64,000 bases of DNA, taken from the NCBI GenBank assembly GCA_017449065.1, contig JAFSKF010000033.1, positions 1 through 64,000 of the forward strand, given 5' to 3'. Positions 1 to 64,000 of the stretch are shown one piece after another. Position numbers and translations under genes: made by a program. This DNA comes from Bacteroidales bacterium. Lineage in GTDB: Bacteria; Bacteroidota; Bacteroidia; Bacteroidales; UBA3663. Below the pieces are notes generated by a model, which was not told the origin of the DNA, did no database searches, and worked only from the letters and a program-made list of their open reading frames with translations. How positions within the stretch are numbered: position 1 is the stretch's first letter; the number at the start of each line of letters is the position of its first letter.

Positions 1-931
1 ATGCCCTTATAATACCCGACTCCATGAGGTTTTCAAGCAACTTGGTCAGCGTTCCGCCACTTTTGACATCTATGGCTGTACTAATCTCCTTTTGGGTCAT
101 ACCATAAAACTGACTACCCAATACTTTGACTATATCCACATATCTTTCCTTGCTGGCATAAAGGCCGGCATACACATCCATAAACTCCTGATGTATCTTT
201 TCGTCGGCAAAGAAAATGCGGTCTATATTCTCCGTAATGGTCTGGCTGTTGCGCAACTTGTCGAGATAAAAGGGAACACCTCCCAATGCCATGTAGCAGA
301 TGCACATTTCGTATCGGGAAAGGCGGAATCCGTTTCGCCGGTAATACTTCTGACATTCGGCCAGCGTGAAAGGAGCAAGCTTGATGGTCTCAGTGAGTCG
401 TCCGTGCAAACCTCCGTAATCGCGTATGACATTATCAAGCATCCAACTCGTAGCAGAACCACATACCACAAGAATGATATTTCTCTGGCTGTCTGCCCAC
501 GAGTTCCAGAAATAGCCAAGTTCTGAAATCATCTCGGATGACTGAGGGCCGGCTAACCAAGGCAACTCATCAATAAGAATGACCTTCCGACGGGAGCGTA
601 TGCCTTCAAGCAACTTGCGTAGAAGTAGGAAGGCTTCACGCCAGCATGTAGGTCTTTCTGTTGCAGTGGCATCCAGCCCTGACATTATCAACGAATCATA
701 GAAATGATCCAACTGCAACTTTCGGTAAGTCTCGTAATTCTTGTCCCCGTCTTTTACGTATGTTCCGACGGCAGTAAAGACAATCTTGCTGCCATACACT
801 TCACTGACCAGATAAGACTTGCCAATACGTCTGCGTCCATAGATGGCAACAAACTCGGATTTTTTCGATTTGTACAGGCGTTCGAGTGTGGATATTTCCA
901 CTTCTCTGCCAATGATATTAGGGTACTTCAT
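1..931 (-). CDS. AAA-type ATPase of the DUF234/ATPase_2 kind (partial, C-terminus beyond window)
   Basis: Reading the minus strand from the ATG at 931 gives 310 codons open to the window edge. The N-terminus has the layout of archaeal-type ATPases common in Bacteroidota: an IIGRE motif near residue 6, a Walker A GRRRIGKS at residues 32-39 and a Walker B VILIDELPWL with the acidic pair at 121-122. The last visible residues (TKLLENLMESGIIR) look like the winged-helix segment that follows the ATPase core in this family. Such proteins occur as orphans in high copy in gut and oral Bacteroidota and their physiological role is not established. A -7 promoter box lies 25 bases upstream of the start. 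Nothing links it to the neighbouring integrase except proximity. Family assignment is firm; function is not. Confidence 0.85.
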   Translation of the reverse strand, partial: MKYPNIIGREVEISTLERLYKSKKSEFVAIYGRRRIGKSYLVSEVYGSKIVFTAVGTYVKDGDKNYETYRKLQLDHFYDSLIMSGLDATATERPTCWREAFLLLRKLLEGIRSRRKVILIDELPWLAGPQSSEMISELGYFWNSWADSQRNIILVVCGSATSWMLDNVIRDYGGLHGRLTETIKLAPFTLAECQKYYRRNGFRLSRYEMCICYMALGGVPFYLDKLRNSQTITENIDRIFFADEKIHQEFMDVYAGLYASKERYVDIVKVLGSQFYGMTQKEISTAIDVKSGGTLTKLLENLMESGIIRA

Positions 932-955
932 GCCAAATTGGTTTTTATTGCTCTG

Positions 956-963
956 CAAAAGTA
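956..963 (-). promoter_or_regulatory. Bacteroidota -7 box of the ATPase gene
   Basis: The minus strand reads TACTTTTG, an exact match to the TAnnTTTG -7 consensus, ending 25 bases before the ATPase ATG. A weak GTTG about 22 bases further upstream could serve as the -33 element. Confidence 0.5.
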
Positions 964-997
964 CAAATTTTATTTTAGACTCACGCAACTTTTGCTT

Positions 998-1044
998 AAA
1001 AATCAGCGAAAACAGGAAAATATTTTTAATTTTCGCTGATTTTT
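998..1044 (-). terminator. Perfect 15-bp inverted repeat between two minus-strand genes
   Basis: The arms AAAAATCAGCGAAAA (998-1012) and TTTTCGCTGATTTTT (1030-1044) are exact reverse complements around a 17-base AT-rich loop. The repeat starts 12 bases after the stop codon of the membrane-protein gene and ends about 35 bases upstream of the -7 box of the ATPase gene. A terminator for the former is likely. A binding site for regulation of the ATPase gene is the alternative. Confidence 0.55.
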
Positions 1045-1055
1045 GAACAGTAAAA

Positions 1056-1940
1056 CTACTCAAAATGGAAGTGATAGTCGCCCTTGTCTGGCTCATCTAT
1101 CATGATACTTCCAGTATCGGGCTGGAACTTGAAGTTGCGTATGCTGTCAAGTTCTATGTCCTTCATCACATTGGGAAACATCCTTTTGACAAACATGGCG
1201 CGTACTTCGCCCGTATAGTCTTTCTTGCTGCCCAACCTCTCGGCTATGTTCCAGACAAAGTGCCGCAGGTCAAGGGTAGTCAGGGTGGACTTCAGCCTGA
1301 TGGGTACAGGTACATGTCGCCAGTCGTTGGCCCACATCCTGATAGCATCACATAGCTTTTCCAACTCCTCATTGTCATAGATGTATGGTGACATGGTATG
1401 GGTCACATATTCCATGATAGCTGAGATGGTGTCCTGCCGCCTCTGTTCCTGCTCACGCTGAAACTCCTTGCAACGCAGGACATACAAGTCTGACTGCTCC
1501 ATACTCATCTCTGTCATATCGGAAGCCTCTACTGTCGGTTCTTGCAGTTCCTCATACAAGGGTTCTTGTGCAGATTCGGTTGGAGGAGGAGTTTCCGTTA
1601 TACATTCTTGGACTTGTTCAAGACTCTCATTGCCTGATGAATCTTCTGGTACATCTTCCGCTTTTTGGTCGGTCAGAAGCATGGTTTCTTTTCTTTGACT
1701 TTTCTGCAATTTAAGTGGCACCTCGACCAACACGGACTGGAACAGATAATAGACCGTACCCAACAGTCCGCTGGATATTACAAAGGTTACAAACTTGGCA
1801 AAGTTGTCTTGTCCGAAATCATTGCCCACCTTCAATGACACAAAGAGGGAGATTGTGAGTATGACCAAGCCGGGGCATCCCCACAACAGGCAATAGTCTC
1901 TCATTGCCATGTTTACTGTCTTGCATTTTACGCTGTTCAT
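1056..1940 (-). CDS. Hypothetical protein with two N-terminal membrane segments
   Basis: 294 residues. Two hydrophobic stretches, at roughly residues 15-36 and 50-73, should place the N-terminus in the membrane with a short loop between them. Residues about 85-145 are rich in Glu, Pro and Ser and look disordered. The C-terminal 140 residues (for example MEYVTHTMSPYIYDNEELE and MIDEPDKGDYHFHFE) form a soluble, probably alpha-helical domain that I do not recognise. It is transcribed in the same direction as the integrase and lies 310 bases downstream of it, behind its own promoter. I infer it is cargo of the integrative element. No transposition or mobilisation motif is visible. Confidence 0.7.
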   Translation of the reverse strand: MNSVKCKTVNMAMRDYCLLWGCPGLVILTISLFVSLKVGNDFGQDNFAKFVTFVISSGLLGTVYYLFQSVLVEVPLKLQKSQRKETMLLTDQKAEDVPEDSSGNESLEQVQECITETPPPTESAQEPLYEELQEPTVEASDMTEMSMEQSDLYVLRCKEFQREQEQRRQDTISAIMEYVTHTMSPYIYDNEELEKLCDAIRMWANDWRHVPVPIRLKSTLTTLDLRHFVWNIAERLGSKKDYTGEVRAMFVKRMFPNVMKDIELDSIRNFKFQPDTGSIMIDEPDKGDYHFHFE

Positions 1941-2024
1941 CTTCTATGTTCCTTTCTATATGTTTTGATTTGACTTGTCGGAATTGTCGGTATCTGCCAG
2001 CACTCGGCAGACCGTTTTCCGGTG

Positions 2025-2056
2025 CAAAGTTACTCCGATTATTCCCGACAGCTCAA
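2025..2056 (-). promoter_or_regulatory. Promoter of the membrane-protein gene
   Basis: The minus strand has TAACTTTG at 2025-2032, an exact TAnnTTTG match, with a TTG (2054-2056) 21 bases further upstream. The predicted 5' leader before the ATG at 1940 is about 75-80 bases. Confidence 0.55.
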
Positions 2057-2111
2057 TTTCTTCTCAAAAATCCACTCCGTTTTTACATTAGTTTAGAAAT
2101 CGGTCCTACCG

Positions 2112-2140
2112 AGTATGATTTTAGAACCAATAATCATACT
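2112..2140. repeat. 9-bp inverted repeat with 11-base spacer
   Basis: AGTATGATT (2112-2120) and AATCATACT (2132-2140) are exact reverse complements. The arm length and the position next to a tyrosine recombinase gene resemble a strand-exchange core, but the spacer is longer than the usual 6-8 bases. It could equally be a weak hairpin. Confidence 0.4.
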
Positions 2141-2179
2141 ATAAAGTGTTGAAGGATAAAGACGAAAGGGAAAGAAATA

Positions 2180-2200
2180 GGGAGAGGCAATGCCCCTCCC
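2180..2200 (-). terminator. Hairpin downstream of the integrase
   Basis: GGGAG and GGC pair with GCC and CTCCC around a three-base loop with one internal mismatch. It lies 50 bases after the integrase stop codon and is followed on the minus strand by a pyrimidine-rich tract rather than a clean T-run. Confidence 0.5.
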
Positions 2201-2250
2201 CACAGATGATACATATATAAAAGGTGTCCGATAGAACAAGATGTAGGTCG

Positions 2251-3396
2251 TTATTGCCCCACGACCTTTAGTTGCACCGTATTTACTGGTCTAAGGGTGA
2301 TACGGTTTACCGACTCGCGCTTGCTCTCGTCTGCCATGTTCGCATAGATCTGCGTGGTCGATACATTCTTGTGACCCAACATGTGCTGGACGGTATAGAC
2401 GCTCGTACCAGCATCCACCTGCAACGAACCGAATGTATGTCTGCTGCAATGGAAAGAAATCTTCTTGGTGATGCCAGCGGCTTTCAGCCAGTTCTTCAAG
2501 GGTGTCTGCGTGAGTTTGTCCGTGAAGCCTGTAAATACGATACCAGTTCCACGCTCACCTATCAGTTCAAGTGCCTCGTCACTGATTGGATTGTTCACCA
2601 GTTCCTTTGTCTTCTGCATTCGAAGTGTTACATACATTCCACCATCGCCGTAGGGCTGGATGTTCTCCCATGTGAGTTGCTTGATGTCACTCTTTCGTAG
2701 TCCTGTCAGACAGGCAAAGAGGAAAGCAGTCTTTAGAATGGGATAATCGCAAGGCGTGTTTGCCAACTTGACAAGTTCATCTTTCGACAGATGTTCCTTT
2801 TCCGTTGGGATGGTGTCAATACGCTCCAAGAAACCATTTGGGTTCTCCATAATCTTATGTTCCCTATAGGCGGTATGGAGTACGGCACGGAAGGTTGCCC
2901 AATAGCCAGCCACGCTGTTGATGTGTAGCTTGTGCTCTGTGTGAATGGTCTGAGGTGCGGTCATCAGGTACTCACGGAACTTGTTGCACAGGTCAACGTT
3001 GATTTCATCGAAACGACACTTGTCGTTACAGAATCGAGCGAAATGCTTATAGACGTGCTGCCACTTGCAGTTCTTCTTATCTGCCTTCTGCTTGAAGTAG
3101 GCAAGGAAATCACCCTTCATCTTTTCCTTGTCAAAAAAGTCGTACCTCTCATTGACTATGGACTCATAGCGGCGGCAGCGGAGGGCTTCTGCCTTCTCAC
3201 GCATACGGTCGTTGTAGTCCTTCTCTCTTTGGGACTTCGGCGTGGCATAAATGTAGATGCCAAGGGATTCATGGCGCATGACCTTCATGGTGGACTCATC
3301 ACGATAACCGGGATAATAGTCGAGATAGAAGGATAGCTGTTCTCCACCTTTGATTTTCCGTGTGCGGAGTGTCACGGTCTTGCAGATGTTACTCAT
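2251..3396 (-). CDS. Tyrosine recombinase / site-specific integrase
   Basis: 381 residues from the ATG at 3396, chosen because the longer reading frame begins with TTG at 3492 and AAGGAT lies just before this ATG; another ATG at 3471 is possible. Residues about 1-105 form the N-terminal arm-binding-type domain and 106-195 the SAM-like core-binding domain. The catalytic domain follows with an intact active set: R234 (TGLRKSD), a Lys around 262-264, H316 and R319 (HCSRH), H342 (LGHKN) and the nucleophile Y351 (TQIYANM). It should cut and rejoin DNA at attachment sites of the surrounding element. The helix-turn-helix gene lies immediately upstream on the same strand, a common integrase-regulator pairing in Bacteroidota elements. 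The enzyme looks functional. Confidence 0.92.
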   Translation of the reverse strand: MSNICKTVTLRTRKIKGGEQLSFYLDYYPGYRDESTMKVMRHESLGIYIYATPKSQREKDYNDRMREKAEALRCRRYESIVNERYDFFDKEKMKGDFLAYFKQKADKKNCKWQHVYKHFARFCNDKCRFDEINVDLCNKFREYLMTAPQTIHTEHKLHINSVAGYWATFRAVLHTAYREHKIMENPNGFLERIDTIPTEKEHLSKDELVKLANTPCDYPILKTAFLFACLTGLRKSDIKQLTWENIQPYGDGGMYVTLRMQKTKELVNNPISDEALELIGERGTGIVFTGFTDKLTQTPLKNWLKAAGITKKISFHCSRHTFGSLQVDAGTSVYTVQHMLGHKNVSTTQIYANMADESKRESVNRITLRPVNTVQLKVVGQ

Positions 3397-3525
3397 AATA
3401 GTATCCTTATTATTGTTTGTAATCATGGTGAGGTGTTTCCTCACGAGTGCAAAGGAACTCAATGATGCCATGCTGATTCCGATTATTTCCAATAATCAAC
3501 GAATAATCTGTCAGTATGGTAGAAA

Positions 3526-4497
3526 TCAGAATCCAACAGCCATCATTCCCAAGGTTTTTCGTTCCTCCATCACTCTCTCCACATCGGATCGGAGCAGAAG
3601 ATTCAGCCGTCCAACCTTTGTCTTCTCAATGTGCTTTACCTTGACGATGTGGCAGATGTTGGCCTTGGTCAGCCCATAGAGTTGCTGAACCTGTTCAACG
3701 GTATAATAGTTCTCACCCTCCAACAAGTCTGTTCGGCGCAATTCATCAAAGTGGCTTTGCGAGTAGTAGGTGTGTCCGTATTCACGTTTGCTGGGTATCT
3801 TGTGGCGATGTGCATAGGAGCGGACTGCCGTGAGGTTGATGCCATAACGGTCTGCTACCTCTTGGGGTGTAAGCCAATCGACAATGGCATCAAGGTCAAT
3901 GGGAGTCCCAAAGACAGCATCAATATGTTTCTTGCTGTAGTAGTTGCGTCCTGCGATTCGGCACATGGGAATCTGATGCCGTTTGGCAGAGGCATATAAC
4001 CACGATTGTTTGACCTTGTAGGTCTGCATCACTTCCTCGCCAGAGTAGTATTCGAGGACTTCATCAGAGTTTGAGGAAGTAGGTTGATTCTTCTGCTTCT
4101 TGTCACCAACAGATGCCTTTTTCTTTGAAGTTTCTTTCATTGGCTTCGTACAAGGAAGTACACGGTTATAGGGGTTAGCCGCAAACATCTTCTCGATGTC
4201 GCTCCTGCGGACGAGAGCCATGCGACTACTCAACCGTGAAGCAGGCAACTTCCCTTGTTCAACGAGTTTATAGACATACTGACGGGTACAGCCTAAAAGG
4301 ATGGCTGCTTTGGAAAAGGTAAGGTACTCCTGCTGTTGGAGTTCCATCACTGGTTCAACTGCCCGAAGAAATTCCCTTTGTTTTTTCTTCTTGGCTTCCT
4401 TTGCTGCCGTGGCACATTCCTCGGAGCAATACTTCTGCATTCCGCTGTTCGAGGTGAAAACCTTACCACAATAAGCACATTTTCTGGTCTTTGTCAT
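3526..4497 (-). CDS. Zinc-ribbon protein with four excisionase/MerR-like helix-turn-helix units
   Basis: 323 residues. A small zinc-binding knuckle opens the protein (CAYCGKVF followed by CSEEC near residues 8-28). Four similar segments of about 50 residues follow, at roughly 55-105, 147-195, 206-255 and 260-310. Each has an (E)xLTxxEAA/VADRYGI-like helix-turn-helix and ends with a short wing and a SxxHIDxxF/RRSDIEKMF-like helix, as in excisionase-type HTH_17 domains. One or two such units are usual; four in tandem plus a zinc knuckle is notable. A Lys/Ser/Gln-rich linker separates unit 1 from unit 2. The integrase lies downstream on the same strand. I infer a DNA-binding protein controlling excision or transcription of the element; the TGTCA cluster upstream is a candidate target. 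Confidence 0.8.
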   Translation of the reverse strand: MTKTRKCAYCGKVFTSNSGMQKYCSEECATAAKEAKKKKQREFLRAVEPVMELQQQEYLTFSKAAILLGCTRQYVYKLVEQGKLPASRLSSRMALVRRSDIEKMFAANPYNRVLPCTKPMKETSKKKASVGDKKQKNQPTSSNSDEVLEYYSGEEVMQTYKVKQSWLYASAKRHQIPMCRIAGRNYYSKKHIDAVFGTPIDLDAIVDWLTPQEVADRYGINLTAVRSYAHRHKIPSKREYGHTYYSQSHFDELRRTDLLEGENYYTVEQVQQLYGLTKANICHIVKVKHIEKTKVGRLNLLLRSDVERVMEERKTLGMMAVGF

Positions 4498-4845
4498 GCT
4501 TGCGATATTTATGGGTTCAACATTTCTTTTGTTGTACCTCTCCGCAATTCATCACAGGTAAACCATTGACATCATTTGTCATCTTTTGTCACGATGTTTC
4601 TTTTCTCAAAATCGGAGTGGGATTCTGTCATCTGCCGTAACCTGTCAGAAACCCTTGTCAACTCCGTTCACGATGTGGCAAAAATAAAGCCCCGTAAATT
4701 CCCTGCGGTAGAAATACGTTGCAAATTTATAGGGAATTTCCGAAGCGACCAAAAACAGCTTTCGAAGTGTTAAAATCTAAAAGTGTCTGTATTCCAGCGA
4801 TTTAAGTCTGGTTAGTTTTCGTTATTCATGGTAGTTTAGGAGTCT
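4498..4845. other. Non-coding spacer upstream of the HTH protein, possible element boundary
   Basis: 348 bases with no convincing gene. It contains six TGTCA pentamers (4567-4660) and a 9-bp inverted repeat, AAATTCCCT (4696-4704) and AGGGAATTT (4731-4739). It ends at the abrupt 3' end of the BspA-like gene, which could mark the edge of an insertion. Confidence 0.5.
4567..4660. repeat. Cluster of six TGTCA motifs (candidate iterons/operators)
   Basis: TGTCA occurs on the plus strand at 4577, 4587, 4626, 4643 and 4656 and on the minus strand at 4567-4571. Three copies extend to TTGTCA and two to TGTCATC. Six copies in about 95 bases is far above the roughly 0.2 expected by chance on both strands. 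They precede the start of the four-HTH protein by 70-163 bases, a plausible place for autoregulatory or excisionase binding. Confidence 0.5.
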
Positions 4846-6192
4846 CTAAATACAACGCCAAAATGTAAGGGTACCTATACTTATTACATTATTAGGAATC
4901 GACATTGATGAAAGACCTATACGATCACAAAATGCGTCATTTTCAATTCTTATCACATTGTCTGGGATAACCGTATTTTGACAACCCAAAATCAATGAGT
5001 TACTTTCAGTATGAATAATTGCATTACAATTGTTTCTGGAATCATATATAGGGTTATCTTCTGCAACTACTATTGATTCCAAACTTGTTAAGCCATTTGT
5101 CGCAAAAGCTGAATAAACAGAAGAATAAAAGTTTTCTCTATTGTCTGCGTTACTACCTAAATAGATAGACTTTAAACCCGAACAACCTTCAAACGTCCGT
5201 TGCCCCAAGTCTATTACGCTATTGGGTATTATAATAGAATCAAGGCTTGAACAACCGACAAAGGCAAATTCGCCAATAGTTGTTACATTATTGCCGATGG
5301 TGCATGATGTCATTTCTGTGCAAACTGAAAAAAAATAATTCCCTATTCTTGTCACGGAATCACCCAAAGTAAACTCTTTGACATGTTTACCAAATATGTC
5401 TTTCATATAGATATGATTACTACCAGCAATTGCGTCAGAGTTAAGTGTGACATTAAATAAACTATCGCAACCATTAAATACAGTTTCTACGCTCTTTACA
5501 CTATGGGGAATAGAGACAGATTGCAAGCTCATGCAGCCAGAAAAAGCATAATTACCAATTGTTGTCACACCATTGGGAATAGCAATAGATTGCAAGTTCT
5601 TGCAGCTGGAAAAAGCATAATTACCGATAGTTGTCACACTATTGGGTATAGAAACAGATTGCAAACTTATGCAGTTAGAAAAAGCGTAATTACTAATACT
5701 TGTCACACTCTCTGGAATTTCCAAATTTATAATTTCTGTGTTCTCATCGCTATATAAACGAGCATATCCCATTTCTGCTATGCCCTCCTCCATATTAAAA
5801 AAACGAACATATCCAAAAGGATTATCCTTGAATGATACTTTACACCATGAACCAATGTTAGGAACGACAACTTTTTGAAGGTTCTCGCAGCCATAGAACG
5901 CGTCGTTTCCAATGTCTAACAAACTATTTGGAAAAGTAATAGAAGTAATTCTAGAACAACCTTGGAAAGCGTATGCCCCAATCTTGGTCACATCATAAAC
6001 GGTTCCCGTATAAGTTACTTTTTCCGGTATTACAATGCTACCTCTATAAGCGTTTTTATTGTCTGTATATGTAACCTCTGCTGTTTTTGTTTCGCTATCC
6101 AGCAAATAATAAATACCCTCAATTCTGACTCCATTAGCCCATAAATTTATAGTAAAGACGATGAAGATAAGGGATAAAAGATTTTTTTTCAT
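4846..6192 (-). CDS. BspA-like leucine-rich-repeat surface protein, probably 3'-truncated
   Basis: 448 residues beginning with a signal peptide (hydrophobic core at residues 4-17, probable cleavage after WA at 18-19). From about residue 50 the protein is built of 23-residue LRR_5 repeats of the form IPxSVTxIGxYAFxxCxxLxSV, the repeat type of BspA and related adhesins. The final repeat stops after TFWRCI, inside the AFxxC segment and without a capping or type IX sorting domain. The end lies next to the spacer bordering the integrase module. I infer the gene has lost its 3' end by insertion or frameshift, though a naturally short version cannot be excluded. If exported it would lack an obvious surface anchor. 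Confidence 0.8.
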   Translation of the reverse strand: MKKNLLSLIFIVFTINLWANGVRIEGIYYLLDSETKTAEVTYTDNKNAYRGSIVIPEKVTYTGTVYDVTKIGAYAFQGCSRITSITFPNSLLDIGNDAFYGCENLQKVVVPNIGSWCKVSFKDNPFGYVRFFNMEEGIAEMGYARLYSDENTEIINLEIPESVTSISNYAFSNCISLQSVSIPNSVTTIGNYAFSSCKNLQSIAIPNGVTTIGNYAFSGCMSLQSVSIPHSVKSVETVFNGCDSLFNVTLNSDAIAGSNHIYMKDIFGKHVKEFTLGDSVTRIGNYFFSVCTEMTSCTIGNNVTTIGEFAFVGCSSLDSIIIPNSVIDLGQRTFEGCSGLKSIYLGSNADNRENFYSSVYSAFATNGLTSLESIVVAEDNPIYDSRNNCNAIIHTESNSLILGCQNTVIPDNVIRIENDAFCDRIGLSSMSIPNNVISIGTLTFWRCI

Positions 6193-6530
6193 AGTTTTAA
6201 AAAGAAAAGGACGGAACTGCTTTTTGCTTTTCCGTTCTGTAGGCTACCGCCAAGTGGCCCAATAGTAGAAAAGCAGCATGCAGCTCACGCCCAAAAGAAG
6301 CGTGAACTCCTGTCGCTTGTTCTCACTATTAAAATATTGGCGGTATTCACAGAACGAGAACAAGGACCTAAGTCCATGTATATTGAAATGCTGAAGCAGA
6401 AACGTCGGGTTAATACTGAAAGTTCAGATTGGAGACCTCAAGCACAGAAGCTTGAAAGAATCTCCTGATGTAGGGCGACGTTTCGCCAGAAAGAACAGGT
6501 TATGTCATAGGCATTTTGTTTGTTAGTTAT

Positions 6531-6618
6531 AAAAAATTTGCGGCTCAGTTAAGAAAATATTTTTTCTCAGTTAGGGAACAAATTTTCTTTGGCCAGAAAA
6601 AAAATCTCTCAGTGGAAA
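6531..6618 (-). repeat. Degenerate 22-bp tandem units (second copy at 31855-31942)
   Basis: On the minus strand two clear 22-base units occupy 6574-6553 (starting CTAACTGAGAAAA) and 6552-6531 (starting TTAACTGAGCCGCAAA). Two weaker units lie upstream, one of them containing CCACTGAG. The 42 bases 6533-6574 match 31877-31918 on the plus strand at 35 of 42 positions, including the shared ACTGRGCCGCAAATTTT, so this is one repeat family at two loci. Confidence 0.7.
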
Positions 6619-6847
6619 TAATTTCTTTCATCAGAAAAATAATTACATTCCGCCGCAAAAATACAGATAATTTTTAGAACTGCCAAATTTTTTGCCAAAA
6701 AACGATTGAATGGACATAATGGATACTATTTTTTGAATCATTTGCACCATTCTGAGAAACACAACTATTATGAAGAGGAAATGTGCTTTCCCCTATTTTT
6801 TATTTCCTGTTTCGGTATCTTTTTTCTTTTCCTTCGTACCATTTTAT

Positions 6848-6931
6848 GTTTCCGGTCGTGAAACATATGTTTCAGCACCGAGTACATATGTTTCCGCACT
6901 GGAAACATATGTGCCACGCCCGGAAACATAA
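6848..6931. repeat. Four 21-bp tandem units built on GTTTCC...GGAAACATAT
   Basis: Units start at 6848, 6869, 6890 and 6911. Each is exactly 21 bases and follows GTTTCcgcacygGAAACATAT with substitutions. The unit is itself a dyad (GTTTCC/GGAAAC), and each of the three junctions between units contains ACATATGT or ATATGT. The array is bracketed by an exact 15-bp inverted repeat (6841-6855 and 6920-6934, ATTTTATGTTTCCGG). Confidence 0.8.
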
Positions 6932-7101
6932 AATATATCACTATGGAATTAAATTTATTTCCCCATCGAACTTGATGCGATATAGGATTACGCTTTTTTC
7001 TTTAACCAAGAGCCAGCGTAGAACAAAAGCATCAAAGTGCTACACGAATCTGTCAAACCATCGGACAAAAGCCTCTGCAAGGCAGAATAACCGGTTGCTT
7101 G

Positions 7102-7133
7102 TTTGTTTATATAGAGGATTTTGCATACCTTTG
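7102..7133 (+). promoter_or_regulatory. msrA promoter
   Basis: TTTG at 7102-7105, a 20-base spacer and TACCTTTG at 7126-7133: a full match to the Bacteroidota consensus. The predicted leader before the msrA ATG at 7197 is about 60 bases. Confidence 0.8.
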
Positions 7134-7196
7134 CACCCAAAATTCACAAAAAACTTTGCGATTATCAATAGGATTTGTTTCTTTAAAACCAAAATT

Positions 7197-7712
7197 ATGA
7201 AAATCAAAGACATTTACCTCGCAGGAGGATGTTTCTGGGGAACAGAACAGTATTTCAAACAGATTGAAGGAGTGCTTGAAACAGAAGTCGGCTTTGCCAA
7301 CGGACATACCGAGAATCCGACGTATAAGGAAGTATATACCGACCAGACAGGCCATGCTGAAACCGTACACGTCCGGTATGATGCTGATGTGGCAGATCTG
7401 GAATTTCTGCTTCAGATGTTTTTCAAGGCTATCGATCCCACCAGCGTGAACAAACAAGGTCACGACGAGGGAACCCGCTATCGCACCGGCATCTACTATA
7501 CCGATGCCGCCGACTTACCCGTCATCAATAAGGTGTATGAGGAAGAACAGGCGAAATACGCCCTCCCCTTAGCCGTAGAAAAGCAACCCCTCGACAAATT
7601 CTATACTGCCGAAGAGTATCATCAGGATTACCTCGACAAGCATCCCGACGGCTATTGCCATCTGCCGCTTGAGTTGTTTGAGTTTGCCAGAAGGGCCCGG
7701 AGGAAGAAATAA
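7197..7712 (+). CDS. msrA: Peptide-methionine (S)-S-oxide reductase MsrA
   Basis: 171 residues from the ATG at 7197; the frame is open further upstream, but those codons lie across the promoter and a repeat array and look non-coding. GGCFWG near the N-terminus carries the catalytic Cys12. The YTDQTGHAETVHVRYD and GTRYRTGIYY blocks and the C-terminal GYCHL with Cys154, a candidate resolving cysteine, are typical. The enzyme reduces S-epimers of methionine sulfoxide in proteins using thioredoxin, repairing oxidative damage in the cytoplasm. There is no fused MsrB domain. It is a single-gene transcription unit with its own promoter and terminator. Confidence 0.95.
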   Translation: MKIKDIYLAGGCFWGTEQYFKQIEGVLETEVGFANGHTENPTYKEVYTDQTGHAETVHVRYDADVADLEFLLQMFFKAIDPTSVNKQGHDEGTRYRTGIYYTDAADLPVINKVYEEEQAKYALPLAVEKQPLDKFYTAEEYHQDYLDKHPDGYCHLPLELFEFARRARRKK

Positions 7713-7718
7713 AAAAGA

Positions 7719-7742
7719 GCGTGGAAACTTTCGAATCCACGC
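7719..7742. terminator. Bidirectional terminator between msrA and the small secreted protein
   Basis: GCGTGGA (7719-7725) and TCCACGC (7736-7742) form a 7-bp GC-rich stem with a ten-base loop. An A-run precedes it and a T-rich stretch follows, so it can end transcription from both convergent genes. Confidence 0.8.
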
Positions 7743-7772
7743 TTATTATTTTTATAATGAAACTTTGCTTAA

Positions 7773-8213
7773 TTACTTCTTAGCCTTATAATATGGAGTG
7801 TTATAAGTCAGACGGATGCCGGCATCAGTCTTGCTGAGCAACAGGGTGGTACCTTCGCCATCGAGAGCATAGAGATAACCTTCAGCCGAATTGGAAATCT
7901 GATGATAGATAACATTCAGCAACTGAGCATTGTCAACAAATGCTGTTGGGGAATTGTTCGGAATATCGACGATGAGCTGACCAATGTGGTTCTTCTCAGT
8001 GACGTCAACATAGTTGAACTTCAAGCTGATTCTGGTTCCCTGGCACAGACCTGTGAGTGTGTTAGGATCATCGAGAGAACCTACGTAATTCTTCATGGCA
8101 ACTGCCTTAGTAACTTCGCTTACTGAACCGTTCAGGTTGATACCATCGAAATCGAAAGCATACATGCTGACACTGGCCACAAAGGCACAAGCGATAAGGA
8201 ATAATTTTTTCAT
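7773..8213 (-). CDS. Small secreted protein of unknown function
   Basis: 146 residues. An N-terminal signal peptide (MKKLFLIACAFVASVSMYA, cleavage after YA) is followed by a compact domain of about 127 residues with several predicted beta-strands, such as GTRISLKFNYVDV and GTTLLLSKTDAGIRLTYN. There are no cysteines near the mature N-terminus, so it is not a lipoprotein; it is probably periplasmic. I do not recognise the family with confidence. It has its own -7 box and is convergent with msrA, so it forms a single-gene unit unrelated to the exopolysaccharide operon that follows. Confidence 0.7.
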   Translation of the reverse strand: MKKLFLIACAFVASVSMYAFDFDGINLNGSVSEVTKAVAMKNYVGSLDDPNTLTGLCQGTRISLKFNYVDVTEKNHIGQLIVDIPNNSPTAFVDNAQLLNVIYHQISNSAEGYLYALDGEGTTLLLSKTDAGIRLTYNTPYYKAKK

Positions 8214-8276
8214 AATTGATTAATTGATAAAAGTTGTAGTTTATTGGGATTGATTTATAGTCTTATTTTTGACACG

Positions 8277-8284
8277 CAAAGATA
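8277..8284 (-). promoter_or_regulatory. -7 box of the small secreted protein gene
   Basis: TATCTTTG on the minus strand, 63 bases before the ATG at 8213, an exact TAnnTTTG match. No good TTTG at the -33 position. Confidence 0.55.
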
Positions 8285-8390
8285 CGGACAAAATTGCGTA
8301 AGTTCGCCTATTTACTGTCATTTTTCTAAAAAATCACATCAGATACCGCCGCATTTGCCTATTGCAAGTATCAATTTTCCACAAATCGGA

Positions 8391-9515
8391 TTAAATTTCG
8401 CTATAAAGTGCTGATGTTTCCTCTCCGATATGTGTCCAGCTGAATGCGCTTTCTATCTTCTGAAATTCCGCTTCCCGCTGTTGCATTTGGGCTATTTCTT
8501 CGGGATGGGAAACCAGCCGAACCATCTCCTGACCTAAGCGGTTATCTTCCAGTCGCCCGATGTTCCAGCCAATCCGTCCTATCTGCAAGATTTCGGACAA
8601 TCCGCCCACAGAGGTAACCAAAACCGGGGTTCGCCGGTGAACTGCAGAAAATATCAGTCCACTTTGCGAAATACGCCGGTAAGGCAGCAACAACACCTGA
8701 GTCTGCGACAACCAGGCTTCGAAATCGAGATCAGTCAGCATCTCGTCCAGGATGGTAACATTCTTGCATGAGGCAAGCGATGTATAATCGAGCCCGTGAT
8801 TTCGACCGGCTATCAGCAAATGGCAGGCCGGATTATCGTGCAGTTCCGGATGCTGCCCCCAGGCTTCCACCACTTCCTGCGTGCCTTTATAGGGTTTCTG
8901 CACACCCAGGCTACAGAATAGAATCACGTTTTCGCCAATGCCGAAATCCTTACGAAGTTGCTTGCCTCGCGGTAGTACTTCTGCCTCCGGAATCAGACTT
9001 TCGAGCATACCATGACGAATCACATGAATCTTCTGTGCATCAATGTGCATCGTTGCCATCATCTCGTCGCGGGTACATTCATTATGAACAATCAGCGCAT
9101 CGGACAACTGGTAGTATTTCCTGTATTGCCAGGCATCACCCCGATAGCGGACGTGTGGCAAAAGGTTGTGTGCCGTATGAACGATACGGATGCCTCTCCG
9201 TTGTAGCAGCCAGGCAAAAAGATAATCGACCAGCCAAAGGCGTATCCACTGAACATGCACCACATCCGGCTTTTCGCGCCAAGCATCCCGGAATATGCCC
9301 CAGATCGACCGCACATAGCTGAAAGCCTTTGCCAGACCTTTCTTCTGGCTATAATGGAAGCGGCAGCGACAATCGGCAGGCGGAAAGACTGTAAGCTGAT
9401 ACATATCACTATAATAATATATGAGCTCATCGTCCTTGGATATATGCTGCAACAAAGAATAGTCGTAAAGACTCAGATTGTTGTACGATTGCGGGTCGAT
9501 ATAATATACTTTCAT
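8391..9515 (-). CDS. Glycosyltransferase, GT4-like (exopolysaccharide operon, last gene)
   Basis: 374 residues from the ATG at 9515 (MKVYYIDPQS); the frame continues upstream but would run into the preceding gene. The N-terminal Rossmann half includes KPDVVHVQW and IVHTAHN. The C-terminal half has ENVILFCSLGVQKPYKGTQE and the SGLIFSAVHRRTPVLVTSVG segment that binds the donor nucleotide-sugar in GT-B retaining enzymes. It should add one sugar to the lipid-linked repeat unit at the cytoplasmic face of the inner membrane. It is the terminal gene of the operon, 17 bases after the beta-helix gene. Donor and acceptor are not predictable from sequence. Confidence 0.82.
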   Translation of the reverse strand: MKVYYIDPQSYNNLSLYDYSLLQHISKDDELIYYYSDMYQLTVFPPADCRCRFHYSQKKGLAKAFSYVRSIWGIFRDAWREKPDVVHVQWIRLWLVDYLFAWLLQRRGIRIVHTAHNLLPHVRYRGDAWQYRKYYQLSDALIVHNECTRDEMMATMHIDAQKIHVIRHGMLESLIPEAEVLPRGKQLRKDFGIGENVILFCSLGVQKPYKGTQEVVEAWGQHPELHDNPACHLLIAGRNHGLDYTSLASCKNVTILDEMLTDLDFEAWLSQTQVLLLPYRRISQSGLIFSAVHRRTPVLVTSVGGLSEILQIGRIGWNIGRLEDNRLGQEMVRLVSHPEEIAQMQQREAEFQKIESAFSWTHIGEETSALYSEI

Positions 9516-9532
9516 AGGCACAGGAAATAATA

Positions 9533-11701
9533 TCAGGCTGAAGGACTGACAGGGTTTTGCAAGTGGATCTGTGTATTTTCCAATCCGGACAAATCGGCAG
9601 TCGTAATGATTCCGTCGATATAACTCTCGGGGAAAAACTGCCAATGCAAAGTTCGGGGAACGCCAATTTCATCGATGCTTTTCAGTTTTCCTTTGAAGAC
9701 CGAAACGAATGCGGAAAGACTGAATTGACGCGTTTTCTGTACCGTTGCAATGGTAAATCCGAGAGCCGTGACGAGCCGAGTCAGCCCTTTCTTCGGCCTG
9801 TACGACATAGCATAGAAAAGAATATCGCCTTTCTTTTCGCCTTCAGTAACGACATGATGCCAAACGTTTCCTTGGGCACAAGAAGGAAGGTTAAACAACG
9901 CACCGGCAGATTTCATATATCTGAAACCTCTTATATTGTGAAACACATTGTAGGCAGGAGGACTCATCGGACCCTCAGAGAACCCATGAAAATCGTAGTC
10001 AACCGGGTTAAACACAGGGTTCAGATAACAGATATTCCGGAAAACATTACGATAGGCATTTCCTTCGCCACCCATCATGTCGGCAAAGTGGCTATAAAAA
10101 GTAATATCCTCGAATAAGCAATCGCAGGCGTGTCCGTAAAACTTGATACCCTGATGTCCGTCGTAACCGCCAATGCCTACTTTGCTTACCGAAACGTTGC
10201 GACTGTCGAGCACGTAAATCGGGTTGGTGAAATTACGGATTGAAACGTTGCTTATTGAACCATGTGCAACACGCTTCATGTTGATAGCATTCCAGCCGTA
10301 ATCCATCTGCTGCGACATTTTTATGCTGTAATACAGCGGAAAACCATGATGCCGGAAGTTTCCGTTCCACCAACTATCTAAGCATAAATTACAGATTGAA
10401 ATATCTTCGAGCATTTCAACATTGAATACCGTAGGAGTATATTCCATCTGAAAATCGCGCAATAAAGGTCTTGCCAATCTCAGTTTATGGCTATCGACAA
10501 TAGATTCCACTTCGATAAGCCACTGGAAAGAAGGCGCCTGTTCCGGACCGGCACGATGAGCTGTGGTCCATTCCTGCCGGAGTTCCTTCAGTCCGAGAAT
10601 ATCTTTGATCAAATTTCCGTCGGATGTTGTATTGTAAAGACCTAACATGATGTAGCGTCCTATTCCATCTGTATTCTCCACTTCAAGAACAGAATCGCCC
10701 TTGTAGGCAGGCTTACTCAAAATAGTGACCGCTTGCGGGGTAAGAATCTCTCCGTCACTACCCGGATCAGAAAGCGAGGCACTCTGGCTGAACGTCTTTT
10801 GACGCTTGCGGAACTGAAGCCCGAAAAAGTTATTACTGGGCTGCAGAACCTCTCCTGTTGAAATAAAGAAAGGTGAAAGCCAAGGATTTTTATGTCCTTC
10901 GGAAGTAGGACCACAATTCACGAGGGTTGCCAAAGGCCTGCCTTGTGTATCGGTTTCTCCTTCGAGAGTGATATGGGAGTAATTGATTTGAATAAACCGG
11001 CCTTGTCTCTTATTGAAGTAGTATTTTCCGCATGGAAAGAAAATCCTTCCTCCCCCCTGACTTCCCACATGATCTATAAGTTTCTGCAAAGACTCCAACT
11101 GATCGGTCTTCAAATCCGGATGAATGCCAAAATCGGTAACCTTGAAAACTTGCTGATTAATCTGTTTATTGTAATGATTTCCGGCATAAAGCATATAGGG
11201 AGTTATGGAATCTTCCCCACCTTGAAACGTAGCAAGTTGTGGTGTTTCGCTCCTACGGCAAAGGTAGGCTAATGCCAGATCTTTGCCATGGGCAATGCCG
11301 AATGGAGAATTCCGGACATAGATACCCATCACCCAAAAAGCAAAAACCGGTATAATGCAGAACAGAGAACAAGCCAGATAGGAAAGAAGCAGAACTACAC
11401 ACAATCTGAAAAGCCATGAAACGACAGCCTGTCGCGGGTTGATCTTACTGATAATCCATTCCGACAAAGCAGATATAGCCAAAAAGGCAAGACTAAAAAA
11501 GAAAAGCGACAGAATGCTTTGGCTATGCAGGTTCCAAGCAAGGATAACACAACCGGCAAGAAAGCTCAGAAAGGTGAAGGACTGCGCCTTCTGGCATCGG
11601 TAGTTGTACTTCCCTGTCAGCAGTTTCAGTTCGCGCAACTGCAACTGAAAGCCGACAAAGCAGGAGAATACGGAAAGTAAGAAACAGTATAAATACATCA
11701 T
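9533..11701 (-). CDS. Inner-membrane protein with periplasmic right-handed beta-helix (pectate-lyase-like) domain
   Basis: 722 residues. Four hydrophobic segments occupy roughly residues 1-20, 40-60, 62-85 and 92-125. A large soluble domain follows from about 155, beginning with YNKQINQQVFKVTDFGIHPD and a GGGRIFFPCGKYYF motif typical of the first coils of pectate-lyase_3-like beta-helices. Further rungs (VSIRNFTNPIYVLDSRNVSV, GHQGIKFYGHACDCLFEDIT) continue the solenoid. Similar soluble domains are polysaccharide lyases, hydrolases or epimerases. The start overlaps the preceding glycosyltransferase by the ATGA at 11698-11701, so it is translated with the biosynthetic genes. I infer an enzyme that trims or modifies the polymer during export. 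Catalytic residues could not be assigned. Confidence 0.75.
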   Translation of the reverse strand: MMYLYCFLLSVFSCFVGFQLQLRELKLLTGKYNYRCQKAQSFTFLSFLAGCVILAWNLHSQSILSLFFFSLAFLAISALSEWIISKINPRQAVVSWLFRLCVVLLLSYLACSLFCIIPVFAFWVMGIYVRNSPFGIAHGKDLALAYLCRRSETPQLATFQGGEDSITPYMLYAGNHYNKQINQQVFKVTDFGIHPDLKTDQLESLQKLIDHVGSQGGGRIFFPCGKYYFNKRQGRFIQINYSHITLEGETDTQGRPLATLVNCGPTSEGHKNPWLSPFFISTGEVLQPSNNFFGLQFRKRQKTFSQSASLSDPGSDGEILTPQAVTILSKPAYKGDSVLEVENTDGIGRYIMLGLYNTTSDGNLIKDILGLKELRQEWTTAHRAGPEQAPSFQWLIEVESIVDSHKLRLARPLLRDFQMEYTPTVFNVEMLEDISICNLCLDSWWNGNFRHHGFPLYYSIKMSQQMDYGWNAINMKRVAHGSISNVSIRNFTNPIYVLDSRNVSVSKVGIGGYDGHQGIKFYGHACDCLFEDITFYSHFADMMGGEGNAYRNVFRNICYLNPVFNPVDYDFHGFSEGPMSPPAYNVFHNIRGFRYMKSAGALFNLPSCAQGNVWHHVVTEGEKKGDILFYAMSYRPKKGLTRLVTALGFTIATVQKTRQFSLSAFVSVFKGKLKSIDEIGVPRTLHWQFFPESYIDGIITTADLSGLENTQIHLQNPVSPSA

Positions 11702-12594
11702 GATCGCTCAAATTCCTGTAAATAATTCCTTAACTGGAGCATGACTTCCATTCGGGACGGATCGCTCTTCCCGAGGAGACCTTTCACTCTTTGCATGAAT
11801 ATCAGGAACCTGATATTGCGAAGCCGGTTGAGGATGGTATCCCGCCGGGAATAACCGTTCTTTTCGTTGAGCTTGACGGCTGCCAGAATCTTTGTTTTTT
11901 CGTAATCGAGCGACCGGTCTTTTGCAACATGTAAGGGATGGATATAATGCAAAGATGAATTGTAACGGATATTGCCATAACCGAATCGGCGCCCTAACCG
12001 GCAATGGATATCGTCTTCCTCGCCATACATGAAATTGGTTTCGTCGAACATTCCGATTTCCATAAACTTCTGCCGGTGAACAAAAAAGAAAGAACCTTGA
12101 ATATACATCCATCGCGAAAGATACCAATCGAACCTGTTGCACAAGCCTGTCAGCAGAACCTGAGCATATCCGTTCATCATGAACGTCCCACAAAAAGACT
12201 TGGAACTGGTTTTCGTTGGCGAATGCATCTGTTTCAGCCCCAGCATGACTAATTCCGGATCCGTATCGAACGAACGGACAGCACTTTTGAATATAGGCTC
12301 GAAAAGACGGACATCCGGGTTCATGACAGCCACTACAGGTGCAGATGCCTCTCGTATGCCCACATTGTTTCCTTGTCCATAACCGCCATTATGCGTATTA
12401 TGAATCAGTTTGACCTGTTCTCCATAACGCTCCCGAATAGCGGCAAACAGAGAGGTACTATCGGAACTGTTATCGACGACAATAACTTCCAATTCGTCCG
12501 CCGCCAGATCATTGTTCTTCCATACGGAATCCAGGCAGTCGAATATGTCGTTTTCGGAGTTATAGGTGACTATAATAATTGATAATCTTTTCAT
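11698..12594 (-). CDS. Glycosyltransferase family 2, rhamnosyltransferase-like
   Basis: 298 residues from the ATG at 12594 (MKRLSIIIVTYNS). The GT-A fold is marked by IIIVTYNSENDI, EVIVVDNSSDST, the metal-site region VAVMNPDVRLFEP and the acceptor-side motif NFMYGEEDDIHCRLGRRFGYG, as in WbbL-like rhamnosyl or related inverting transferases. The start overlaps the preceding stop as ATGA (12591-12594) and its own stop overlaps the beta-helix gene in the same way, showing tight translational coupling. It should extend the undecaprenyl-linked oligosaccharide. The sugar is not predictable. Confidence 0.88.
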   Translation of the reverse strand: MKRLSIIIVTYNSENDIFDCLDSVWKNNDLAADELEVIVVDNSSDSTSLFAAIRERYGEQVKLIHNTHNGGYGQGNNVGIREASAPVVAVMNPDVRLFEPIFKSAVRSFDTDPELVMLGLKQMHSPTKTSSKSFCGTFMMNGYAQVLLTGLCNRFDWYLSRWMYIQGSFFFVHRQKFMEIGMFDETNFMYGEEDDIHCRLGRRFGYGNIRYNSSLHYIHPLHVAKDRSLDYEKTKILAAVKLNEKNGYSRRDTILNRLRNIRFLIFMQRVKGLLGKSDPSRMEVMLQLRNYLQEFERS

Positions 12595-13736
12595 CTTGTA
12601 ACGGTTTGATAGATTTTCAATGTTTCGGCAGCAATGTGCGACCAACTGCGATTGCCAATGGAGAAATCTTCCTGAATGGCAGCCGACATGGCTTCAAGCC
12701 TACCGGGCTGCAATATGGCTTCGATACCTTGCGCTAATGCCTTTGCGTCACAAGGCTCAACCAATAGTCCGTGCCGCCCCTCCTCGATCTCCTCAGGCAA
12801 AGCTCCTACTCGTGTTGCGAGCACCGGTTTGCTCAAGGCAAAGGCAGAAAGCACCACACCGCTCTGCGTTGCATCCTTGTACGGGCAGCAGACAAACAAA
12901 GAACCCTTAATCAATGTGTATAGCTCCTCATTGGTGACAAACCGGTTGATCAGATGGATGTTTCCAGCTGCGAGATAAGGCTGTATGTCGAAATCGAACT
13001 GTCCCCGTCCGGCGATTACCAAAGGTAGCGGCTCTTTAAGCAAGGAAAGAGCCTCACAAAGGTAGCGGATGCCTTTGTGCGGATTGATGCTTCCCGTGAA
13101 AAGCATATATCTGGCGGGCAGATTCATCGGGACGCCAACCGTATGCTGCAAGTGAGAAAAAACGCCCATCCGGGAAACAAAGACCTGCTTCTTTTGCAGA
13201 TGGTAGGTCTGAATGAACTCATCGCGCAAAGAAGCACTAAGCACAATAAAACGACTGACACATTGGAAAGCCATCCAGCGCTGCAAGCGGTTCAGCCGGT
13301 TCCGGTCGCTGGAATGCGGCAACGGATCGTGCATGGTGAGCACCATACGCCGACGCAGCAAATAAAGCAGGAAAGAACCGTAGCGCAAAGGACTGGTTAC
13401 ATGGATGACATCGAACTTTTGGGAACGCAGCATCCGATAAAGCGCCCACACCGCCCGCAGGCTCTGCCAATGCAAATCCTTAGGACGAGGCATATTGACC
13501 ACAAAAACCTTATCAAGAGGGATAAATTCGGACAAGGAAGCCAAATCCGGGAAGGCTGTAGCCGGATAGACACCACCCTTCGGCTTCATCGCTTGCACAT
13601 TGATGATAGTGGCCTGACGAGATGAATCGGACATCTGCAAGAAATAGCAGACATCGGCACCCTGTCTGGTCATCTCTTGAATCAGGGGCAGCTCACTATC
13701 AGTCAGGAATGCTGACGAAATATAGGCTATTTTCAT
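12591..13736 (-). CDS. Glycosyltransferase, GT4 family
   Basis: 381 residues, GT-B fold. The N-terminal domain contains KFDVIHVTSPLRYGSFLLYL. The C-terminal donor-binding domain has RYMLFTGSINPHKGIRYL and the GT4 E-x7-E-like stretch ATQSGVVLSAFALSKPVLAT followed by VGALPEEIEEGRHGLLVEP. Retaining transfer of a sugar from a nucleotide donor at the cytoplasmic face of the membrane is expected. The start overlaps the polymerase stop by ATGA and the stop overlaps the next glycosyltransferase by ATGA. Confidence 0.9.
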   Translation of the reverse strand: MKIAYISSAFLTDSELPLIQEMTRQGADVCYFLQMSDSSRQATIINVQAMKPKGGVYPATAFPDLASLSEFIPLDKVFVVNMPRPKDLHWQSLRAVWALYRMLRSQKFDVIHVTSPLRYGSFLLYLLRRRMVLTMHDPLPHSSDRNRLNRLQRWMAFQCVSRFIVLSASLRDEFIQTYHLQKKQVFVSRMGVFSHLQHTVGVPMNLPARYMLFTGSINPHKGIRYLCEALSLLKEPLPLVIAGRGQFDFDIQPYLAAGNIHLINRFVTNEELYTLIKGSLFVCCPYKDATQSGVVLSAFALSKPVLATRVGALPEEIEEGRHGLLVEPCDAKALAQGIEAILQPGRLEAMSAAIQEDFSIGNRSWSHIAAETLKIYQTVTR

Positions 13737-14881
13737 TGGTCAGGTTCTTTGAATGTCTTGTTAAAATGATCGAGGCTCTGCTGATAGGTCTTGACGTTAC
13801 CCAACAGATAATTCTGATACTCGTTGACCGGAGTATTGATAGTCACCAACATACGGAAAATAAAGAAAAGAACAAAATATCCGGCAAACAGGCAACGGTT
13901 TCCGACATATTTCAAGCAAAAGACTAACTCGATAAGAATAACCCAATTGGCATAAGAGAAAATGATTCCTAATCGGTTGCTGACCTCAACGATATCGTAA
14001 GTCAGGGCGGTGCTGAGCATATAAACCAACAATGAGTTAACGATTATCCGATTGGTTGACCTGCGTTGCATCAATGTTTCGTAGAAACAGAAAACCATTC
14101 CGCAGGTGATGAGGCGCTGAAGCAAAATGGTAATAGGCATACCGTGCCAACCATAATCCGTATAACTCTCGACCTTCTGGGCAACAATCGCATTATCTTC
14201 AAAAAGCTGTGCAGCAATCGTCATAATGGGAGAAAAGCCCACAAACAAAGCCAGATGGCAAACAATTACCAAGAGAAGGAATACCCATTTGTTGAGCCTG
14301 AGGTGCAGAATGAAATACAGCGGCAGGAAGATAAGACTGGAAAAATGCAAAGACACGGAAAGCAGGCACATACCGAAATAGGGCCAGAACTGCCGGTTGC
14401 GTAGGAAGTCAAGCGCATTCAGGAAAATCAGGATAGCCAGAGAATTTCTCATCAGATTGATGCTCAAGACATATCCGTTCATCGCCAGAAAAGCCGCCAA
14501 AGCCAATAGGAAATTATCGGTATAACGACGCAAAAAGCGCACCAAGAGGAATGTGCTCAAAAGCGTCACAGTAATTTGCAGCATCGGGTAGGTAAAACCC
14601 AATGTTTTTAACACCAAATCAAACAGCAACCATCCCGGCTCGCGATGCTCGAAATAATCATATTCAAGGAAATCGGACCAAGTGCGATCTTCGTGATAAA
14701 TATAATAAGAGGTCCAATCGTGCCAGATGTATCCTCTGAACCCGAAAAAGAGGACAAAACTGAGAACGCCAAACAATTTCACCTTACGACACAGTTCCAC
14801 ATCGTCCTTGCGTTGTTCGGTAATGATACCCAACACCAGGATAAAAAGAAAGAACACTATGTAAGGAATAGCGTATATCAT
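13733..14881 (-). CDS. EpsG-family polysaccharide polymerase (Wzy-like)
   Basis: 382 residues with about ten hydrophobic segments and the EpsG-type opening in which FGFRG is followed by a short Trp/Asp/Tyr-rich periplasmic segment (near residues 45-60). EpsG proteins polymerise lipid-linked repeat units at the periplasmic face in Wzx/Wzy-type pathways. Its neighbours fit that: Wzz-like chain-length protein immediately upstream (one-base TAATG overlap) and glycosyltransferases downstream (ATGA). No second polymerase is present in the operon, so this is the best candidate for the Wzy role. Confidence 0.85.
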   Translation of the reverse strand: MIYAIPYIVFFLFILVLGIITEQRKDDVELCRKVKLFGVLSFVLFFGFRGYIWHDWTSYYIYHEDRTWSDFLEYDYFEHREPGWLLFDLVLKTLGFTYPMLQITVTLLSTFLLVRFLRRYTDNFLLALAAFLAMNGYVLSINLMRNSLAILIFLNALDFLRNRQFWPYFGMCLLSVSLHFSSLIFLPLYFILHLRLNKWVFLLLVIVCHLALFVGFSPIMTIAAQLFEDNAIVAQKVESYTDYGWHGMPITILLQRLITCGMVFCFYETLMQRRSTNRIIVNSLLVYMLSTALTYDIVEVSNRLGIIFSYANWVILIELVFCLKYVGNRCLFAGYFVLFFIFRMLVTINTPVNEYQNYLLGNVKTYQQSLDHFNKTFKEPDQ

Positions 14882-15963
14882 TATTCACCCGATTCTGATC
14901 CGGCTTCTTCTGCCTTTTTCTTGTTCTTTGAAGGGAAGAAAATAATTTTTGCAGCACAAGCAGCTCCACCCAACATTGCCCATAGGATTGCCACTACAAT
15001 ACGTGGCATACTGGCGGGTTTCATGGGTGTTACTGGACGTTGCAGAATGGTGAAAGCCGGTGTGCGCTCCTGCAATTTCGCTTCAGCCTGCTTAAGCATC
15101 GTAGATGTCTGTGTATAGATGCTATACTTGAGCTGCATATCGTTCTCGAGTTCTTCAAGACGAGCCTGATAGGAAACCAGATTCATGGTCTTGTGAGCAT
15201 CTGCATACTTGACGTATTCAATACGGGCGCTGTCGTATTGTTGCTTCGCATCCGCCAACAGATTCCGATAGTATTCAATGTCAAGCAACGCCTTGTTGGT
15301 GCGATACTCCGTGATATAATCTTGCAGACGTTGGCGAACCGTATCTGCTATAGCTGCCGCAGCCAACGGATCCTGATCGCAGACGGCAATGGAGATAACA
15401 CTGGACTTGCGATCGACAGAACAGATAACCAAATCCCGGAACTGGCGAATCATCTCCCAATCGTGACGGGAAACCACCAGATTATTACCCTCTCCGCCAC
15501 CGGGAGGAGGCAATAACCGTTTTTTCCACTGGCTGAACCACACTTTCGGATAATCCCAGAAAGGAAATTTGAATTCTTTCTGAACATGATAATAATAGGT
15601 ACGCGGTTCCGGATTGTCCATCGTACTTACCGGAACATCATAGAGAGACATCAGGAAATCCGTAGAAGAAATGATACTCGGATACAGATCCGGATAAATA
15701 GCATCCATAGAACCGGAACCGCCTAAATCGACGCCGAAACTGGAGGCCAATTCTGCCAGACTTCCGGACATACTCATTCCGCCACCGGAAAACTCAGGGG
15801 CCAAAGCCGTTTCGCTAACATAAAACCGCGGAATGCTAAATGCCACGACCACACCGATAACGCCTCCGATGAAGCCCCATAAGATGACCTTCTTCCGTTC
15901 TTTCCAAACTTTAAGAACCATACCGATAATGTCGAACTCGGTTATTTTCTTTTGTTCATTCAT
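14881..15963 (-). CDS. Wzz-like polysaccharide chain-length determinant, no kinase domain
   Basis: 360 residues. Two membrane segments flank a long periplasmic helical region: one at about 24-44 (VILWGFIGGVIGVVVAFSI) and one near 320-342 (PRIVVAILWAMLGGAACAAK). The intervening part is coiled-coil prone, especially residues 210-300. This is the PCP architecture that sets polymer length with Wzy. The tail ends about 18 residues after the second membrane segment, so there is no fused tyrosine kinase, and no separate BY-kinase gene occurs in the operon. PCP-1-like behaviour or a kinase encoded elsewhere are the alternatives. Confidence 0.88.
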   Translation of the reverse strand: MNEQKKITEFDIIGMVLKVWKERKKVILWGFIGGVIGVVVAFSIPRFYVSETALAPEFSGGGMSMSGSLAELASSFGVDLGGSGSMDAIYPDLYPSIISSTDFLMSLYDVPVSTMDNPEPRTYYYHVQKEFKFPFWDYPKVWFSQWKKRLLPPPGGGEGNNLVVSRHDWEMIRQFRDLVICSVDRKSSVISIAVCDQDPLAAAAIADTVRQRLQDYITEYRTNKALLDIEYYRNLLADAKQQYDSARIEYVKYADAHKTMNLVSYQARLEELENDMQLKYSIYTQTSTMLKQAEAKLQERTPAFTILQRPVTPMKPASMPRIVVAILWAMLGGAACAAKIIFFPSKNKKKAEEAGSESGE

Positions 15964-15974
15964 AGTTTTTTATT

Positions 15975-17237
15975 TTATGTGAACGGCAACCAACCGTCAC
16001 AAATATAATTCAAATTCTTTTCTTTGCGTTGACCTATCACCACAGCCGGAACTCCTCCGACGATGGCATAATCGGGAACGTCTTTCGTAACCACGGCACC
16101 CGCAGCAACCACAGCACCCTTTCCGATGTGTACACCCTGCAAGACGGTGCACCCGACTCCCAAGAAAGCATAATCGTCGATGACAATCGGCTTGAACTTG
16201 CCCATAAAAACGGGACTTTCTATGTCGTGACTGCCAGTGATGAGCGATACACGATGTGATATGGAAACTCTATTGCCGATGCGTATCTCTCCACGTGCAT
16301 CGAGGATGCAGTCTCTGTTGATGTGACTGTGAGTGCCAATCACCAAATGATGAGGCTGCAACAAATAGTTCTTCTTCATGATGAAAGATCCCTCACCTAT
16401 CGTCAGCCCGACATGTTTCAGATAGAATCGTCTCAATTTCCAGAACGACACATGGGTAATCACACTGTTCACCATGTAATCGCGGACAAATGCGCTTAGA
16501 TAGAGATTCAATCCGCTTTGCTTGCGCCAAGTCCGCAAAGCTACCCGCAGGAAGTGCAGCATCTTCTTCAAAGAAAAACGCCCTTGCGAAGTAATCTTGT
16601 AGTTCAGCCACAGATTCTGATAAGGACGATTCGACGTTCCCTCTAACTGATAGATCTCAACATCCGTATCGACCCGCTGGAAACGGTAACCTTCTTTATA
16701 AAGGGTGAAAAGCATCTGCCAATCCAAGGCATAATGCAGATCCTTTTTGCGAGAAAGGTCGAAAAGATGGGTCTTCTGAACAACTGCACGAACCAAAGCC
16801 GAACCGTGACGGAAAGTCGGTCCGTACTCCAAGAACCGGGGATCCCGAGCCGGGACTTTCCGATAATAGCGACCATTATCCTCAAGACTATTACCATATA
16901 AAACGGCGGTACCTTCTTCCCGTGGCGCATTTATCAGACTACTGAGCGAATCGGGAGAAACAAAAAGATCGCCGGCATTCAAGATGCCAATCCAATCGCC
17001 CTGACAATGGGCAATTCCTTTGTTCATGGCTTCGAAGATGCCGCCATCTGGTTCGGAGCACCAATAAGCCAAAGAACCGGCATATCGCCGGATCACATCA
17101 ACCGTCCCATCCGTGCTTGCGCCATCGATGACCACCAGTTCCTTGTCCTGATAAGTCTGCGACAAGAAACTCTGGATGGTAGCTTCGATGTGAGTGACAT
17201 CGTTTCGCACCACTGTGATGATACTGATTTTCTCCAT
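15975..17237 (-). CDS. Fusion of GT2 glycosyltransferase and hexapeptide acetyltransferase
   Basis: 420 residues from the ATG at 17237 (MEKISIITVV); the longer frame starts at a TTG. Residues 1 to about 240 are a GT2 domain (SIITVVRNDVTHIEATIQS, ELVVIDGASTDGT, EPDGGIFEAMNKGI, NAGD metal site), most like WcaA/colanic-acid-type transferases. From about 270 a left-handed beta-helix acetyltransferase of the Maa/WcaF type follows, with IGNRVSISHRVSLITGSHD, FLGVGCTVLQGVHIGKGAVV and the VVTKDVPDYAIVGGVPA ending. In most exopolysaccharide clusters these are separate proteins. The fusion suggests that the sugar being added or its acceptor is O-acetylated in the same step. Both halves look complete. 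Confidence 0.88.
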   Translation of the reverse strand: MEKISIITVVRNDVTHIEATIQSFLSQTYQDKELVVIDGASTDGTVDVIRRYAGSLAYWCSEPDGGIFEAMNKGIAHCQGDWIGILNAGDLFVSPDSLSSLINAPREEGTAVLYGNSLEDNGRYYRKVPARDPRFLEYGPTFRHGSALVRAVVQKTHLFDLSRKKDLHYALDWQMLFTLYKEGYRFQRVDTDVEIYQLEGTSNRPYQNLWLNYKITSQGRFSLKKMLHFLRVALRTWRKQSGLNLYLSAFVRDYMVNSVITHVSFWKLRRFYLKHVGLTIGEGSFIMKKNYLLQPHHLVIGTHSHINRDCILDARGEIRIGNRVSISHRVSLITGSHDIESPVFMGKFKPIVIDDYAFLGVGCTVLQGVHIGKGAVVAAGAVVTKDVPDYAIVGGVPAVVIGQRKEKNLNYICDGWLPFT

Positions 17238-17255
17238 GTCTGCTGCAACCAAAAA

Positions 17256-18611
17256 TTATTTGTACCAAATACCTTTCGCCCGACGCCGAAGGATGAGATG
17301 ACACTGATAGAGATGCACGGCACTCATCAACGCATAACTGCCTGCCAGACAAAGTATCATTCCCTCCAACGTCAGGGAATGACCCATCAGGCACACCACT
17401 CCTACATAAAGAATGGTTGTTACCACCGAAGAAATAATCTGAACCCGAATAACGTTCAAACCATTGATCAGATAGGTGGCACAGTTATTCAAATTGAAGA
17501 GCAATACATATAATAGTGTACATACGGACACACTCAAAGGAATCTGAACCTTGTCGCCTATCCACAATTGGAAGAAAGGTCCGGAACCAAGCAGCATCAC
17601 AACACCCACCACGACGAAAAGCCCCCATACCTTCAGGGAACGATAGAAGGTTCGTTCTATCCAAAACCAATCCCCTTTTACGGAAGCGTCAGTGTATCCG
17701 TTCCATAAGGGTGAAATAAAAATGGTATATCCGACAATAAGGAGATTAAAGATCTTGAAAGAAAGATTATAGACGGTAACCGCTTCGGGTCCGCAGAAAT
17801 GCGAAATAAACACGTTGGAGCTTCCGAATATCACCAGACAACTGGTAATCTGGATGCCAAAGAAACCCAAACCTTTACCGATAACTTGCCTACGCAGAGT
17901 CAAATCCACCTTACTTCGGGAAGGAAGCATATCGGGATAACGATGAAACGTAGGAATTGCGCTGAGAGCAAAAACAATGACCGGAGCTGCCGTAAGACTC
18001 GCCACCAGATAAAAAAGACTTCCCTGCGTGGTATAGGTGAGGATAATGATGGCTATAAAGCCCAACAAATGACCTAACAGGTTCAATACTTCCGTGACTG
18101 CATAACGTTGCATAGCGGCGTAAACATAACCGATGTTTTTTAAGACAAACAACAGTAATGTAAACGTCAGTGCAACCAGCATCACTTTCTTCAGATAGGA
18201 TTCCGGCAAGATATAGGTATTCAAGAGCTGCGAAAGGTTCACAAAAGGCAGCAATAGTACAGCAACCAGATAAGCAGCGCCGAAAATCATCGACAGCAAA
18301 AGCATCGTGGTGGTGAAATACCTGCCGGCTTTGGGCATATCTCCTTCAGAAACCGACACCGCCATATAGTTGCGCATTCCATTGCCCAAACCGACATCCA
18401 AGAAAGCGAACCAATATAGGATCGTAGAAATCGTCATCCAGATACCGAACTCCGCTTTCGAAACATAATCAAGCGTCAAAGGCACCATCAAAAGGGATAT
18501 GGCCAAGCCTGCAACCTTCATAATGGCTGAAACCAATATGTTGGTACGCATCTGGAAAGTACGTCCACTTCCCCCCAGCAGTTTAATTATGTATTGCGTA
18601 ATATTTGCCAT
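17256..18611 (-). CDS. Wzx-like lipid-linked oligosaccharide flippase (MOP superfamily)
   Basis: 451 residues from the ATG at 18611 (MANITQYIIKLLGGSG). About 12-14 hydrophobic helices and the MOP-type N-terminus (RTNILVSAIMKVAGLAISLLM, then TLDYVSKAEFGIWMTISTIL) identify a polysaccharide flippase. It should move the undecaprenyl-PP-linked repeat unit across the inner membrane to EpsG. It lies four bases downstream of the Wza-like gene. Confidence 0.9.
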   Translation of the reverse strand: MANITQYIIKLLGGSGRTFQMRTNILVSAIMKVAGLAISLLMVPLTLDYVSKAEFGIWMTISTILYWFAFLDVGLGNGMRNYMAVSVSEGDMPKAGRYFTTTMLLLSMIFGAAYLVAVLLLPFVNLSQLLNTYILPESYLKKVMLVALTFTLLLFVLKNIGYVYAAMQRYAVTEVLNLLGHLLGFIAIIILTYTTQGSLFYLVASLTAAPVIVFALSAIPTFHRYPDMLPSRSKVDLTLRRQVIGKGLGFFGIQITSCLVIFGSSNVFISHFCGPEAVTVYNLSFKIFNLLIVGYTIFISPLWNGYTDASVKGDWFWIERTFYRSLKVWGLFVVVGVVMLLGSGPFFQLWIGDKVQIPLSVSVCTLLYVLLFNLNNCATYLINGLNVIRVQIISSVVTTILYVGVVCLMGHSLTLEGMILCLAGSYALMSAVHLYQCHLILRRRAKGIWYK

Positions 18612-18615
18612 ACAT

Positions 18616-21021
18616 TTATTTGAGCACGGAAATAATAACAGCAGCAGTTGTTGCGACTGCACTGGCTACAGCCACAAAGATACTGGTCTTTTGTGTTGCA
18701 TTCATTTCTGTTGTACGCTCGCGCAAAACCACTTCAGATCCGGCCTTGACACGAGTACGACGTTTGGCCGACCATGCCATTCCGTTTTGATCTATGACAT
18801 AGCTACGTTTGATATTTCCATGAGAAGCCGGTAAGCCGCCTCGACGCAAATAGTAACCCACCCGTTTGCCTTCCATATAGGGCACATGAATGGAATAAGC
18901 CACAGAACCGGAAACTTTCACCACATTCTCTTCTTCTTCTACGATGATCCGGTCTCCATCCCGCAGCAAAAGATCGTATTTGCTGCCCGGTTTTTTCAAG
19001 GCCTTTCTGATATCAACTGCTACCTTGTAAAAATCCTCGCGAGTATCGCGCTCAATAAGTAAGGAATCTGAAATCGGAAGTGTGGTAACACCTTGCATCT
19101 GAGAAGATCGGATAATAGCATTGTATGTTGAGCCATAGCGATCAATATCGAGTTTGTTCTGACGAAGACGTAATTCCTCTTCATTCATCAGACGAAGCAC
19201 ATAAACGCCATTGGCAGCCGCCTTTTCTGTCAAACCTCCTGCCAAAGCTATGATGTCGGAAATGCGTTGTGTCTGCATATTGAGCGTATATGGCCCTTCA
19301 TAATTCACTTCTCCTTCGATGCTAACCGTTCCGCCCACCTGCTCTTTGCTCTTACTGCGAACATAAACCTGATCGTAGGGTTTCAAAATCAGCGCATCGT
19401 CCAAAGCAAGGGTCTGTGACGAGCCATCACGATGTGCCACCGTTATGCTCAAATCATTTCCCATCGCCTTATCGGTCAAGCCGCCTGCTTGCAATACGAA
19501 ATCGGAAACCGTGGTGTTATGCGAAAATGGATATACACCAGGTTCCATCACATCGCCGTAAAGCGTCAGCGTCTGACTCTCGTGAGCCGACTGCATACTG
19601 GGGACAATCAGCACATCCTCATTCTGCAATTCAATATCGGAAACTTTTCCATCCAAAATGCCTTGCAAATCTACGGGGATGGTCTCAAGCATACGGTCTT
19701 TACGCATACGTTGCAATAGTGCACGTTCCGTATAAGCATCCTCTGTTACTCCATCGGCAAATGCAAGCAAAGAGGCAACGGAATGAGTTTCAGCAGACAA
19801 CTGGTACATGCCTTCGTGGAAGACAGCACCTCGCAATTCTACCATATTCTTGTAACGAGGCAGGATGGAATCGACACTAAGGGAGTCGCCATCGGCTATC
19901 ATGACAAGATCTTTATTACTGTCGTTGATGTTCAGCACCAGATAATCACCTCCTGCCTTTCGGAAAACACGCACGGTCTTGGTATAGGCATCGGAGGCAA
20001 AACCTCCTGCATACTCCAATGCTTTGGCGAACGATTCTGTCGGCTTCATTTCGTAGTACATCGGACGTTTCACTTTTCCTGCCATATTGACCAAAGCCTC
20101 GTAGGTACCAACTACAATCACGTCATTATCTTCCAAACGGATATCTCCGGAAAGCTGACCGTTCAGAATGTAATCGTACATATCGGCGGTGGTTACCAAC
20201 TGGTTGTTCCGGTATAACCTGATATTTCGCAAAGAACCGATCTCGCTGACACCTCCGGCACTATAAAGAGCATGAAAAACGGAAGCAAAAGCCGAGAGTG
20301 TATAAGTGCCCGGCACTTGCACCTCTCCCATCACATTCACCTGGATAGTTCTGGTCTGTCCGACAGTCAATGAGATTTTCGAATCGGCATAAACGCTACC
20401 TAATTTGCTTCTCAATCGCTTGGTTGCCTGCTCTACACTAAGTCCTCCCAACTGAACCGGACCGACATTCTCGACCGTAATCTTCCCATCTGGAGAAATC
20501 GTTCCATCGATGGTCATTTGGCTGGCACCATATACGTCGATAAACACCTGATCGCCGGCTCCAAGGATGTAGTTGCTTGGCGTAGCGATGTTCATGTTGG
20601 GTTCGAAGGTGATGTTTTCGTTCTTGAAAATATCTCGTCCGAAGACCTTAATCGTCTCCTCTTCTTCTTTGACATTCTTGATATACAATGAATCGGAAGC
20701 CGGCTGCATCAGATCCTGCTGATTCAACGAAGCCTCTTTACTATTCGCAATATTGGATGTGCGCCTACGGGAACCTGTTGCAGAAAGTTCGGCATCAGAT
20801 CCTCCATTGGCATTCACCTTACTCCATTTTTGCTTCAACGACTGAATCTGCTGAGGAGTAACTCCGTGCTTGATGAGATACTGGATCATTTCTTGCTGGG
20901 AAGTTCCTTTTGCCTGTTGTTCTGCCACATATTTCATTACCTGCTGATCGGTCATATTGGCCGATGCCACCAATGACACCGACAAAACAGCACAGAGCAT
21001 GAGCGCTTTCTTCAAATTCAT
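18616..21021 (-). CDS. Wza-like polysaccharide export protein with multiple SLBB domains
   Basis: 801 residues from the ATG at 21021. The signal peptide (MNLKKALMLCAVLSVSLVASA) lacks a lipobox, unlike E. coli Wza. Residues about 25-70 are helical (QQVMKYVAEQQAKGTSQQ). The Poly_export domain begins near 150 (NYILGAGDQVFIDVYG) and is followed by at least five SLBB-type repeats (for example VQVNVMGEVQVPGTYTLSAF, VNMAGKVKRPMYYEM and VEEEENVVKVSGSVAYSIHV). A C-terminal hydrophobic helix (TSIFVAVASAVATTAAVIIS) may cross a membrane. It is the first gene of the exopolysaccharide operon and should form the outer-membrane or trans-envelope exit channel. The length, double that of Wza, is common in Bacteroidota. 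Confidence 0.92.
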   Translation of the reverse strand: MNLKKALMLCAVLSVSLVASANMTDQQVMKYVAEQQAKGTSQQEMIQYLIKHGVTPQQIQSLKQKWSKVNANGGSDAELSATGSRRRTSNIANSKEASLNQQDLMQPASDSLYIKNVKEEEETIKVFGRDIFKNENITFEPNMNIATPSNYILGAGDQVFIDVYGASQMTIDGTISPDGKITVENVGPVQLGGLSVEQATKRLRSKLGSVYADSKISLTVGQTRTIQVNVMGEVQVPGTYTLSAFASVFHALYSAGGVSEIGSLRNIRLYRNNQLVTTADMYDYILNGQLSGDIRLEDNDVIVVGTYEALVNMAGKVKRPMYYEMKPTESFAKALEYAGGFASDAYTKTVRVFRKAGGDYLVLNINDSNKDLVMIADGDSLSVDSILPRYKNMVELRGAVFHEGMYQLSAETHSVASLLAFADGVTEDAYTERALLQRMRKDRMLETIPVDLQGILDGKVSDIELQNEDVLIVPSMQSAHESQTLTLYGDVMEPGVYPFSHNTTVSDFVLQAGGLTDKAMGNDLSITVAHRDGSSQTLALDDALILKPYDQVYVRSKSKEQVGGTVSIEGEVNYEGPYTLNMQTQRISDIIALAGGLTEKAAANGVYVLRLMNEEELRLRQNKLDIDRYGSTYNAIIRSSQMQGVTTLPISDSLLIERDTREDFYKVAVDIRKALKKPGSKYDLLLRDGDRIIVEEEENVVKVSGSVAYSIHVPYMEGKRVGYYLRRGGLPASHGNIKRSYVIDQNGMAWSAKRRTRVKAGSEVVLRERTTEMNATQKTSIFVAVASAVATTAAVIISVLK

Positions 21022-21060
21022 ATATTTCAGTTTTTTAATTAGCGATTGTTGAAACTCGGT

Positions 21061-21094
21061 AACAATATAACGCACGCGCGAAGAAAATATTGTT
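21061..21094. promoter_or_regulatory. AACAATAT-N18-ATATTGTT dyad upstream of the exopolysaccharide operon
   Basis: Exact 8-bp inverted repeat (21061-21068 and 21087-21094) in the 111-base gap between the polyketide ligase stop and the Wza-like gene. The spacer is GC-rich (ACGCACGCGCG). A minus-strand TATATTGT near 21066-21073 matches the -7 consensus at all but one position. Candidate operator; no family can be named. Confidence 0.4.
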
Positions 21095-21132
21095 CTCAGC
21101 TGATATTTTTGTAACTGGAATGCCAATTTTTC

Positions 21133-22455
21133 TTAGGACACATAAGCCTTGCGGTTTAATTTGCCGTTGTAGGTCCGTTCTATGTGATCGACTTGTTCGT
21201 ATTGAACAGGAACTTTATAGCTTTCCAGTTTCTGCTTCAAATAAAGGGCAAGGGTTTTCTTGTTCAAAGTATATCCTTCTGCCATTACCACCAAAAGTTT
21301 GGGCACAAAACCCATCAGCGGATGTCGGACAGGAATACAGATACAATCGGCAACACCCTCGACAGCCAGCACCAGTTCTTCGACCTCGGCAGGAGCGACT
21401 TTGAGCCCGCCGACATTGATGATGTCGTTGGTACGACCAATCAGATACAAACGTCCTTGGTCATCCCAACGTCCCATGTCGGACGTGATGATTTCTGCAG
21501 GTCCGTCGGCCGATAAGTTTTCGTCTCCGAGGTAGCCCATCATTTGAGCCTCCCCATGACAAACCACTACCCCATCGCGAAGTTCAACGTGCGCCAGTTT
21601 CATGGGTCTTCCGACACAAGACGGGAACTGATTTCCGTCATTGAAATTGTAAGTGCAAACAACACCCGTTTCGCTCGATGCATAGGTATTGAAGAGCCGG
21701 CTGTCAGGCAACAGACGGCTTAGTTCCTGCATATCGCTCTGTGCGATGGGCGCTGCTCCGGTTTCGAAAAACTCAATGATATCACAGTATGTATGCAAGC
21801 GTTCACCGGAAAACTGCATCAGCATCCGAATGCTGGCAGGCACCAGGAATGTGGCGGCTCTGCCTTTTCCCCGAATAAAATCGAGCGCTTTGAAGAAGTC
21901 TTCCAGATTCTTCATGCTTTCCATCAAGTAGAGCGAAGCGCCTTCTCGGACAATCGGAAGCACCTTCGAGTGGTTTCCGAAATGGTTGATGGGGCCATTG
22001 AGGATAAAAATAATATCGCGGTGAAAGCCCATCGCTTCGGCCAGATTCACAGCATCTGCCACCAACGAACGATCGGACAACACTACGCCTTTGGATGCAC
22101 CAGTGGTTCCTGTGGTAAACAAGATATCGGACGCACCTTCGGGCAAGCAGACCTCTTTCACCTGTGCTTCGACCGATGCCATCTTGTTGGCTGGCAAATC
22201 GTGCTCTAAAGGTGCGATGACGATTCCCAAATACTGACAGGCAAAATACAACACCAAATAGTCTGACGTCTGCGAGGCACGCACACAAAGCACCTGTCCC
22301 CGTGTCCACCCATGGTCCTTGAGTTCTCCTGCTTTTTGCAACACCGACTTCCAAAAATCGGAATATGTGATCTGCTCCCTTCCTGCCTGTTGATAAATAA
22401 ACACCTTATCCGGCAAGTTCTGGGCATGCTGCTGCAAATAATCAACGATTCTCAC
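21133..22455 (-). CDS. Adenylate-forming acyl/aryl ligase (ApeH-like)
   Basis: 440 residues from a GTG at 22455, which overlaps the ACP stop by 14 bases; the longer frame runs back through the ACP gene. The phosphate loop FTTGTTGASKGVVLS (residues 113-127), the hinge-region IGRTNDIINVGGLKVAP and the C-terminal NGKLNRK with the catalytic lysine identify an ANL-superfamily enzyme. It is about 60-100 residues shorter than typical CoA ligases. Aryl-polyene synthases use such a ligase to adenylate an aromatic acid and load it onto the dedicated ACP. The directly upstream ACP (22442-22678) is the obvious partner. Starter specificity cannot be read from sequence. It is the last gene of the operon. 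Confidence 0.85.
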   Translation of the reverse strand: MRIVDYLQQHAQNLPDKVFIYQQAGREQITYSDFWKSVLQKAGELKDHGWTRGQVLCVRASQTSDYLVLYFACQYLGIVIAPLEHDLPANKMASVEAQVKEVCLPEGASDILFTTGTTGASKGVVLSDRSLVADAVNLAEAMGFHRDIIFILNGPINHFGNHSKVLPIVREGASLYLMESMKNLEDFFKALDFIRGKGRAATFLVPASIRMLMQFSGERLHTYCDIIEFFETGAAPIAQSDMQELSRLLPDSRLFNTYASSETGVVCTYNFNDGNQFPSCVGRPMKLAHVELRDGVVVCHGEAQMMGYLGDENLSADGPAEIITSDMGRWDDQGRLYLIGRTNDIINVGGLKVAPAEVEELVLAVEGVADCICIPVRHPLMGFVPKLLVVMAEGYTLNKKTLALYLKQKLESYKVPVQYEQVDHIERTYNGKLNRKAYVS

Positions 22456-22678
22456 CTTTCGCTGCCAATTTCTTTTCAACCAAACATACCAAAGCATCCA
22501 GATTCTGCAGATTCTTCGGGGTAGCATCGCGGGTATCAAGTTCAATATCGAACTCCTCTGACAAAGTCATCAGAATGGTAGTTACACCCAATGAATCAAG
22601 ATCATCATATAGACGATCAGAATCCAGATCGACCAACGGCAGCTGGTCTTCCAGTAATTTATAAATTTTCTGCTTCAT
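22442..22678 (-). CDS. Acyl carrier protein (starter-loading candidate)
   Basis: 78 residues from the ATG at 22678 (MKQKIYKLLED); the frame is open 26 codons further but would overlap the exporter gene. The phosphopantetheine site is Ser29 in DDLDSLGVTTI, placed as in type II ACPs. The stop overlaps the ligase start, which favours stoichiometric co-translation and a ligase-ACP pair for aryl starter loading. It differs clearly from the second ACP at 31580-31831, in which the motif is LGLDSIDALEL. Confidence 0.9.
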   Translation of the reverse strand: MKQKIYKLLEDQLPLVDLDSDRLYDDLDSLGVTTILMTLSEEFDIELDTRDATPKNLQNLDALVCLVEKKLAAKGENR

Positions 22679-22680
22679 AT

Positions 22681-25128
22681 TTATTTGTTTAAATAGTTTC
22701 TGAGCGGTTTGTCGATTTTTATGAGCCAATGGAACAACATGGGAGGAATCAGCCAAGCCATCAGGACGACGACACTCATACCGACGATGGTAACTTCTGC
22801 TAAAGAATGCATGGCAGGATGCTTGGCAAAAATGAGCGAACCGATGCCCACCAGCATAATGGCGGCCGACAAGAGAATGCTACGCTGATAACTTATCAGC
22901 ACCCGATGTCCGCTTCCTTGCTTATAATCCTTCAAAAGTCCTTCGGTGATAAAAATCGTATAGTCATCACCTTGACCGAAAATAAAAGTCGCCAAAATAA
23001 TGTTCACGATATTAAATTGAACACCGAAAATCTGCATCAGCCCCAGAATCCAAATCCATCCGACTGCCATCGGTGTGAATGCCAACAAAGCCAGTTCAAT
23101 GCGTCCGAACGAGATCCAGAGGAAAAGGAATACAATGAAGGCACAGGCGAAGCCGATATAATTGAAATTATCGGTCAACGCATTGGCAATCCGGCTATTG
23201 GTTGAATGCAAATCGAAGGCTCTGCCCTGTTGCAAACGGGCGTTCAAGGTTTCTTCGACCTTCGAAGCAGCTTCCGGATCGGAAACGGTCAGTCGCGCCA
23301 CCATAGCATCCGAACTTGCATAGCCCGTGAGTATCGTCGAAGTCAGCGGATAAAAATCGGTATAGGAAAGAAGCGGATGATCTTCTTCAATCAACAACTG
23401 GAATGGTTCGAAAGCTTCTTCGCTGAAGCCTTGGTTTCTGGATTCAGACAAGAGAGAAAAATAGTCATGCGAACGCCAAAAATCCTTCCAGCATTGCAGA
23501 CGATATTCCTGTTTCGAGCAAGAAGGCAAGAGCAAAGCGGGGTTCACCTGATTTATCAGCAGTTTCTCAGACGATAAACTGTCAAGAACCGGTTGCAATG
23601 ATTCCAATTCTTCGGATGAGGCTGCTACATAAACGACGGTTCCGGAAGTTTGTCCTTGCAGGGCAGCAAGCTGATTCATATCGGAACGCTGCTCTTCTGT
23701 CATATAATTCAAATGCGACACATCACTATCGAACGTGGTGTGCAAGCTCAACCAGCCGAATCCCGCCGTAATCAACAAGAGCGCCAGCATCGTAACTGGA
23801 TGTGTCACCAACCGATCGACAAAGGCATTGGATTTTCCGGATTCCTCCTGTTTCTCGGTCACCTTGACAGAAGTGCCGGATGTACAATGAGGCATCACCA
23901 ACAACACAAACAAGATGGTGCCGACCAACATGAATGCGCTGAAGAGCCCCAGCTGACGAATGGCAACCGCTTCTAACGGAACCAATGTCAGGAATGCGGC
24001 AACGGTGGTGATATTACCGATCAGCAAAGGCTGAACCAAATCGGACAATACCCGCCTGCCACGCTGTTCTGTCGGCAAACCAAGTTCCGTCCGGGAAATA
24101 TGCTGGCTATGACAGATAAAATGCAGAGGATAATTAACCGCAATACCGATAATAACCGATGAAATGCCGATAACAATCAGAGAGAGCTGATTGCCCCAAA
24201 GAGAAAGACCGGCTAAAGCGATCAGGAACCCGAACCCCGTTGACAGCATAATATGCCACAAAGAACGCAGACTTCGGAAAGAACCCAATAACAGGAGGAG
24301 AATCAAAACGACAGAAATCGTCAAAGCCAGAATGGTATCGTGCTGAATCTGTCTGGCGTTGCTTACCGCAATAACAGGAGCTCCAATCAGATGCACATCC
24401 ACATCCGCTCCGACTTCTTCTCCAATCTGTTCGAGCAATTCGACCAAACGTCCGTTCTGATTCGTCTCGCTACTGCCGAACGGACTCTCGACCGTCACCA
24501 GACAACTCTTTCCGTCGGACGTAAGGATATAGCCGTCTTCCTGTCTATAGTTCATTTCCGGCTGGTAATCGCGCAACAGTTCCCCTATCCGATTCCCCAT
24601 TCCCATAGGATCAAGCTGTAAGACAGGCATCAGGAAACTGCCAGTCATACTTCCCAATTGCGTACGAATCCAATCGAAACGCTGGCGAACGTATGCGCTG
24701 TCTTTCAGTAAGGAATCCATCCGCTGATAATCGGATTCATCCAACAAATAGGGCAAGCGACCGTAAACAAACTCTGTCACCTCCTGAATTCTGGTGTAAT
24801 CGACCTGCGGCTCATATTCGGCAATCCAACCAATGGTATCCTTTTGGGCAAGAATTTCTCCGTAGCGTTCAACCGCCGAAATGATGGAATCTTTTCCATT
24901 TTCCGATTTGAACTGAATGACAATCTTATTGGCAGACGCCACTTCCTGATAAATCTTCATCGACTGCCGATAATGTTCATCTACAGGAAGAAAATCAGTA
25001 ATCTCTTCCTTAAACTGCAAACGGGAAGCCAGCAACAAGCATCCGCCTATCAGCAAAGTCAGCAAGACTCCACTCCATCGGCGATGCTGTTGCACCCAAA
25101 CAAATATGTGAAGGAAGAGATGTTCCAT
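22681..25128 (-). CDS. MMPL/RND-superfamily exporter
   Basis: 815 residues. Two similar halves each have one N-terminal membrane helix, a large periplasmic loop and a bundle of five helices. The first bundle is near 262-420 (ILALTISVVLILLLLLGSF, IIGIAVNYPLHFICH) and the second near 670-800 (GFACAFIVFLFLWISFG, FIFGQGDDYTIFITEGLL). The GxxxDY-type segments in the fourth helix of each bundle carry the charged residues expected for proton coupling. Exporters of this family accompany aryl-polyene and flexirubin-type clusters and are thought to move the lipid-linked pigment toward the outer membrane. Two bases separate it from the ACP gene. Confidence 0.88.
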   Translation of the reverse strand: MEHLFLHIFVWVQQHRRWSGVLLTLLIGGCLLLASRLQFKEEITDFLPVDEHYRQSMKIYQEVASANKIVIQFKSENGKDSIISAVERYGEILAQKDTIGWIAEYEPQVDYTRIQEVTEFVYGRLPYLLDESDYQRMDSLLKDSAYVRQRFDWIRTQLGSMTGSFLMPVLQLDPMGMGNRIGELLRDYQPEMNYRQEDGYILTSDGKSCLVTVESPFGSSETNQNGRLVELLEQIGEEVGADVDVHLIGAPVIAVSNARQIQHDTILALTISVVLILLLLLGSFRSLRSLWHIMLSTGFGFLIALAGLSLWGNQLSLIVIGISSVIIGIAVNYPLHFICHSQHISRTELGLPTEQRGRRVLSDLVQPLLIGNITTVAAFLTLVPLEAVAIRQLGLFSAFMLVGTILFVLLVMPHCTSGTSVKVTEKQEESGKSNAFVDRLVTHPVTMLALLLITAGFGWLSLHTTFDSDVSHLNYMTEEQRSDMNQLAALQGQTSGTVVYVAASSEELESLQPVLDSLSSEKLLINQVNPALLLPSCSKQEYRLQCWKDFWRSHDYFSLLSESRNQGFSEEAFEPFQLLIEEDHPLLSYTDFYPLTSTILTGYASSDAMVARLTVSDPEAASKVEETLNARLQQGRAFDLHSTNSRIANALTDNFNYIGFACAFIVFLFLWISFGRIELALLAFTPMAVGWIWILGLMQIFGVQFNIVNIILATFIFGQGDDYTIFITEGLLKDYKQGSGHRVLISYQRSILLSAAIMLVGIGSLIFAKHPAMHSLAEVTIVGMSVVVLMAWLIPPMLFHWLIKIDKPLRNYLNK

Positions 25129-25153
25129 AATATATTACATCATTCTTTACCTA

Positions 25154-26296
25154 TCAGGCATACGCCTTGTTATCGACCGGAGCCGCATAGATTTTCAAGA
25201 ATATTTCTACCAAAGCATCCGTCTCGAAATCCGTTCCCAGGTATTCGGTTGCTTTCGCCAAAAGTTGTGACACCCGAAGTTCAAATGCCTCTTTCTGTTT
25301 ATTGCTATACAACCGATGATAGGTGTTTTGGGCATAAAGTTTGTCGTGGGCAATGTAATTGTTCGGCCACAAACGGAAATGCTCATGAATGCGATGGTCA
25401 ATCAGGTGAGCCACCTGTGCATGATACTCGTTTTGCGTCCGATTGGCAAACGCCATCAGCTCGGAAGGATCAATAGGCGGACAAATCTCGAAGTGAACTC
25501 TTCCCTTCGGTTGCATGATTCCCGTCAGAATACTATTGACATCCTCTCCCGGCTGCTTGATATATTTGCCCTCTTTTTGGGTGCGATACAATTCGAACGC
25601 CTTCAGAAAGTCGCACGATTCCCATTCATACGAAACACTAACCGGAAGAATATGCAATTCAGAAAGCGTTTCAATCTTGTCGTTCGGTCCGCTCATCGAG
25701 AACATTTTGATGATTCCCTGATCGGTACGATCGTCGCCATCCTTGGTTCTGCCATTTCGCTGGGCAATCCAGACGCTCGCATTCTTCTCGGTAATGACGT
25801 GACGGATATATTCAGACAAGTGCATTGACAGCCGATAGAATTCTTTCGGAGTCGCCCCTCTCTCCACTCGGAACATCTTATTCGATTTTCCGATATCGAC
25901 AATCAGTTCTCCCTGCATCAGATTGGCTCCGAAGGTGATTTCTGTCGTATCGAAATGATTCTCGTGCAGAACCGTTTGCAGCAAACTGCTGTCGAGCACG
26001 ATGTCGCGATGATTGCTGACAAAGAGATAAGGTTTGCCCCGTTCAACGCGGTTCAATCCGTCGAAGGTAAATTCGGTAATACTCCGACGAATAACCTCAT
26101 GATTGAAAACATTCATCACGCGGTCCTGAAACTCTTCGATCGTTTTCAAGCCGGCAACCATTTTTCGAACCTCTTCGACATGTTTATCCGGGAAAACAAA
26201 CTCAGACAAAGATGGGAACATCCGGTTGTCGGCTATCCGTTGCATTGCCGCCGGTATTTCCTCTTCGTAATAGGGACGTATATCATCAAAATTCAT
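25154..26296 (-). CDS. PlsC-family acyltransferase
   Basis: 380 residues with a PlsC/LPLAT domain. SNHRDIVLDS (residues 95-103) is the catalytic block; the spacing is HX5D rather than the common HX4D. VERGATPKEFYR and AQRNGRTKDGDDRTDQGI are further family blocks. The N-terminal 85 residues and C-terminal 100 residues are extensions. The enzyme probably transfers an acyl chain to a glycerophosphate or sugar-lipid acceptor. In this operon the pigment itself, or the lipid carrying it, is a likely substrate. It is one of three acyltransferase modules in the cluster. Confidence 0.82.
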   Translation of the reverse strand: MNFDDIRPYYEEEIPAAMQRIADNRMFPSLSEFVFPDKHVEEVRKMVAGLKTIEEFQDRVMNVFNHEVIRRSITEFTFDGLNRVERGKPYLFVSNHRDIVLDSSLLQTVLHENHFDTTEITFGANLMQGELIVDIGKSNKMFRVERGATPKEFYRLSMHLSEYIRHVITEKNASVWIAQRNGRTKDGDDRTDQGIIKMFSMSGPNDKIETLSELHILPVSVSYEWESCDFLKAFELYRTQKEGKYIKQPGEDVNSILTGIMQPKGRVHFEICPPIDPSELMAFANRTQNEYHAQVAHLIDHRIHEHFRLWPNNYIAHDKLYAQNTYHRLYSNKQKEAFELRVSQLLAKATEYLGTDFETDALVEIFLKIYAAPVDNKAYA

Positions 26297-27095
26297 CGTT
26301 CAACCAATTTAAGAATTCTTGTTTCCAACGAATGGCTTCGGCTCCTGCCTTCACCGAATCGGCACCAAATCCGTGTCCGCCAACCTGGTATTGAAGATAA
26401 CGGTGCCTGATACCTTCTGCAGTAAGTGCAGAATCCAGCAACTCGCTGTTATGATAATGCACAATGGGATCGTCGATACAATTCACTAAAAACGTTTTCG
26501 GCATTTTGGGAGTGATATGCTGTTCGAGAGACAAACTGTCGCGCCACTTCCAGCTGTGTTTCCGATATTCGCCCAAGAGCGCACGACGGCTGCGTCGGTG
26601 CACATAAGGCTCCTGACGAAATGTGACCACCGGATATACGGGAACCACAAAATCCGGACGAGCCTCATCTTCGAAAAACGCTCCGGCGGACGCCACCAGA
26701 TGTCCTCCGGCAGAAAAGCCCATCGCACCAATCCGATGCGGATCGATTCCCAGGCTGTCGGCATTTTCCCGCAACCAGAGAATCGCCTGCTTCAAATCCT
26801 GCTGTGCATCCGGATACTGATGCCCGCGAACAACGAAACGATAGCCGGAAGCAAACGAGAAACCTCCTTGCACCCGATAATAAAGCACAAAGGCTGAAAT
26901 ACCCTGACTTTGCAACCATGCGGCCACTTCGTGACCTTCTGTCTGCTTGTCCAACCAGCTGTAGCTTCCGCCCGGACAAACGACGACTGCCGTCTTCCCT
27001 GCCCGATACTCGAACAGGTGTTTCGGCTTTTTCGTTTGAGCCGCAAGAGCGCTCATCAAAAGCACAAACGTCAGCAACGACAACAGTTTCTTCAT
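26286..27095 (-). CDS. Secreted alpha/beta-hydrolase (esterase) in the polyketide operon
   Basis: 269 residues. A signal peptide (MKKLLSLLTFVLLMSALAA) precedes an alpha/beta-hydrolase fold. PGGSY (41-45) is the oxyanion segment, GFSAGGH carries the nucleophile Ser128, NCIDDPIVHYHNS supplies the candidate Asp and VGGHGFG the His. The fold resembles acetyl-xylan-esterase/BD-FAE-type hydrolases. The start overlaps the fusion gene by one base and the end overlaps the PlsC gene by 11 bases, so it belongs to the operon. Being periplasmic, it may hydrolyse an ester on the exported pigment or release it from a carrier. Confidence 0.82.
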   Translation of the reverse strand: MKKLLSLLTFVLLMSALAAQTKKPKHLFEYRAGKTAVVVCPGGSYSWLDKQTEGHEVAAWLQSQGISAFVLYYRVQGGFSFASGYRFVVRGHQYPDAQQDLKQAILWLRENADSLGIDPHRIGAMGFSAGGHLVASAGAFFEDEARPDFVVPVYPVVTFRQEPYVHRRSRRALLGEYRKHSWKWRDSLSLEQHITPKMPKTFLVNCIDDPIVHYHNSELLDSALTAEGIRHRYLQYQVGGHGFGADSVKAGAEAIRWKQEFLNWLNDEF

Positions 27096-28579
27096 CAGAA
27101 TGGTTTTTCGAAATCAATATTCTCGTAATACTTGTGCCAGTACCGGGTCTTTTCACGATAGTTCTCTCCGGTCGATGTATCATCGGCAGAGAAACGCTTT
27201 CCGACATGAATTCTGATCTCTCCCGGATAAATCATTGTCTCCTTTTTGGGGAATACCCGACCGGTACCGTCCAAAAAGACCGGTACCATATCGGCTTTCA
27301 AGGTTTCCGCCAAATAGAATGCCCCGCGCCGGAACTTCAGAATCTTACATGCTGCAGAACGGGTTCCTTCCGGAAAGATTACGATGGAATAACCGCGCTT
27401 CAAAAGACTCTCGATGTGGCCTTCACTGTTTTCCAATCCTTCGGTAGCCGGATAATACTCCAAATATCGGAGAACGGGTTTATAAATCCAAAAATCCCAC
27501 ACCCATTGGTTAGTCATAGCGACCACACGCGGCGACAAGGATAAAACCGACAGCAAATCGAGGTGCGACTGATGGTTGCAGAACAGAATGGACGGTTTGG
27601 CGAACTGCTCCCTGTAAGGATTATCGAGGGTAACCTTTACCCCTGGGATATGGTGCAGGAGGAAACGGAAATAAGCACAGAGAATCTTGTGATATTTCAA
27701 TTTCTGCCGATCTGTTTTCGGCAAGAACCACTTGAAGATAAATACCAAAGGTAGGGGAACAAGCATCGCAGAAACCAGAGCGAAAGTCAAGTCCCAGATG
27801 GTCAGCAATCGCACTCTTAGCGAACGAACCGGCGATGAATGCCAAACCATCGACCACCAGCCATAGCACAAACATAGAATACACAAAACGGTATTCAGCA
27901 AAGAAATGCGCATAAAATCGTGGAAGGGACGGAAATGACTTACCCGTTCTTCTTTGGGGGGATAATAGACACGTATCGGCGTTGAAACGAGTTTCACTCC
28001 GTGCCAAGCCTGAAACACCAACAATTCCAATTCTGCCTCATAGCGGCTGGTCAGGAAACGGGTTCCTCTCAATTTACGCAAAGGATATACACGATAACCG
28101 GTTTGCGTATCGGGCAAATACTGCCAGGTCTGAACCATGAACCAGAAATTCGAGAAGTAGTTGGCAAATGTGCTCTTACCCGCCATATTCTCTTGCACGA
28201 GTTTCCGGTTACCGACAATCAAAGCTCCGGGATGTTTTTGCATCGCATCGGCAAACAACGGCAAATCCTCTGGGTAATGCTGCCCGTCACTATCGATGGT
28301 TATCGCATTCTCAAAGCCCAAGGAAAGAGCCTTCTGGAATCCCTGACGCAAAGCATAGCCTTTTCCCTGATTCTGCGGATAGCTGACAAGAGTAATCGGA
28401 TGCTGATAGTTTTCCAACAGCTGCTGCGTGTTGTCTGTCGATCCGTCGTTGACCACCAGAATATCGTCGGCAAAAGGCTGCAAACGCTCAAGCACCTGTA
28501 TGAGTGTCCCCTGATTGTTGTAAGTGGGAACAATCACACAAGTATGCGTCGCTTTGAAATAGGCCTTGCAATCTGTCAT
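27095..28579 (-). CDS. GT2 glycosyltransferase-PlsC acyltransferase fusion
   Basis: 494 residues. Residues about 10-225 form a GT2 domain of the dolichol-phosphate-mannose-synthase-like kind (CVIVPTYNNQGTLIQVL, ILVVNDGSTDNT, ITIDSDGQHYPED, DTQTGYRVYPL). Two membrane segments follow near 225-245 and 255-285. Residues about 290-494 are a PlsC acyltransferase with CNHQSHLD (HX4D), FPEGTRS and VPVFLDGTGRVFP. GT2-PlsC fusions are found in aryl-polyene clusters and suggest that glycosylation and acylation of the anchor happen on one membrane protein. Both active sites appear intact. Confidence 0.88.
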   Translation of the reverse strand: MTDCKAYFKATHTCVIVPTYNNQGTLIQVLERLQPFADDILVVNDGSTDNTQQLLENYQHPITLVSYPQNQGKGYALRQGFQKALSLGFENAITIDSDGQHYPEDLPLFADAMQKHPGALIVGNRKLVQENMAGKSTFANYFSNFWFMVQTWQYLPDTQTGYRVYPLRKLRGTRFLTSRYEAELELLVFQAWHGVKLVSTPIRVYYPPKEERVSHFRPFHDFMRISLLNTVLCILCLCYGWWSMVWHSSPVRSLRVRLLTIWDLTFALVSAMLVPLPLVFIFKWFLPKTDRQKLKYHKILCAYFRFLLHHIPGVKVTLDNPYREQFAKPSILFCNHQSHLDLLSVLSLSPRVVAMTNQWVWDFWIYKPVLRYLEYYPATEGLENSEGHIESLLKRGYSIVIFPEGTRSAACKILKFRRGAFYLAETLKADMVPVFLDGTGRVFPKKETMIYPGEIRIHVGKRFSADDTSTGENYREKTRYWHKYYENIDFEKPF

Positions 28580-28595
28580 TAACTTGATTCTCTAA

Positions 28596-28967
28596 TTATT
28601 TTTCCGATGCCTTTGAATGCTGACATTCGGCTGTTTCCAACATCATTTTTGCGAAGAGGATTCCCTCCTCTTCAATAACGACGGAGTAGGAATCCTGCGA
28701 CTTACCGATCCGGACGATCAATGCCGGCGTCGCCTGCGGCTGATGGGGTTTCAGGAACTTCACATTCCGCGCGTTCGTCAACTCTTGCGCTGTATCTTCC
28801 GAAAGATTAATTAGTTCCAGTGCCATCTGCATCAGCATCGCACCCGGAGTAATCGGGTATCCCGGGAAATGTGCCTGATAGATCGGATGCTCGGCATTCA
28901 TTCGGACACGATACAACCATTCGCCATTCCCCTCTTGCCTATCGGTTACTTTATAAAACTTCTCCAT
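28596..28967 (-). CDS. Hot-dog dehydratase retaining the His (ApeI-like)
   Basis: 123 residues, a single hot-dog domain. AHFPGYPITPG carries the catalytic His33. Fourteen residues later, where FabZ has its Glu and FabA its Asp, this protein has Gln47. The second dehydratase of the operon (33607-34032) shows the opposite pattern, so the two probably form a heterodimer with one composite active site. It should remove water from beta-hydroxyacyl-ACP intermediates to give conjugated double bonds. Confidence 0.85.
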   Translation of the reverse strand: MEKFYKVTDRQEGNGEWLYRVRMNAEHPIYQAHFPGYPITPGAMLMQMALELINLSEDTAQELTNARNVKFLKPHQPQATPALIVRIGKSQDSYSVVIEEEGILFAKMMLETAECQHSKASEK

Positions 28968-28971
28968 CGCC

Positions 28972-29325
28972 TTACTTCATTGAAACCAACATGCAACCGC
29001 CGATAATCAGACATACGCCAATCCATCCCCAAACTGACACTTTCTCGCCCAAGAGAAGAATAGCGCCCAAGAGACCGAAGATATAGCTCAGGCTATTGAG
29101 CGGATAGGCCTGACTCAACGGATAGTGTTTGATGATCCATAGCCACAAAAGGCCAGCACTCCCGAAACTAAGACCGAAAAGGAAAAGCGGACCATTCAGC
29201 AATATACTCTTGAAATAGGACCAATTCCAGCCGAATGCACCTATGCTATGCGTGGACATTTTCAGAAAAATCTGACCTAAAGCCAGCAGCATCGACTGTA
29301 ACAAACACAAGAGGAATAGTTTCAT
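28972..29325 (-). CDS. Small four-helix transporter (SMR/EamA-like)
   Basis: 117 residues with four membrane helices at roughly 3-22, 45-65, 74-92 and 97-115. The LGQIFLKMSTHSIG opening and YPLNSLSYIFGLLGAILLLGE helix match half-size drug/metabolite transporters. Relatives in lipid A modification (ArnE/ArnF-like) flip undecaprenyl-linked sugars. Its place inside the pigment operon suggests movement of a lipid-linked intermediate; dimerisation would be needed. Confidence 0.75.
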   Translation of the reverse strand: MKLFLLCLLQSMLLALGQIFLKMSTHSIGAFGWNWSYFKSILLNGPLFLFGLSFGSAGLLWLWIIKHYPLSQAYPLNSLSYIFGLLGAILLLGEKVSVWGWIGVCLIIGGCMLVSMK

Positions 29326-29334
29326 ATTCTCAAA

Positions 29335-30315
29335 TTAACGTTTTAACAAAACAAGAGCGGCATCTCCGGCTCTGTCGAGCGTCAGTAACAAAGCGTTGTT
29401 CTCTTTGCCCAAATGAATATACTCGGCAGCGGCATAAAAACCTAATGCCGAAGCAGAGAAACACTCGCCGAACCAGCGCTTATACGGGATGGTGGCCTTC
29501 CCAGGGAGAATGGCAGGTAGCAACTCAGCATACAAAGCGTCATTGGCGGGATGTCCGTTTTCTCCGCTGAACACCACCAGATCTTCCGGCAATTGCATAG
29601 AGGCAATGACCGTCTGCCATTGTTCCCGCGTTGGCCGATGCAATAATTTCACACTCACCAACTCGCACAACGGGGAATTTGCGAAAGTCTGGTCTTCGGT
29701 TCGCAACAACGCAGCCATAGCAGCTTCGCCACAGGTTCCCTGCATTCCGTTACCCACATAATCTGCCAATTCCAGCAATCGGAAATAATTAGGAGTGGTA
29801 CCATCGTGTCCACCCACTAAGGCATTCCCAATTTCGCCAGCTTTCAGTTGCAGCCAGGCATCGTACAGAGCACTTTCGAAACTGATTTGTTTGTGACTAT
29901 AAGTTGCATTATACCCATGACATTGGGTTTGGATAGCGACTAAGGAACCGATGGTGTTGTGCGTCGATTGCATGAAATGGGTCGGCTTCAGCAACTGTTC
30001 TCCGTTCTGGCACATATCGAGCAAGAAGGCTTCTGTGCTCTCGACACTTCCTAAGCCCGTTCCTGTAATGACTGCCTCCGGTTTTTCAAGCTGACAATCG
30101 CGCAACGTCTGCAAAGAAACAGCCAAAGCTCTTTTCAGGATCTTCCCCATGCGACGGCCTTCCACTGGAGAAACGTATGGTTTGAAGTCCGGATCGATGC
30201 TGCGGCAGAACGGTTCGCTATAAACAATCGGATGCTCCACCCAATCATTGCACAAAGGCTGTTGGATGGAAATCTGGTTTGCTGCCTGAACAAAAATCTT
30301 TCTCATAGTCGCCAT
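29335..30315 (-). CDS. Ketosynthase-like chain length factor (Cys replaced by Gln, ApeC-like)
   Basis: 326 residues from the ATG at 30315 (MATMRKIFVQ). A KS fold is visible (ITGTGLGSVEST, the GNALVGGHDG segment and GECFSASALG in the third block). In an ungapped alignment to the adjacent KS, the nucleophilic Cys164 corresponds to Gln143 here, the substitution that defines chain length factors of type II polyketide synthases. The flanking stop and start are separated by one base from the KS gene, so the two are coupled and should form a KS-CLF heterodimer setting polyene length. Confidence 0.85.
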   Translation of the reverse strand: MATMRKIFVQAANQISIQQPLCNDWVEHPIVYSEPFCRSIDPDFKPYVSPVEGRRMGKILKRALAVSLQTLRDCQLEKPEAVITGTGLGSVESTEAFLLDMCQNGEQLLKPTHFMQSTHNTIGSLVAIQTQCHGYNATYSHKQISFESALYDAWLQLKAGEIGNALVGGHDGTTPNYFRLLELADYVGNGMQGTCGEAAMAALLRTEDQTFANSPLCELVSVKLLHRPTREQWQTVIASMQLPEDLVVFSGENGHPANDALYAELLPAILPGKATIPYKRWFGECFSASALGFYAAAEYIHLGKENNALLLTLDRAGDAALVLLKR

Positions 30316-30316
30316 T

Positions 30317-31546
30317 TTACAACTCCAAAAGAATTGAACTGTCGTTACCGCCAAAACCGAAGGCATTGCACAACACCCGATGAACCGGTTGCTGCAGATG
30401 CTGAGTTGTCGCTGTAACAGGAACATTCACTGCAGACACATTTTCTTCATCGCAAATCGGGGAAACAAAATGCAGGTTGACCGGCAGGAACTGGTTTTGC
30501 AACGCCAAAAGACAGAATACGGCTTCGATGCTTCCGGAGGCACTGGTGGTATGTCCCGTGAAGCCCTTCGTACTCGAAAAAGGAGGCAAAATATTGCCGA
30601 ACAAACGGTGCATCGCCTTCAGCTCGCTGGGATCGTTATTAGGGGTTCCTGTTCCGTGACAGTTGATATAGTCGATATCCAAAGGTTGCAGATTCGCTTT
30701 CTCCAAAGCCTGTTGCATAGCCAGATAGGCCCCAATTCCGTCTGGAGAAGAAGCCGTCTGATGAAAAGCATCGCAGGCATTGCCATAACCGGACAACACG
30801 CCCAGCACTTTGGCACCACGTTCTTGGGCCGATGCTTCGGATTCCATTACCAGATAAGCCGCCCCTTCTCCAAGATTCAATCCGGCGCGCGTCGCATCCA
30901 TAGGACGGCAAGGCTCGCGGTCGAGAATCATCAAGGTATTAAACCCGTTCAAATGAAACTTCGACAAACACTCTGCTCCACCGACCACCACCCGTTCGTA
31001 TTCTCCGGATGCAATCATGCGTGCGCCTAAGATGATGGCATTAGCGGCCGATGAACAAGCGGTTGACAAACTGGTAGTCATACCAAACCGACCGAAGTAG
31101 TCGGCAATCATATCCGTACTTGAACCGCAATCGTGACTTTTAATGTAAGCAACCGGTGCATTCGGTTCCACCGGTTCTTTCAGAAAATCCAAATAGAATT
31201 GTTCGCTCTTATCCATTCCCCCCACGGTGGTTCCGTTGATGAAAGCCATTTGCGACAAGTCTTCCTGTCCCAATCCGGCTTCCTGCAAAGCCTCCTTCAG
31301 CGCCATCATCCCCAAAAGGGAGGTCCGAACAACGGGTGTTGTGCCTGGGATTCCCAACCGATCCATCATTTCTTCGTTGGTCAGTTTGACCTCCCCGACC
31401 ATACATTCCGTATGTTCAGTTTGAAGGTAGCGAACGGGAGCAACACCTTCGGCACACGACTGAAGGCTCCGCAGGTTTTCTTCTTTCCCTACGCCGATAG
31501 CCGAAATCACTCCAGCACCCGTTATGACAATTCTATTTTTCTGCAT
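30317..31546 (-). CDS. Beta-ketoacyl-ACP synthase (FabF-type KS, ApeO-like)
   Basis: 409 residues with a complete thiolase-fold active site: Cys164 (STACSSA), His297 (NCHGTGT) and His332 (GFTGHTTSASGS). It condenses malonyl-ACP with the growing chain. The downstream gene encodes its CLF-like partner, one base away. It differs from housekeeping FabF in the operon setting and in a divergent first block (MVGEVKLTNEEMMDRLG). Confidence 0.92.
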   Translation of the reverse strand: MQKNRIVITGAGVISAIGVGKEENLRSLQSCAEGVAPVRYLQTEHTECMVGEVKLTNEEMMDRLGIPGTTPVVRTSLLGMMALKEALQEAGLGQEDLSQMAFINGTTVGGMDKSEQFYLDFLKEPVEPNAPVAYIKSHDCGSSTDMIADYFGRFGMTTSLSTACSSAANAIILGARMIASGEYERVVVGGAECLSKFHLNGFNTLMILDREPCRPMDATRAGLNLGEGAAYLVMESEASAQERGAKVLGVLSGYGNACDAFHQTASSPDGIGAYLAMQQALEKANLQPLDIDYINCHGTGTPNNDPSELKAMHRLFGNILPPFSSTKGFTGHTTSASGSIEAVFCLLALQNQFLPVNLHFVSPICDEENVSAVNVPVTATTQHLQQPVHRVLCNAFGFGGNDSSILLEL

Positions 31547-31579
31547 ATTCTACCTGTTTGGCGATGCAAGATTTTTGAC

Positions 31580-31831
31580 TTATTTTGTACGATGTGCATC
31601 GATATAGGCAGCCATGCAGTTGATCGACTTGAATATCTCCTTGCCTTCCGCCGGATTCTGCAACTTGATGCCATAAAATTTTTCCATCAGAACGATCAGT
31701 TCCAATGCATCGATGGAATCAAGTCCCAAGCCCTCACCGAAAAGAGGTGCTTCATTATCGATATCATCGGGCTGCATGTCTTCCAGATTCAACGCATCGA
31801 TGATCTGTTCTTTCAATTTGTTTACATCCAT
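31580..31831 (-). CDS. Acyl carrier protein (chain-extension candidate)
   Basis: 83 residues; Ser39 in GLGLDSIDALEL is the phosphopantetheine site. It lies between the two full ketosynthase genes, which suggests it carries malonyl and extension intermediates while the second ACP next to the ligase handles the aryl starter. Confidence 0.92.
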   Translation of the reverse strand: MDVNKLKEQIIDALNLEDMQPDDIDNEAPLFGEGLGLDSIDALELIVLMEKFYGIKLQNPAEGKEIFKSINCMAAYIDAHRTK

Positions 31832-31854
31832 AGTTACTCAATTTAATATTTTTT

Positions 31855-31942
31855 CTAACTGACAAAAATTTTTTCTCTAACTGGGGAAAAATATTTCCCC
31901 CACTGGGCCGCAAATTTTCCCTAACTGGAGCGTAAAAATCAT
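31855..31942 (+). repeat. Four 22-bp tandem units inside the polyketide operon
   Basis: Units start at 31855, 31877, 31899 and 31921, each 22 bases and beginning CTAACTG or CCCACTGGG followed by an A/T-rich tail. The last unit runs into the end of the neighbouring KS gene. The second and third units match 6574-6531 on the minus strand at 35 of 42 aligned bases. They fill most of the 107-base gap between the ACP and KS genes, the largest gap in the operon. Confidence 0.75.
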
Positions 31943-33579
31943 TCTTTCCGATATAGCCTCAAATCGGCTTCGAAATGCTGCTCGTCTTCATACTCCAGCC
32001 AACCTGCCAAAACCGATTGGATTCCGTCATCCTGAAACGAGGAAGCGATAATCTGTTGCATCGTGGCTTCATCGGGTTCTTCGAGAATGAAGCATGAGGT
32101 TTCGCCATAATAAGCATTCCTCAATGCCAATTCGCCCGTAACGATATTCGACAACGTATAGACGAAAATGGCAGGACTCGGGAAATAATTGTCCGGATCG
32201 CTTATGGTCTCCATATAAGCCTTATCGTCGGCCATCGAACCGCTTCGGGTGAAGATAACGATGGCCCGATCTTCTCTCGGTTCGAAACGCGTTACCCCCG
32301 ATTGCTCTGCCTCCTCCTGCAACAACAGTTCCGATGCCAGGAATCCCAACTTACAAAGCGGATCCATTTTGAAGAATTTCGGATAGTCGCCCCAAACCGC
32401 TTTATGCTGCCGATAGAAGGATGTCAGCCCTTGCGGCATATTGGAGGGATTCAAGGAAACCTGAAATGCAGACGAAAGATTGCCAGGCTCGTTCTCCAAA
32501 GAAATGTTGTCAACGACTGAAGATTTCGTGTACCACAATGCTGCATTGCATCCGCCAAAGCCGGACATAAGCTTCAATACATCCGTATTCCGTGGCTTTT
32601 CTTCGCCATGCGTCACATGGATCTGATGTCGGGTGCCCGATTCCTCAAAACCTTTCGTTGCCGGAATCCAACCCTCTTCCATTGCATGTAAGGCTATGAT
32701 GCTTTCCAGAATGCCGGCAGCTCCCATAGTATGACCGAAATAACCTTTCAAACTAAAAGTCGGCAGTTCCGAAAATCCGGATCGGTCGATTGCCGCTGCT
32801 TCCATTTCATCGTTGTAAAGTGTGGCGGTTCCGTGAGCGGAGATGCACCCCGGAACATCTTCTTCGCGACAAATCTGCCGCATAGCGCGATAACTGCCTT
32901 CACCCGTCTTCGAGGGATTTGAAATGTGAACAGCATCGTTGCGGATGGCACCCGATTTCAGCTTCCAATCTGCTGGAGCCGGATTCGTTTGTTTCATCAG
33001 GATTATCGAAGCGGCTGCTTCGCCCAAATTCAGACCGCAACGATCGCCATCGAACGGCCGGCAAGGATCGGGCGACAAAGCCTTGAACGATTGGAATCCG
33101 CTGACAATGAACTTCGACTGAATATCCATTCCGGCCACAACGGCCACACGATAATGTCCGGCATTGAGCAAGCGCATCGCCAGAATCTGAGCCGACAAAC
33201 CGCTGATGCAGGCATTCGAGACGACAATCGGACGATTTGGATTCCCGAAATGATCGGCCACACGTTGTGCCGATATGCCGATACGCTCGAAGTCCATTAC
33301 GTTTCCTTTGGTACTCGACAGGATGAAAACCACTTCCTGAGAAGCCGGATGTATGGTTACTCCCTTCTGCTGAGCTTCCTCGAGAGATGCCTCAATCGTT
33401 CTTATCAGACCTTCCTCGAATCTCATCGGAACCTCAAACAGCGAAGCTACAAAAGCGTCAGGCATTCCTTCATGCCGATGCTCTGTCAAAGCCGAACGGC
33501 CTTGACGCACCGCACTCAGATTCTGAGCGGTTGTAACTCCCAATGGAGAGATGATGTTATCCGAAAGAAGGGTTATCAT
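31939..33579 (-). CDS. Ketosynthase with an extra degenerate KS-like C-terminal domain (ApeR-like)
   Basis: 546 residues against about 410 for a normal KS. Residues 1-355 are a full KS with Cys124 (NACISGLSA), His249 (SAHGTATLYND) and His283 (GYFGHTMGAAG). Residues about 375-546 form a second segment (FFKMDPLCKLGFLASELLLQ, AIVIFTRSGSMADDKAYM, SPAIFVYTLSNIVTGELALR) that resembles the first half of another KS without the nucleophile region. In aryl-polyene synthases a second KS handles initiation with the aryl starter or an early elongation. The role of the appended half-domain is unknown; it could be a dimerisation or gatekeeping module. Confidence 0.85.
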   Translation of the reverse strand: MITLLSDNIISPLGVTTAQNLSAVRQGRSALTEHRHEGMPDAFVASLFEVPMRFEEGLIRTIEASLEEAQQKGVTIHPASQEVVFILSSTKGNVMDFERIGISAQRVADHFGNPNRPIVVSNACISGLSAQILAMRLLNAGHYRVAVVAGMDIQSKFIVSGFQSFKALSPDPCRPFDGDRCGLNLGEAAASIILMKQTNPAPADWKLKSGAIRNDAVHISNPSKTGEGSYRAMRQICREEDVPGCISAHGTATLYNDEMEAAAIDRSGFSELPTFSLKGYFGHTMGAAGILESIIALHAMEEGWIPATKGFEESGTRHQIHVTHGEEKPRNTDVLKLMSGFGGCNAALWYTKSSVVDNISLENEPGNLSSAFQVSLNPSNMPQGLTSFYRQHKAVWGDYPKFFKMDPLCKLGFLASELLLQEEAEQSGVTRFEPREDRAIVIFTRSGSMADDKAYMETISDPDNYFPSPAIFVYTLSNIVTGELALRNAYYGETSCFILEEPDEATMQQIIASSFQDDGIQSVLAGWLEYEDEQHFEADLRLYRKE

Positions 33580-33606
33580 ACTTATATCCTATAGTTTTCT
33601 TGTTGC

Positions 33607-34032
33607 TTATAATGCCGTTTTCATCCGTCCTTGCGCCAACACATTTCCTGCTGCATCATAAACGTAGGCTTTGAACGATGTAATACCGAATGCTTCGGCT
33701 TCGACCTCTATGCGGGTCCTAATCTTCTCTGAAACCGAAGGCGTTCGGAAAACGCTGAACGATTGGATGGCTCCCACATAACCGATCTGAACAGGTTGCT
33801 TCAGGACATATTTGTAATAGTAACCGATTCGTGCCGCACTGGTTTGAGCTATATTCTCGACCAATCCGCAGGCAGAAAAACGTCCGTCCTCGCACATCAT
33901 ATTATCAGCTTTGATTTCGAATTCGGTTTCTGCATAGTTATCCTGATACGTCACCAGTTTGCCTATCATTACAAACGGCGGACGCTGGGGCAACAATTCC
34001 AATATGTCAATATCTCTAAGATTCATTTCCAT
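33607..34032 (-). CDS. Hot-dog dehydratase retaining the Glu but lacking the His (ApeP-like)
   Basis: 141 residues from the ATG at 34032 (MEMNLRDIDILEL). LLPQRPPFVMIGKL is the FabZ-type opening. The helix GLVENIAQTSAA keeps the catalytic Glu59, but the upstream HFPG loop is replaced by MMCEDGRFSACG and no histidine is present at the active position (Met45). Paired with the His-bearing dehydratase at 28596-28967 it can complete one active site, as FabZ sites are formed across the dimer interface. Confidence 0.82.
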   Translation of the reverse strand: MEMNLRDIDILELLPQRPPFVMIGKLVTYQDNYAETEFEIKADNMMCEDGRFSACGLVENIAQTSAARIGYYYKYVLKQPVQIGYVGAIQSFSVFRTPSVSEKIRTRIEVEAEAFGITSFKAYVYDAAGNVLAQGRMKTAL

Positions 34033-34058
34033 CTTCTCCCGTTCCTTCCGGCAAGGAT

Positions 34059-34949
34059 TCAATCCTCCCAAAATTCAAAATAGTTGAACCACTGTGTAGG
34101 ATAAAGTCTGACTATCGATTCCATCTCGCGGGCAAAATCATCGGCCAATTGCTGAGCCTGTTCTTTCTTGCCCAAACTTTCGTCTGCTTCCAGAAAGCGG
34201 AAATAAATCTTGTAAGTGTCCCATCGCTCTTTCATGACGAAGATTGCGACCATCGGAACCTCTCGGAGCAATGCCAGTTGGAAAGGTCCGAACGGCAGCT
34301 TGACCGAATGATCCATGAAGGAACTTTTCAAGGACTTTACGGAACCGAAAATCCGATCGCCCGGCATGCTGACAATCTGTCCGTCGCGCAAGGCGTTGTT
34401 CAGTTCGAAAATATGACTCATATCCGACTTGACAGGCACCATTTCCACGCCCTTGGCGGAAAACATTTTCCGACGGTTCTCCATCACAGTTTCCGTTTCG
34501 CCCCAAAAGACCAAAGCATATATTTTCTTTATCTCCTGTTTCAGAATGTAGCCGGCCAATTCGTAGTTGCCCATGTGACTGCTCAATTGGACGAACCCAC
34601 CATCCTCGCGAGCCAATGCTTGGTACTTCTCCTTGCCTTCTGAAAACTCGAACTTGAATGTCCGTCCACCAAAAGCGGCAAAACGATCGACGATGATCTG
34701 CCCGAAACGGAAATGATTGGCATAGACATGAGCAAAAGCCTTCCACCATGATTCTTGAAAACCATCCCGAAAGAAATGATACATCGAAATGTATCCTTTA
34801 TGGTTGAACAGCATGTAGAAAGGCACAACAAGACACAGCACACCATAGATAATGCGCTGATCGACGATTGCCAGCAAACGGATAAGTGTCCTTTGCATCC
34901 AAGGCATTCCTCCCGTCGTTCCCTTCCAGTTTTCGTGCTCTAAAGCCAT
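34059..34949 (-). CDS. LpxL/HtrB-like lysophospholipid acyltransferase
   Basis: 296 residues. One N-terminal membrane segment (about 28-52, VDQRIIYGVLCLVVPFYMLF) and an LPLAT domain with QLSSHMGNYELAG (HX4E catalytic pair), then PGDRIFGSVKSLKSSF. The family transfers acyl groups from ACP to lipid A or related acceptors. Within an aryl-polyene-type operon it may transfer the finished polyene from ACP to a membrane lipid or sugar. The lipid A acyltransferase proper is probably encoded elsewhere. Confidence 0.85.
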   Translation of the reverse strand: MALEHENWKGTTGGMPWMQRTLIRLLAIVDQRIIYGVLCLVVPFYMLFNHKGYISMYHFFRDGFQESWWKAFAHVYANHFRFGQIIVDRFAAFGGRTFKFEFSEGKEKYQALAREDGGFVQLSSHMGNYELAGYILKQEIKKIYALVFWGETETVMENRRKMFSAKGVEMVPVKSDMSHIFELNNALRDGQIVSMPGDRIFGSVKSLKSSFMDHSVKLPFGPFQLALLREVPMVAIFVMKERWDTYKIYFRFLEADESLGKKEQAQQLADDFAREMESIVRLYPTQWFNYFEFWED

Positions 34950-34952
34950 ACG

Positions 34953-36047
34953 TTACTTTTTGCAGACAAGGATACTATGCCCATGACCCAAATGGTCGTG
35001 AATCTCATCAATATGTAAGCCGGCCGCCTTGATGCAGGTTTCCATATCTTCTGTATTGTACATCTTGCTGTTTCCGTTGGCGATATCGGTGAAATAAACA
35101 CTCGTCATCGTCAGACAGAGAGCCGATGTTTCGTATTTCTGCCGATCCCACAGGGTTTCCATGATGCACAACCGGCTTTCTCCATCCATGATGCGGGCAG
35201 CACGACTCAAAATGGAAATGATTTCGTCCATACTGAAACAATCCAGGAACTGGCTCATCCAGAGGATATCATAATGACGATCTGTAGGGAATGCGTTGGC
35301 CGGATCAAGCAGATTCATACCGTATCCGCTAATCCGATCTGCTCCCGGTTTTCCTTGTGTCTGCTTTCTCATCATTTCAAGCTGCTGTGGCAAATCCACA
35401 ATCGTCACTTCGACCTTCGGATCGAAGTTCACACATTGCATCGCCCATTTGCCGGTGTTTCCTCCCACATCTAACAAAGTTCGGGGATGATAGCCAAAAA
35501 CCACCTGCAAGGCTGACGGGAAGGACGCATCGCTGTAAAAGTGATCGAAGTCGAACCAGCTCTTTTGAACTTGTGCGGGAAGTTGTGACAAACCTTCGTA
35601 AACCGTTGGCCACGAACCGAAATGCGACAAACCGGCAGGCTTCCCCTCTTTCAGGGCTTCTTCCAAACGGAACAAGCCTTCGTAGTTCACATCCTGATTG
35701 AAATTCATATTGACGCGAGTAGAGGCATCGGTCAGCAAAAACCAACCTGCCTTCGACAGGCTGTAGCGGTCTGTTTGAGGATTGACCAGCACCGTTCCGA
35801 TAGACAAAGAACCTTCCAGCAGCACTTTGACGGCATAGTCGCTCAAACTCGTCTTTTCCACCAGTTCTGCTCGGGTCAATCCCTCATTGCTGTCACGCAA
35901 CAAATCCAGTATTCCGAACTTAACCATGAGACGGGACACCTGAAAAACCATCGGTCCCCAAGCAATGAACTGAGCCAAGCGTTGCGCTTCGGGCGCCGAC
36001 ATCTTCTCTTGGGTATATCTTTCTTCCAGTGCAGGTGATAAATGCAT
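34953..36047 (-). CDS. SAM-dependent methyltransferase (O-methyltransferase fold with N-terminal winged helix)
   Basis: 364 residues. Residues about 30-120 form a winged-helix dimerisation domain (MVKFGILDLLRDSNEGLTRAEL). Residues 175-364 hold the Rossmann domain with motif I LLDVGGNTGKWAMQ and EVTIVDLPQQLEMM. The layout is that of small-molecule O-methyltransferases such as hydroxyneurosporene or caffeate methylases. Methylation of the aryl head group, common in aryl polyenes, is the likely role. It is the first gene of the operon, just behind a consensus promoter. Confidence 0.87.
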   Translation of the reverse strand: MHLSPALEERYTQEKMSAPEAQRLAQFIAWGPMVFQVSRLMVKFGILDLLRDSNEGLTRAELVEKTSLSDYAVKVLLEGSLSIGTVLVNPQTDRYSLSKAGWFLLTDASTRVNMNFNQDVNYEGLFRLEEALKEGKPAGLSHFGSWPTVYEGLSQLPAQVQKSWFDFDHFYSDASFPSALQVVFGYHPRTLLDVGGNTGKWAMQCVNFDPKVEVTIVDLPQQLEMMRKQTQGKPGADRISGYGMNLLDPANAFPTDRHYDILWMSQFLDCFSMDEIISILSRAARIMDGESRLCIMETLWDRQKYETSALCLTMTSVYFTDIANGNSKMYNTEDMETCIKAAGLHIDEIHDHLGHGHSILVCKK

Positions 36048-36083
36048 AGTTAGCTATTTAATTCAAGAATATATACAAGCGCG

Positions 36084-36115
36084 CAAAGATAATTATTTCT
36101 CTTGAAAAGAACAAA
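36084..36115 (-). promoter_or_regulatory. Promoter of the aryl-polyene-type operon
   Basis: Minus strand TTTG (36112-36115), a 20-base spacer and TATCTTTG (36084-36091): an exact Bacteroidota consensus. The predicted leader before the methyltransferase ATG is about 30 bases. The -33 box directly abuts the terminator of the upstream gene, so the operon starts its own transcript. Confidence 0.8.
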
Positions 36116-36146
36116 TAAAAAGGGCAAATTCTTTCGAATTCACCCT
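36116..36146 (-). terminator. Terminator overlapping the end of the cyclo-ligase gene
   Basis: AGGG...AATTC (36121-36131) pairs with GAATT...CCCT (36136-36146) around a four-base loop with a two-base internal mismatch; on the minus strand a run of five T follows. The stem includes the stop codon of the 5-formyl-THF cyclo-ligase gene. Confidence 0.6.
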
Positions 36147-36598
36147 AAAACTACTTCATTCATCGGCATATCCCAAGAATCAGTTGGCAAATCTTCAAAC
36201 AGTTGACAGCGGAATGCGACACCGATTTTCGGACAATCCAGAACCGACAGCAACCTGTCATAATAGCCTTTTCCTCGCCCCATTCTCGCTCCCTGACTCG
36301 AAAATGCCCGCCCCGGAATAATTGCCAGATCTATGTCCTCCAAATCTGTCAAAGGTTTGGCATCAGCGCTTGGTTCTGGCATCAGGACTGTCTTTCCCTC
36401 TTCTGCCGCCAGATTGATCAGCTCCCGCAAAGAGATTTCGTCCGATAAGGCTTCGTACAATAAGACTTTTCTTGCCCGTTGCCAGATCGGCATCCTCACA
36501 ATTTGCCGACAAACGCTATCGGATGCCCGTTGTTTCTCTAAGGCATCGAGCATCCCTACCCTTTTCCGGATTTCTTTCCGAAGTTCCTGCTTGTTCAT
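36140..36598 (-). CDS. 5-formyltetrahydrofolate cyclo-ligase
   Basis: 152 residues, somewhat shorter than the usual 170-200. The signature GARMGRGKGYYDRLLSVL is intact, as is the N-terminal helix MNKQELRKEIRKRV and AIIPGRAFS. The enzyme converts 5-formyl-THF to 5,10-methenyl-THF using ATP, returning folate to the one-carbon pool. It lies seven bases downstream of the BASS-type transporter and is the last gene of the holA-DUF4954-glmS run. Confidence 0.9.
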   Translation of the reverse strand: MNKQELRKEIRKRVGMLDALEKQRASDSVCRQIVRMPIWQRARKVLLYEALSDEISLRELINLAAEEGKTVLMPEPSADAKPLTDLEDIDLAIIPGRAFSSQGARMGRGKGYYDRLLSVLDCPKIGVAFRCQLFEDLPTDSWDMPMNEVVLG

Positions 36599-36605
36599 TC
36601 TCTTC

Positions 36606-37577
36606 TCATGAATTATCTTTAATCCCTTTCTTCCGGGCTTGATACAACTGCCAGGAATTGATTATATTGTGCCAGACGGAATAGAATCCTCCGACGACCG
36701 ATGTCACCGGATTCAGGAAGACTTGTCCGAGCCAGATGATAAAAACGGTGTTTTTTTGTCCGAATGCCTGTCCGGCAGATACTCTCTCCGTAAAGCCATA
36801 ACGACTGCCGATTGCTTTGCCTATCCGGAATTGCAGCAAACAACATACGCCTGAAATAATCGCTAAACCCACCAGATACCATACGCTGACCGAACTATGA
36901 ACAATACTTCGGACAGTTACGGCAATGGCAATCGACAACGATATCGTCCACAAATAGAACGAAAGGTTTCTGAAACGAATCAGCCATCGATGTAACGATG
37001 GGATGCAAAAACGCACAAACCACGCGGTGGCCAAAGGGAAAATCAATAACGGGGAAACCTTTCCCAAAATGGAAAGAAATGCTTCTAAGAATGAGATATC
37101 GGAGGGCTCCACTAACGGCAAAAACAGCGGTGCTATCAGCGATACCATGATATTGCAGATCATCAGATAGGTGACTACACCCGAAACAGAGCCTCCCAAT
37201 TTGCCTGTAATGACTGCGGATGCTGTTGCTGTCGGACAAATCAGGCTCAGCATAGCGCCTTCGCACAAGACTTTCATCCCTTCATTCGGCATAATCATCG
37301 CCAACAGAGAGAAGCCAACAAACAAAGAGGCCTGAGCCAACAACACCCACGCCTGCCATCGGTGAGGCCTCATTTCTTTCGGACTTACCTTCATGAAAGA
37401 AAGGAACAACATCAGGAAAATCAGAATGGGCTGAATATAATGAGTTACCACACTATAAGTGACGTGATGTGTCTCTGCATCCAAGGGCAAAGCAACAAAG
37501 ACAAAATATTCAGCAACTCCCACTAACATAGCCAGTGGGAGTATCCAGTTCCTGAGAAAAGCCTTTATTTTACTCAT
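36606..37577 (-). CDS. Bile acid:Na symporter (BASS) superfamily transporter
   Basis: 323 residues, nine to ten membrane helices. Two crossover-type segments are recognisable: CPTATASAVITGKLGGSVSG and GQKNTVFIIWLGQVFLNPVT, in the positions of the unwound helices of BASS proteins. The substrate is not known; bacterial relatives move organic anions or pantoate-like acids. It is 15 bases downstream of glmS and seven upstream of the cyclo-ligase gene. Confidence 0.78.
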   Translation of the reverse strand: MSKIKAFLRNWILPLAMLVGVAEYFVFVALPLDAETHHVTYSVVTHYIQPILIFLMLFLSFMKVSPKEMRPHRWQAWVLLAQASLFVGFSLLAMIMPNEGMKVLCEGAMLSLICPTATASAVITGKLGGSVSGVVTYLMICNIMVSLIAPLFLPLVEPSDISFLEAFLSILGKVSPLLIFPLATAWFVRFCIPSLHRWLIRFRNLSFYLWTISLSIAIAVTVRSIVHSSVSVWYLVGLAIISGVCCLLQFRIGKAIGSRYGFTERVSAGQAFGQKNTVFIIWLGQVFLNPVTSVVGGFYSVWHNIINSWQLYQARKKGIKDNS

Positions 37578-37592
37578 CCTAAAAACATCGGA

Positions 37593-39479
37593 TTATTCTA
37601 CCGTTACGGATTTTGCCAAGTTACGAGGCTGATCCACATTCAATCCTCTCGCAACGGCGATATGGTAGCTAAGCAACTGCAAAGGAATGACAGAAATCAA
37701 CGGAGCTAGACAGGATAATGTCTGTGGCACCTCAATATAGGTTTCTACCATCTGCTTAACCTGATCATCCCCTTCGTGAATAATTGCAAGGATTTGTCCG
37801 TGACGGGAAATTACTTCCTGCAGATTGGAAATAACTTTCTGATAACGGCGATGATGGTTCGTCAGGAAAACCACAGGCATATCTTTATCGATCAGGGCAA
37901 TCGGTCCATGCTTCATTTCAGCAGCCGGATAACCCTCTGCATGGATATAGCTAATTTCTTTCAACTTCAAGGCACCTTCCAAGGCGACCGGATAGTTGAA
38001 GCCTCGTCCCAAATACAAGAAATTCGAACTATTGGTATATTTCTTCGACAATTCCTGTATCTTATCGTTCTGCTTCAGCACCTCCTGAATCTTATTCGGA
38101 ATGTTGGTCAGTTCTTCAAGAACGTCCTGATATTCCTGCTGATCCACCGTTCCCTTGTACATACCTAATGCCAATGCGAACAATGTCAAAACAGTAACCT
38201 GACCGGTGAAAGCCTTCGTTGATGCCACACCGATTTCCGGTCCTACGTGAATGTACGTACCTGTATCGGTATTTCGGGCGATGCTCGATCCGACGGCATT
38301 CACGATTCCATAGACAAAGGCTCCTTTTTCTTTCGCCAACTGAATCGCAGCTAAGGTATCTGCCGTTTCTCCCGACTGACTGATAGCAATTACAACATCA
38401 TCTTGCTCAACAACAGGATCTGCATAGCGGAATTCTGACGCATAGGCAACTTCGGTCGGAATCTGGCAGAAATGCTCAATCAACTGTTTTCCGATCAAGC
38501 CTGCGTGCCAAGAGGTTCCACAACTTACAATCACGATACGACGGGCTCTAAGCAATTCCCTGCGATGATCCTTTACGGCACTCAAAACCACATCGAGCGT
38601 AGGTTCGTGGGCTTGTCCGCTCTCCGAACTATATACATTATTTATAATACGCCCGCGCATACAATCCCGAAGTACATTCGGTTGATCGAAAATCTCCTTC
38701 AGCATGAAATGCGGAAAGCCGCCTTTATCCAGCATCGATAAATCAACGTCCACTTCCTTCACTTCTGCTTCTTTGTCTTCGCCATACAGATTCATGACGT
38801 GGAGATTCTTTCCACGCTCCACGACAGCCACCTCATCATCGTTCAAATAGACGATCTGATTGGTATATTCTGCTATCGGAGAGGCATCGGAAGCCAAAAA
38901 GAATTCCTTATAGTCTTCTCCGATACCGATAGCCAAAGGAGATGCCTTGCGGGCAGCAACCAGCTGCGTCGGGTTTTCCTTATCGATGACAGCAATAGCG
39001 TATGCACCAATCACCAAATGCAAAGACCTGCGCACGGCTTCTGCCAAATCGCAATGACGCAGTTCTTTCTGAAATTCGATCAGTTGGACAAGTACCTCGG
39101 TATCTGTCTGACTCTTGAAAACGAAACCTCTCTTTTCCAGCTGTACACGCAAGGTTGCATAATTCTCAATAATGCCATTATGCACCAACGTGATATTTCC
39201 GGACTTAGAGATATGAGGATGTGCATTTACCTCCGATGGCGCACCGTGTGTTGCCCATCGGGTATGTGCAATTCCCAAACTTCCCGTAATATCCTTTCCT
39301 TGAGTGGCTCGCTCCAGATCGCTAACTTTTCCCTTGGCTTTATAAACGTTCAGCTCGGAAGTTCTGCTCACTAATGCACAGCCGGCACTGTCGTATCCTC
39401 GATACTCCAACCTGTGCAAACCTTTAATCAAAACTGGGTAGGCATCCCTAAACCCAATGTATCCCACAATTCCACACAT
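37593..39479 (-). CDS. glmS: Glutamine-fructose-6-phosphate aminotransferase (isomerizing)
   Basis: 628 residues. The mature N-terminus MCGIVGYIG supplies the Cys nucleophile of the glutaminase domain (about 1-240; RWATHGAPSEVNAHPH and GIIENY follow). Two SIS domains come after it with IVSCGTSWHAG, ISQSGETADT and the end PRNLAKSVTVE. The enzyme makes glucosamine-6-phosphate for peptidoglycan, LPS and other amino-sugar polymers. It sits 19 bases downstream of the DUF4954 gene. The leader is too short for a glmS ribozyme. Confidence 0.97.
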   Translation of the reverse strand: MCGIVGYIGFRDAYPVLIKGLHRLEYRGYDSAGCALVSRTSELNVYKAKGKVSDLERATQGKDITGSLGIAHTRWATHGAPSEVNAHPHISKSGNITLVHNGIIENYATLRVQLEKRGFVFKSQTDTEVLVQLIEFQKELRHCDLAEAVRRSLHLVIGAYAIAVIDKENPTQLVAARKASPLAIGIGEDYKEFFLASDASPIAEYTNQIVYLNDDEVAVVERGKNLHVMNLYGEDKEAEVKEVDVDLSMLDKGGFPHFMLKEIFDQPNVLRDCMRGRIINNVYSSESGQAHEPTLDVVLSAVKDHRRELLRARRIVIVSCGTSWHAGLIGKQLIEHFCQIPTEVAYASEFRYADPVVEQDDVVIAISQSGETADTLAAIQLAKEKGAFVYGIVNAVGSSIARNTDTGTYIHVGPEIGVASTKAFTGQVTVLTLFALALGMYKGTVDQQEYQDVLEELTNIPNKIQEVLKQNDKIQELSKKYTNSSNFLYLGRGFNYPVALEGALKLKEISYIHAEGYPAAEMKHGPIALIDKDMPVVFLTNHHRRYQKVISNLQEVISRHGQILAIIHEGDDQVKQMVETYIEVPQTLSCLAPLISVIPLQLLSYHIAVARGLNVDQPRNLAKSVTVE

Positions 39480-39498
39480 AAGTTTAAATATTTAATGA

Positions 39499-41322
39499 TT
39501 AAATTGCCTTTAATTCTTTTTCAAGACTCTGAATAAAATTCTGATATGTCTCAACCGTAACATCGCCTAACTTGAATTCTCTTTCTGCATCTTTCCGGAT
39601 TTCTGAAATCCAAGTTTTGCGGGCCTCCTTGTAATCTTGTTCAATCTCTGCGACCTTCTCTGAAGTCAGACCTCCTTCTGACTGATAGTAGCTGCAAAGA
39701 AGCGGATAAGTCCATGTCCATCGGAATTCGTTATAGTTGGTGTGTACTTGTTCAAAATCCTCCACAAGCGTCTGAACCGATTGGTAAGCGCCTTGGCGAA
39801 TAGCATGCACCAGACGTTCTTCTTCTGTCTTTGGCAGCAACAAGCCCGAAAGATCGCTCCAATCACCGGCTCCTGTCTGCTGTTTGGGTAAGTTAGATTC
39901 GTGAGACGAAATAACCGAACCTAAATACAGACGGATGGCAAGATCGTAATACTGTATTCCTTTTTCTAACGACGACCGCTTTACGATTCCTCCCATGAAG
40001 GAATACCTTTCCTGATCTTCCGTCGTAACGAGCAAGTCTTCCAACATCTTTTTAGCCTGTATCACCTTGCTGATTGTGTAAGGGGAAAGCCAATCGAAAT
40101 TGATAATAGATGCTTTTGCACTTCCCTTTCGCTTGTCTCGATGTGGCCATTTATTCACATCACGGTATAAACCGACGGTTACGATGTTCTTGCCTGGCAC
40201 AAGCAGCATATCATTGCCATCTGCAATCAGATAAGAGAACGGCAGGTTCCGAGTATCCGGATGATTTATCAGTTTTCCCAAACATACACTGAAGGCTCCG
40301 ATATGAGCGGGCAACAACAAATGACTTCCCGATGCGGTCTTCGAGCCTCGTTCCAACACGCCCCAATGCAAAGGTCCCATCTTGTAGGCATGATTCGAGA
40401 AATTGGTTGCAGAACCTGCATTGTAAAATGAAAAATCAGATCCGATCAGCAAAGAACCCTTATGATGACTGACCGTAAACGGACCGCAGAAAGCTGCACA
40501 AGCCTCGCCATTGCCCATAAAACTATTGGCAAAGAAAATAGAATGCTCTGCGCTGAAACCGTTAGTTACGGTTGTTGCCTCACCAATAAAGCAACCTTCA
40601 AGATTGGCATTTTTGGAAATCTCAGAACTGCGACATACAACACATTCTTCCGCAATCACGCCTGTTCCGACAGTCACGTTGTCTGAGATTGTGCACGACT
40701 TCAACAACTGGGCACCATCCACCCTGCAGCCTGTTCCAATCCGTGTATCTACGATTCTACCGACATTCTGGATATGAACCTCGGAGGCGACTTTTCCGAT
40801 AGGATCCGACCCTAATCTTTCAGCAATGTCTTTGCAGATCAATTCGTGAATGGATCGAGTAACCTCCTTGTCTTCCTCATATTTGACCTGAATGGCTGCC
40901 AATTGTGATGTCAGGCCCTCAAAAATCATCACATTTCCATCACCGGCTTCATTCAATACCGGAATAAGCCTTCCTTCTCCGAAATGAGGACGATCGGTTG
41001 TTTCCATACTGTAGATATGGCTTATCAGGCAATTATCTCCAATTTCATAATTGTCGATAAATCCCTTCACATTCTCAACGAGGCAATTATCCCCGATGGA
41101 AACATTCCTCAATGTAGCATTGTAAATTCCACAAGGTTTCTTAAAATTGTCAGAAACCGTAATACTGCCTGAGTTTTCTCCTATAACAACGTTTCCAAAA
41201 AACGACACTTGCCTGACGCAAGTGACATCGAAAGAATCTGCCACCTGAATTCCGGCCCAATTTTCTGCCGTGCATCCGGAAGCGGTCAACTTTTCAATTT
41301 CCTGTTTTGTTAAAGCTCTCAT
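39499..41322 (-). CDS. DUF4954 protein with hexapeptide beta-helix
   Basis: 607 residues. Residues about 45-300 show repeated hexapeptide-like turns (VVIGENSGSITVSDNF, VSIGDNCLVENVKG, DNVTVGTGVIAEECVV, SEISKNANLEGCFIG), predicting a left-handed beta-helix. The rest (SSHESNLPKQQTGAGDWSD and a charged helical end) is family-specific. Such helices are found in sugar-nucleotide acyl- and nucleotidyltransferases, but no active site was identified. The gene directly precedes glmS on the same strand, which suggests a function in amino-sugar or nucleotide-sugar metabolism. Confidence 0.88.
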   Translation of the reverse strand: MRALTKQEIEKLTASGCTAENWAGIQVADSFDVTCVRQVSFFGNVVIGENSGSITVSDNFKKPCGIYNATLRNVSIGDNCLVENVKGFIDNYEIGDNCLISHIYSMETTDRPHFGEGRLIPVLNEAGDGNVMIFEGLTSQLAAIQVKYEEDKEVTRSIHELICKDIAERLGSDPIGKVASEVHIQNVGRIVDTRIGTGCRVDGAQLLKSCTISDNVTVGTGVIAEECVVCRSSEISKNANLEGCFIGEATTVTNGFSAEHSIFFANSFMGNGEACAAFCGPFTVSHHKGSLLIGSDFSFYNAGSATNFSNHAYKMGPLHWGVLERGSKTASGSHLLLPAHIGAFSVCLGKLINHPDTRNLPFSYLIADGNDMLLVPGKNIVTVGLYRDVNKWPHRDKRKGSAKASIINFDWLSPYTISKVIQAKKMLEDLLVTTEDQERYSFMGGIVKRSSLEKGIQYYDLAIRLYLGSVISSHESNLPKQQTGAGDWSDLSGLLLPKTEEERLVHAIRQGAYQSVQTLVEDFEQVHTNYNEFRWTWTYPLLCSYYQSEGGLTSEKVAEIEQDYKEARKTWISEIRKDAEREFKLGDVTVETYQNFIQSLEKELKAI

Positions 41323-41369
41323 AAAGATAAATATTTAGATAACGAATTATCATTTATGTCCAATTATGT

Positions 41370-42401
41370 TCAATGCATTAACTTATACAAAAGCTCCTGC
41401 AAGGCTTCATCATCCGGAACCACCACCCCTCGCGCTCCTTTCTGTCGGGCATCATAGTCGCGAAGCAGAGCGATGTTCTGCATGGCTTTCCAAGCATTGT
41501 ATATCTTCATTGCTGACGAAACATCCTTGGCTTGTGGGTAATTCAACCCGATTTCACGCATCAGACCATTGATTGATTTGTCTTGCGCATAATGTGCCAG
41601 CATGACATTCGTAAAGAAAGTAAAAAGCACCGAAATGGTAATCTGTATCGGATTTGCTCTCGGATTCTGGGCAAAATACCGGCGTATCAGTTCGCACTTC
41701 CTGAAATCACGGGCTGCCACAGCACTTACCAGTTCGTAGGAATTAAACTCCTTCGATATACCGATATGGCTTGCAATCATATCAGCTGTCACTCTTGTAC
41801 CCGTTAAGGTAATCTTGAGTTTTTCTAATTCGGAAGTCAGGCGTGAAAGATCCGATCCAATGAAATCCACCAGCATCTGAATTGCCTTATCATCGAACTG
41901 GAGTCCGGTTGCCGACAGAAAACCGGGAAGAAATTCTTTCAGTTTATACTCTGGAATGCGAGCACTCTCAAATACAACACCTCCGGCCTCTTGAATCTGC
42001 TTTATCCATTTCTGTCTGCTATCAGGCTTTTTGCCAATCATTGTCATCACAAAAACGGTGCTCGGCAAGGGATGGGCCGTATAGGCTTCAAGCTGTTCGT
42101 ATTTGGTCAGTTCTGCATTCTGTTTCAGCATCTGCGCTTCCCGCAAGATCACCAACTGGTATTCCGACATCATCGGATAGCGCCTGCACGTACTTACCAC
42201 ATCGCCCAAATTCGTAATGTCTGCACCGTACATCTGAGTCAGATTAAAATCCTTCTCTTCTTCGGTCAGCACTCGGTCTAACAGCAGATTCGTAATACGG
42301 TCGATGAAATAACTCTCATCGCCATACAGCAAATATATGGGAGCGAACTTTCCGCTCTCGATATCTTTCATTATACTTGCATAATCTGCAGTCTTTGCCA
42401 T
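41370..42401 (-). CDS. holA: DNA polymerase III delta subunit
   Basis: 343 residues from the ATG at 42401 (MAKTADYASIMKDI). The delta-type N-terminus (FAPIYLLYGDESYFIDRI) and clamp-loader domains (YQLVILREAQML, FESARIPEYKLKEFLPGFL, VDFIGSDLSRLTSELEKL) are clear. It is a non-ATPase-active AAA+ subunit that opens the sliding clamp during loading. Its start faces the HsdR_N gene, 51 bases away, in divergent orientation. Confidence 0.93.
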   Translation of the reverse strand: MAKTADYASIMKDIESGKFAPIYLLYGDESYFIDRITNLLLDRVLTEEEKDFNLTQMYGADITNLGDVVSTCRRYPMMSEYQLVILREAQMLKQNAELTKYEQLEAYTAHPLPSTVFVMTMIGKKPDSRQKWIKQIQEAGGVVFESARIPEYKLKEFLPGFLSATGLQFDDKAIQMLVDFIGSDLSRLTSELEKLKITLTGTRVTADMIASHIGISKEFNSYELVSAVAARDFRKCELIRRYFAQNPRANPIQITISVLFTFFTNVMLAHYAQDKSINGLMREIGLNYPQAKDVSSAMKIYNAWKAMQNIALLRDYDARQKGARGVVVPDDEALQELLYKLMH

Positions 42402-42416
42402 TTTTTTATCGTTATA

Positions 42417-42448
42417 TTTGGACAATTATATCAAAATGCGTATCTTTG
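42417..42448 (+). promoter_or_regulatory. Promoter of the HsdR_N gene
   Basis: TTTG (42417-42420), 20-base spacer, TATCTTTG (42441-42448). Only four bases separate the -7 box from the ATG at 42453, so the transcript would begin at or within a few bases of the start codon. Confidence 0.75.
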
Positions 42449-42452
42449 CGGC

Positions 42453-42926
42453 ATGAATTATCCGAAGTTGAATCTACCCGAATGCACCCTGAAAACCCGC
42501 ATCAATCCGGAAACCGGAACCGAAGAGGTTTTCGACCCTCAACGCAAGAAATACGTCCGCCTGAGTCCCGAGGAATGGGTTCGTCAGAATTTTGTGCATT
42601 ATCTGATCCATTCTTTGGGTTATCCGCAAGGCCGGATTGGAAACGAAGTTCCGATTCGGGTCGGACGCATGGAAAAAAGGTGCGACACCATCGTCTATGG
42701 AAAGACTGGACATCCGGCCGTCATCGTCGAATACAAAGCCCCTACTGTAGCCCTGACTCAGAAGGTATTTGACCAGATTCTTCGTTACGACTTTGCCCTT
42801 CAGGTTGACTATCTGATTGTAAGCAATGGTCTGAAGCACTATTGCTGTCATCTGAACCGGCAGTTGAACCGTTTTGAATTTCTTCCCCAGCTTCCGATGT
42901 GGTCGCTGATTGAGCCTCCGCAATAA
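42453..42926 (+). CDS. Stand-alone HsdR_N-like PD-(D/E)xK protein
   Basis: 157 residues matching only the N-terminal nuclease domain of type I restriction HsdR subunits. Asp78 (RCDTIVYG), Glu93 and Lys95 (IVEYKAP) form the PD-(D/E)xK core, and the QVDYLIVSNGLKHYCC strand-turn follows. There is no helicase domain and no HsdM or HsdS nearby. In Bacteroidota such short proteins are common next to housekeeping genes, and their role is unknown. Its last 61 codons overlap the 3' end of ftsE on the other strand. Family placement is good; nuclease activity is only inferred from the core residues. Confidence 0.88.
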   Translation: MNYPKLNLPECTLKTRINPETGTEEVFDPQRKKYVRLSPEEWVRQNFVHYLIHSLGYPQGRIGNEVPIRVGRMEKRCDTIVYGKTGHPAVIVEYKAPTVALTQKVFDQILRYDFALQVDYLIVSNGLKHYCCHLNRQLNRFEFLPQLPMWSLIEPPQ

Positions 42927-43620
42927 CCGTTTCCGGTGCTTGGTGTTCCGACTCTACTGTCGAAACCTCGGTCACTTTTCCATTCTCTATCTTCAGCACT
43001 CTTCCCGGGAACCGGTTTAGCAGTTGCAGGTTGTGTGTTGACATCAGGACTGTCGTATGCCGCTCTTTGCAGATGTCGTACAGCAGTTTGACAATATTCG
43101 AACTTGTTGCCGGATCCAGATTGCCAGTAGGTTCGTCAGCCAGAATGACAGCCGGATCGTTTAGCAAAGCTCTGGCAATAACCATTCGCTGCTGTTCTCC
43201 GCCCGAAAGCGTATTGGGCATTCTGTAACCTTTATTCTCCATGCCCACCAGATGAAGCACCTGTTTGATGCGGTCTTCCATCTCTTCCTTGTTACTCCAT
43301 CCGGTAGCTTTCAGCACAAACTCCAGATTCTGCTGTACCGTACGATCGACCAACAATTGGAAATCCTGAAATATGATACCCAACCGACGACGAAGATAAG
43401 GTATCTGACGGCGACGAATCGTTTTCAGATCGTATTCAAATACGGTTGCCTCACCTTCTGTAATGGGAAGTTCCGCATAGATGGTTTTCAACAGGCTGCT
43501 CTTGCCGGATCCTACCTGACCGATCAGATACACAAATTCACCCTTGTCGATATGCAAGGTTACATCTCTGAGAAGCAACTGCTGCTCTCGCTCAATATTC
43601 ACACCTTCGAAGTTTATCAT
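42742..43620 (-). CDS. ftsE: Cell-division ABC ATPase FtsE with long C-terminal extension
   Basis: 292 residues from the ATG at 43620 (MINFEGVNIER). Walker A GQVGSGKSS, Q-loop FQDFQLL, signature LSGGEQQRM and Walker B VILADEPTGNLD are intact. FtsE partners with FtsX in divisome control of peptidoglycan hydrolysis; ftsX is not adjacent. Known FtsE proteins end near residue 220-230. Residues 232-292 here are a Glu/Ser-rich low-complexity tail encoded antisense to the end of the HsdR_N gene. It follows the histidine genes on the same strand, 54 bases after hisIE. Confidence 0.9.
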   Translation of the reverse strand: MINFEGVNIEREQQLLLRDVTLHIDKGEFVYLIGQVGSGKSSLLKTIYAELPITEGEATVFEYDLKTIRRRQIPYLRRRLGIIFQDFQLLVDRTVQQNLEFVLKATGWSNKEEMEDRIKQVLHLVGMENKGYRMPNTLSGGEQQRMVIARALLNDPAVILADEPTGNLDPATSSNIVKLLYDICKERHTTVLMSTHNLQLLNRFPGRVLKIENGKVTEVSTVESEHQAPETVIAEAQSATTSEAGEEIQNGSTAGSDDSNSASDHCLQSDSQPEGQSRNEESGQIPSESGLQ

Positions 43621-43674
43621 ACGCAAACGGTTTATGTATCTGTAATTCTGAGAACAATCTGGTGTTCTATCTCA

Positions 43675-44310
43675 TCAGTGTTTCTTCCAACCCGGATTAT
43701 GGCGTTCACGAAGTTCCGCAGCCATATCTTCAATGCGGAGGCCTTTGCTTGTCAGCAGGACAATCAGGTGGTATAGCATGTCCGAACCTTCATAAATCAG
43801 ACGGTCGTTGGTACCGTTGGTTGCCTCAATAACCAATTCAAGGGCTTCCTCGCCCACCTTCTGTGCCATGCGGTTCAAGCCGTCTTTGAACAGACTGGTG
43901 GTATAGCTTCCCTCCGGCATTTCTTCATGACGCTTTTCAATGAAATCCTGCAACTCGGAAAGGAAAAGCAAGGCATTGTCTTTATCGTTGGCTGCTTTAT
44001 GCGGATTGGTTTCACCCCAGCAGGTGTCTGCACCTGTGTGACAAACCGGACCGGCAGGAACTGCTTTGATTAGCAAGGTATCCTGATCGCAATCGTTCAG
44101 AATTTCCTTTACGGTCAACGTGTTTCCCGAAGTCTCTCCTTTGGTCCACAAGGTGTTCCGTGTACGACTCCAGAAAGTAACCAGACCCGTAGCAACGGTC
44201 TTATCATAGGCTTCCTGATTCATAAAGCCCAGCATGAGCACTTTGTTGGTGGTGGCATCCTGAATGATAGCGGGCACCAGTCCACCCAATTTCTCGAAAT
44301 TAATTTCCAT
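43675..44310 (-). CDS. hisIE: Bifunctional phosphoribosyl-AMP cyclohydrolase / phosphoribosyl-ATP pyrophosphatase
   Basis: 211 residues. The HisI part (about 1-110) contains VLMLGFMNQEAY, WSRTRNTLWTKGETSGN and the metal-binding CDQDT and GPVCHTGADTCW cysteines. The HisE part (about 115-205) has GLNRMAQKVGEEALELVIEA. Together they catalyse steps two and three of histidine synthesis. Last of the four his genes here, 30 bases after hisF. Confidence 0.96.
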   Translation of the reverse strand: MEINFEKLGGLVPAIIQDATTNKVLMLGFMNQEAYDKTVATGLVTFWSRTRNTLWTKGETSGNTLTVKEILNDCDQDTLLIKAVPAGPVCHTGADTCWGETNPHKAANDKDNALLFLSELQDFIEKRHEEMPEGSYTTSLFKDGLNRMAQKVGEEALELVIEATNGTNDRLIYEGSDMLYHLIVLLTSKGLRIEDMAAELRERHNPGWKKH

Positions 44311-44340
44311 GACTTATAGTTTTTACTTATTTTTCTTTTC

Positions 44341-45102
44341 TTAAACGCATCGGACACAAATACCATTGTCTGCCAGATAGTTTTTGAGTTCTCGCATCGG
44401 AATCTCGTTGAAATGAAAAACCGAAGCTGCCAATGCCGCATCCACATGAGCTTGCTCAAAAACTTCCAGGAAGTGTTCTTTGGTTCCGGCTCCCCCCGAC
44501 GCGATAATCGGAATACTCAGTTCCTCATGCAGACGATGTAATGCTTCGATGGCAAAGCCCTGTTTCGAACCGTCGTGGTTCATCGAAGTGAAAAGAATCT
44601 CTCCGGCGCCACGTTCCTGTGCTTCATGGGCCCACTCGAACAAAGTCCGCTCGGTCGGAATCCGTCCGCCATTCAGATAGCACCGCCAAGTGCCGTCTTC
44701 TTCCAGTCGGGCATCTATAGCACAAACACATTCCTGAACTCCAAAACGCCGGGCTATTTCCGAAATCAGTTCCGGACGACGTATGGCAGAACTGTTGACA
44801 GACACCTTATCTGCACCGGCTGCCAGCAGGCGTTCCACGTCGCTCAATTCGTGAATGCCACCGCCCACGGTAAACGGAATCGAAACCTCAGCTGCAATAC
44901 GTTTCACAAGTTCCGTAAACGTCTTTCTGCCTTCATGCGATGCCGTGATATCCAGATAGACGAGTTCGTCAGCCCCCATGTCGCTGTACTGTTTACCCAG
45001 CTCTACAGGATCGCCCGCATTGCGGAAATTGACGAACTGAACACCTTTTACCGTGGTTCCGTCCTTAACATCCAGACAGGGAATGATTCGTTTTGCTAAC
45101 AT
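44341..45102 (-). CDS. hisF: Imidazole glycerol phosphate synthase cyclase subunit
   Basis: 253 residues. [15 protein letters not shown] with the catalytic Asp, [10 protein letters not shown] and DGTKQGF-like ([15 protein letters not shown]) phosphate loops and the ASGGAG motif define HisF. It receives ammonia from HisH and forms IGP and AICAR. Its first 38 bases overlap the end of hisA, which supports translational coupling. Confidence 0.97.
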
Positions 45103-45814
45103 ATTCTTCTATTTCGTGATAGGTGATACGACCTTCGTATATTGCCTTGCCTATAATGACATCCGGCACTCCGATATCGTCCAATTGTTCCACATCTGCC
45201 ATGCACGATACGCCGCCAGAGGCCGTCACATGCAAACCCGGAAATTCCAGAAGCATATCGCGATAAAGTTCCACCGACGGACCTATCATCATACCGTCGC
45301 GCGAAATATCGGTCGAGATAATCTTACGGACGCCTCGTGCCACATAGCTTTCCAGGAAAGTCTGCCAACGGGCATCGCTCTCTTCCATCCAGCCGCTCAC
45401 GGCAATCTTGCCGTCTTTGATATCTGCTCCGAGAATGATTTTCTCGGGTCCGTATTTTTCCAGCCACGACAAGAACAGCTGCGGACGGTTGACTGCAATA
45501 CTTCCGCCGGTAATCATGTGTGCTCCGCAATCGAAAGCAATCTTCACGTCTTCATCGCTTTTCACACCCCCTCCAAAGTCAATAATCAGTTGAGTTCCGG
45601 AAGCAATACGTTCCAATGTCTTGTAGTTAACGATGTGTCCGCCCTTGGCGCCATCCAAGTCAACGACATGCAGTCTTCGGATGCCTACGCCCTCCAGCTG
45701 CTTTGCCACTTCCAACGGGTCGTGACTGTATTCGGTCTTGGCGCTGTAGTTGCCCTGCTGCAAGCGCACCAAGTTTCCATCAATAATATCTACTGCAGGA
45801 ATCAGTTCAATCAT
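45065..45814 (-). CDS. hisA: ProFAR isomerase
   Basis: 249 residues. [18 protein letters not shown] and [13 protein letters not shown], then [15 protein letters not shown] and [14 protein letters not shown], are the half-barrel phosphate-binding blocks of HisA. It isomerises ProFAR to PRFAR, the HisF substrate. The 3' end overlaps hisF by 38 bases. Confidence 0.97.
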
Positions 45815-45843
45815 TTCTTTGTCAATTAAAATACCTTAATAAT

Positions 45844-46452
45844 TCAAAACAACAGAAAATTCTTTAATATCTTTTCTCCTACCGAGCCGCTTTTTTCCGG
45901 ATGGAACTGTGTGGCCCAGAAATTATCTTTATGCAAAGCGGCACTATAGGGTCCGCAATAATCGGTTTTGGCAATGGTGTAGTCGCAAACCGGCACACGG
46001 TACGAATGCACATAATAGACATAACTATCATCTTTCACATCTGCAAACAGCCGGTGCTCTCCTCCGGTTTCTAATCCTTGCACCCGGATCGTATTCCAGC
46101 CCATTTGCGGAACCTTGAACGATGAATCTGCCGGACGGAAACGTTCCACCGGAACATCAAAAATTCCAAGGCAATCCACATCTCCTTCTTCACTGTGCCT
46201 GCACATCAGCTGCATACCGATGCAGATGCCCAACACCGGCTGTTTCAGGTTTCTGATGATGTCGCTCAAGCCTGTTTCATTCAAATAATCCATCGCAGCA
46301 CGAGCTTCACCGACACCCGGGAAAATCACCTTATCTGCATTCCGCAACTCCTCCGGATCGTTAGTGATAACCGGATCGTAGCCCAAACGCCTACAGGCAC
46401 AGAAAACACTGTAGATATTCCCAGCATTATATTTAACAATTGCTACTTTCAT
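45844..46452 (-). CDS. hisH: Imidazole glycerol phosphate synthase glutaminase subunit
   Basis: 202 residues from the ATG at 46452 (MKVAIVKYNAGN); a GTG three codons earlier is possible. The class I amidotransferase triad is visible: Cys in LGICIGMQLM, and His and Glu in FWATQFHPEKSG. It supplies ammonia to HisF. First of the four his genes, 17 bases after the LptD-like gene. hisG, hisD, hisC and hisB are not in the window. Confidence 0.96.
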   Translation of the reverse strand: MKVAIVKYNAGNIYSVFCACRRLGYDPVITNDPEELRNADKVIFPGVGEARAAMDYLNETGLSDIIRNLKQPVLGICIGMQLMCRHSEEGDVDCLGIFDVPVERFRPADSSFKVPQMGWNTIRVQGLETGGEHRLFADVKDDSYVYYVHSYRVPVCDYTIAKTDYCGPYSAALHKDNFWATQFHPEKSGSVGEKILKNFLLF

Positions 46453-46469
46453 ACTTTTCACACCTTTGG

Positions 46470-49328
46470 TTAATCGTCATACCAATCGATCTTGTTCGAT
46501 CTCGATACGGACGACTTCTCATATTTCAAATCGCTCAGCAACGAACTCTTCACCGCGATGCACACATGGAAACTGGCATATCTTCCCAATGGGTTCATGG
46601 AAGCCGTAAGTGTCCAGCAGTGCATATCTCGCGATGCATTCATGTTCATATAGGTTACCTTCTTGTCGTTGAAGTTATAGGTCAGGTTGTACGAGAAGTT
46701 CCAGTTCTTAGTGGGCTGGATACTGCCCGAAACCGTCGCACTATGCTTCAAGTCCAGATTGTATTCCATTTTCTTGTAGTTAAAATCACTGTAAGCATAA
46801 CGCATGGTGTACGATATGTTCATCGACCACGGGATGCTCCACAGCAGATAACCATCTGCGTCATACTTCGACGACGCCGTTCCGGCATGTTTCTTGCGTC
46901 GTCCGGATTCCTTCTCTTTTGTCAACGACGGATCCAGATTCTCGTCCACTGTATCGTCCTCCGTTTCTCCGGTCGGATCCACATCGAGTTCAGACGAAGT
47001 GTCTCCCTCCTCTCCATATCCAAACCATTGCGCCAGTTTCTTGTTGTTCAGCTGGAAACTGTAGCTATATCCGGTATTCATCAGTCGGGGAAGCTTGCCC
47101 ACTTCCCATCGCGGCACATCAATATGGTGAGGTGATCCGCTGCTGGTCAAATCGTACATGTAAGTATCAAACGAGGCAGACAGGTTCATCGAACTGTTTT
47201 TGCCCATTTTGATTACCATCGATACCGGAATGGTCGAACTCCATCGCATGGAATCAGCAGCCAGATTATAGCTGATGCTCGAGGTCAGGTTGTCGATAAT
47301 TGAGACTTTCTTGTAACCGGTAGAATCCTTCTCGCTACGGAATTTCGCCTCAATGTTGTTCGACATCGAGAAACTGATCGATCCGGTCTTTCCGCGGCTT
47401 GTCGTACCGTAGGTGTAACCCGAGAAAGGTGAATACTGAACCGTTGTAAAGCCTGTCGGTGAAGTAGAGCTTGGCATATCATAAGTTGACCAGCTGTGAT
47501 ACTTCTTCTTCGAAAAGTCCGGTGTATAACTGAAGGAAACCGTCGGGGTGAACAAATGACGCACAGCCACCAGTTTGGCGTTTTTGAAAATGGGCAACGG
47601 ATACCAGAAACCATACAGTTTGGTGTTGGCACTCAACGTCGTCGAATAGTTGTAAACATTATAGAAGCCGTATGTGGTATCACGGGCAACACCGCCATAA
47701 GTACCGTTAGCGTTTTCTATCGAAGGATCGTAGAACTGGTCGGTCTTATGGGTGTACATTCGATCGGTAAAGTTGAACGAAGGCGTAATGTTCAGATAGT
47801 TGAAGAACGTGAAAGTGGCAGAAATCGGAATCGTATGCTGCATACCGTTCTTCCAGTCGCGGATCAGCGACTTGTCTTTGAACTCGTTCTGCTTGGTGGT
47901 AATACTGTTCGTCAGACGTCCTGTATATGACATCGCGATCTTCTCATACCAGCGGTCCGCTCCGTTCTTCACTTTCCGCTTGAAGGGATAAATACGGCTC
48001 ATCGAAATTGTCAAGTCCGGCAACTGAAGCACCAGGGTACTGTCTTGGGTGCGCTGTGTCAGGGATGTAGATGCCGAGAACGACCAGCTTGAGTTCGGGA
48101 TTTTATAAGTGGCATTCACCGTCGATGACTTGGTGGACTGGGTCAGATCGGTTGAATAATAGCTGGTCAGGTTGTTTCGCTCATAGCCGGAGGTCGTAAA
48201 GTTCACCGATGCCGACAACGTCATATTCGGATTGAAGCGGCTGTCCTGCGTATGACTCCAGACGGCTTTGATGTTCGTCATCTCCGAATAGTCGGGCATA
48301 CCCTTGTCGCCCGTAATGGTCTTGATGTAGCTGAACGAATAATTACCCTTGAACTTATATCGCCATGCGTATTTGGAAGCAGCAGAAATACCCCACGAAC
48401 CCTTGGTGTAGATCTCTCCCCTGAGCGCCAGGTCGATATAGTCGTTGATGGCAAAATAATAACCGCCATCACGCAGATACAGACCTCGAGTATTGTCTGC
48501 TCCGTATGTCGGCATCAGCACGCCACTCGAATAACTCTTTGTAAAGGGGAAATAACCGAAGGGAATCGCCAATGGTAAAGGGACATCAGCCACTACCAAA
48601 TAGGCCGGACCCGTCACGATATTTTTCTTCGGACGCACTCTGGCTTTCGTCAGATTGATGTAGAAGTGTGGACATTCATGGTAATCGCAAGTGGTGTAGC
48701 GGCCGTTTTCGAGGAAAATGTCATTATTAGGCATTTTCTTAGTCGTTCCGCCCGTAACATATCCTTCGCCTTGCTGAGTCACCACATCGGTGATGTAGCC
48801 TTTGGCACTCTTGAAGTTGTAGGAAATGGTTTTCGTTTCATATTCGCCCGATTTGTCCTTAAACACCGGGGCACCGATCTGTTTATGACTGCCTTCCTGC
48901 GCTGTGGTATCCGGCACGCCTTTCGCATGAACCAGACTGCTGTCCAGCGACAACTGAATCTGTTCAGCAGTCAGATTGATATCATCGTAGGTCACCTCGC
49001 TCGATCCGAACAGATAAGCCATATTGCCTCGGGTGAACACCAGCGAGTCGGTTGCCTTGAAGTTCACGACTGCCGTCAGACCGCTTCCTGATTTCTTTTT
49101 CTTGTACCCGACAGAATCGGTAAGCAGCGAATCTGCAAGCATCTCCAACGAATCCGGTAGGGCTAACGAATCAACTGCAAGAGAATCCGGCAATACGGAA
49201 AGCGAATCTTCCCCGGCTCCTTGGGCTTCCGCCGGAGCCACATCCTGTGCATAAGCCAGCGATGTTTGCAGACCTAACGCTGCAGACATCACAAGAAGCA
49301 ATAAAACGATATATCGTAGTGTACGCAC
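46470..49328 (-). CDS. lptD: LptD/OstA-like outer-membrane LPS-assembly protein
   Basis: 952 residues from a GTG at 49328. Signal peptide (hydrophobic core about 6-22, cleavage after AYA), then a low-complexity stretch rich in DSL (DSLSVLPDSLAVDSLALPDS). Residues about 85-210 form an OstA/LptA-type beta-jellyroll (FTRGNMAYLFGSSEVTYDDI). From about 220 a beta-barrel of many amphipathic strands continues to the C-terminus. Bacteroidota LptD relatives carry the same DSL-rich segment. It would insert LPS or a related glycolipid into the outer leaflet. It precedes the his genes by 17 bases, an unrelated pairing probably without regulatory meaning. Confidence 0.88.
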   Translation of the reverse strand: MRTLRYIVLLLLVMSAALGLQTSLAYAQDVAPAEAQGAGEDSLSVLPDSLAVDSLALPDSLEMLADSLLTDSVGYKKKKSGSGLTAVVNFKATDSLVFTRGNMAYLFGSSEVTYDDINLTAEQIQLSLDSSLVHAKGVPDTTAQEGSHKQIGAPVFKDKSGEYETKTISYNFKSAKGYITDVVTQQGEGYVTGGTTKKMPNNDIFLENGRYTTCDYHECPHFYINLTKARVRPKKNIVTGPAYLVVADVPLPLAIPFGYFPFTKSYSSGVLMPTYGADNTRGLYLRDGGYYFAINDYIDLALRGEIYTKGSWGISAASKYAWRYKFKGNYSFSYIKTITGDKGMPDYSEMTNIKAVWSHTQDSRFNPNMTLSASVNFTTSGYERNNLTSYYSTDLTQSTKSSTVNATYKIPNSSWSFSASTSLTQRTQDSTLVLQLPDLTISMSRIYPFKRKVKNGADRWYEKIAMSYTGRLTNSITTKQNEFKDKSLIRDWKNGMQHTIPISATFTFFNYLNITPSFNFTDRMYTHKTDQFYDPSIENANGTYGGVARDTTYGFYNVYNYSTTLSANTKLYGFWYPLPIFKNAKLVAVRHLFTPTVSFSYTPDFSKKKYHSWSTYDMPSSTSPTGFTTVQYSPFSGYTYGTTSRGKTGSISFSMSNNIEAKFRSEKDSTGYKKVSIIDNLTSSISYNLAADSMRWSSTIPVSMVIKMGKNSSMNLSASFDTYMYDLTSSGSPHHIDVPRWEVGKLPRLMNTGYSYSFQLNNKKLAQWFGYGEEGDTSSELDVDPTGETEDDTVDENLDPSLTKEKESGRRKKHAGTASSKYDADGYLLWSIPWSMNISYTMRYAYSDFNYKKMEYNLDLKHSATVSGSIQPTKNWNFSYNLTYNFNDKKVTYMNMNASRDMHCWTLTASMNPLGRYASFHVCIAVKSSLLSDLKYEKSSVSRSNKIDWYDD

Positions 49329-49426
49329 GGATTTCTATTTAAATATTGCGGCGCGAAGTTATGTATTTTTTCAAAAAAAAACAACTTTACGCGGGAACTT
49401 TAAATAAAAAAGCGCATTTTTTAACT

Positions 49427-51583
49427 TTATTCGGGCTTTACATCGTCAAATGAAATGCGGAAAGTGCAACCATTTGCATAATTGGTACAACCGAAAGCAG
49501 TCTTTCCCCGCACAATCCGACCGGCTCCACAAACCGGACAGACTTGCGGCAAGGTAGCCAAAGTGTATTGGTAGCTCTTTTCTTTTTTGGTGGTTTTGCG
49601 AGTCGTTTTGGCAGGTTTCTCCGCTGTCTTTTCTGCCGTTTTCCGCTTCTTGCCCGCGGTTTCCTCTTCGGGAGTATAGGCAACTCGTGCGGTTCCCGAA
49701 TCGTGAATCACTTCGTTCACAATTTGGGTAACCATCGCCTTCAGTTCTTCGATGAAAGCATGCGCATCGTACTCTCCGCGTTCAATCTGGCGCAATTTAC
49801 GCTCCCATTGGCCCGTAAGTTCTGCGCTTTTCAGCAATTCCTGCTGAATGATACCGATCAGCTCGATGCCCGTCTGCGTGGCGACCAACGATTTTTTCTC
49901 TTTTCGGATGTAATGGCGTCGGAAAAGCGTTTCGATAATGGCTGCACGGGTGGAAGGACGCCCCAATCCGTTCTCTTTCATCGCATCGCGCAATTCTTCG
50001 TCATCGCACAGTTTTCCGGCCGTTTCCATAGCTCGCAAAAGACTGGCTTCGCTGTATAGCGGAGGTGCTTTGGTCCACTTTTCCAGCAGCGAAGGGACAT
50101 GGGGTCCGGTTTCTCCCTTAACAAATTCTGGAAGAATCCCTTGCATAGAATTATCGTCCTCGTTCTGCGAATCCTCTCCGCTCTGCGAAGATTTTGCCGA
50201 TGTGATGTCGTCGCCCCCCGACTGCAGGTCTGCATAGACGGTTCTCCAACCTGGCGAGACAATGACTTTTCCGCTTGCCCTGAACGGCACGCCCGTCTCG
50301 CTGCTGTCACCGGCAAAACCATTGACGGTTGTCGTATTGAATATACACTCCGGATAGAACACCGCAATAAAGCGACGGGCAACCAGGTCGTACACTTTCC
50401 GTTCGTCGGGAGTTATGGTGTTTGCCGGCACTCCAGTCGGAATGATGGCGTGGTGATCAGTGACCTTGCTATTATCAAATACTTTCTTCGTTTTCAACAG
50501 TTTGGCTCCCGGAACCAGAAGAGGCGCTGTCACGGGTTCATAACCTCGCAGTCCTTTCAGAATCAAGGGACATTTCGGATAAATATCGTCACTCAGATAA
50601 GTGGTATCGACACGCGGATAGGTAGTCAGTTTCTTCTCATACAGGCTCTGTATCAGTTTCAGGGTGTCGTCAGCGCTGAATCCGAATTTCCGGTTACAAT
50701 CCACCTGTAATGAGGTCAGATCGTACAGTCTCGGTTGCTGCTCCTTTCCTTGTTTCTTCTGTATGTCGGTCACGGTAAAAGGCTTACCGTCTATCTCCGC
50801 AATCGCCTTTTCCGCCTCTTCCTGCTTTTCATACCGGCCTTTGGTAGCGTTGAAGGTAACGTCCCTGTACAACGTCTTGATTTCCCAATATTGGGTTGGC
50901 TGGAAATTGACAATCTCCCAATGGCGCTTCACAATCAGAGCCAGCGTGGGGGTCTGCACACGTCCGATACTGATAACCTGACGTTGTTCCCGATGTCCGT
51001 AATGAACGGTATATAGCCGGGAGGCATTCATCCCAAGCAGCCAGTCTCCGATAGCCCGGCTCAATCCTGCACGATAGAGCTTATCGTATTCTTGCTGCAA
51101 TCTCAAGTGTTCGAACCCTTCCTTGATGGCATCGTCGGTCATCGAATTGATCCATAACCTGTACACCGGACATTCCTTCCCGTCCGGACGCACATACACG
51201 TTGCGATTCCTATCATATATAATGCCAGCCTTCTGCATGACCCATCGCTGAATCAGCTCACCTTCCTGACCGGCATCACCGCAGTTGATGATTTCATCAG
51301 CTTTCGAATAGAGGTCAGAAATGACGGCAAACTGACGGCGCACTCCGTCATCGTTTTTAAGGGTGATACCGAAAGTTTGCGGAATCATAGGCAGACGGCT
51401 TTCTGCCCACGCTTTCCAGTAAGGGGTATATTCTTCCGGAGCTTTCAGTTCACACAAGTGCCCGAAAGTCCAAGTCACCTGATAACCGTTCCCTTCGTAA
51501 TATCCCTGCTGACGGCTCGTCGCCCCCAGCACTCCTGCTATACTTTGCGCCACACTTGGCTTCTCGGCAATACAAACTTTCAT
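49427..51583 (-). CDS. topB: DNA topoisomerase III
   Basis: 718 residues. TOPRIM domain at the N-terminus (MKVCIAEKPSVAQSIAGVLG, CGDAGQEGELIQ). The active-site Tyr lies in KKLTTYPRVDTTYLS near residue 335. A charged insert (DDITSAKSSQSGEDSQNEDD) and a Lys/Thr-rich linker precede a C-terminal four-Cys zinc finger (CPVCGAGRIVRGKTAFGC). Type IA enzyme that decatenates and relaxes single-stranded regions. Some copies in Bacteroidota are carried on conjugative elements, but here the neighbours are core genes. Divergently transcribed from the DUF4254 gene. Confidence 0.95.
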   Translation of the reverse strand: MKVCIAEKPSVAQSIAGVLGATSRQQGYYEGNGYQVTWTFGHLCELKAPEEYTPYWKAWAESRLPMIPQTFGITLKNDDGVRRQFAVISDLYSKADEIINCGDAGQEGELIQRWVMQKAGIIYDRNRNVYVRPDGKECPVYRLWINSMTDDAIKEGFEHLRLQQEYDKLYRAGLSRAIGDWLLGMNASRLYTVHYGHREQRQVISIGRVQTPTLALIVKRHWEIVNFQPTQYWEIKTLYRDVTFNATKGRYEKQEEAEKAIAEIDGKPFTVTDIQKKQGKEQQPRLYDLTSLQVDCNRKFGFSADDTLKLIQSLYEKKLTTYPRVDTTYLSDDIYPKCPLILKGLRGYEPVTAPLLVPGAKLLKTKKVFDNSKVTDHHAIIPTGVPANTITPDERKVYDLVARRFIAVFYPECIFNTTTVNGFAGDSSETGVPFRASGKVIVSPGWRTVYADLQSGGDDITSAKSSQSGEDSQNEDDNSMQGILPEFVKGETGPHVPSLLEKWTKAPPLYSEASLLRAMETAGKLCDDEELRDAMKENGLGRPSTRAAIIETLFRRHYIRKEKKSLVATQTGIELIGIIQQELLKSAELTGQWERKLRQIERGEYDAHAFIEELKAMVTQIVNEVIHDSGTARVAYTPEEETAGKKRKTAEKTAEKPAKTTRKTTKKEKSYQYTLATLPQVCPVCGAGRIVRGKTAFGCTNYANGCTFRISFDDVKPE

Positions 51584-51604
51584 AAATTTCTACAAAAACG
51601 GGTG

Positions 51605-51612
51605 CAAAGATA
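51605..51612 (-). promoter_or_regulatory. -7 box of topB
   Basis: TATCTTTG on the minus strand, 21 bases before the topB ATG. It is back-to-back with the promoter of the plus-strand operon. Confidence 0.6.
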
Positions 51613-51630
51613 ATGATTTTTCCGATAAAA

Positions 51631-51662
51631 TTGCACAATTATTCGTTTTTTTTATATATTTG
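51631..51662 (+). promoter_or_regulatory. Promoter of the DUF4254-GT9 operon
   Basis: TTG (51631-51633), a 21-base spacer and TATATTTG (51655-51662), 33 bases before the ATG at 51696. The -33 elements of this promoter and of topB lie in the same 25 bases, so the two may compete. Confidence 0.65.
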
Positions 51663-51695
51663 CCCCCAAGAAAAAAATAAAATTAAAACTACAAC

Positions 51696-52301
51696 ATGAA
51701 ATTTACCGAACTTTGTGCACCTATCTTTGAAAGATCGATTGCCGATTATCACGTTACCGATAATGTAGATACTCCGATCAAGAATCCGTATCCAGAACGC
51801 AGTATCGAGTATTTCCTGTATCTGAAGAACTGGATTGACACCGTACAATGGCATTTCGAGGACATTATTCGCGATCCGCAAATCGATCCAGCTGCTGCCT
51901 TGGTTCTCAAGCGTCGCATCGACAAGAGCAATCAGGACCGCACCGACCTGGTTGAGATGATCGACAGTTATTTTCTCGATCAATACAAAGATGTCAAAGT
52001 AGATGCACAGGCTACCATCAACACAGAAAGTCCTGCATGGGCTGTTGACCGTCTTTCCATTCTTTACCTGAAAATCTATCACATGCAGGTCGAAGTCAAT
52101 CGTACCGACGTCGATGAGGCACACCGCCAGAAATGTCAGGAGAAGCTCAATGTACTTCTCACCCAGCGTCAGGATCTTTCTACAGCCATCGATCAGTTGC
52201 TCGAAGATATCGCTGCCGGTCGCAAGTACATGAAGGTCTATAAGCAGATGAAGATGTACAACGACCCGAATCTGAATCCTGTTTTGTACGGCAGCAAATG
52301 A
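51696..52301 (+). CDS. DUF4254 protein
   Basis: 201 residues, almost entirely helical and highly charged. CAPIFERSIADYHVTDN, WIDTVQWHFEDIIRDPQIDP and GRKYMKVYKQMKMYNDPNLN are typical blocks of the family. No signal peptide or membrane segment, so cytoplasmic. Its stop overlaps the GT9 start by four bases (ATGA), and this pairing suggests a role in glycan assembly, perhaps as a partner of the transferase. Biochemical function unknown. Confidence 0.87.
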   Translation: MKFTELCAPIFERSIADYHVTDNVDTPIKNPYPERSIEYFLYLKNWIDTVQWHFEDIIRDPQIDPAAALVLKRRIDKSNQDRTDLVEMIDSYFLDQYKDVKVDAQATINTESPAWAVDRLSILYLKIYHMQVEVNRTDVDEAHRQKCQEKLNVLLTQRQDLSTAIDQLLEDIAAGRKYMKVYKQMKMYNDPNLNPVLYGSK

Positions 52302-53299
52302 TCAAGAAACTTCTGGTAATCCGCTTCTCCGCACTGGGCGACATAGCTATGACGGTTCCTGTCGTAGCTTCGTTCTGTTCCCAATATCCGGACGTGGAGG
52401 TCACCATGCTGACAAGCAAGATGGGCGAGAAAATCTATCGTGCCGTCCTGCCCGACGTGAAGAACCTTTCCATTCGCGGATGCAATCCGAAGGTCGATTA
52501 CCCAGGCATTCCGGGCCTAAACCGTCTTTTTAACGAACTCCGTGCTGAAAAATTCGACGCACTGGCCGATTTGCACAATGTCTTGCGCACCCAATGGCTG
52601 GGACTTCGGTTCTCGTTCAGCCATAGTCTGCAGGCTTCTGCTTCCATCCACAAAGGACGCAAAGACAAACGGAATCTGGTTAACCATCGCATCAACTGGC
52701 AACTGAAAAGCAGCATCGAGCGCTATTGCGATGTCTTTGCCGGAATCGGTCTGCCTGTTACCTTGAATTTCGAACCCAAGCCCCTTGCCGTCAAAGAAAA
52801 ACAGGAATTTGCCGTCGGTATTGCTCCCTTTGCCCAGCACAAAGGGAAGGTTTATCCGAAAGAACTGATGCAACAGGTCATCGACCGGCTTTTAGAGTCA
52901 CGCAACGACTTGCACATCTACCTTTTTGGCGGCCCCAACGAACAAACAGAACTCGAAGAATGGGCAAGCCGGCATCCGCAGCGAATCACCAATACGGCAG
53001 GGAAACAGACTTTGGGCGACGATCTGAAACTGATGTCCCAGCTCGACTGTATGGTGTCAATGGATTCTGCCAACATGCATCTGGCATCGCTGGTGGGTTG
53101 TCGGGTGGTGAGCATCTGGGGAGCAACCGACATCAAAGCCGGCTTCTTTGGCTATCGTCAGAATACGGCAGACGCCATTTCGACGGATCTCGATTGCAGA
53201 CCGTGTTCCATCTATGGCAACAAGCCTTGTCATAAAGGCACATTCGAATGCTTGTATGGCATTCAGCCTGAACGCATCGTCCGGAAAGTGCTGGACTAA
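52298..53299 (+). CDS. Glycosyltransferase family 9 (heptosyltransferase-like)
   Basis: 333 residues, GT-B fold. LLVIRFSALGDIAMTVPVV opens the N-terminal domain as in WaaC/WaaF. DVEVTMLTSKMGEKIYRAVL and the C-terminal VSMDSANMHLASLVGCRVVSIWGATD form the donor pocket. The Cys-rich end DCRPCSIYGNKPCHKGTFEC is also seen in family members. It is expected to build the LPS core or a related lipid-linked glycan at the cytoplasmic face of the inner membrane. Translationally coupled to DUF4254. Confidence 0.92.
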   Translation: MIKKLLVIRFSALGDIAMTVPVVASFCSQYPDVEVTMLTSKMGEKIYRAVLPDVKNLSIRGCNPKVDYPGIPGLNRLFNELRAEKFDALADLHNVLRTQWLGLRFSFSHSLQASASIHKGRKDKRNLVNHRINWQLKSSIERYCDVFAGIGLPVTLNFEPKPLAVKEKQEFAVGIAPFAQHKGKVYPKELMQQVIDRLLESRNDLHIYLFGGPNEQTELEEWASRHPQRITNTAGKQTLGDDLKLMSQLDCMVSMDSANMHLASLVGCRVVSIWGATDIKAGFFGYRQNTADAISTDLDCRPCSIYGNKPCHKGTFECLYGIQPERIVRKVLD

Positions 53300-53335
53300 G
53301 ACTTTATTGACCCTGAGTCACGACTTTATCGAAAC

Positions 53336-54046
53336 ATGAAAATTTACATTGCTGAAGACGAACCTTTGGCTGCAGCCAAACTGAAACTCTTTCTCGAGAA
53401 ACTCGGAGAAAGCAGCGATGTTTCGCACTTCGACAATGGAATGTCAGCACTGGCTGCCGTCGAAAACGAGCCTCCTGACTTGCTTTTTCTCGATATCCAG
53501 ATGCCGGGACTGACCGGCATGCAGGTCTTGGAGCGGATTTCCGGCATGCAGGTTATCATCACCTCTGCATTCGATAAGTATGCAATCGATTCTTTCCGGT
53601 TTCAGGTCACCGACTACCTCCTGAAGCCCTATACGCTCGAACGACTCCAGACGGCACTAAACAAAGCCAAGGAGAATATCCGGCTCCAGCAGCTCGATCG
53701 ACAGGTGAACGCCGCCCGTCTGACCGTGAGAGCAGATGGAAAGACTGAAATTCTTCAACAGGCTGACATCCTTTATTTAGAAGCGTTGAAGGATTATGTC
53801 CGGATCGTCAGCGAGGAAAGCGGCAGGCGCATGCAACGCCTGACATTAGGCACGTTGGCAAGCATCGGAGAACAGCTCGACCCGCAGTATTTCAAAAAGG
53901 TACACCGGTCGTTCATCGTCAATCTCCGGCACGTTGTCAAGTTCGAGTATCCGGCTTTGACCCTCACCGACGGAACACAGATTCCCGTAAGCAGGGCACA
54001 TCGCACCGATCCCAGCCTACAATTGAAAACAATCATAACACATTAA
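53336..54046 (+). CDS. LytTR-type response regulator without adjacent kinase
   Basis: 236 residues. Receiver domain about 1-118 with acidic pocket ED near 7-8, phospho-acceptor Asp53 (LLFLDIQMPG), Ser77 and Lys97 (YLLKPY). LytTR DNA-binding domain about 135-236 (ILYLEALKDYVRIVSEE, KKVHRSFIVNLRHVVKFE). Such regulators usually pair with a LytS/HisKA_7-like membrane kinase next door, but none is in the window. It lies 36 bases after GT9 and ten before the Na/Pi transporter, so it may share their transcript. Confidence 0.93.
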   Translation: MKIYIAEDEPLAAAKLKLFLEKLGESSDVSHFDNGMSALAAVENEPPDLLFLDIQMPGLTGMQVLERISGMQVIITSAFDKYAIDSFRFQVTDYLLKPYTLERLQTALNKAKENIRLQQLDRQVNAARLTVRADGKTEILQQADILYLEALKDYVRIVSEESGRRMQRLTLGTLASIGEQLDPQYFKKVHRSFIVNLRHVVKFEYPALTLTDGTQIPVSRAHRTDPSLQLKTIITH

Positions 54047-54056
54047 ACAATAAAAC

Positions 54057-55742
54057 ATGAGCAGTTATTCGTTCATCGATTTCTTGACACTCGTCGGTTC
54101 CATCGGACTTTTCCTCTATGGAATGAAGCTGATGAGTGAAGGTTTACAGAAAATTGCCGGAGACAGTCTCCGCAACGTACTTGCTGCAATGACCCGAAGC
54201 CGGTTCACGGGCATGTTGACGGGCGTAGTGGTTACCGCTCTGGTGCAGTCTTCGTCTGCAACCACCGTCATGATTGTCAGCTTTGTGAATGCCGGACTTC
54301 TTACGCTTACCGAGTCGATGGCGGTCATCATGGGTGCCAATGTGGGTACCACAGCCACAACCTGGATCATCGGAGTTTTCGGTTTCAAGTTCAACATTGC
54401 CGCATACGTGTTGCCGTTGGTTGCCATCTCCCTGCCGTTTTTCAACTCCTCTCACTCGAAGCGCAATTCCTGGGGCGAGTTCATCATCGGTTTTGCGCTC
54501 TTATTCCTGGGCCTTGAAGTGCTGAAACAGTCGGTTCCCGATCTTGCCGACTACCCTGCGGTGCTCGAATTCATGCGCAACTACAGCTCGATGGGCTACA
54601 TTTCTGTATTCCTGTTTATGGTGATCGGTATGCTGCTCACCATGATTGTGCAGGCATCCAGTGCCGCCTTTACGATAGCGCTGCTGATGTGTACGAACGG
54701 CTGGGTTTCGTTCGAGATGGGCTGTGCCCTCATTCTGGGTTCCAAGATCGGTACCTGTATCACCCCGCTCCTTGCCTCTTTGTCTGCCAACACCATGGCC
54801 AAACGGGCTGCCATGGGTCACCTCTCCTACAACATTATCGGTGCCATCTGGGCGCTGATCATCTACTATCCTTTCTGCGATTTCATCACCTGGCTCTGCG
54901 TTGAGTTCGGATTCGGTGATCCGCACGAGGTGAAGAATGTCACTATGGGCATGACGATATTCCCGACGGTTTACAGCGTCATCAACGTCTGCCTGATGCT
55001 GGGCTTCACCAAGCAGTTCGTAAAATTGGTTACCCGCCTGGTGCCCGGAAAGCAGGTCAAGGACGAGGCTTTCAAGTTGCAGTATCTCGACAAGGGTCTG
55101 ATTGCATCGGGCGAGTTGGCATTGCTGCAGGTGAAGAAAGAAACCTACCGCTATGCAGAAGAGGTCTATAAGATGTTCGGTTATATTCGGACGATGATGA
55201 ACGAACCGCTGGGTTCCGAGAAGCAGTTGGAACTCTACCTGAAGGTCAAGAAACTGGAAAACGACAGCGATGTGGCTGAAAACGAAATCGCCAATTTCCT
55301 GAATCAGATCAGTCCGAAGAGCCTGAGCTACGAAAGCGACCGCCTTTCGCGCCGTCTGTATAAGATGGTCGATGAACTGGAAAGCATTGCTGACAGCATC
55401 TATCACCTGGCATGCACCCTGAAGGAGAAAAGCGACCAGCGTGTCTATTTTACCGATGAGGAACGAAGTGATGTCGGTAAGATGATGTCGCTCACCGATG
55501 CCGCCCTGGTTCATATGCTCAAGTGTCTGGAGAAAGAAGAGTTGCCCGAATCTTCACTGATGAAGGCCTACAACTACGAGGATGAGATCAACAATTACCG
55601 GACACAGTTGCGCAGCGAATTGCTCGAGCGTCAGGATACCAACAAGGATCTGTATTTGCAAACTACCTATTTCATGGATCTCGTCAACGAATGCGAGAAG
55701 GTGGGTGACTATGTGATCAATGTTCTCACCACCATGATCTAA
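54057..55742 (+). CDS. Na/Pi cotransporter family protein with PhoU-like tail
   Basis: 561 residues. Two inverted PNaS repeats each contain the QSSSATT/QASSAAF substrate motif (VQSSSATTVMIVSFVNAGLL and VQASSAAFTIALLMC). About eight to ten membrane helices occupy 1-310. A cytoplasmic helical PhoU-like domain covers about 340-550 (SRRLYKMVDELESIADSIYH). The family imports phosphate with sodium, and the PhoU-like part is thought to regulate. Ten bases downstream of the response regulator. Confidence 0.92.
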   Translation: MSSYSFIDFLTLVGSIGLFLYGMKLMSEGLQKIAGDSLRNVLAAMTRSRFTGMLTGVVVTALVQSSSATTVMIVSFVNAGLLTLTESMAVIMGANVGTTATTWIIGVFGFKFNIAAYVLPLVAISLPFFNSSHSKRNSWGEFIIGFALLFLGLEVLKQSVPDLADYPAVLEFMRNYSSMGYISVFLFMVIGMLLTMIVQASSAAFTIALLMCTNGWVSFEMGCALILGSKIGTCITPLLASLSANTMAKRAAMGHLSYNIIGAIWALIIYYPFCDFITWLCVEFGFGDPHEVKNVTMGMTIFPTVYSVINVCLMLGFTKQFVKLVTRLVPGKQVKDEAFKLQYLDKGLIASGELALLQVKKETYRYAEEVYKMFGYIRTMMNEPLGSEKQLELYLKVKKLENDSDVAENEIANFLNQISPKSLSYESDRLSRRLYKMVDELESIADSIYHLACTLKEKSDQRVYFTDEERSDVGKMMSLTDAALVHMLKCLEKEELPESSLMKAYNYEDEINNYRTQLRSELLERQDTNKDLYLQTTYFMDLVNECEKVGDYVINVLTTMI

Positions 55743-55796
55743 GTCTCACCGATATCCGAACGAATCAGAAAACTACAAAAATATTGAAAAAAACTT

Positions 55797-56390
55797 ATGT
55801 ATATCGAAAGTGATCTCCATGAACAAAGACCCGGAAGTATCGAAGTCGTTTGCGGCTCCATGTTCTCCGGCAAGACCGAAGAACTTATCCGTCGTGTGAA
55901 ACGTGCTCAGATTGCACGCCAGAAAATCGTGATCTTCAAACCGACCATCGATATTCGCTACAGCCGTGAGGACGTTGTGTCTCACAACCAGACAACGATT
56001 CAGGCCATTCCTGTCGAGCATTCCCGCCTCATTCTTCGCATGGGCAAGGATGCTGAGGTTGTCGGTATCGATGAGGCCCAGTTCTTCGATGAGGGACTGG
56101 TTGAGGTCTGCAACACTTTGGCAAACATGGGCAAACGCGTCATCATTGCCGGACTCGACATGGATTATCTCGGAAAGCCTTTCGGTCCGATGCCCAGTTT
56201 ACTGGCGATTGCAGACGAAGTAACCAAAACTCGTGCCATCTGTATGCGCTGCGGACGTCTGGCCACCTTCTCCTACCGTATTGCTGAAGGTGAGCAGCAA
56301 GTCATGTTGGGCGAGAAACTTGAATACATGCCTTTATGCCGTTCTTGCTATCAGGAACTGATCGAACTGCAGAAGAACATCAATAAATGA
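55797..56390 (+). CDS. tdk: Thymidine kinase, class II
   Basis: 197 residues. P-loop [24 protein letters not shown], the [10 protein letters not shown] motif, lasso-domain zinc site ([13 protein letters not shown] and CRSCYQEL) and the end of the fold are all present. Phosphorylates thymidine in the salvage pathway and is usually feedback-inhibited by dTTP. Its stop overlaps the next gene by four bases (ATGA), so the unknown 657-residue protein is translationally coupled to it. Confidence 0.96.
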
Positions 56391-58360
56391 AGCACCTCAT
56401 TATTTTCCTCAATTTCTGCCGTTCCCGACTCGACAATCCGGTGTATCAGCAATTTTCGAAAGAAGTTGCAGACCGACGTGGCATGACGATGCTGTTTCTG
56501 CCGCGTCCCTTGGAAGAACGCGAACTGTTGCACGAAGTGGCTGATCTGCGACGCAAGGAAAAGCAGCATCTCAGCGATGTCACCTTCCATATCTGCGCAG
56601 ATTTCGAACGGAACGACGAAGGGGAAGCTGCCGCACAGACCGTCCGGCTCATCCGGCGTCTTTTTCATTCCGATGATGAGCACCATTATCATTGCTTAGG
56701 ATATTTCCTGCTGCCCCATTTGAAGGAGTGCAATGAGAAGCAGATCAAAACCGTGTGGACCAATCTGGCAACCACCAACAATGCAATTACCGAATATACG
56801 GAATTTCTGCTTTATAATCGCATCTATCTGTACCACGATGCCTCTCAGCAGTCGTTGGCGGAGTTTCTGTATGAATCGATTCATTCCGGCATCAGCATCG
56901 ATATGGCTCCGAAGATCGAGCATCTTTCCGACTCCGATCATGCGGACTTCCCTCCCATCTTTGCCACCTTCAATGCGACGGGCATCACTTATCCGGAAGA
57001 ATATGTACGTCTATACCTACACCGGCAGTATGTCAGCATCCTGCTGAAATACAGTCTTCCTTCCAACAACGAATGCTCGATCGAGACCTGCAATGAGGAA
57101 GCCAAGCGTATCCTTTCGTTCATTCCGATTGATAACAAACGCATCTGCTTGCAGGAAGAGATGTTTCTCAATGCTGAAGGCGAACGTGCCCAAAGCTGGA
57201 AACCCGTCGAAACGTTCTGGAAGGAATGTGTCGAACGTGAGTCTCAGGGTTTGAATGACATTCCTCGTGAAGATTGGCTCAACAAAATCCGGCAGCGCTT
57301 AGATGTGATGTATAAAAGCAGGTTCCGCGATACCGGTGTTGAATATTTCTTCCAGCTTCAAAGCAAAAAAAGCAACACCTATCTCCAGGTGATGGAAGCT
57401 ATCATCGAACAGGAATTCAACCGCACTATTCAGAACAAGCCATACACCCCGGAGGCGCAGAAAAACATCCTGCGCTCTATTGTCAACCTGCTTCAGCAGA
57501 AGGTGATCGAACTGCAAAAGGAGAAGGAAACGACGTTGCGTACCGTCAGCGAACTGGAAAGCAATCTTGACGCCATCAACGAGAAATGGGGTAGCATGAA
57601 TTTCATTTCCCGCTTCATGAAGAAGGACGCTGCCATCTTGCAGACCTATCTTGACACCGTCACGCCTCTCTTCATTGCCCGAAGCTTCGTCCCGGGTTGC
57701 GAATTTGCCATCAAACTGCTCAACGAACTGATCCCGACCATTCTCGGGTTGACCGACAAATGCGATCTCTGGCGGAAGATTTTCGACGATGCCATTGCCC
57801 TTAGCGAAGAAGCGGCGCGCAATGCCAACCCGTCACAGTTATTGGGCAAATTCAGCCAACAGCAGGTCGAAACGGCATCTTCGCAATTAGGCAACGACAG
57901 CGACTACTTCCAAAGCCGCTACCAGCAGGTTATTCTCTTGTTCTTCGAACGCACTCCCATCGCTGATGCAGAAGATCTCATCGCCCGCATCAACACAAAT
58001 CTGGGAAAGGAAATCGAGGGATATATCCGCGTTCGCATCGAAGACCAGACACTTCCCCCTGTACTCTATCAGGCCATCACCGACCGTATGAGCGCCCTTT
58101 ATGCCAATCAGGGCGGCTTACAGGCATTCATCAATGTGATGAAAGAGCATACCAGACTGCAACTGGAACTCAAAGAAAACACAATCGCCAGTCGTTATGT
58201 GCTGGTGACTCCAGCCCAAACGGGCGACGAGGAAGTCGATCACATAATCACCGACGATGTTTCGCACATTGAAATGCTCCACTTACTGCAAGGTGTGCGA
58301 CTTACAGATCTGGAAGGATTCTCAGGTCAGAAGATGTTTATCGAACCGACCATTTTTTAA
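56387..58360 (+). CDS. Large cytoplasmic protein of unknown function, coupled to tdk
   Basis: 657 residues with no signal peptide or membrane segment. The N-terminal region ([35 protein letters not shown]) looks like an alpha/beta domain. A coiled coil spans about 358-400 ([20 protein letters not shown]). The C-terminal half is helical and ends with [20 protein letters not shown]. That last block recalls the C-terminal signature of large tubulin-like proteins of some bacterial multi-gene systems, but no GTP-binding loop is visible. ATGA overlap with tdk, no other partner genes. I do not recognise the family. Confidence 0.75.
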
Positions 58361-58554
58361 GCCTTTAGACTGATAGGTTCTGGCAAACATCTGCAACATG
58401 CAGAGGGTTTCTAAACTCGGACCTGCTGTCTGAATCGATGTTTCCAGCATAGAAGTCTTAAAAGATGTAGAACGATGTTGCATAGGCTATATTGGTTTGA
58501 ATGAATATTAGATTGCAAATACCAGTCTTTTTTGCGTTCATATATATAACGGAC

Positions 58555-58593
58555 AGTCCGCTACTTTATTGTAAAAGCAGCGGACTTTTTTTT
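58555..58593 (+). terminator. Strong rho-independent terminator
   Basis: AGTCCGCT (58555-58562) and AGCGGACT (58579-58586) form a perfect 8-bp stem with a 16-base loop, followed by a run of eight T. It ends the plus-strand run that closes with the 657-residue protein; the 190 bases before it hold no gene. Confidence 0.9.
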
Positions 58594-58614
58594 GTTATGA
58601 GAACAAAGGTCATC

Positions 58615-61374
58615 TCATCTGATGTCTTCGTACCTCATCAGATAGGTATCGTATTGGGTTTGGAACGGCTGATAGGGAGCCGGAACCTGACTTGGACTGA
58701 TAAACAGACGGGAAAGAACAGCGGGCAGGCTACCGGCATCGGTGTCAGACACAAGGAAATCACCCTGCACAGGAGGCATACCCGGCTGCCAGCCCGGGAA
58801 AGCCGTTCGGGCAAACTTGGGTCCTTGCCCACTCACCGAAGCATTCACCGAAAGGACAATCCCCCGATCGGTCTGCTCGAAATTCAGATTCAGGGAATCG
58901 CCCATAATCAGAAGACCGTTGCCAAGACTATCGGACAGCCAGGCTACATCCACTCCCCCATGATTTCCTTCGAAATAGAGATCATCGCGGTGCATGGCCC
59001 AGAAGCCGTAACGGGTTGCCTGATGCCGTCCCGGATAGGATGCGAATGGACCATTTCCTACCCATTGAACCCGATCGATGGATGCGTCGAGCAAATAAGC
59101 CAGGCCCAATTCCGCACGGAACACATCAGCCGTATCGGGCGAAAGAGTGAAACTTACAAGCACACTCCCCTCCTCCTGGAAGGTCTGAATCTCCGTTCTT
59201 ACCTGCGGGTTATCGAGGGGCAACAGATATTTTTCAGGAAGACGTCCTGCCTGTTTGATCCGTTCTGCTAAGGTAGGCTTGCGTCCCGCGCGAACAGACG
59301 TTTCCCGCACCCAACGGAAAGGATCTCCAGTGCCGGCCTCCACCGGAAAGTATTTCTGCAGCACAAACGACTGACTCAGGAACTTATACCCTTGTGCATC
59401 GCTGATATCGAAATGAAGCACAGCCAAAGATGAAGATGTGGCATCAGGCAGCGAAAGCGCGTATGAGGCAGACGAATGCGGCGCACAGTCCGGACTGAAG
59501 GCTCCTTGCCGGATGGTATCGCGTCCGGAAGTCAGTGCCCAGCGGAAAGTGACATTGTCCTTCAGATTCAGGAAGTCATAACGGTTTTGAAGCGTCAAGC
59601 TGACGACATCTGCCGCAGCCTGCACCGAAGACACAAAGGCACGGGCATAGTTGTGCTGCAACTCGTAGTAGTTAGGCAGCGGTGTGCGATCAGCATAGAC
59701 CAATCCATCGGTGCCTTTATTACCAAACATTTCGAAGCCGCGATGATCGGAAGTATAAACCTTCTCTTCATATCCATACTTCTTCCCTCCCTTTAAGGAA
59801 GAAACTGGGAGGGATCTGATCTTCATTCCCTGGTCAGCCCATTCCCAGACACTTCCGCCGGCAATGCCGGGAGTCCGTTCGATGATTTCCCACTGCCGGT
59901 CGTGATCTTCGAACGAAATGCCCAGCGTGTGGCAATATTCGGTAAAGATGACTGGTCGGTCCAGATGCTGATAGAAGCCACGGATCTGCCCCGTGGTCGG
60001 ATAATGGGGAGCAAAAACGGGGGCCTGACTCGGAAAACCTTTCGCCTTCTCCCCTTCGAAGAATCTGCGGAAATACGAACCCACTTGCGGGAAGCAATAC
60101 GGACGCGACGGATCGAGCTGTCCCACGTAATCGCCCACTTCCACACAGGTTTGCGGCAACGGATTCTCATTACCCACACTCCAGACAATCACCGACGGAT
60201 GGTTCTTATCGCGCGTCACAGTTGCCTTGGCTCTCGTCAAGAGAATATCCTGATAGCTTCTGCTCGACAAATGCTTATCGCCATAACCGAACGGCACTTC
60301 ATCCACCAAGTAGAAACCCAGGGAATCTGCCAATTCGAAGAAACGCGGTTCGCGAGGGTAATGCGACAAGCGCATATAGTTCACCGACGCCTCCTTCATC
60401 ATCCGCATATCTTTCAGCGTCAGCGAATCGGAAATCACCTTCACTGTATAGGGATCGGTGCTATGGGTATTCACGCCACGCAACTTGACCGGCTGTCCGT
60501 TCAGCTTCAAAACGTTTCCGTCGATGCTGATCTCGCGAATACCGATCTTTTGCGTGAACGCCTGCAGCGTTTTCCCTTTCTCCTTTACATACACGCACAA
60601 CGTATATAAATAAGGAGTCTCTGCGGTCCACAACTTCGGACGTTCTATCTTCTCTCCTGTCGAAACCCGATTGGAGTGTGCATCGTAAATCTCATAGCTG
60701 ACCGACGTATGCTTTGTCGCATTCGCCACCTCCGTTCGAACGGTTACCTCTCCATTCATCCTCGTGGTAACGGTCAGGTCGGAAAGATGAATTTTGGGCA
60801 CCGACATCAAGGTGACATCCCGGAAGATACCCATCGTTGCCCAATCGTCGAAACAATCGAACTCATAGCCCTTAAAACGGCTATACACCCGCATCGCCAA
60901 CTGCTGCGGTTCACCCTGAAAGGCTTTCTGGGTCAGATAGGGCGTCAGGTCGAAAAGACAAGTGTTGTAGCCCGATTCCCACGTGCCCACCTGCTGGTTG
61001 TTGAGCCAGAGGTTGTAGCCTCGCAGCACACCGTCCAGGCGTACCCACACCTGGTTACCCTTCCATGCCTCAGGCACCACGAACGATGTCCGATAGTAAC
61101 CCGTCAGCGAATCCGGATAATCGTACTTTGGCTCGCAAAATCCGTATGCCTCCCAACAGCCTGGCACCGGAATCTCTCCCCACGAAGCATCTGCTTCGGG
61201 CACTGACCGCTGGTCGGTAACTTCTTTCACCACTTTCAGTTTCCAGGTACCGTTCAGCGACTGCTGCATAACAGGATCCGTAACCGGCCACACTCCCTTG
61301 AAGGCGTCTTCCGGCTCTGTATAAACGAACGTGACGATGCTCCAAACGAGCGTAAGCAGGGATAGTTTCCTCAT
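58615..61374 (-). CDS. Glycoside hydrolase family 2 (beta-galactosidase-like)
   Basis: 919 residues from the ATG at 61374; another ATG four codons upstream is possible. Signal peptide (MRKLSLLTLVWSIVTFVYT). Jelly-roll domain with GYYRTSFVVPEAWKGN and LDGVLRGYNLWLNNQQVGTW. The TIM barrel has RGVNTHSTDPYTV, MRLSHYPREP, the acid/base Glu in WSVGNENPLP and the nucleophile Glu in VIFTEYCHTLG. The C-terminal beta-gal small-chain-like domain includes VQWVGNGPFASYPGRH. It is 919 residues, shorter than LacZ, so substrate could be a galactoside or another hexoside. It follows the GH115 gene by 31 bases, which points to hemicellulose side-chain degradation. Confidence 0.93.
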   Translation of the reverse strand: MRKLSLLTLVWSIVTFVYTEPEDAFKGVWPVTDPVMQQSLNGTWKLKVVKEVTDQRSVPEADASWGEIPVPGCWEAYGFCEPKYDYPDSLTGYYRTSFVVPEAWKGNQVWVRLDGVLRGYNLWLNNQQVGTWESGYNTCLFDLTPYLTQKAFQGEPQQLAMRVYSRFKGYEFDCFDDWATMGIFRDVTLMSVPKIHLSDLTVTTRMNGEVTVRTEVANATKHTSVSYEIYDAHSNRVSTGEKIERPKLWTAETPYLYTLCVYVKEKGKTLQAFTQKIGIREISIDGNVLKLNGQPVKLRGVNTHSTDPYTVKVISDSLTLKDMRMMKEASVNYMRLSHYPREPRFFELADSLGFYLVDEVPFGYGDKHLSSRSYQDILLTRAKATVTRDKNHPSVIVWSVGNENPLPQTCVEVGDYVGQLDPSRPYCFPQVGSYFRRFFEGEKAKGFPSQAPVFAPHYPTTGQIRGFYQHLDRPVIFTEYCHTLGISFEDHDRQWEIIERTPGIAGGSVWEWADQGMKIRSLPVSSLKGGKKYGYEEKVYTSDHRGFEMFGNKGTDGLVYADRTPLPNYYELQHNYARAFVSSVQAAADVVSLTLQNRYDFLNLKDNVTFRWALTSGRDTIRQGAFSPDCAPHSSASYALSLPDATSSSLAVLHFDISDAQGYKFLSQSFVLQKYFPVEAGTGDPFRWVRETSVRAGRKPTLAERIKQAGRLPEKYLLPLDNPQVRTEIQTFQEEGSVLVSFTLSPDTADVFRAELGLAYLLDASIDRVQWVGNGPFASYPGRHQATRYGFWAMHRDDLYFEGNHGGVDVAWLSDSLGNGLLIMGDSLNLNFEQTDRGIVLSVNASVSGQGPKFARTAFPGWQPGMPPVQGDFLVSDTDAGSLPAVLSRLFISPSQVPAPYQPFQTQYDTYLMRYEDIR

Positions 61375-61405
61375 CTTGATATACATTCTTTCGAAATAAT
61401 CTTTT

Positions 61406-63931
61406 TTATTTTACCGAAACCGGAATCACATAGAACTTACGGTCCAACTTAAAGTCGATCATCCACTGGTCGGCAATGATGTGATCGTCGAGCGCCTTGA
61501 TGCGCAACGTATGACGGCCCTTCGTGAGGTTGACCGAGGTCTGCTTCAGTGCCTGTCCTCGCAACACACTCAGTTTCCAGAATTCCGAACGGGACTTTTC
61601 CTTCAGCGAGATGATTACCGGTTCCTGATTATCAATCTGCACCGAATAGCGCAGGTCGCCCTTATCGTTTGGCTGCGTCGGAATCATGGCGGTATAAAGG
61701 TTCGCCTGCCCCTCCTGCTGGGCCTCGAACTCATACACCAGTTCTCCGTTCTTCGGCACTGCAACCGCATTCATCGAGTGACCCAACATCTGAATGGGCT
61801 GGCAGCCCTCCGAAGCCTGCTTAAAACGGCAGGCATTCATCGCAATAGCGCTGGTTCCCAATCGGAAGTCTGACGATGATCGGTACTGACCGAAAACGCC
61901 GGAAGCCGTCTCCTGAGGCAGATAGGGCAAGATCGGTGGATTGAACACATTCAGGTCGCGCGGCATCATGTTCATGATTCCCTTCCACTTCCCTCCTGCC
62001 AGCTTATTATTATAATAGTCGGTCAGCTGCTGAATCTGGCGATAGGCTGCCATCGAGCGGGAAGCTGCCTCGTGCATATACTCCTCGCGGCCTTCCATGG
62101 CCCGATCGGTCTGTCCAAGGTACTTCGAACGCGCCTTCTGGGCCTCCAGCATCTTAACGGCCATTGCGTTGGCCGACAGTACCGGATACTTGACATGGGC
62201 GAAGAAAGCATCCTTCAGTGCCGGACGGACCGACTTCTCCGCCTCTTTCACCTGTGCACAAATGGCTGCATAATCAGCCAGATAGCGGTTCAACTCGTCA
62301 CCGAAGACATCCATCGAGAACTCCGTATCGATCACCTGCGAGCGTCCGCGAGGATAGCGGTTCCGGTCGAGCTCCACTTGGGTCCATCCCATAAACTCCG
62401 GACGACGTATGCCGCAAAGGCGATAATACTCGCGCATGGCAGGTGCCAGCTGTTTTCCTGCTTTCTCTCCGAACTGCGTGCAGAGCCAGTTCTCTAAATG
62501 CTGACCGATGGTGGTTGGCGTGATGGCATCGATGTTCCACGCCATATCGAGGAAGAATTCCAGATCGTAAGCTGCCGCTTTCGGGTCGTGCACGTTCACA
62601 ATCCACAGCTTCCGGCAGTTGTGGTCGTAGGCAGCTTTCATTTCCGAATAGATCAGACCGGGCTGTGTGGTGGTGAGCCACAAATAATCGTGCGGACGTC
62701 CCCAATAGCTCAGGTGATAATAGACGCCTCCGCCACCTGAACGCTTCTGCTGTTCCTCATCGCTCAGGCGAGTCATGTAGCCGTAATTGTCATCGCACCA
62801 CATAAGGGTCACATCGTCGGGCACCTGTAAGCCGCTCTCCATGATCTCGAGCACTTCCTTGTAGGGAATAAACACCTGCGGCACCTTCTCCACGTTCTTG
62901 CTGTAGTATTTCCGGATCAGTTCGCGCTGGTCGTCGATGACCTGCTGCAAGCCGTTGAGCTTCTCTTCCCGGGTCTTCACACCTTCCATCGAACCGTCGT
63001 GAATCCCTCGCATACCGATGGTGAAGAACTCCTCGCTGCCCTTCACTTCCTGCAATCGCTCCGTCCAGTATTGCTGCACCTGCTCGCGGTTGGTGATATA
63101 GTTATAGGCTCCTCGCTTAGCGTGATCCCATTCTGCCACATTGTTTCGCAGCAACGGTTCGCAATGGCTGGTTCCGATCAGGATGCCGCACGAGTCTGCC
63201 ATCTCTTTGTTGCCCTTGATGGTAAAGAATCCGGGTGTACCTGTATGCATGCCCGGCCAGATGGCATTGGCACGCAGACGCAGCAGGAGCTGGAAGATTG
63301 CTTTGTAAGTCTTCGGACCCATGGCTCCGAACTGGTCGGTATGTTCGTAGTTCTTCCATGCCCAATTACGCAGACTCCAGTCCTCATCGTTGATGAAGAT
63401 GCCTCGGTATGCCACACTGGGCGACTGGAGGGTGGAGAAACTGTCGGACAACGTAAGACGCGCCTTCGTTTCGGGCACCACATCGCCCCACCATACCCAA
63501 GGCGACACGCCTGCCATGCGGGAGAGTTCGAGCAGGCCGTAGGCACAACCTCGTCCGTTGCTGCCCACCACCAGAATCTTCCCGTCGCGCACGCCTATCC
63601 AGAAGGCATCGAGTTTGCCCGCCACTTCGCCTACTGGCACTCCCATCTTTTTCAGCGATGATTGGGCACTGCGGTTCTGATCAAGCTGATAAATGCGAAT
63701 AACGGCATTTTTGCCCGATTCAGCCCTTTGCCCCGTTACTTGCTGCATATCTCCGGCAAACATATCGGTCGCAATAGCAACCACCGGTGCCGACTTTCCG
63801 ACCACAGAATAGGTCACCGGATGCTGTCCGTCAAACCAGACGACATCGTCAGCCATTGCCGTATGGTTGCACATAAACAGGAATGATAAACAGAGTGCAG
63901 TGAACTTCACTGGATAACGCAGGTATTTCAT
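61406..63931 (-). CDS. Glycoside hydrolase family 115 (xylan alpha-glucuronidase)
   Basis: 841 residues from the ATG at 63931 (MKYLRYPVKFTALCLSF); the longer frame runs into the promoter. Signal peptide to about residue 27 (MCNHTAMA). The N-terminal domain has FWIGVRDGKILVVGSNGRG and CAYGLLELSRMAGVSPW. The catalytic barrel shows RGIFINDEDWSLRNWAW, LLRLRANAIWPGMHTGTPGF, MWCDDNYGYMTRLS and GGVYYHLSYWGRPHDYLWL. GH115 enzymes remove glucuronic or methylglucuronic acid from xylan, also from internal positions. With GH2 downstream and a promoter at the window edge, this is the start of a hemicellulose-related operon. Confidence 0.93.
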   Translation of the reverse strand: MKYLRYPVKFTALCLSFLFMCNHTAMADDVVWFDGQHPVTYSVVGKSAPVVAIATDMFAGDMQQVTGQRAESGKNAVIRIYQLDQNRSAQSSLKKMGVPVGEVAGKLDAFWIGVRDGKILVVGSNGRGCAYGLLELSRMAGVSPWVWWGDVVPETKARLTLSDSFSTLQSPSVAYRGIFINDEDWSLRNWAWKNYEHTDQFGAMGPKTYKAIFQLLLRLRANAIWPGMHTGTPGFFTIKGNKEMADSCGILIGTSHCEPLLRNNVAEWDHAKRGAYNYITNREQVQQYWTERLQEVKGSEEFFTIGMRGIHDGSMEGVKTREEKLNGLQQVIDDQRELIRKYYSKNVEKVPQVFIPYKEVLEIMESGLQVPDDVTLMWCDDNYGYMTRLSDEEQQKRSGGGGVYYHLSYWGRPHDYLWLTTTQPGLIYSEMKAAYDHNCRKLWIVNVHDPKAAAYDLEFFLDMAWNIDAITPTTIGQHLENWLCTQFGEKAGKQLAPAMREYYRLCGIRRPEFMGWTQVELDRNRYPRGRSQVIDTEFSMDVFGDELNRYLADYAAICAQVKEAEKSVRPALKDAFFAHVKYPVLSANAMAVKMLEAQKARSKYLGQTDRAMEGREEYMHEAASRSMAAYRQIQQLTDYYNNKLAGGKWKGIMNMMPRDLNVFNPPILPYLPQETASGVFGQYRSSSDFRLGTSAIAMNACRFKQASEGCQPIQMLGHSMNAVAVPKNGELVYEFEAQQEGQANLYTAMIPTQPNDKGDLRYSVQIDNQEPVIISLKEKSRSEFWKLSVLRGQALKQTSVNLTKGRHTLRIKALDDHIIADQWMIDFKLDRKFYVIPVSVK

Positions 63932-63969
63932 AGAGGTTAAAAATAGGTGAAAGGTTATTGTTACGAGTG

Positions 63970-63977
63970 CAAATGTA
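63970..63977 (-). promoter_or_regulatory. -7 box of the GH115-GH2 operon
   Basis: TACATTTG on the minus strand, an exact TAnnTTTG match, 38 bases before the GH115 ATG. The -33 region lies at the very end of the window. Confidence 0.55.
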
Positions 63978-64000
63978 CAAAACATTTTTCAAAACGCCCG

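Follow-up and report, generated by a model that had tools for sequence, protein, structure and literature searches.

The window analysed here, a 64,000-nucleotide stretch of a Bacteroidales genome, encodes two small proteins, DH1 and DH2, that very probably form a heterodimeric 3-hydroxyacyl-ACP dehydratase resembling ApeI:ApeP, with one composite active site. That this site would combine a His from DH1 with a Glu from DH2, as the first-pass annotation of this DNA had proposed, is strongly supported by the complementary conservation of the two residues, the perfect co-occurrence of the two proteins and their resemblance to ApeI:ApeP; that the heterodimer forms, what each residue does in catalysis and what the pathway makes are what we infer. 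In our model, the pathway would make a type II aryl-polyene/flexirubin-like polyketide: a ketosynthase and its chain-length-factor partner would elongate the chain, ketoreduction would come next, and DH1:DH2 would then dehydrate, extending the conjugated polyene in each round. The single working site would be built from DH1 His33, in the HFPGxPITPG loop, and from two central-helix residues of DH2, Glu59 and Gln63; the mirror-image site would be dead because DH2 lacks a His and the acid/amide pair of DH1 is inverted (Gln47, Glu51). The features discussed below are collected in Table 1.

Table 1. Putative genes and active-site codons of the dehydratase cluster, in window coordinates.
Feature	Position	Strand	Basis or remark
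AMP-ligase, ACP, MMPL exporter, acyltransferase, alpha/beta hydrolase, glycosyltransferase-acyltransferase	21133-28579	minus	
DH1, hot-dog dehydratase subunit, ApeI-like	28596-28967	minus	ORF, profile match, predicted fold
DH1 Glu51 codon, FabZ Gln (+4) position	28815-28817	minus	conservation across relatives
DH1 Gln47 codon, FabZ Glu position	28827-28829	minus	sequence and conservation
DH1 His33 codon	28869-28871	minus	sequence; loop HFPGYPITPG
Small EamA-type membrane protein	28972-29325	minus	
Chain-length-factor-like ketosynthase	29335-30306	minus	Gln at active-site Cys position
Elongating ketosynthase	30317-31546	minus	active-site Cys, STACSS
Acyl carrier protein	31580-31831	minus	above NF006617/PRK09184 cut-off
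Second ketosynthase, C-terminal extension	31939-33579	minus	Cys, SNACIS
DH2, hot-dog dehydratase subunit, ApeP-like action	33607-34032	minus	Glu59 with Gln63 (ENIAQ)
DH2 Glu59 codon	33856-33858	minus	sequence; Glu in 44/44 of phylum sample
DH2 Met45 codon, FabZ His position	33898-33900	minus	sequence; never His among relatives
LpxL-type acyltransferase	34059-34949	minus	
O-methyltransferase	34953-36047	minus	

Active-site residues, predicted folds and family assignment

Our reading of the two ORFs confirmed the coordinates and residues given by the first-pass annotation: in DH1 (123 aa), His33 and Gln47 lie exactly 14 residues apart (YQAHFPGYPITPGAMLMQMALELI), and in DH2 (141 aa), Met45 lies exactly 14 residues before Glu59 (ADNMMCEDGRFSACGLVENIAQTSAARIGYY). 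The window genome's own FabZ, part of an LpxC-FabZ fusion, has its His and Glu at the same distance (HFPEEPVMPGVLQVE), and this fusion and eight further FabZ domains all show HFP followed by Glu at +14 and Gln at +18, which confirms the 14-residue yardstick. Homodimeric FabZ carries His and Glu on the same chain; neither DH1 nor DH2 does. DH1 has the catalytic-type His within the HFxxxPxxPG loop that marks ApeI-like proteins, but the acid that these carry at +14 (Asp in 6qsr_A and 3esi_A) is absent and Gln47 stands in its place. In DH2, as expected for an ApeP-like protein, the central helix bears the Glu and the residue at -14 is not His. The true start of DH2 is likely to be 34026, two codons after 34032, a choice favoured by the starts of orthologues and by the spacing to a ribosome site, GGGAG; with that start, Glu59 may be residue 57.

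The complementary half-sites described by the first-pass annotation hold up as a conserved His/Glu split, but DH1 is not acid-free: the annotation overlooked Glu51, which is conserved. It follows Gln47 by one turn of the helix, at a place that FabZ fills with Gln, so that the central-helix motif of DH1 is inverted (Q47-MAL-E51, versus E-xxx-Q in FabZ and DH2). Because this acid is only one turn away from the expected place, the annotation's further claim that DH1 is inactive alone is likely rather than certain.

AlphaFold2 predictions of the single chains, made with alignments of 61 (DH1) and 60 (DH2) sequences, gave confident hot-dog folds for both (pLDDT 92.6 and pTM 0.85 for DH1; pLDDT 95.6 and pTM 0.90 for DH2). 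In the DH1 model, His33 ends the helix formed by residues 28-33 and Gln47 and Glu51 both lie within helix 42-57; in the DH2 model, Glu59 lies within helix 54-76 and Met45 is in no helix. Foldseek matched the DH1 model to FabZ and FabA, and the DH2 model to FabZ and to the ApeP chain 6qsr_B (TM 0.80, E 9.6e-10), although many FabZ structures score equally well and the match is therefore not specific.

Searches of Pfam and NCBIfam with the single DH1 and DH2 sequences returned only sub-threshold FabA/FabZ matches, and we therefore built family profiles for both. The best solved relative of the DH1 profile was the ApeI chain 6qsr_A (E=2e-9), which ranked third, after 3esi_A, when a larger alignment was used. 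Of 61 DH1 family members, 31 match the ApeI-like family PF22818 with an E of 0.01 or lower (the best 1.4e-6); the window's own DH1 gave no match to it. The ApeP-like family PF22817 had no match in the window genome or among the 60 DH2 family members. With DH1 under the one cut-off and DH2 unmatched by the other model, neither protein is assigned to those families.

Conservation and co-occurrence of the two half-sites

We compared relatives in three sets: the genus (15 genomes), loci from a contig scan, and an even 297-genome sample of the phylum, which was searched by profile, free of any pattern, with E below 1e-20 counted as a strong match. Strong matches to DH1 and DH2 fell in exactly the same 26 of the 297 genomes (hypergeometric 6e-38). 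Shared cluster membership could by itself explain this co-occurrence, and it is the complementarity of the residues that provides the specific evidence. In agreement with the split seen in the window, the DH1s of the phylum sample have His in 26/26, Gln at +14 in 26/26 and Glu51 in 25/26, and the 44 DH2s, which include tandem copies, have Glu in 44/44 and I, L, V or M, never His, at -14. The pattern is beyond chance; genomes within one sample are related, and these counts are therefore not independent events.

Among the 70 Bacteroidales DH1s encoded together with a DH2 at one locus, the window's included, His is found in all 70; the residue at +14 is more varied (Q 61, K 5, E 2, R 1, S 1), and Glu is present at position 51 in 62, with the full Q-xxx-E order in 55. 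In the sequences compared, Glu51 is thus less strictly conserved than His33. DH2 has its Glu in 81/81 of the contig-scan loci, partly by construction, as the pattern used for that scan, E[NH]IAQT, contains the residue; our claim that the Glu is invariant therefore rests on the pattern-free genome searches. Within the genus, DH1 has His in 13/13, with Q 9, S 2, E 1 and D 1 at +14, and DH2 has Glu in 14/14 and no His at -14. Both residues of the DH2 E-xxx-Q motif are invariant across the sets examined.

The natural variants bear on which subunit supplies the acid. Five Bacteroidales DH1s (L073, L085, L090, L092, L118) have no acid at position 47 or 51, and the DH2 in the same locus keeps its Glu in each case; a DH1 from another class of the phylum (L194) is likewise acid-free, with a Glu-bearing DH2 (L164) in the same genome. 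Acid-free DH1s beside Glu-bearing DH2s favour DH2 as the acid donor. The possibility that DH1 and DH2 are degenerate relics was considered and rejected, because their half-sites are strictly conserved across the phylum.

One genus member (L061, L037) has a DH1 with Glu/Gln at positions 47/51, the canonical FabZ order, and an unchanged DH2.

The gene cluster, a second locus and alternative explanations

The window genome comprises 3.15 Mb in 55 contigs and is 87% complete; its nearest relatives in a named collection were for the most part metagenome assemblies of Bacteroidales, many of ruminant origin. The cluster spans about 21133-36047, with every gene on the minus strand, and brings together ketosynthase, chain length factor, ACP, acyltransferase, methyltransferase, AMP-ligase and MMPL exporter genes; judged from these gene identities, it has the composition of an aryl-polyene/flexirubin type II PKS. 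In chain length factors, Gln often takes the place of the active-site Cys, and this replacement in the window's chain-length-factor-like ketosynthase parallels that of the acid by Gln in DH1, which the cluster also encodes.

A different genome within the order holds a complete cluster (L200) of similar gene order, with one copy each of DH1 and DH2; each of the two profiles has a single match in that genome. L200 also contains sequences that, named by reading them, resemble thioesterase, ketoreductase and aromatic ammonia-lyase. The last family has no match in the 87%-complete window genome, so the window cluster may use a different starter unit from that of L200, or the ammonia-lyase gene may have been lost to incompleteness. 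Ketoreductase and thioesterase genes were not among the window cluster genes examined; FabG-like and thioesterase-like genes are found at a second locus of the same genome (L033:2519-10970, contig C1), together with LolA-like, exporter-like and ketosynthase genes. This locus appears to be aryl-polyene-like, its FabG-like gene being ketoreductase-like, and it bears two overlapping dehydratase genes, DH1B and DH2B. In DH1B, which falls just under the PF22818 cut-off, His and Glu47 are both retained (10/10 in the genus); DH2B keeps the Glu and has Phe or Tyr in place of the His (15/15 in the genus). As only one subunit of this pair has lost a residue, DH1B/DH2B may represent an earlier stage of the same division.

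Several of these observations weigh against a strictly heterodimeric reading: Glu51 of DH1 is conserved and could in principle serve a homodimer, two of the 70 Bacteroidales DH1s have Glu47, DH1B has both His and Glu, and DH2 lies outside the curated ApeP models. An active DH1 homodimer that uses Glu51 as its acid, with DH2 as an accessory or stabilising protein, would fit the conservation of Glu51 in both the Bacteroidales and phylum sets and the genus member with the canonical Glu/Gln order. Such a homodimer would leave the six natural DH1s with no acid at either position unexplained, however, and an accessory DH2 would need no invariant E-xxx-Q, so we consider it unlikely.

The second locus suggests a different alternative, in which dehydration is carried out by DH1B/DH2B or by the housekeeping FabZ and the window's pair serves some other purpose or is a relic: DH1B, with its His and Glu, adjoins DH2B in a locus that also has the ketoreductase-like and thioesterase-like genes. 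This appears quite improbable, as the complete cluster L200 has no B-type pair, most phylum-sample genomes with an A-type pair like the window's show no second DH1 of B-type strength, and the half-sites of the A-type pair are strictly conserved, unlike those of a relic. The co-presence of both loci across the genus would also allow mixed heterodimers across loci, such as DH1:DH2B or DH2:DH1B, but relatives outside the genus appear to hold the A-type pair only, which makes mixed pairing hardly credible. A DH1:DH2 heterodimer with its acid supplied by DH2 remains our preferred explanation.

Comparison with known dehydratases

The closest parallel to the proposed heterodimer is ApeI/ApeP of Acinetobacter baumannii, heterodimeric dehydratases with a single active site (PMC8041823); with that mechanism already described, a composite site in DH1:DH2 would be known in kind. 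The structure 6QSR is described in the structure library as the ApeI:ApeP dehydratase heterocomplex of Xenorhabdus doucetiae. Like ApeI:ApeP, DH1 and DH2 are two hot-dog subunits from one cluster, with the His on the ApeI-like chain and the Glu on an ApeP-like chain that has no His at the matching place, and by analogy the pair would work in the same way. The FabZ +14 yardstick used by the first-pass annotation stands. ApeI has its own Asp at the position of Gln47, in a D-xxx-H rather than a Q-xxx-E motif (the aligned segments of 6qsr_A and 3esi_A are HFPVQPLLPGVAQIDWV and HFTGQPLLPGVAQLDWV). Since ApeI still has both residues and the Bacteroidota DH1 does not, the Bacteroidota pair would be a stricter variant.

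FabZ and FabA share with DH1/DH2 the hot-dog fold, the HFPGxPxxPG loop and the central helix with an acid 14 residues on; FabZ differs in being a homodimer in which each chain has His and Glu, where DH1 and DH2 have one apiece. HadAB and HadBC of mycobacteria are, like the proposed DH1:DH2, heterodimeric hot-dog dehydratases of type II chain extension, but the whole catalytic pair is in HadB, whereas in DH1/DH2 it would be shared by both chains. The flexirubin cluster of Chitinophaga pinensis, also from the Bacteroidota and of comparable composition, has two dehydratase genes as well: in the portions of PMC3992019 drawn on here, FlxF and FlxS are assigned as putative dehydratases only, with no mention of a heterodimer, and we liken them to DH1 and DH2 by description rather than by sequence.

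Flexirubin and aryl-polyene pigments are widespread, yet the curated ApeI/ApeP models miss the dehydratases of Bacteroidota clusters or only just detect them. The residue split points to two proteins that would need to be co-expressed if the dehydration step is to be reconstituted. At the level of sequence, the novelty lies in how strictly the residues are split and in the phylum-wide inversion to Q-xxx-E. One tentative and rather doubtful scenario is that an ancient, phylum-wide change from acid-xxx-Gln to Gln-xxx-Glu in DH1 silenced the mirror site and made the heterodimer obligate, parallel to the Cys-to-Gln change of chain length factors, and that Glu51 gained a new structural or catalytic role absent from FabZ and ApeI. 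The conserved inversion offers a clear-cut way to test the route from a symmetric homodimeric enzyme to an obligate asymmetric one.

Many genomes outside the order (L144-L149, L151-L160, L162, L163) have a tandem of two DH2-like genes, each encoding the Glu but not the His, alongside one strong DH1 match; in these, a single His subunit may be shared by two Glu subunits.
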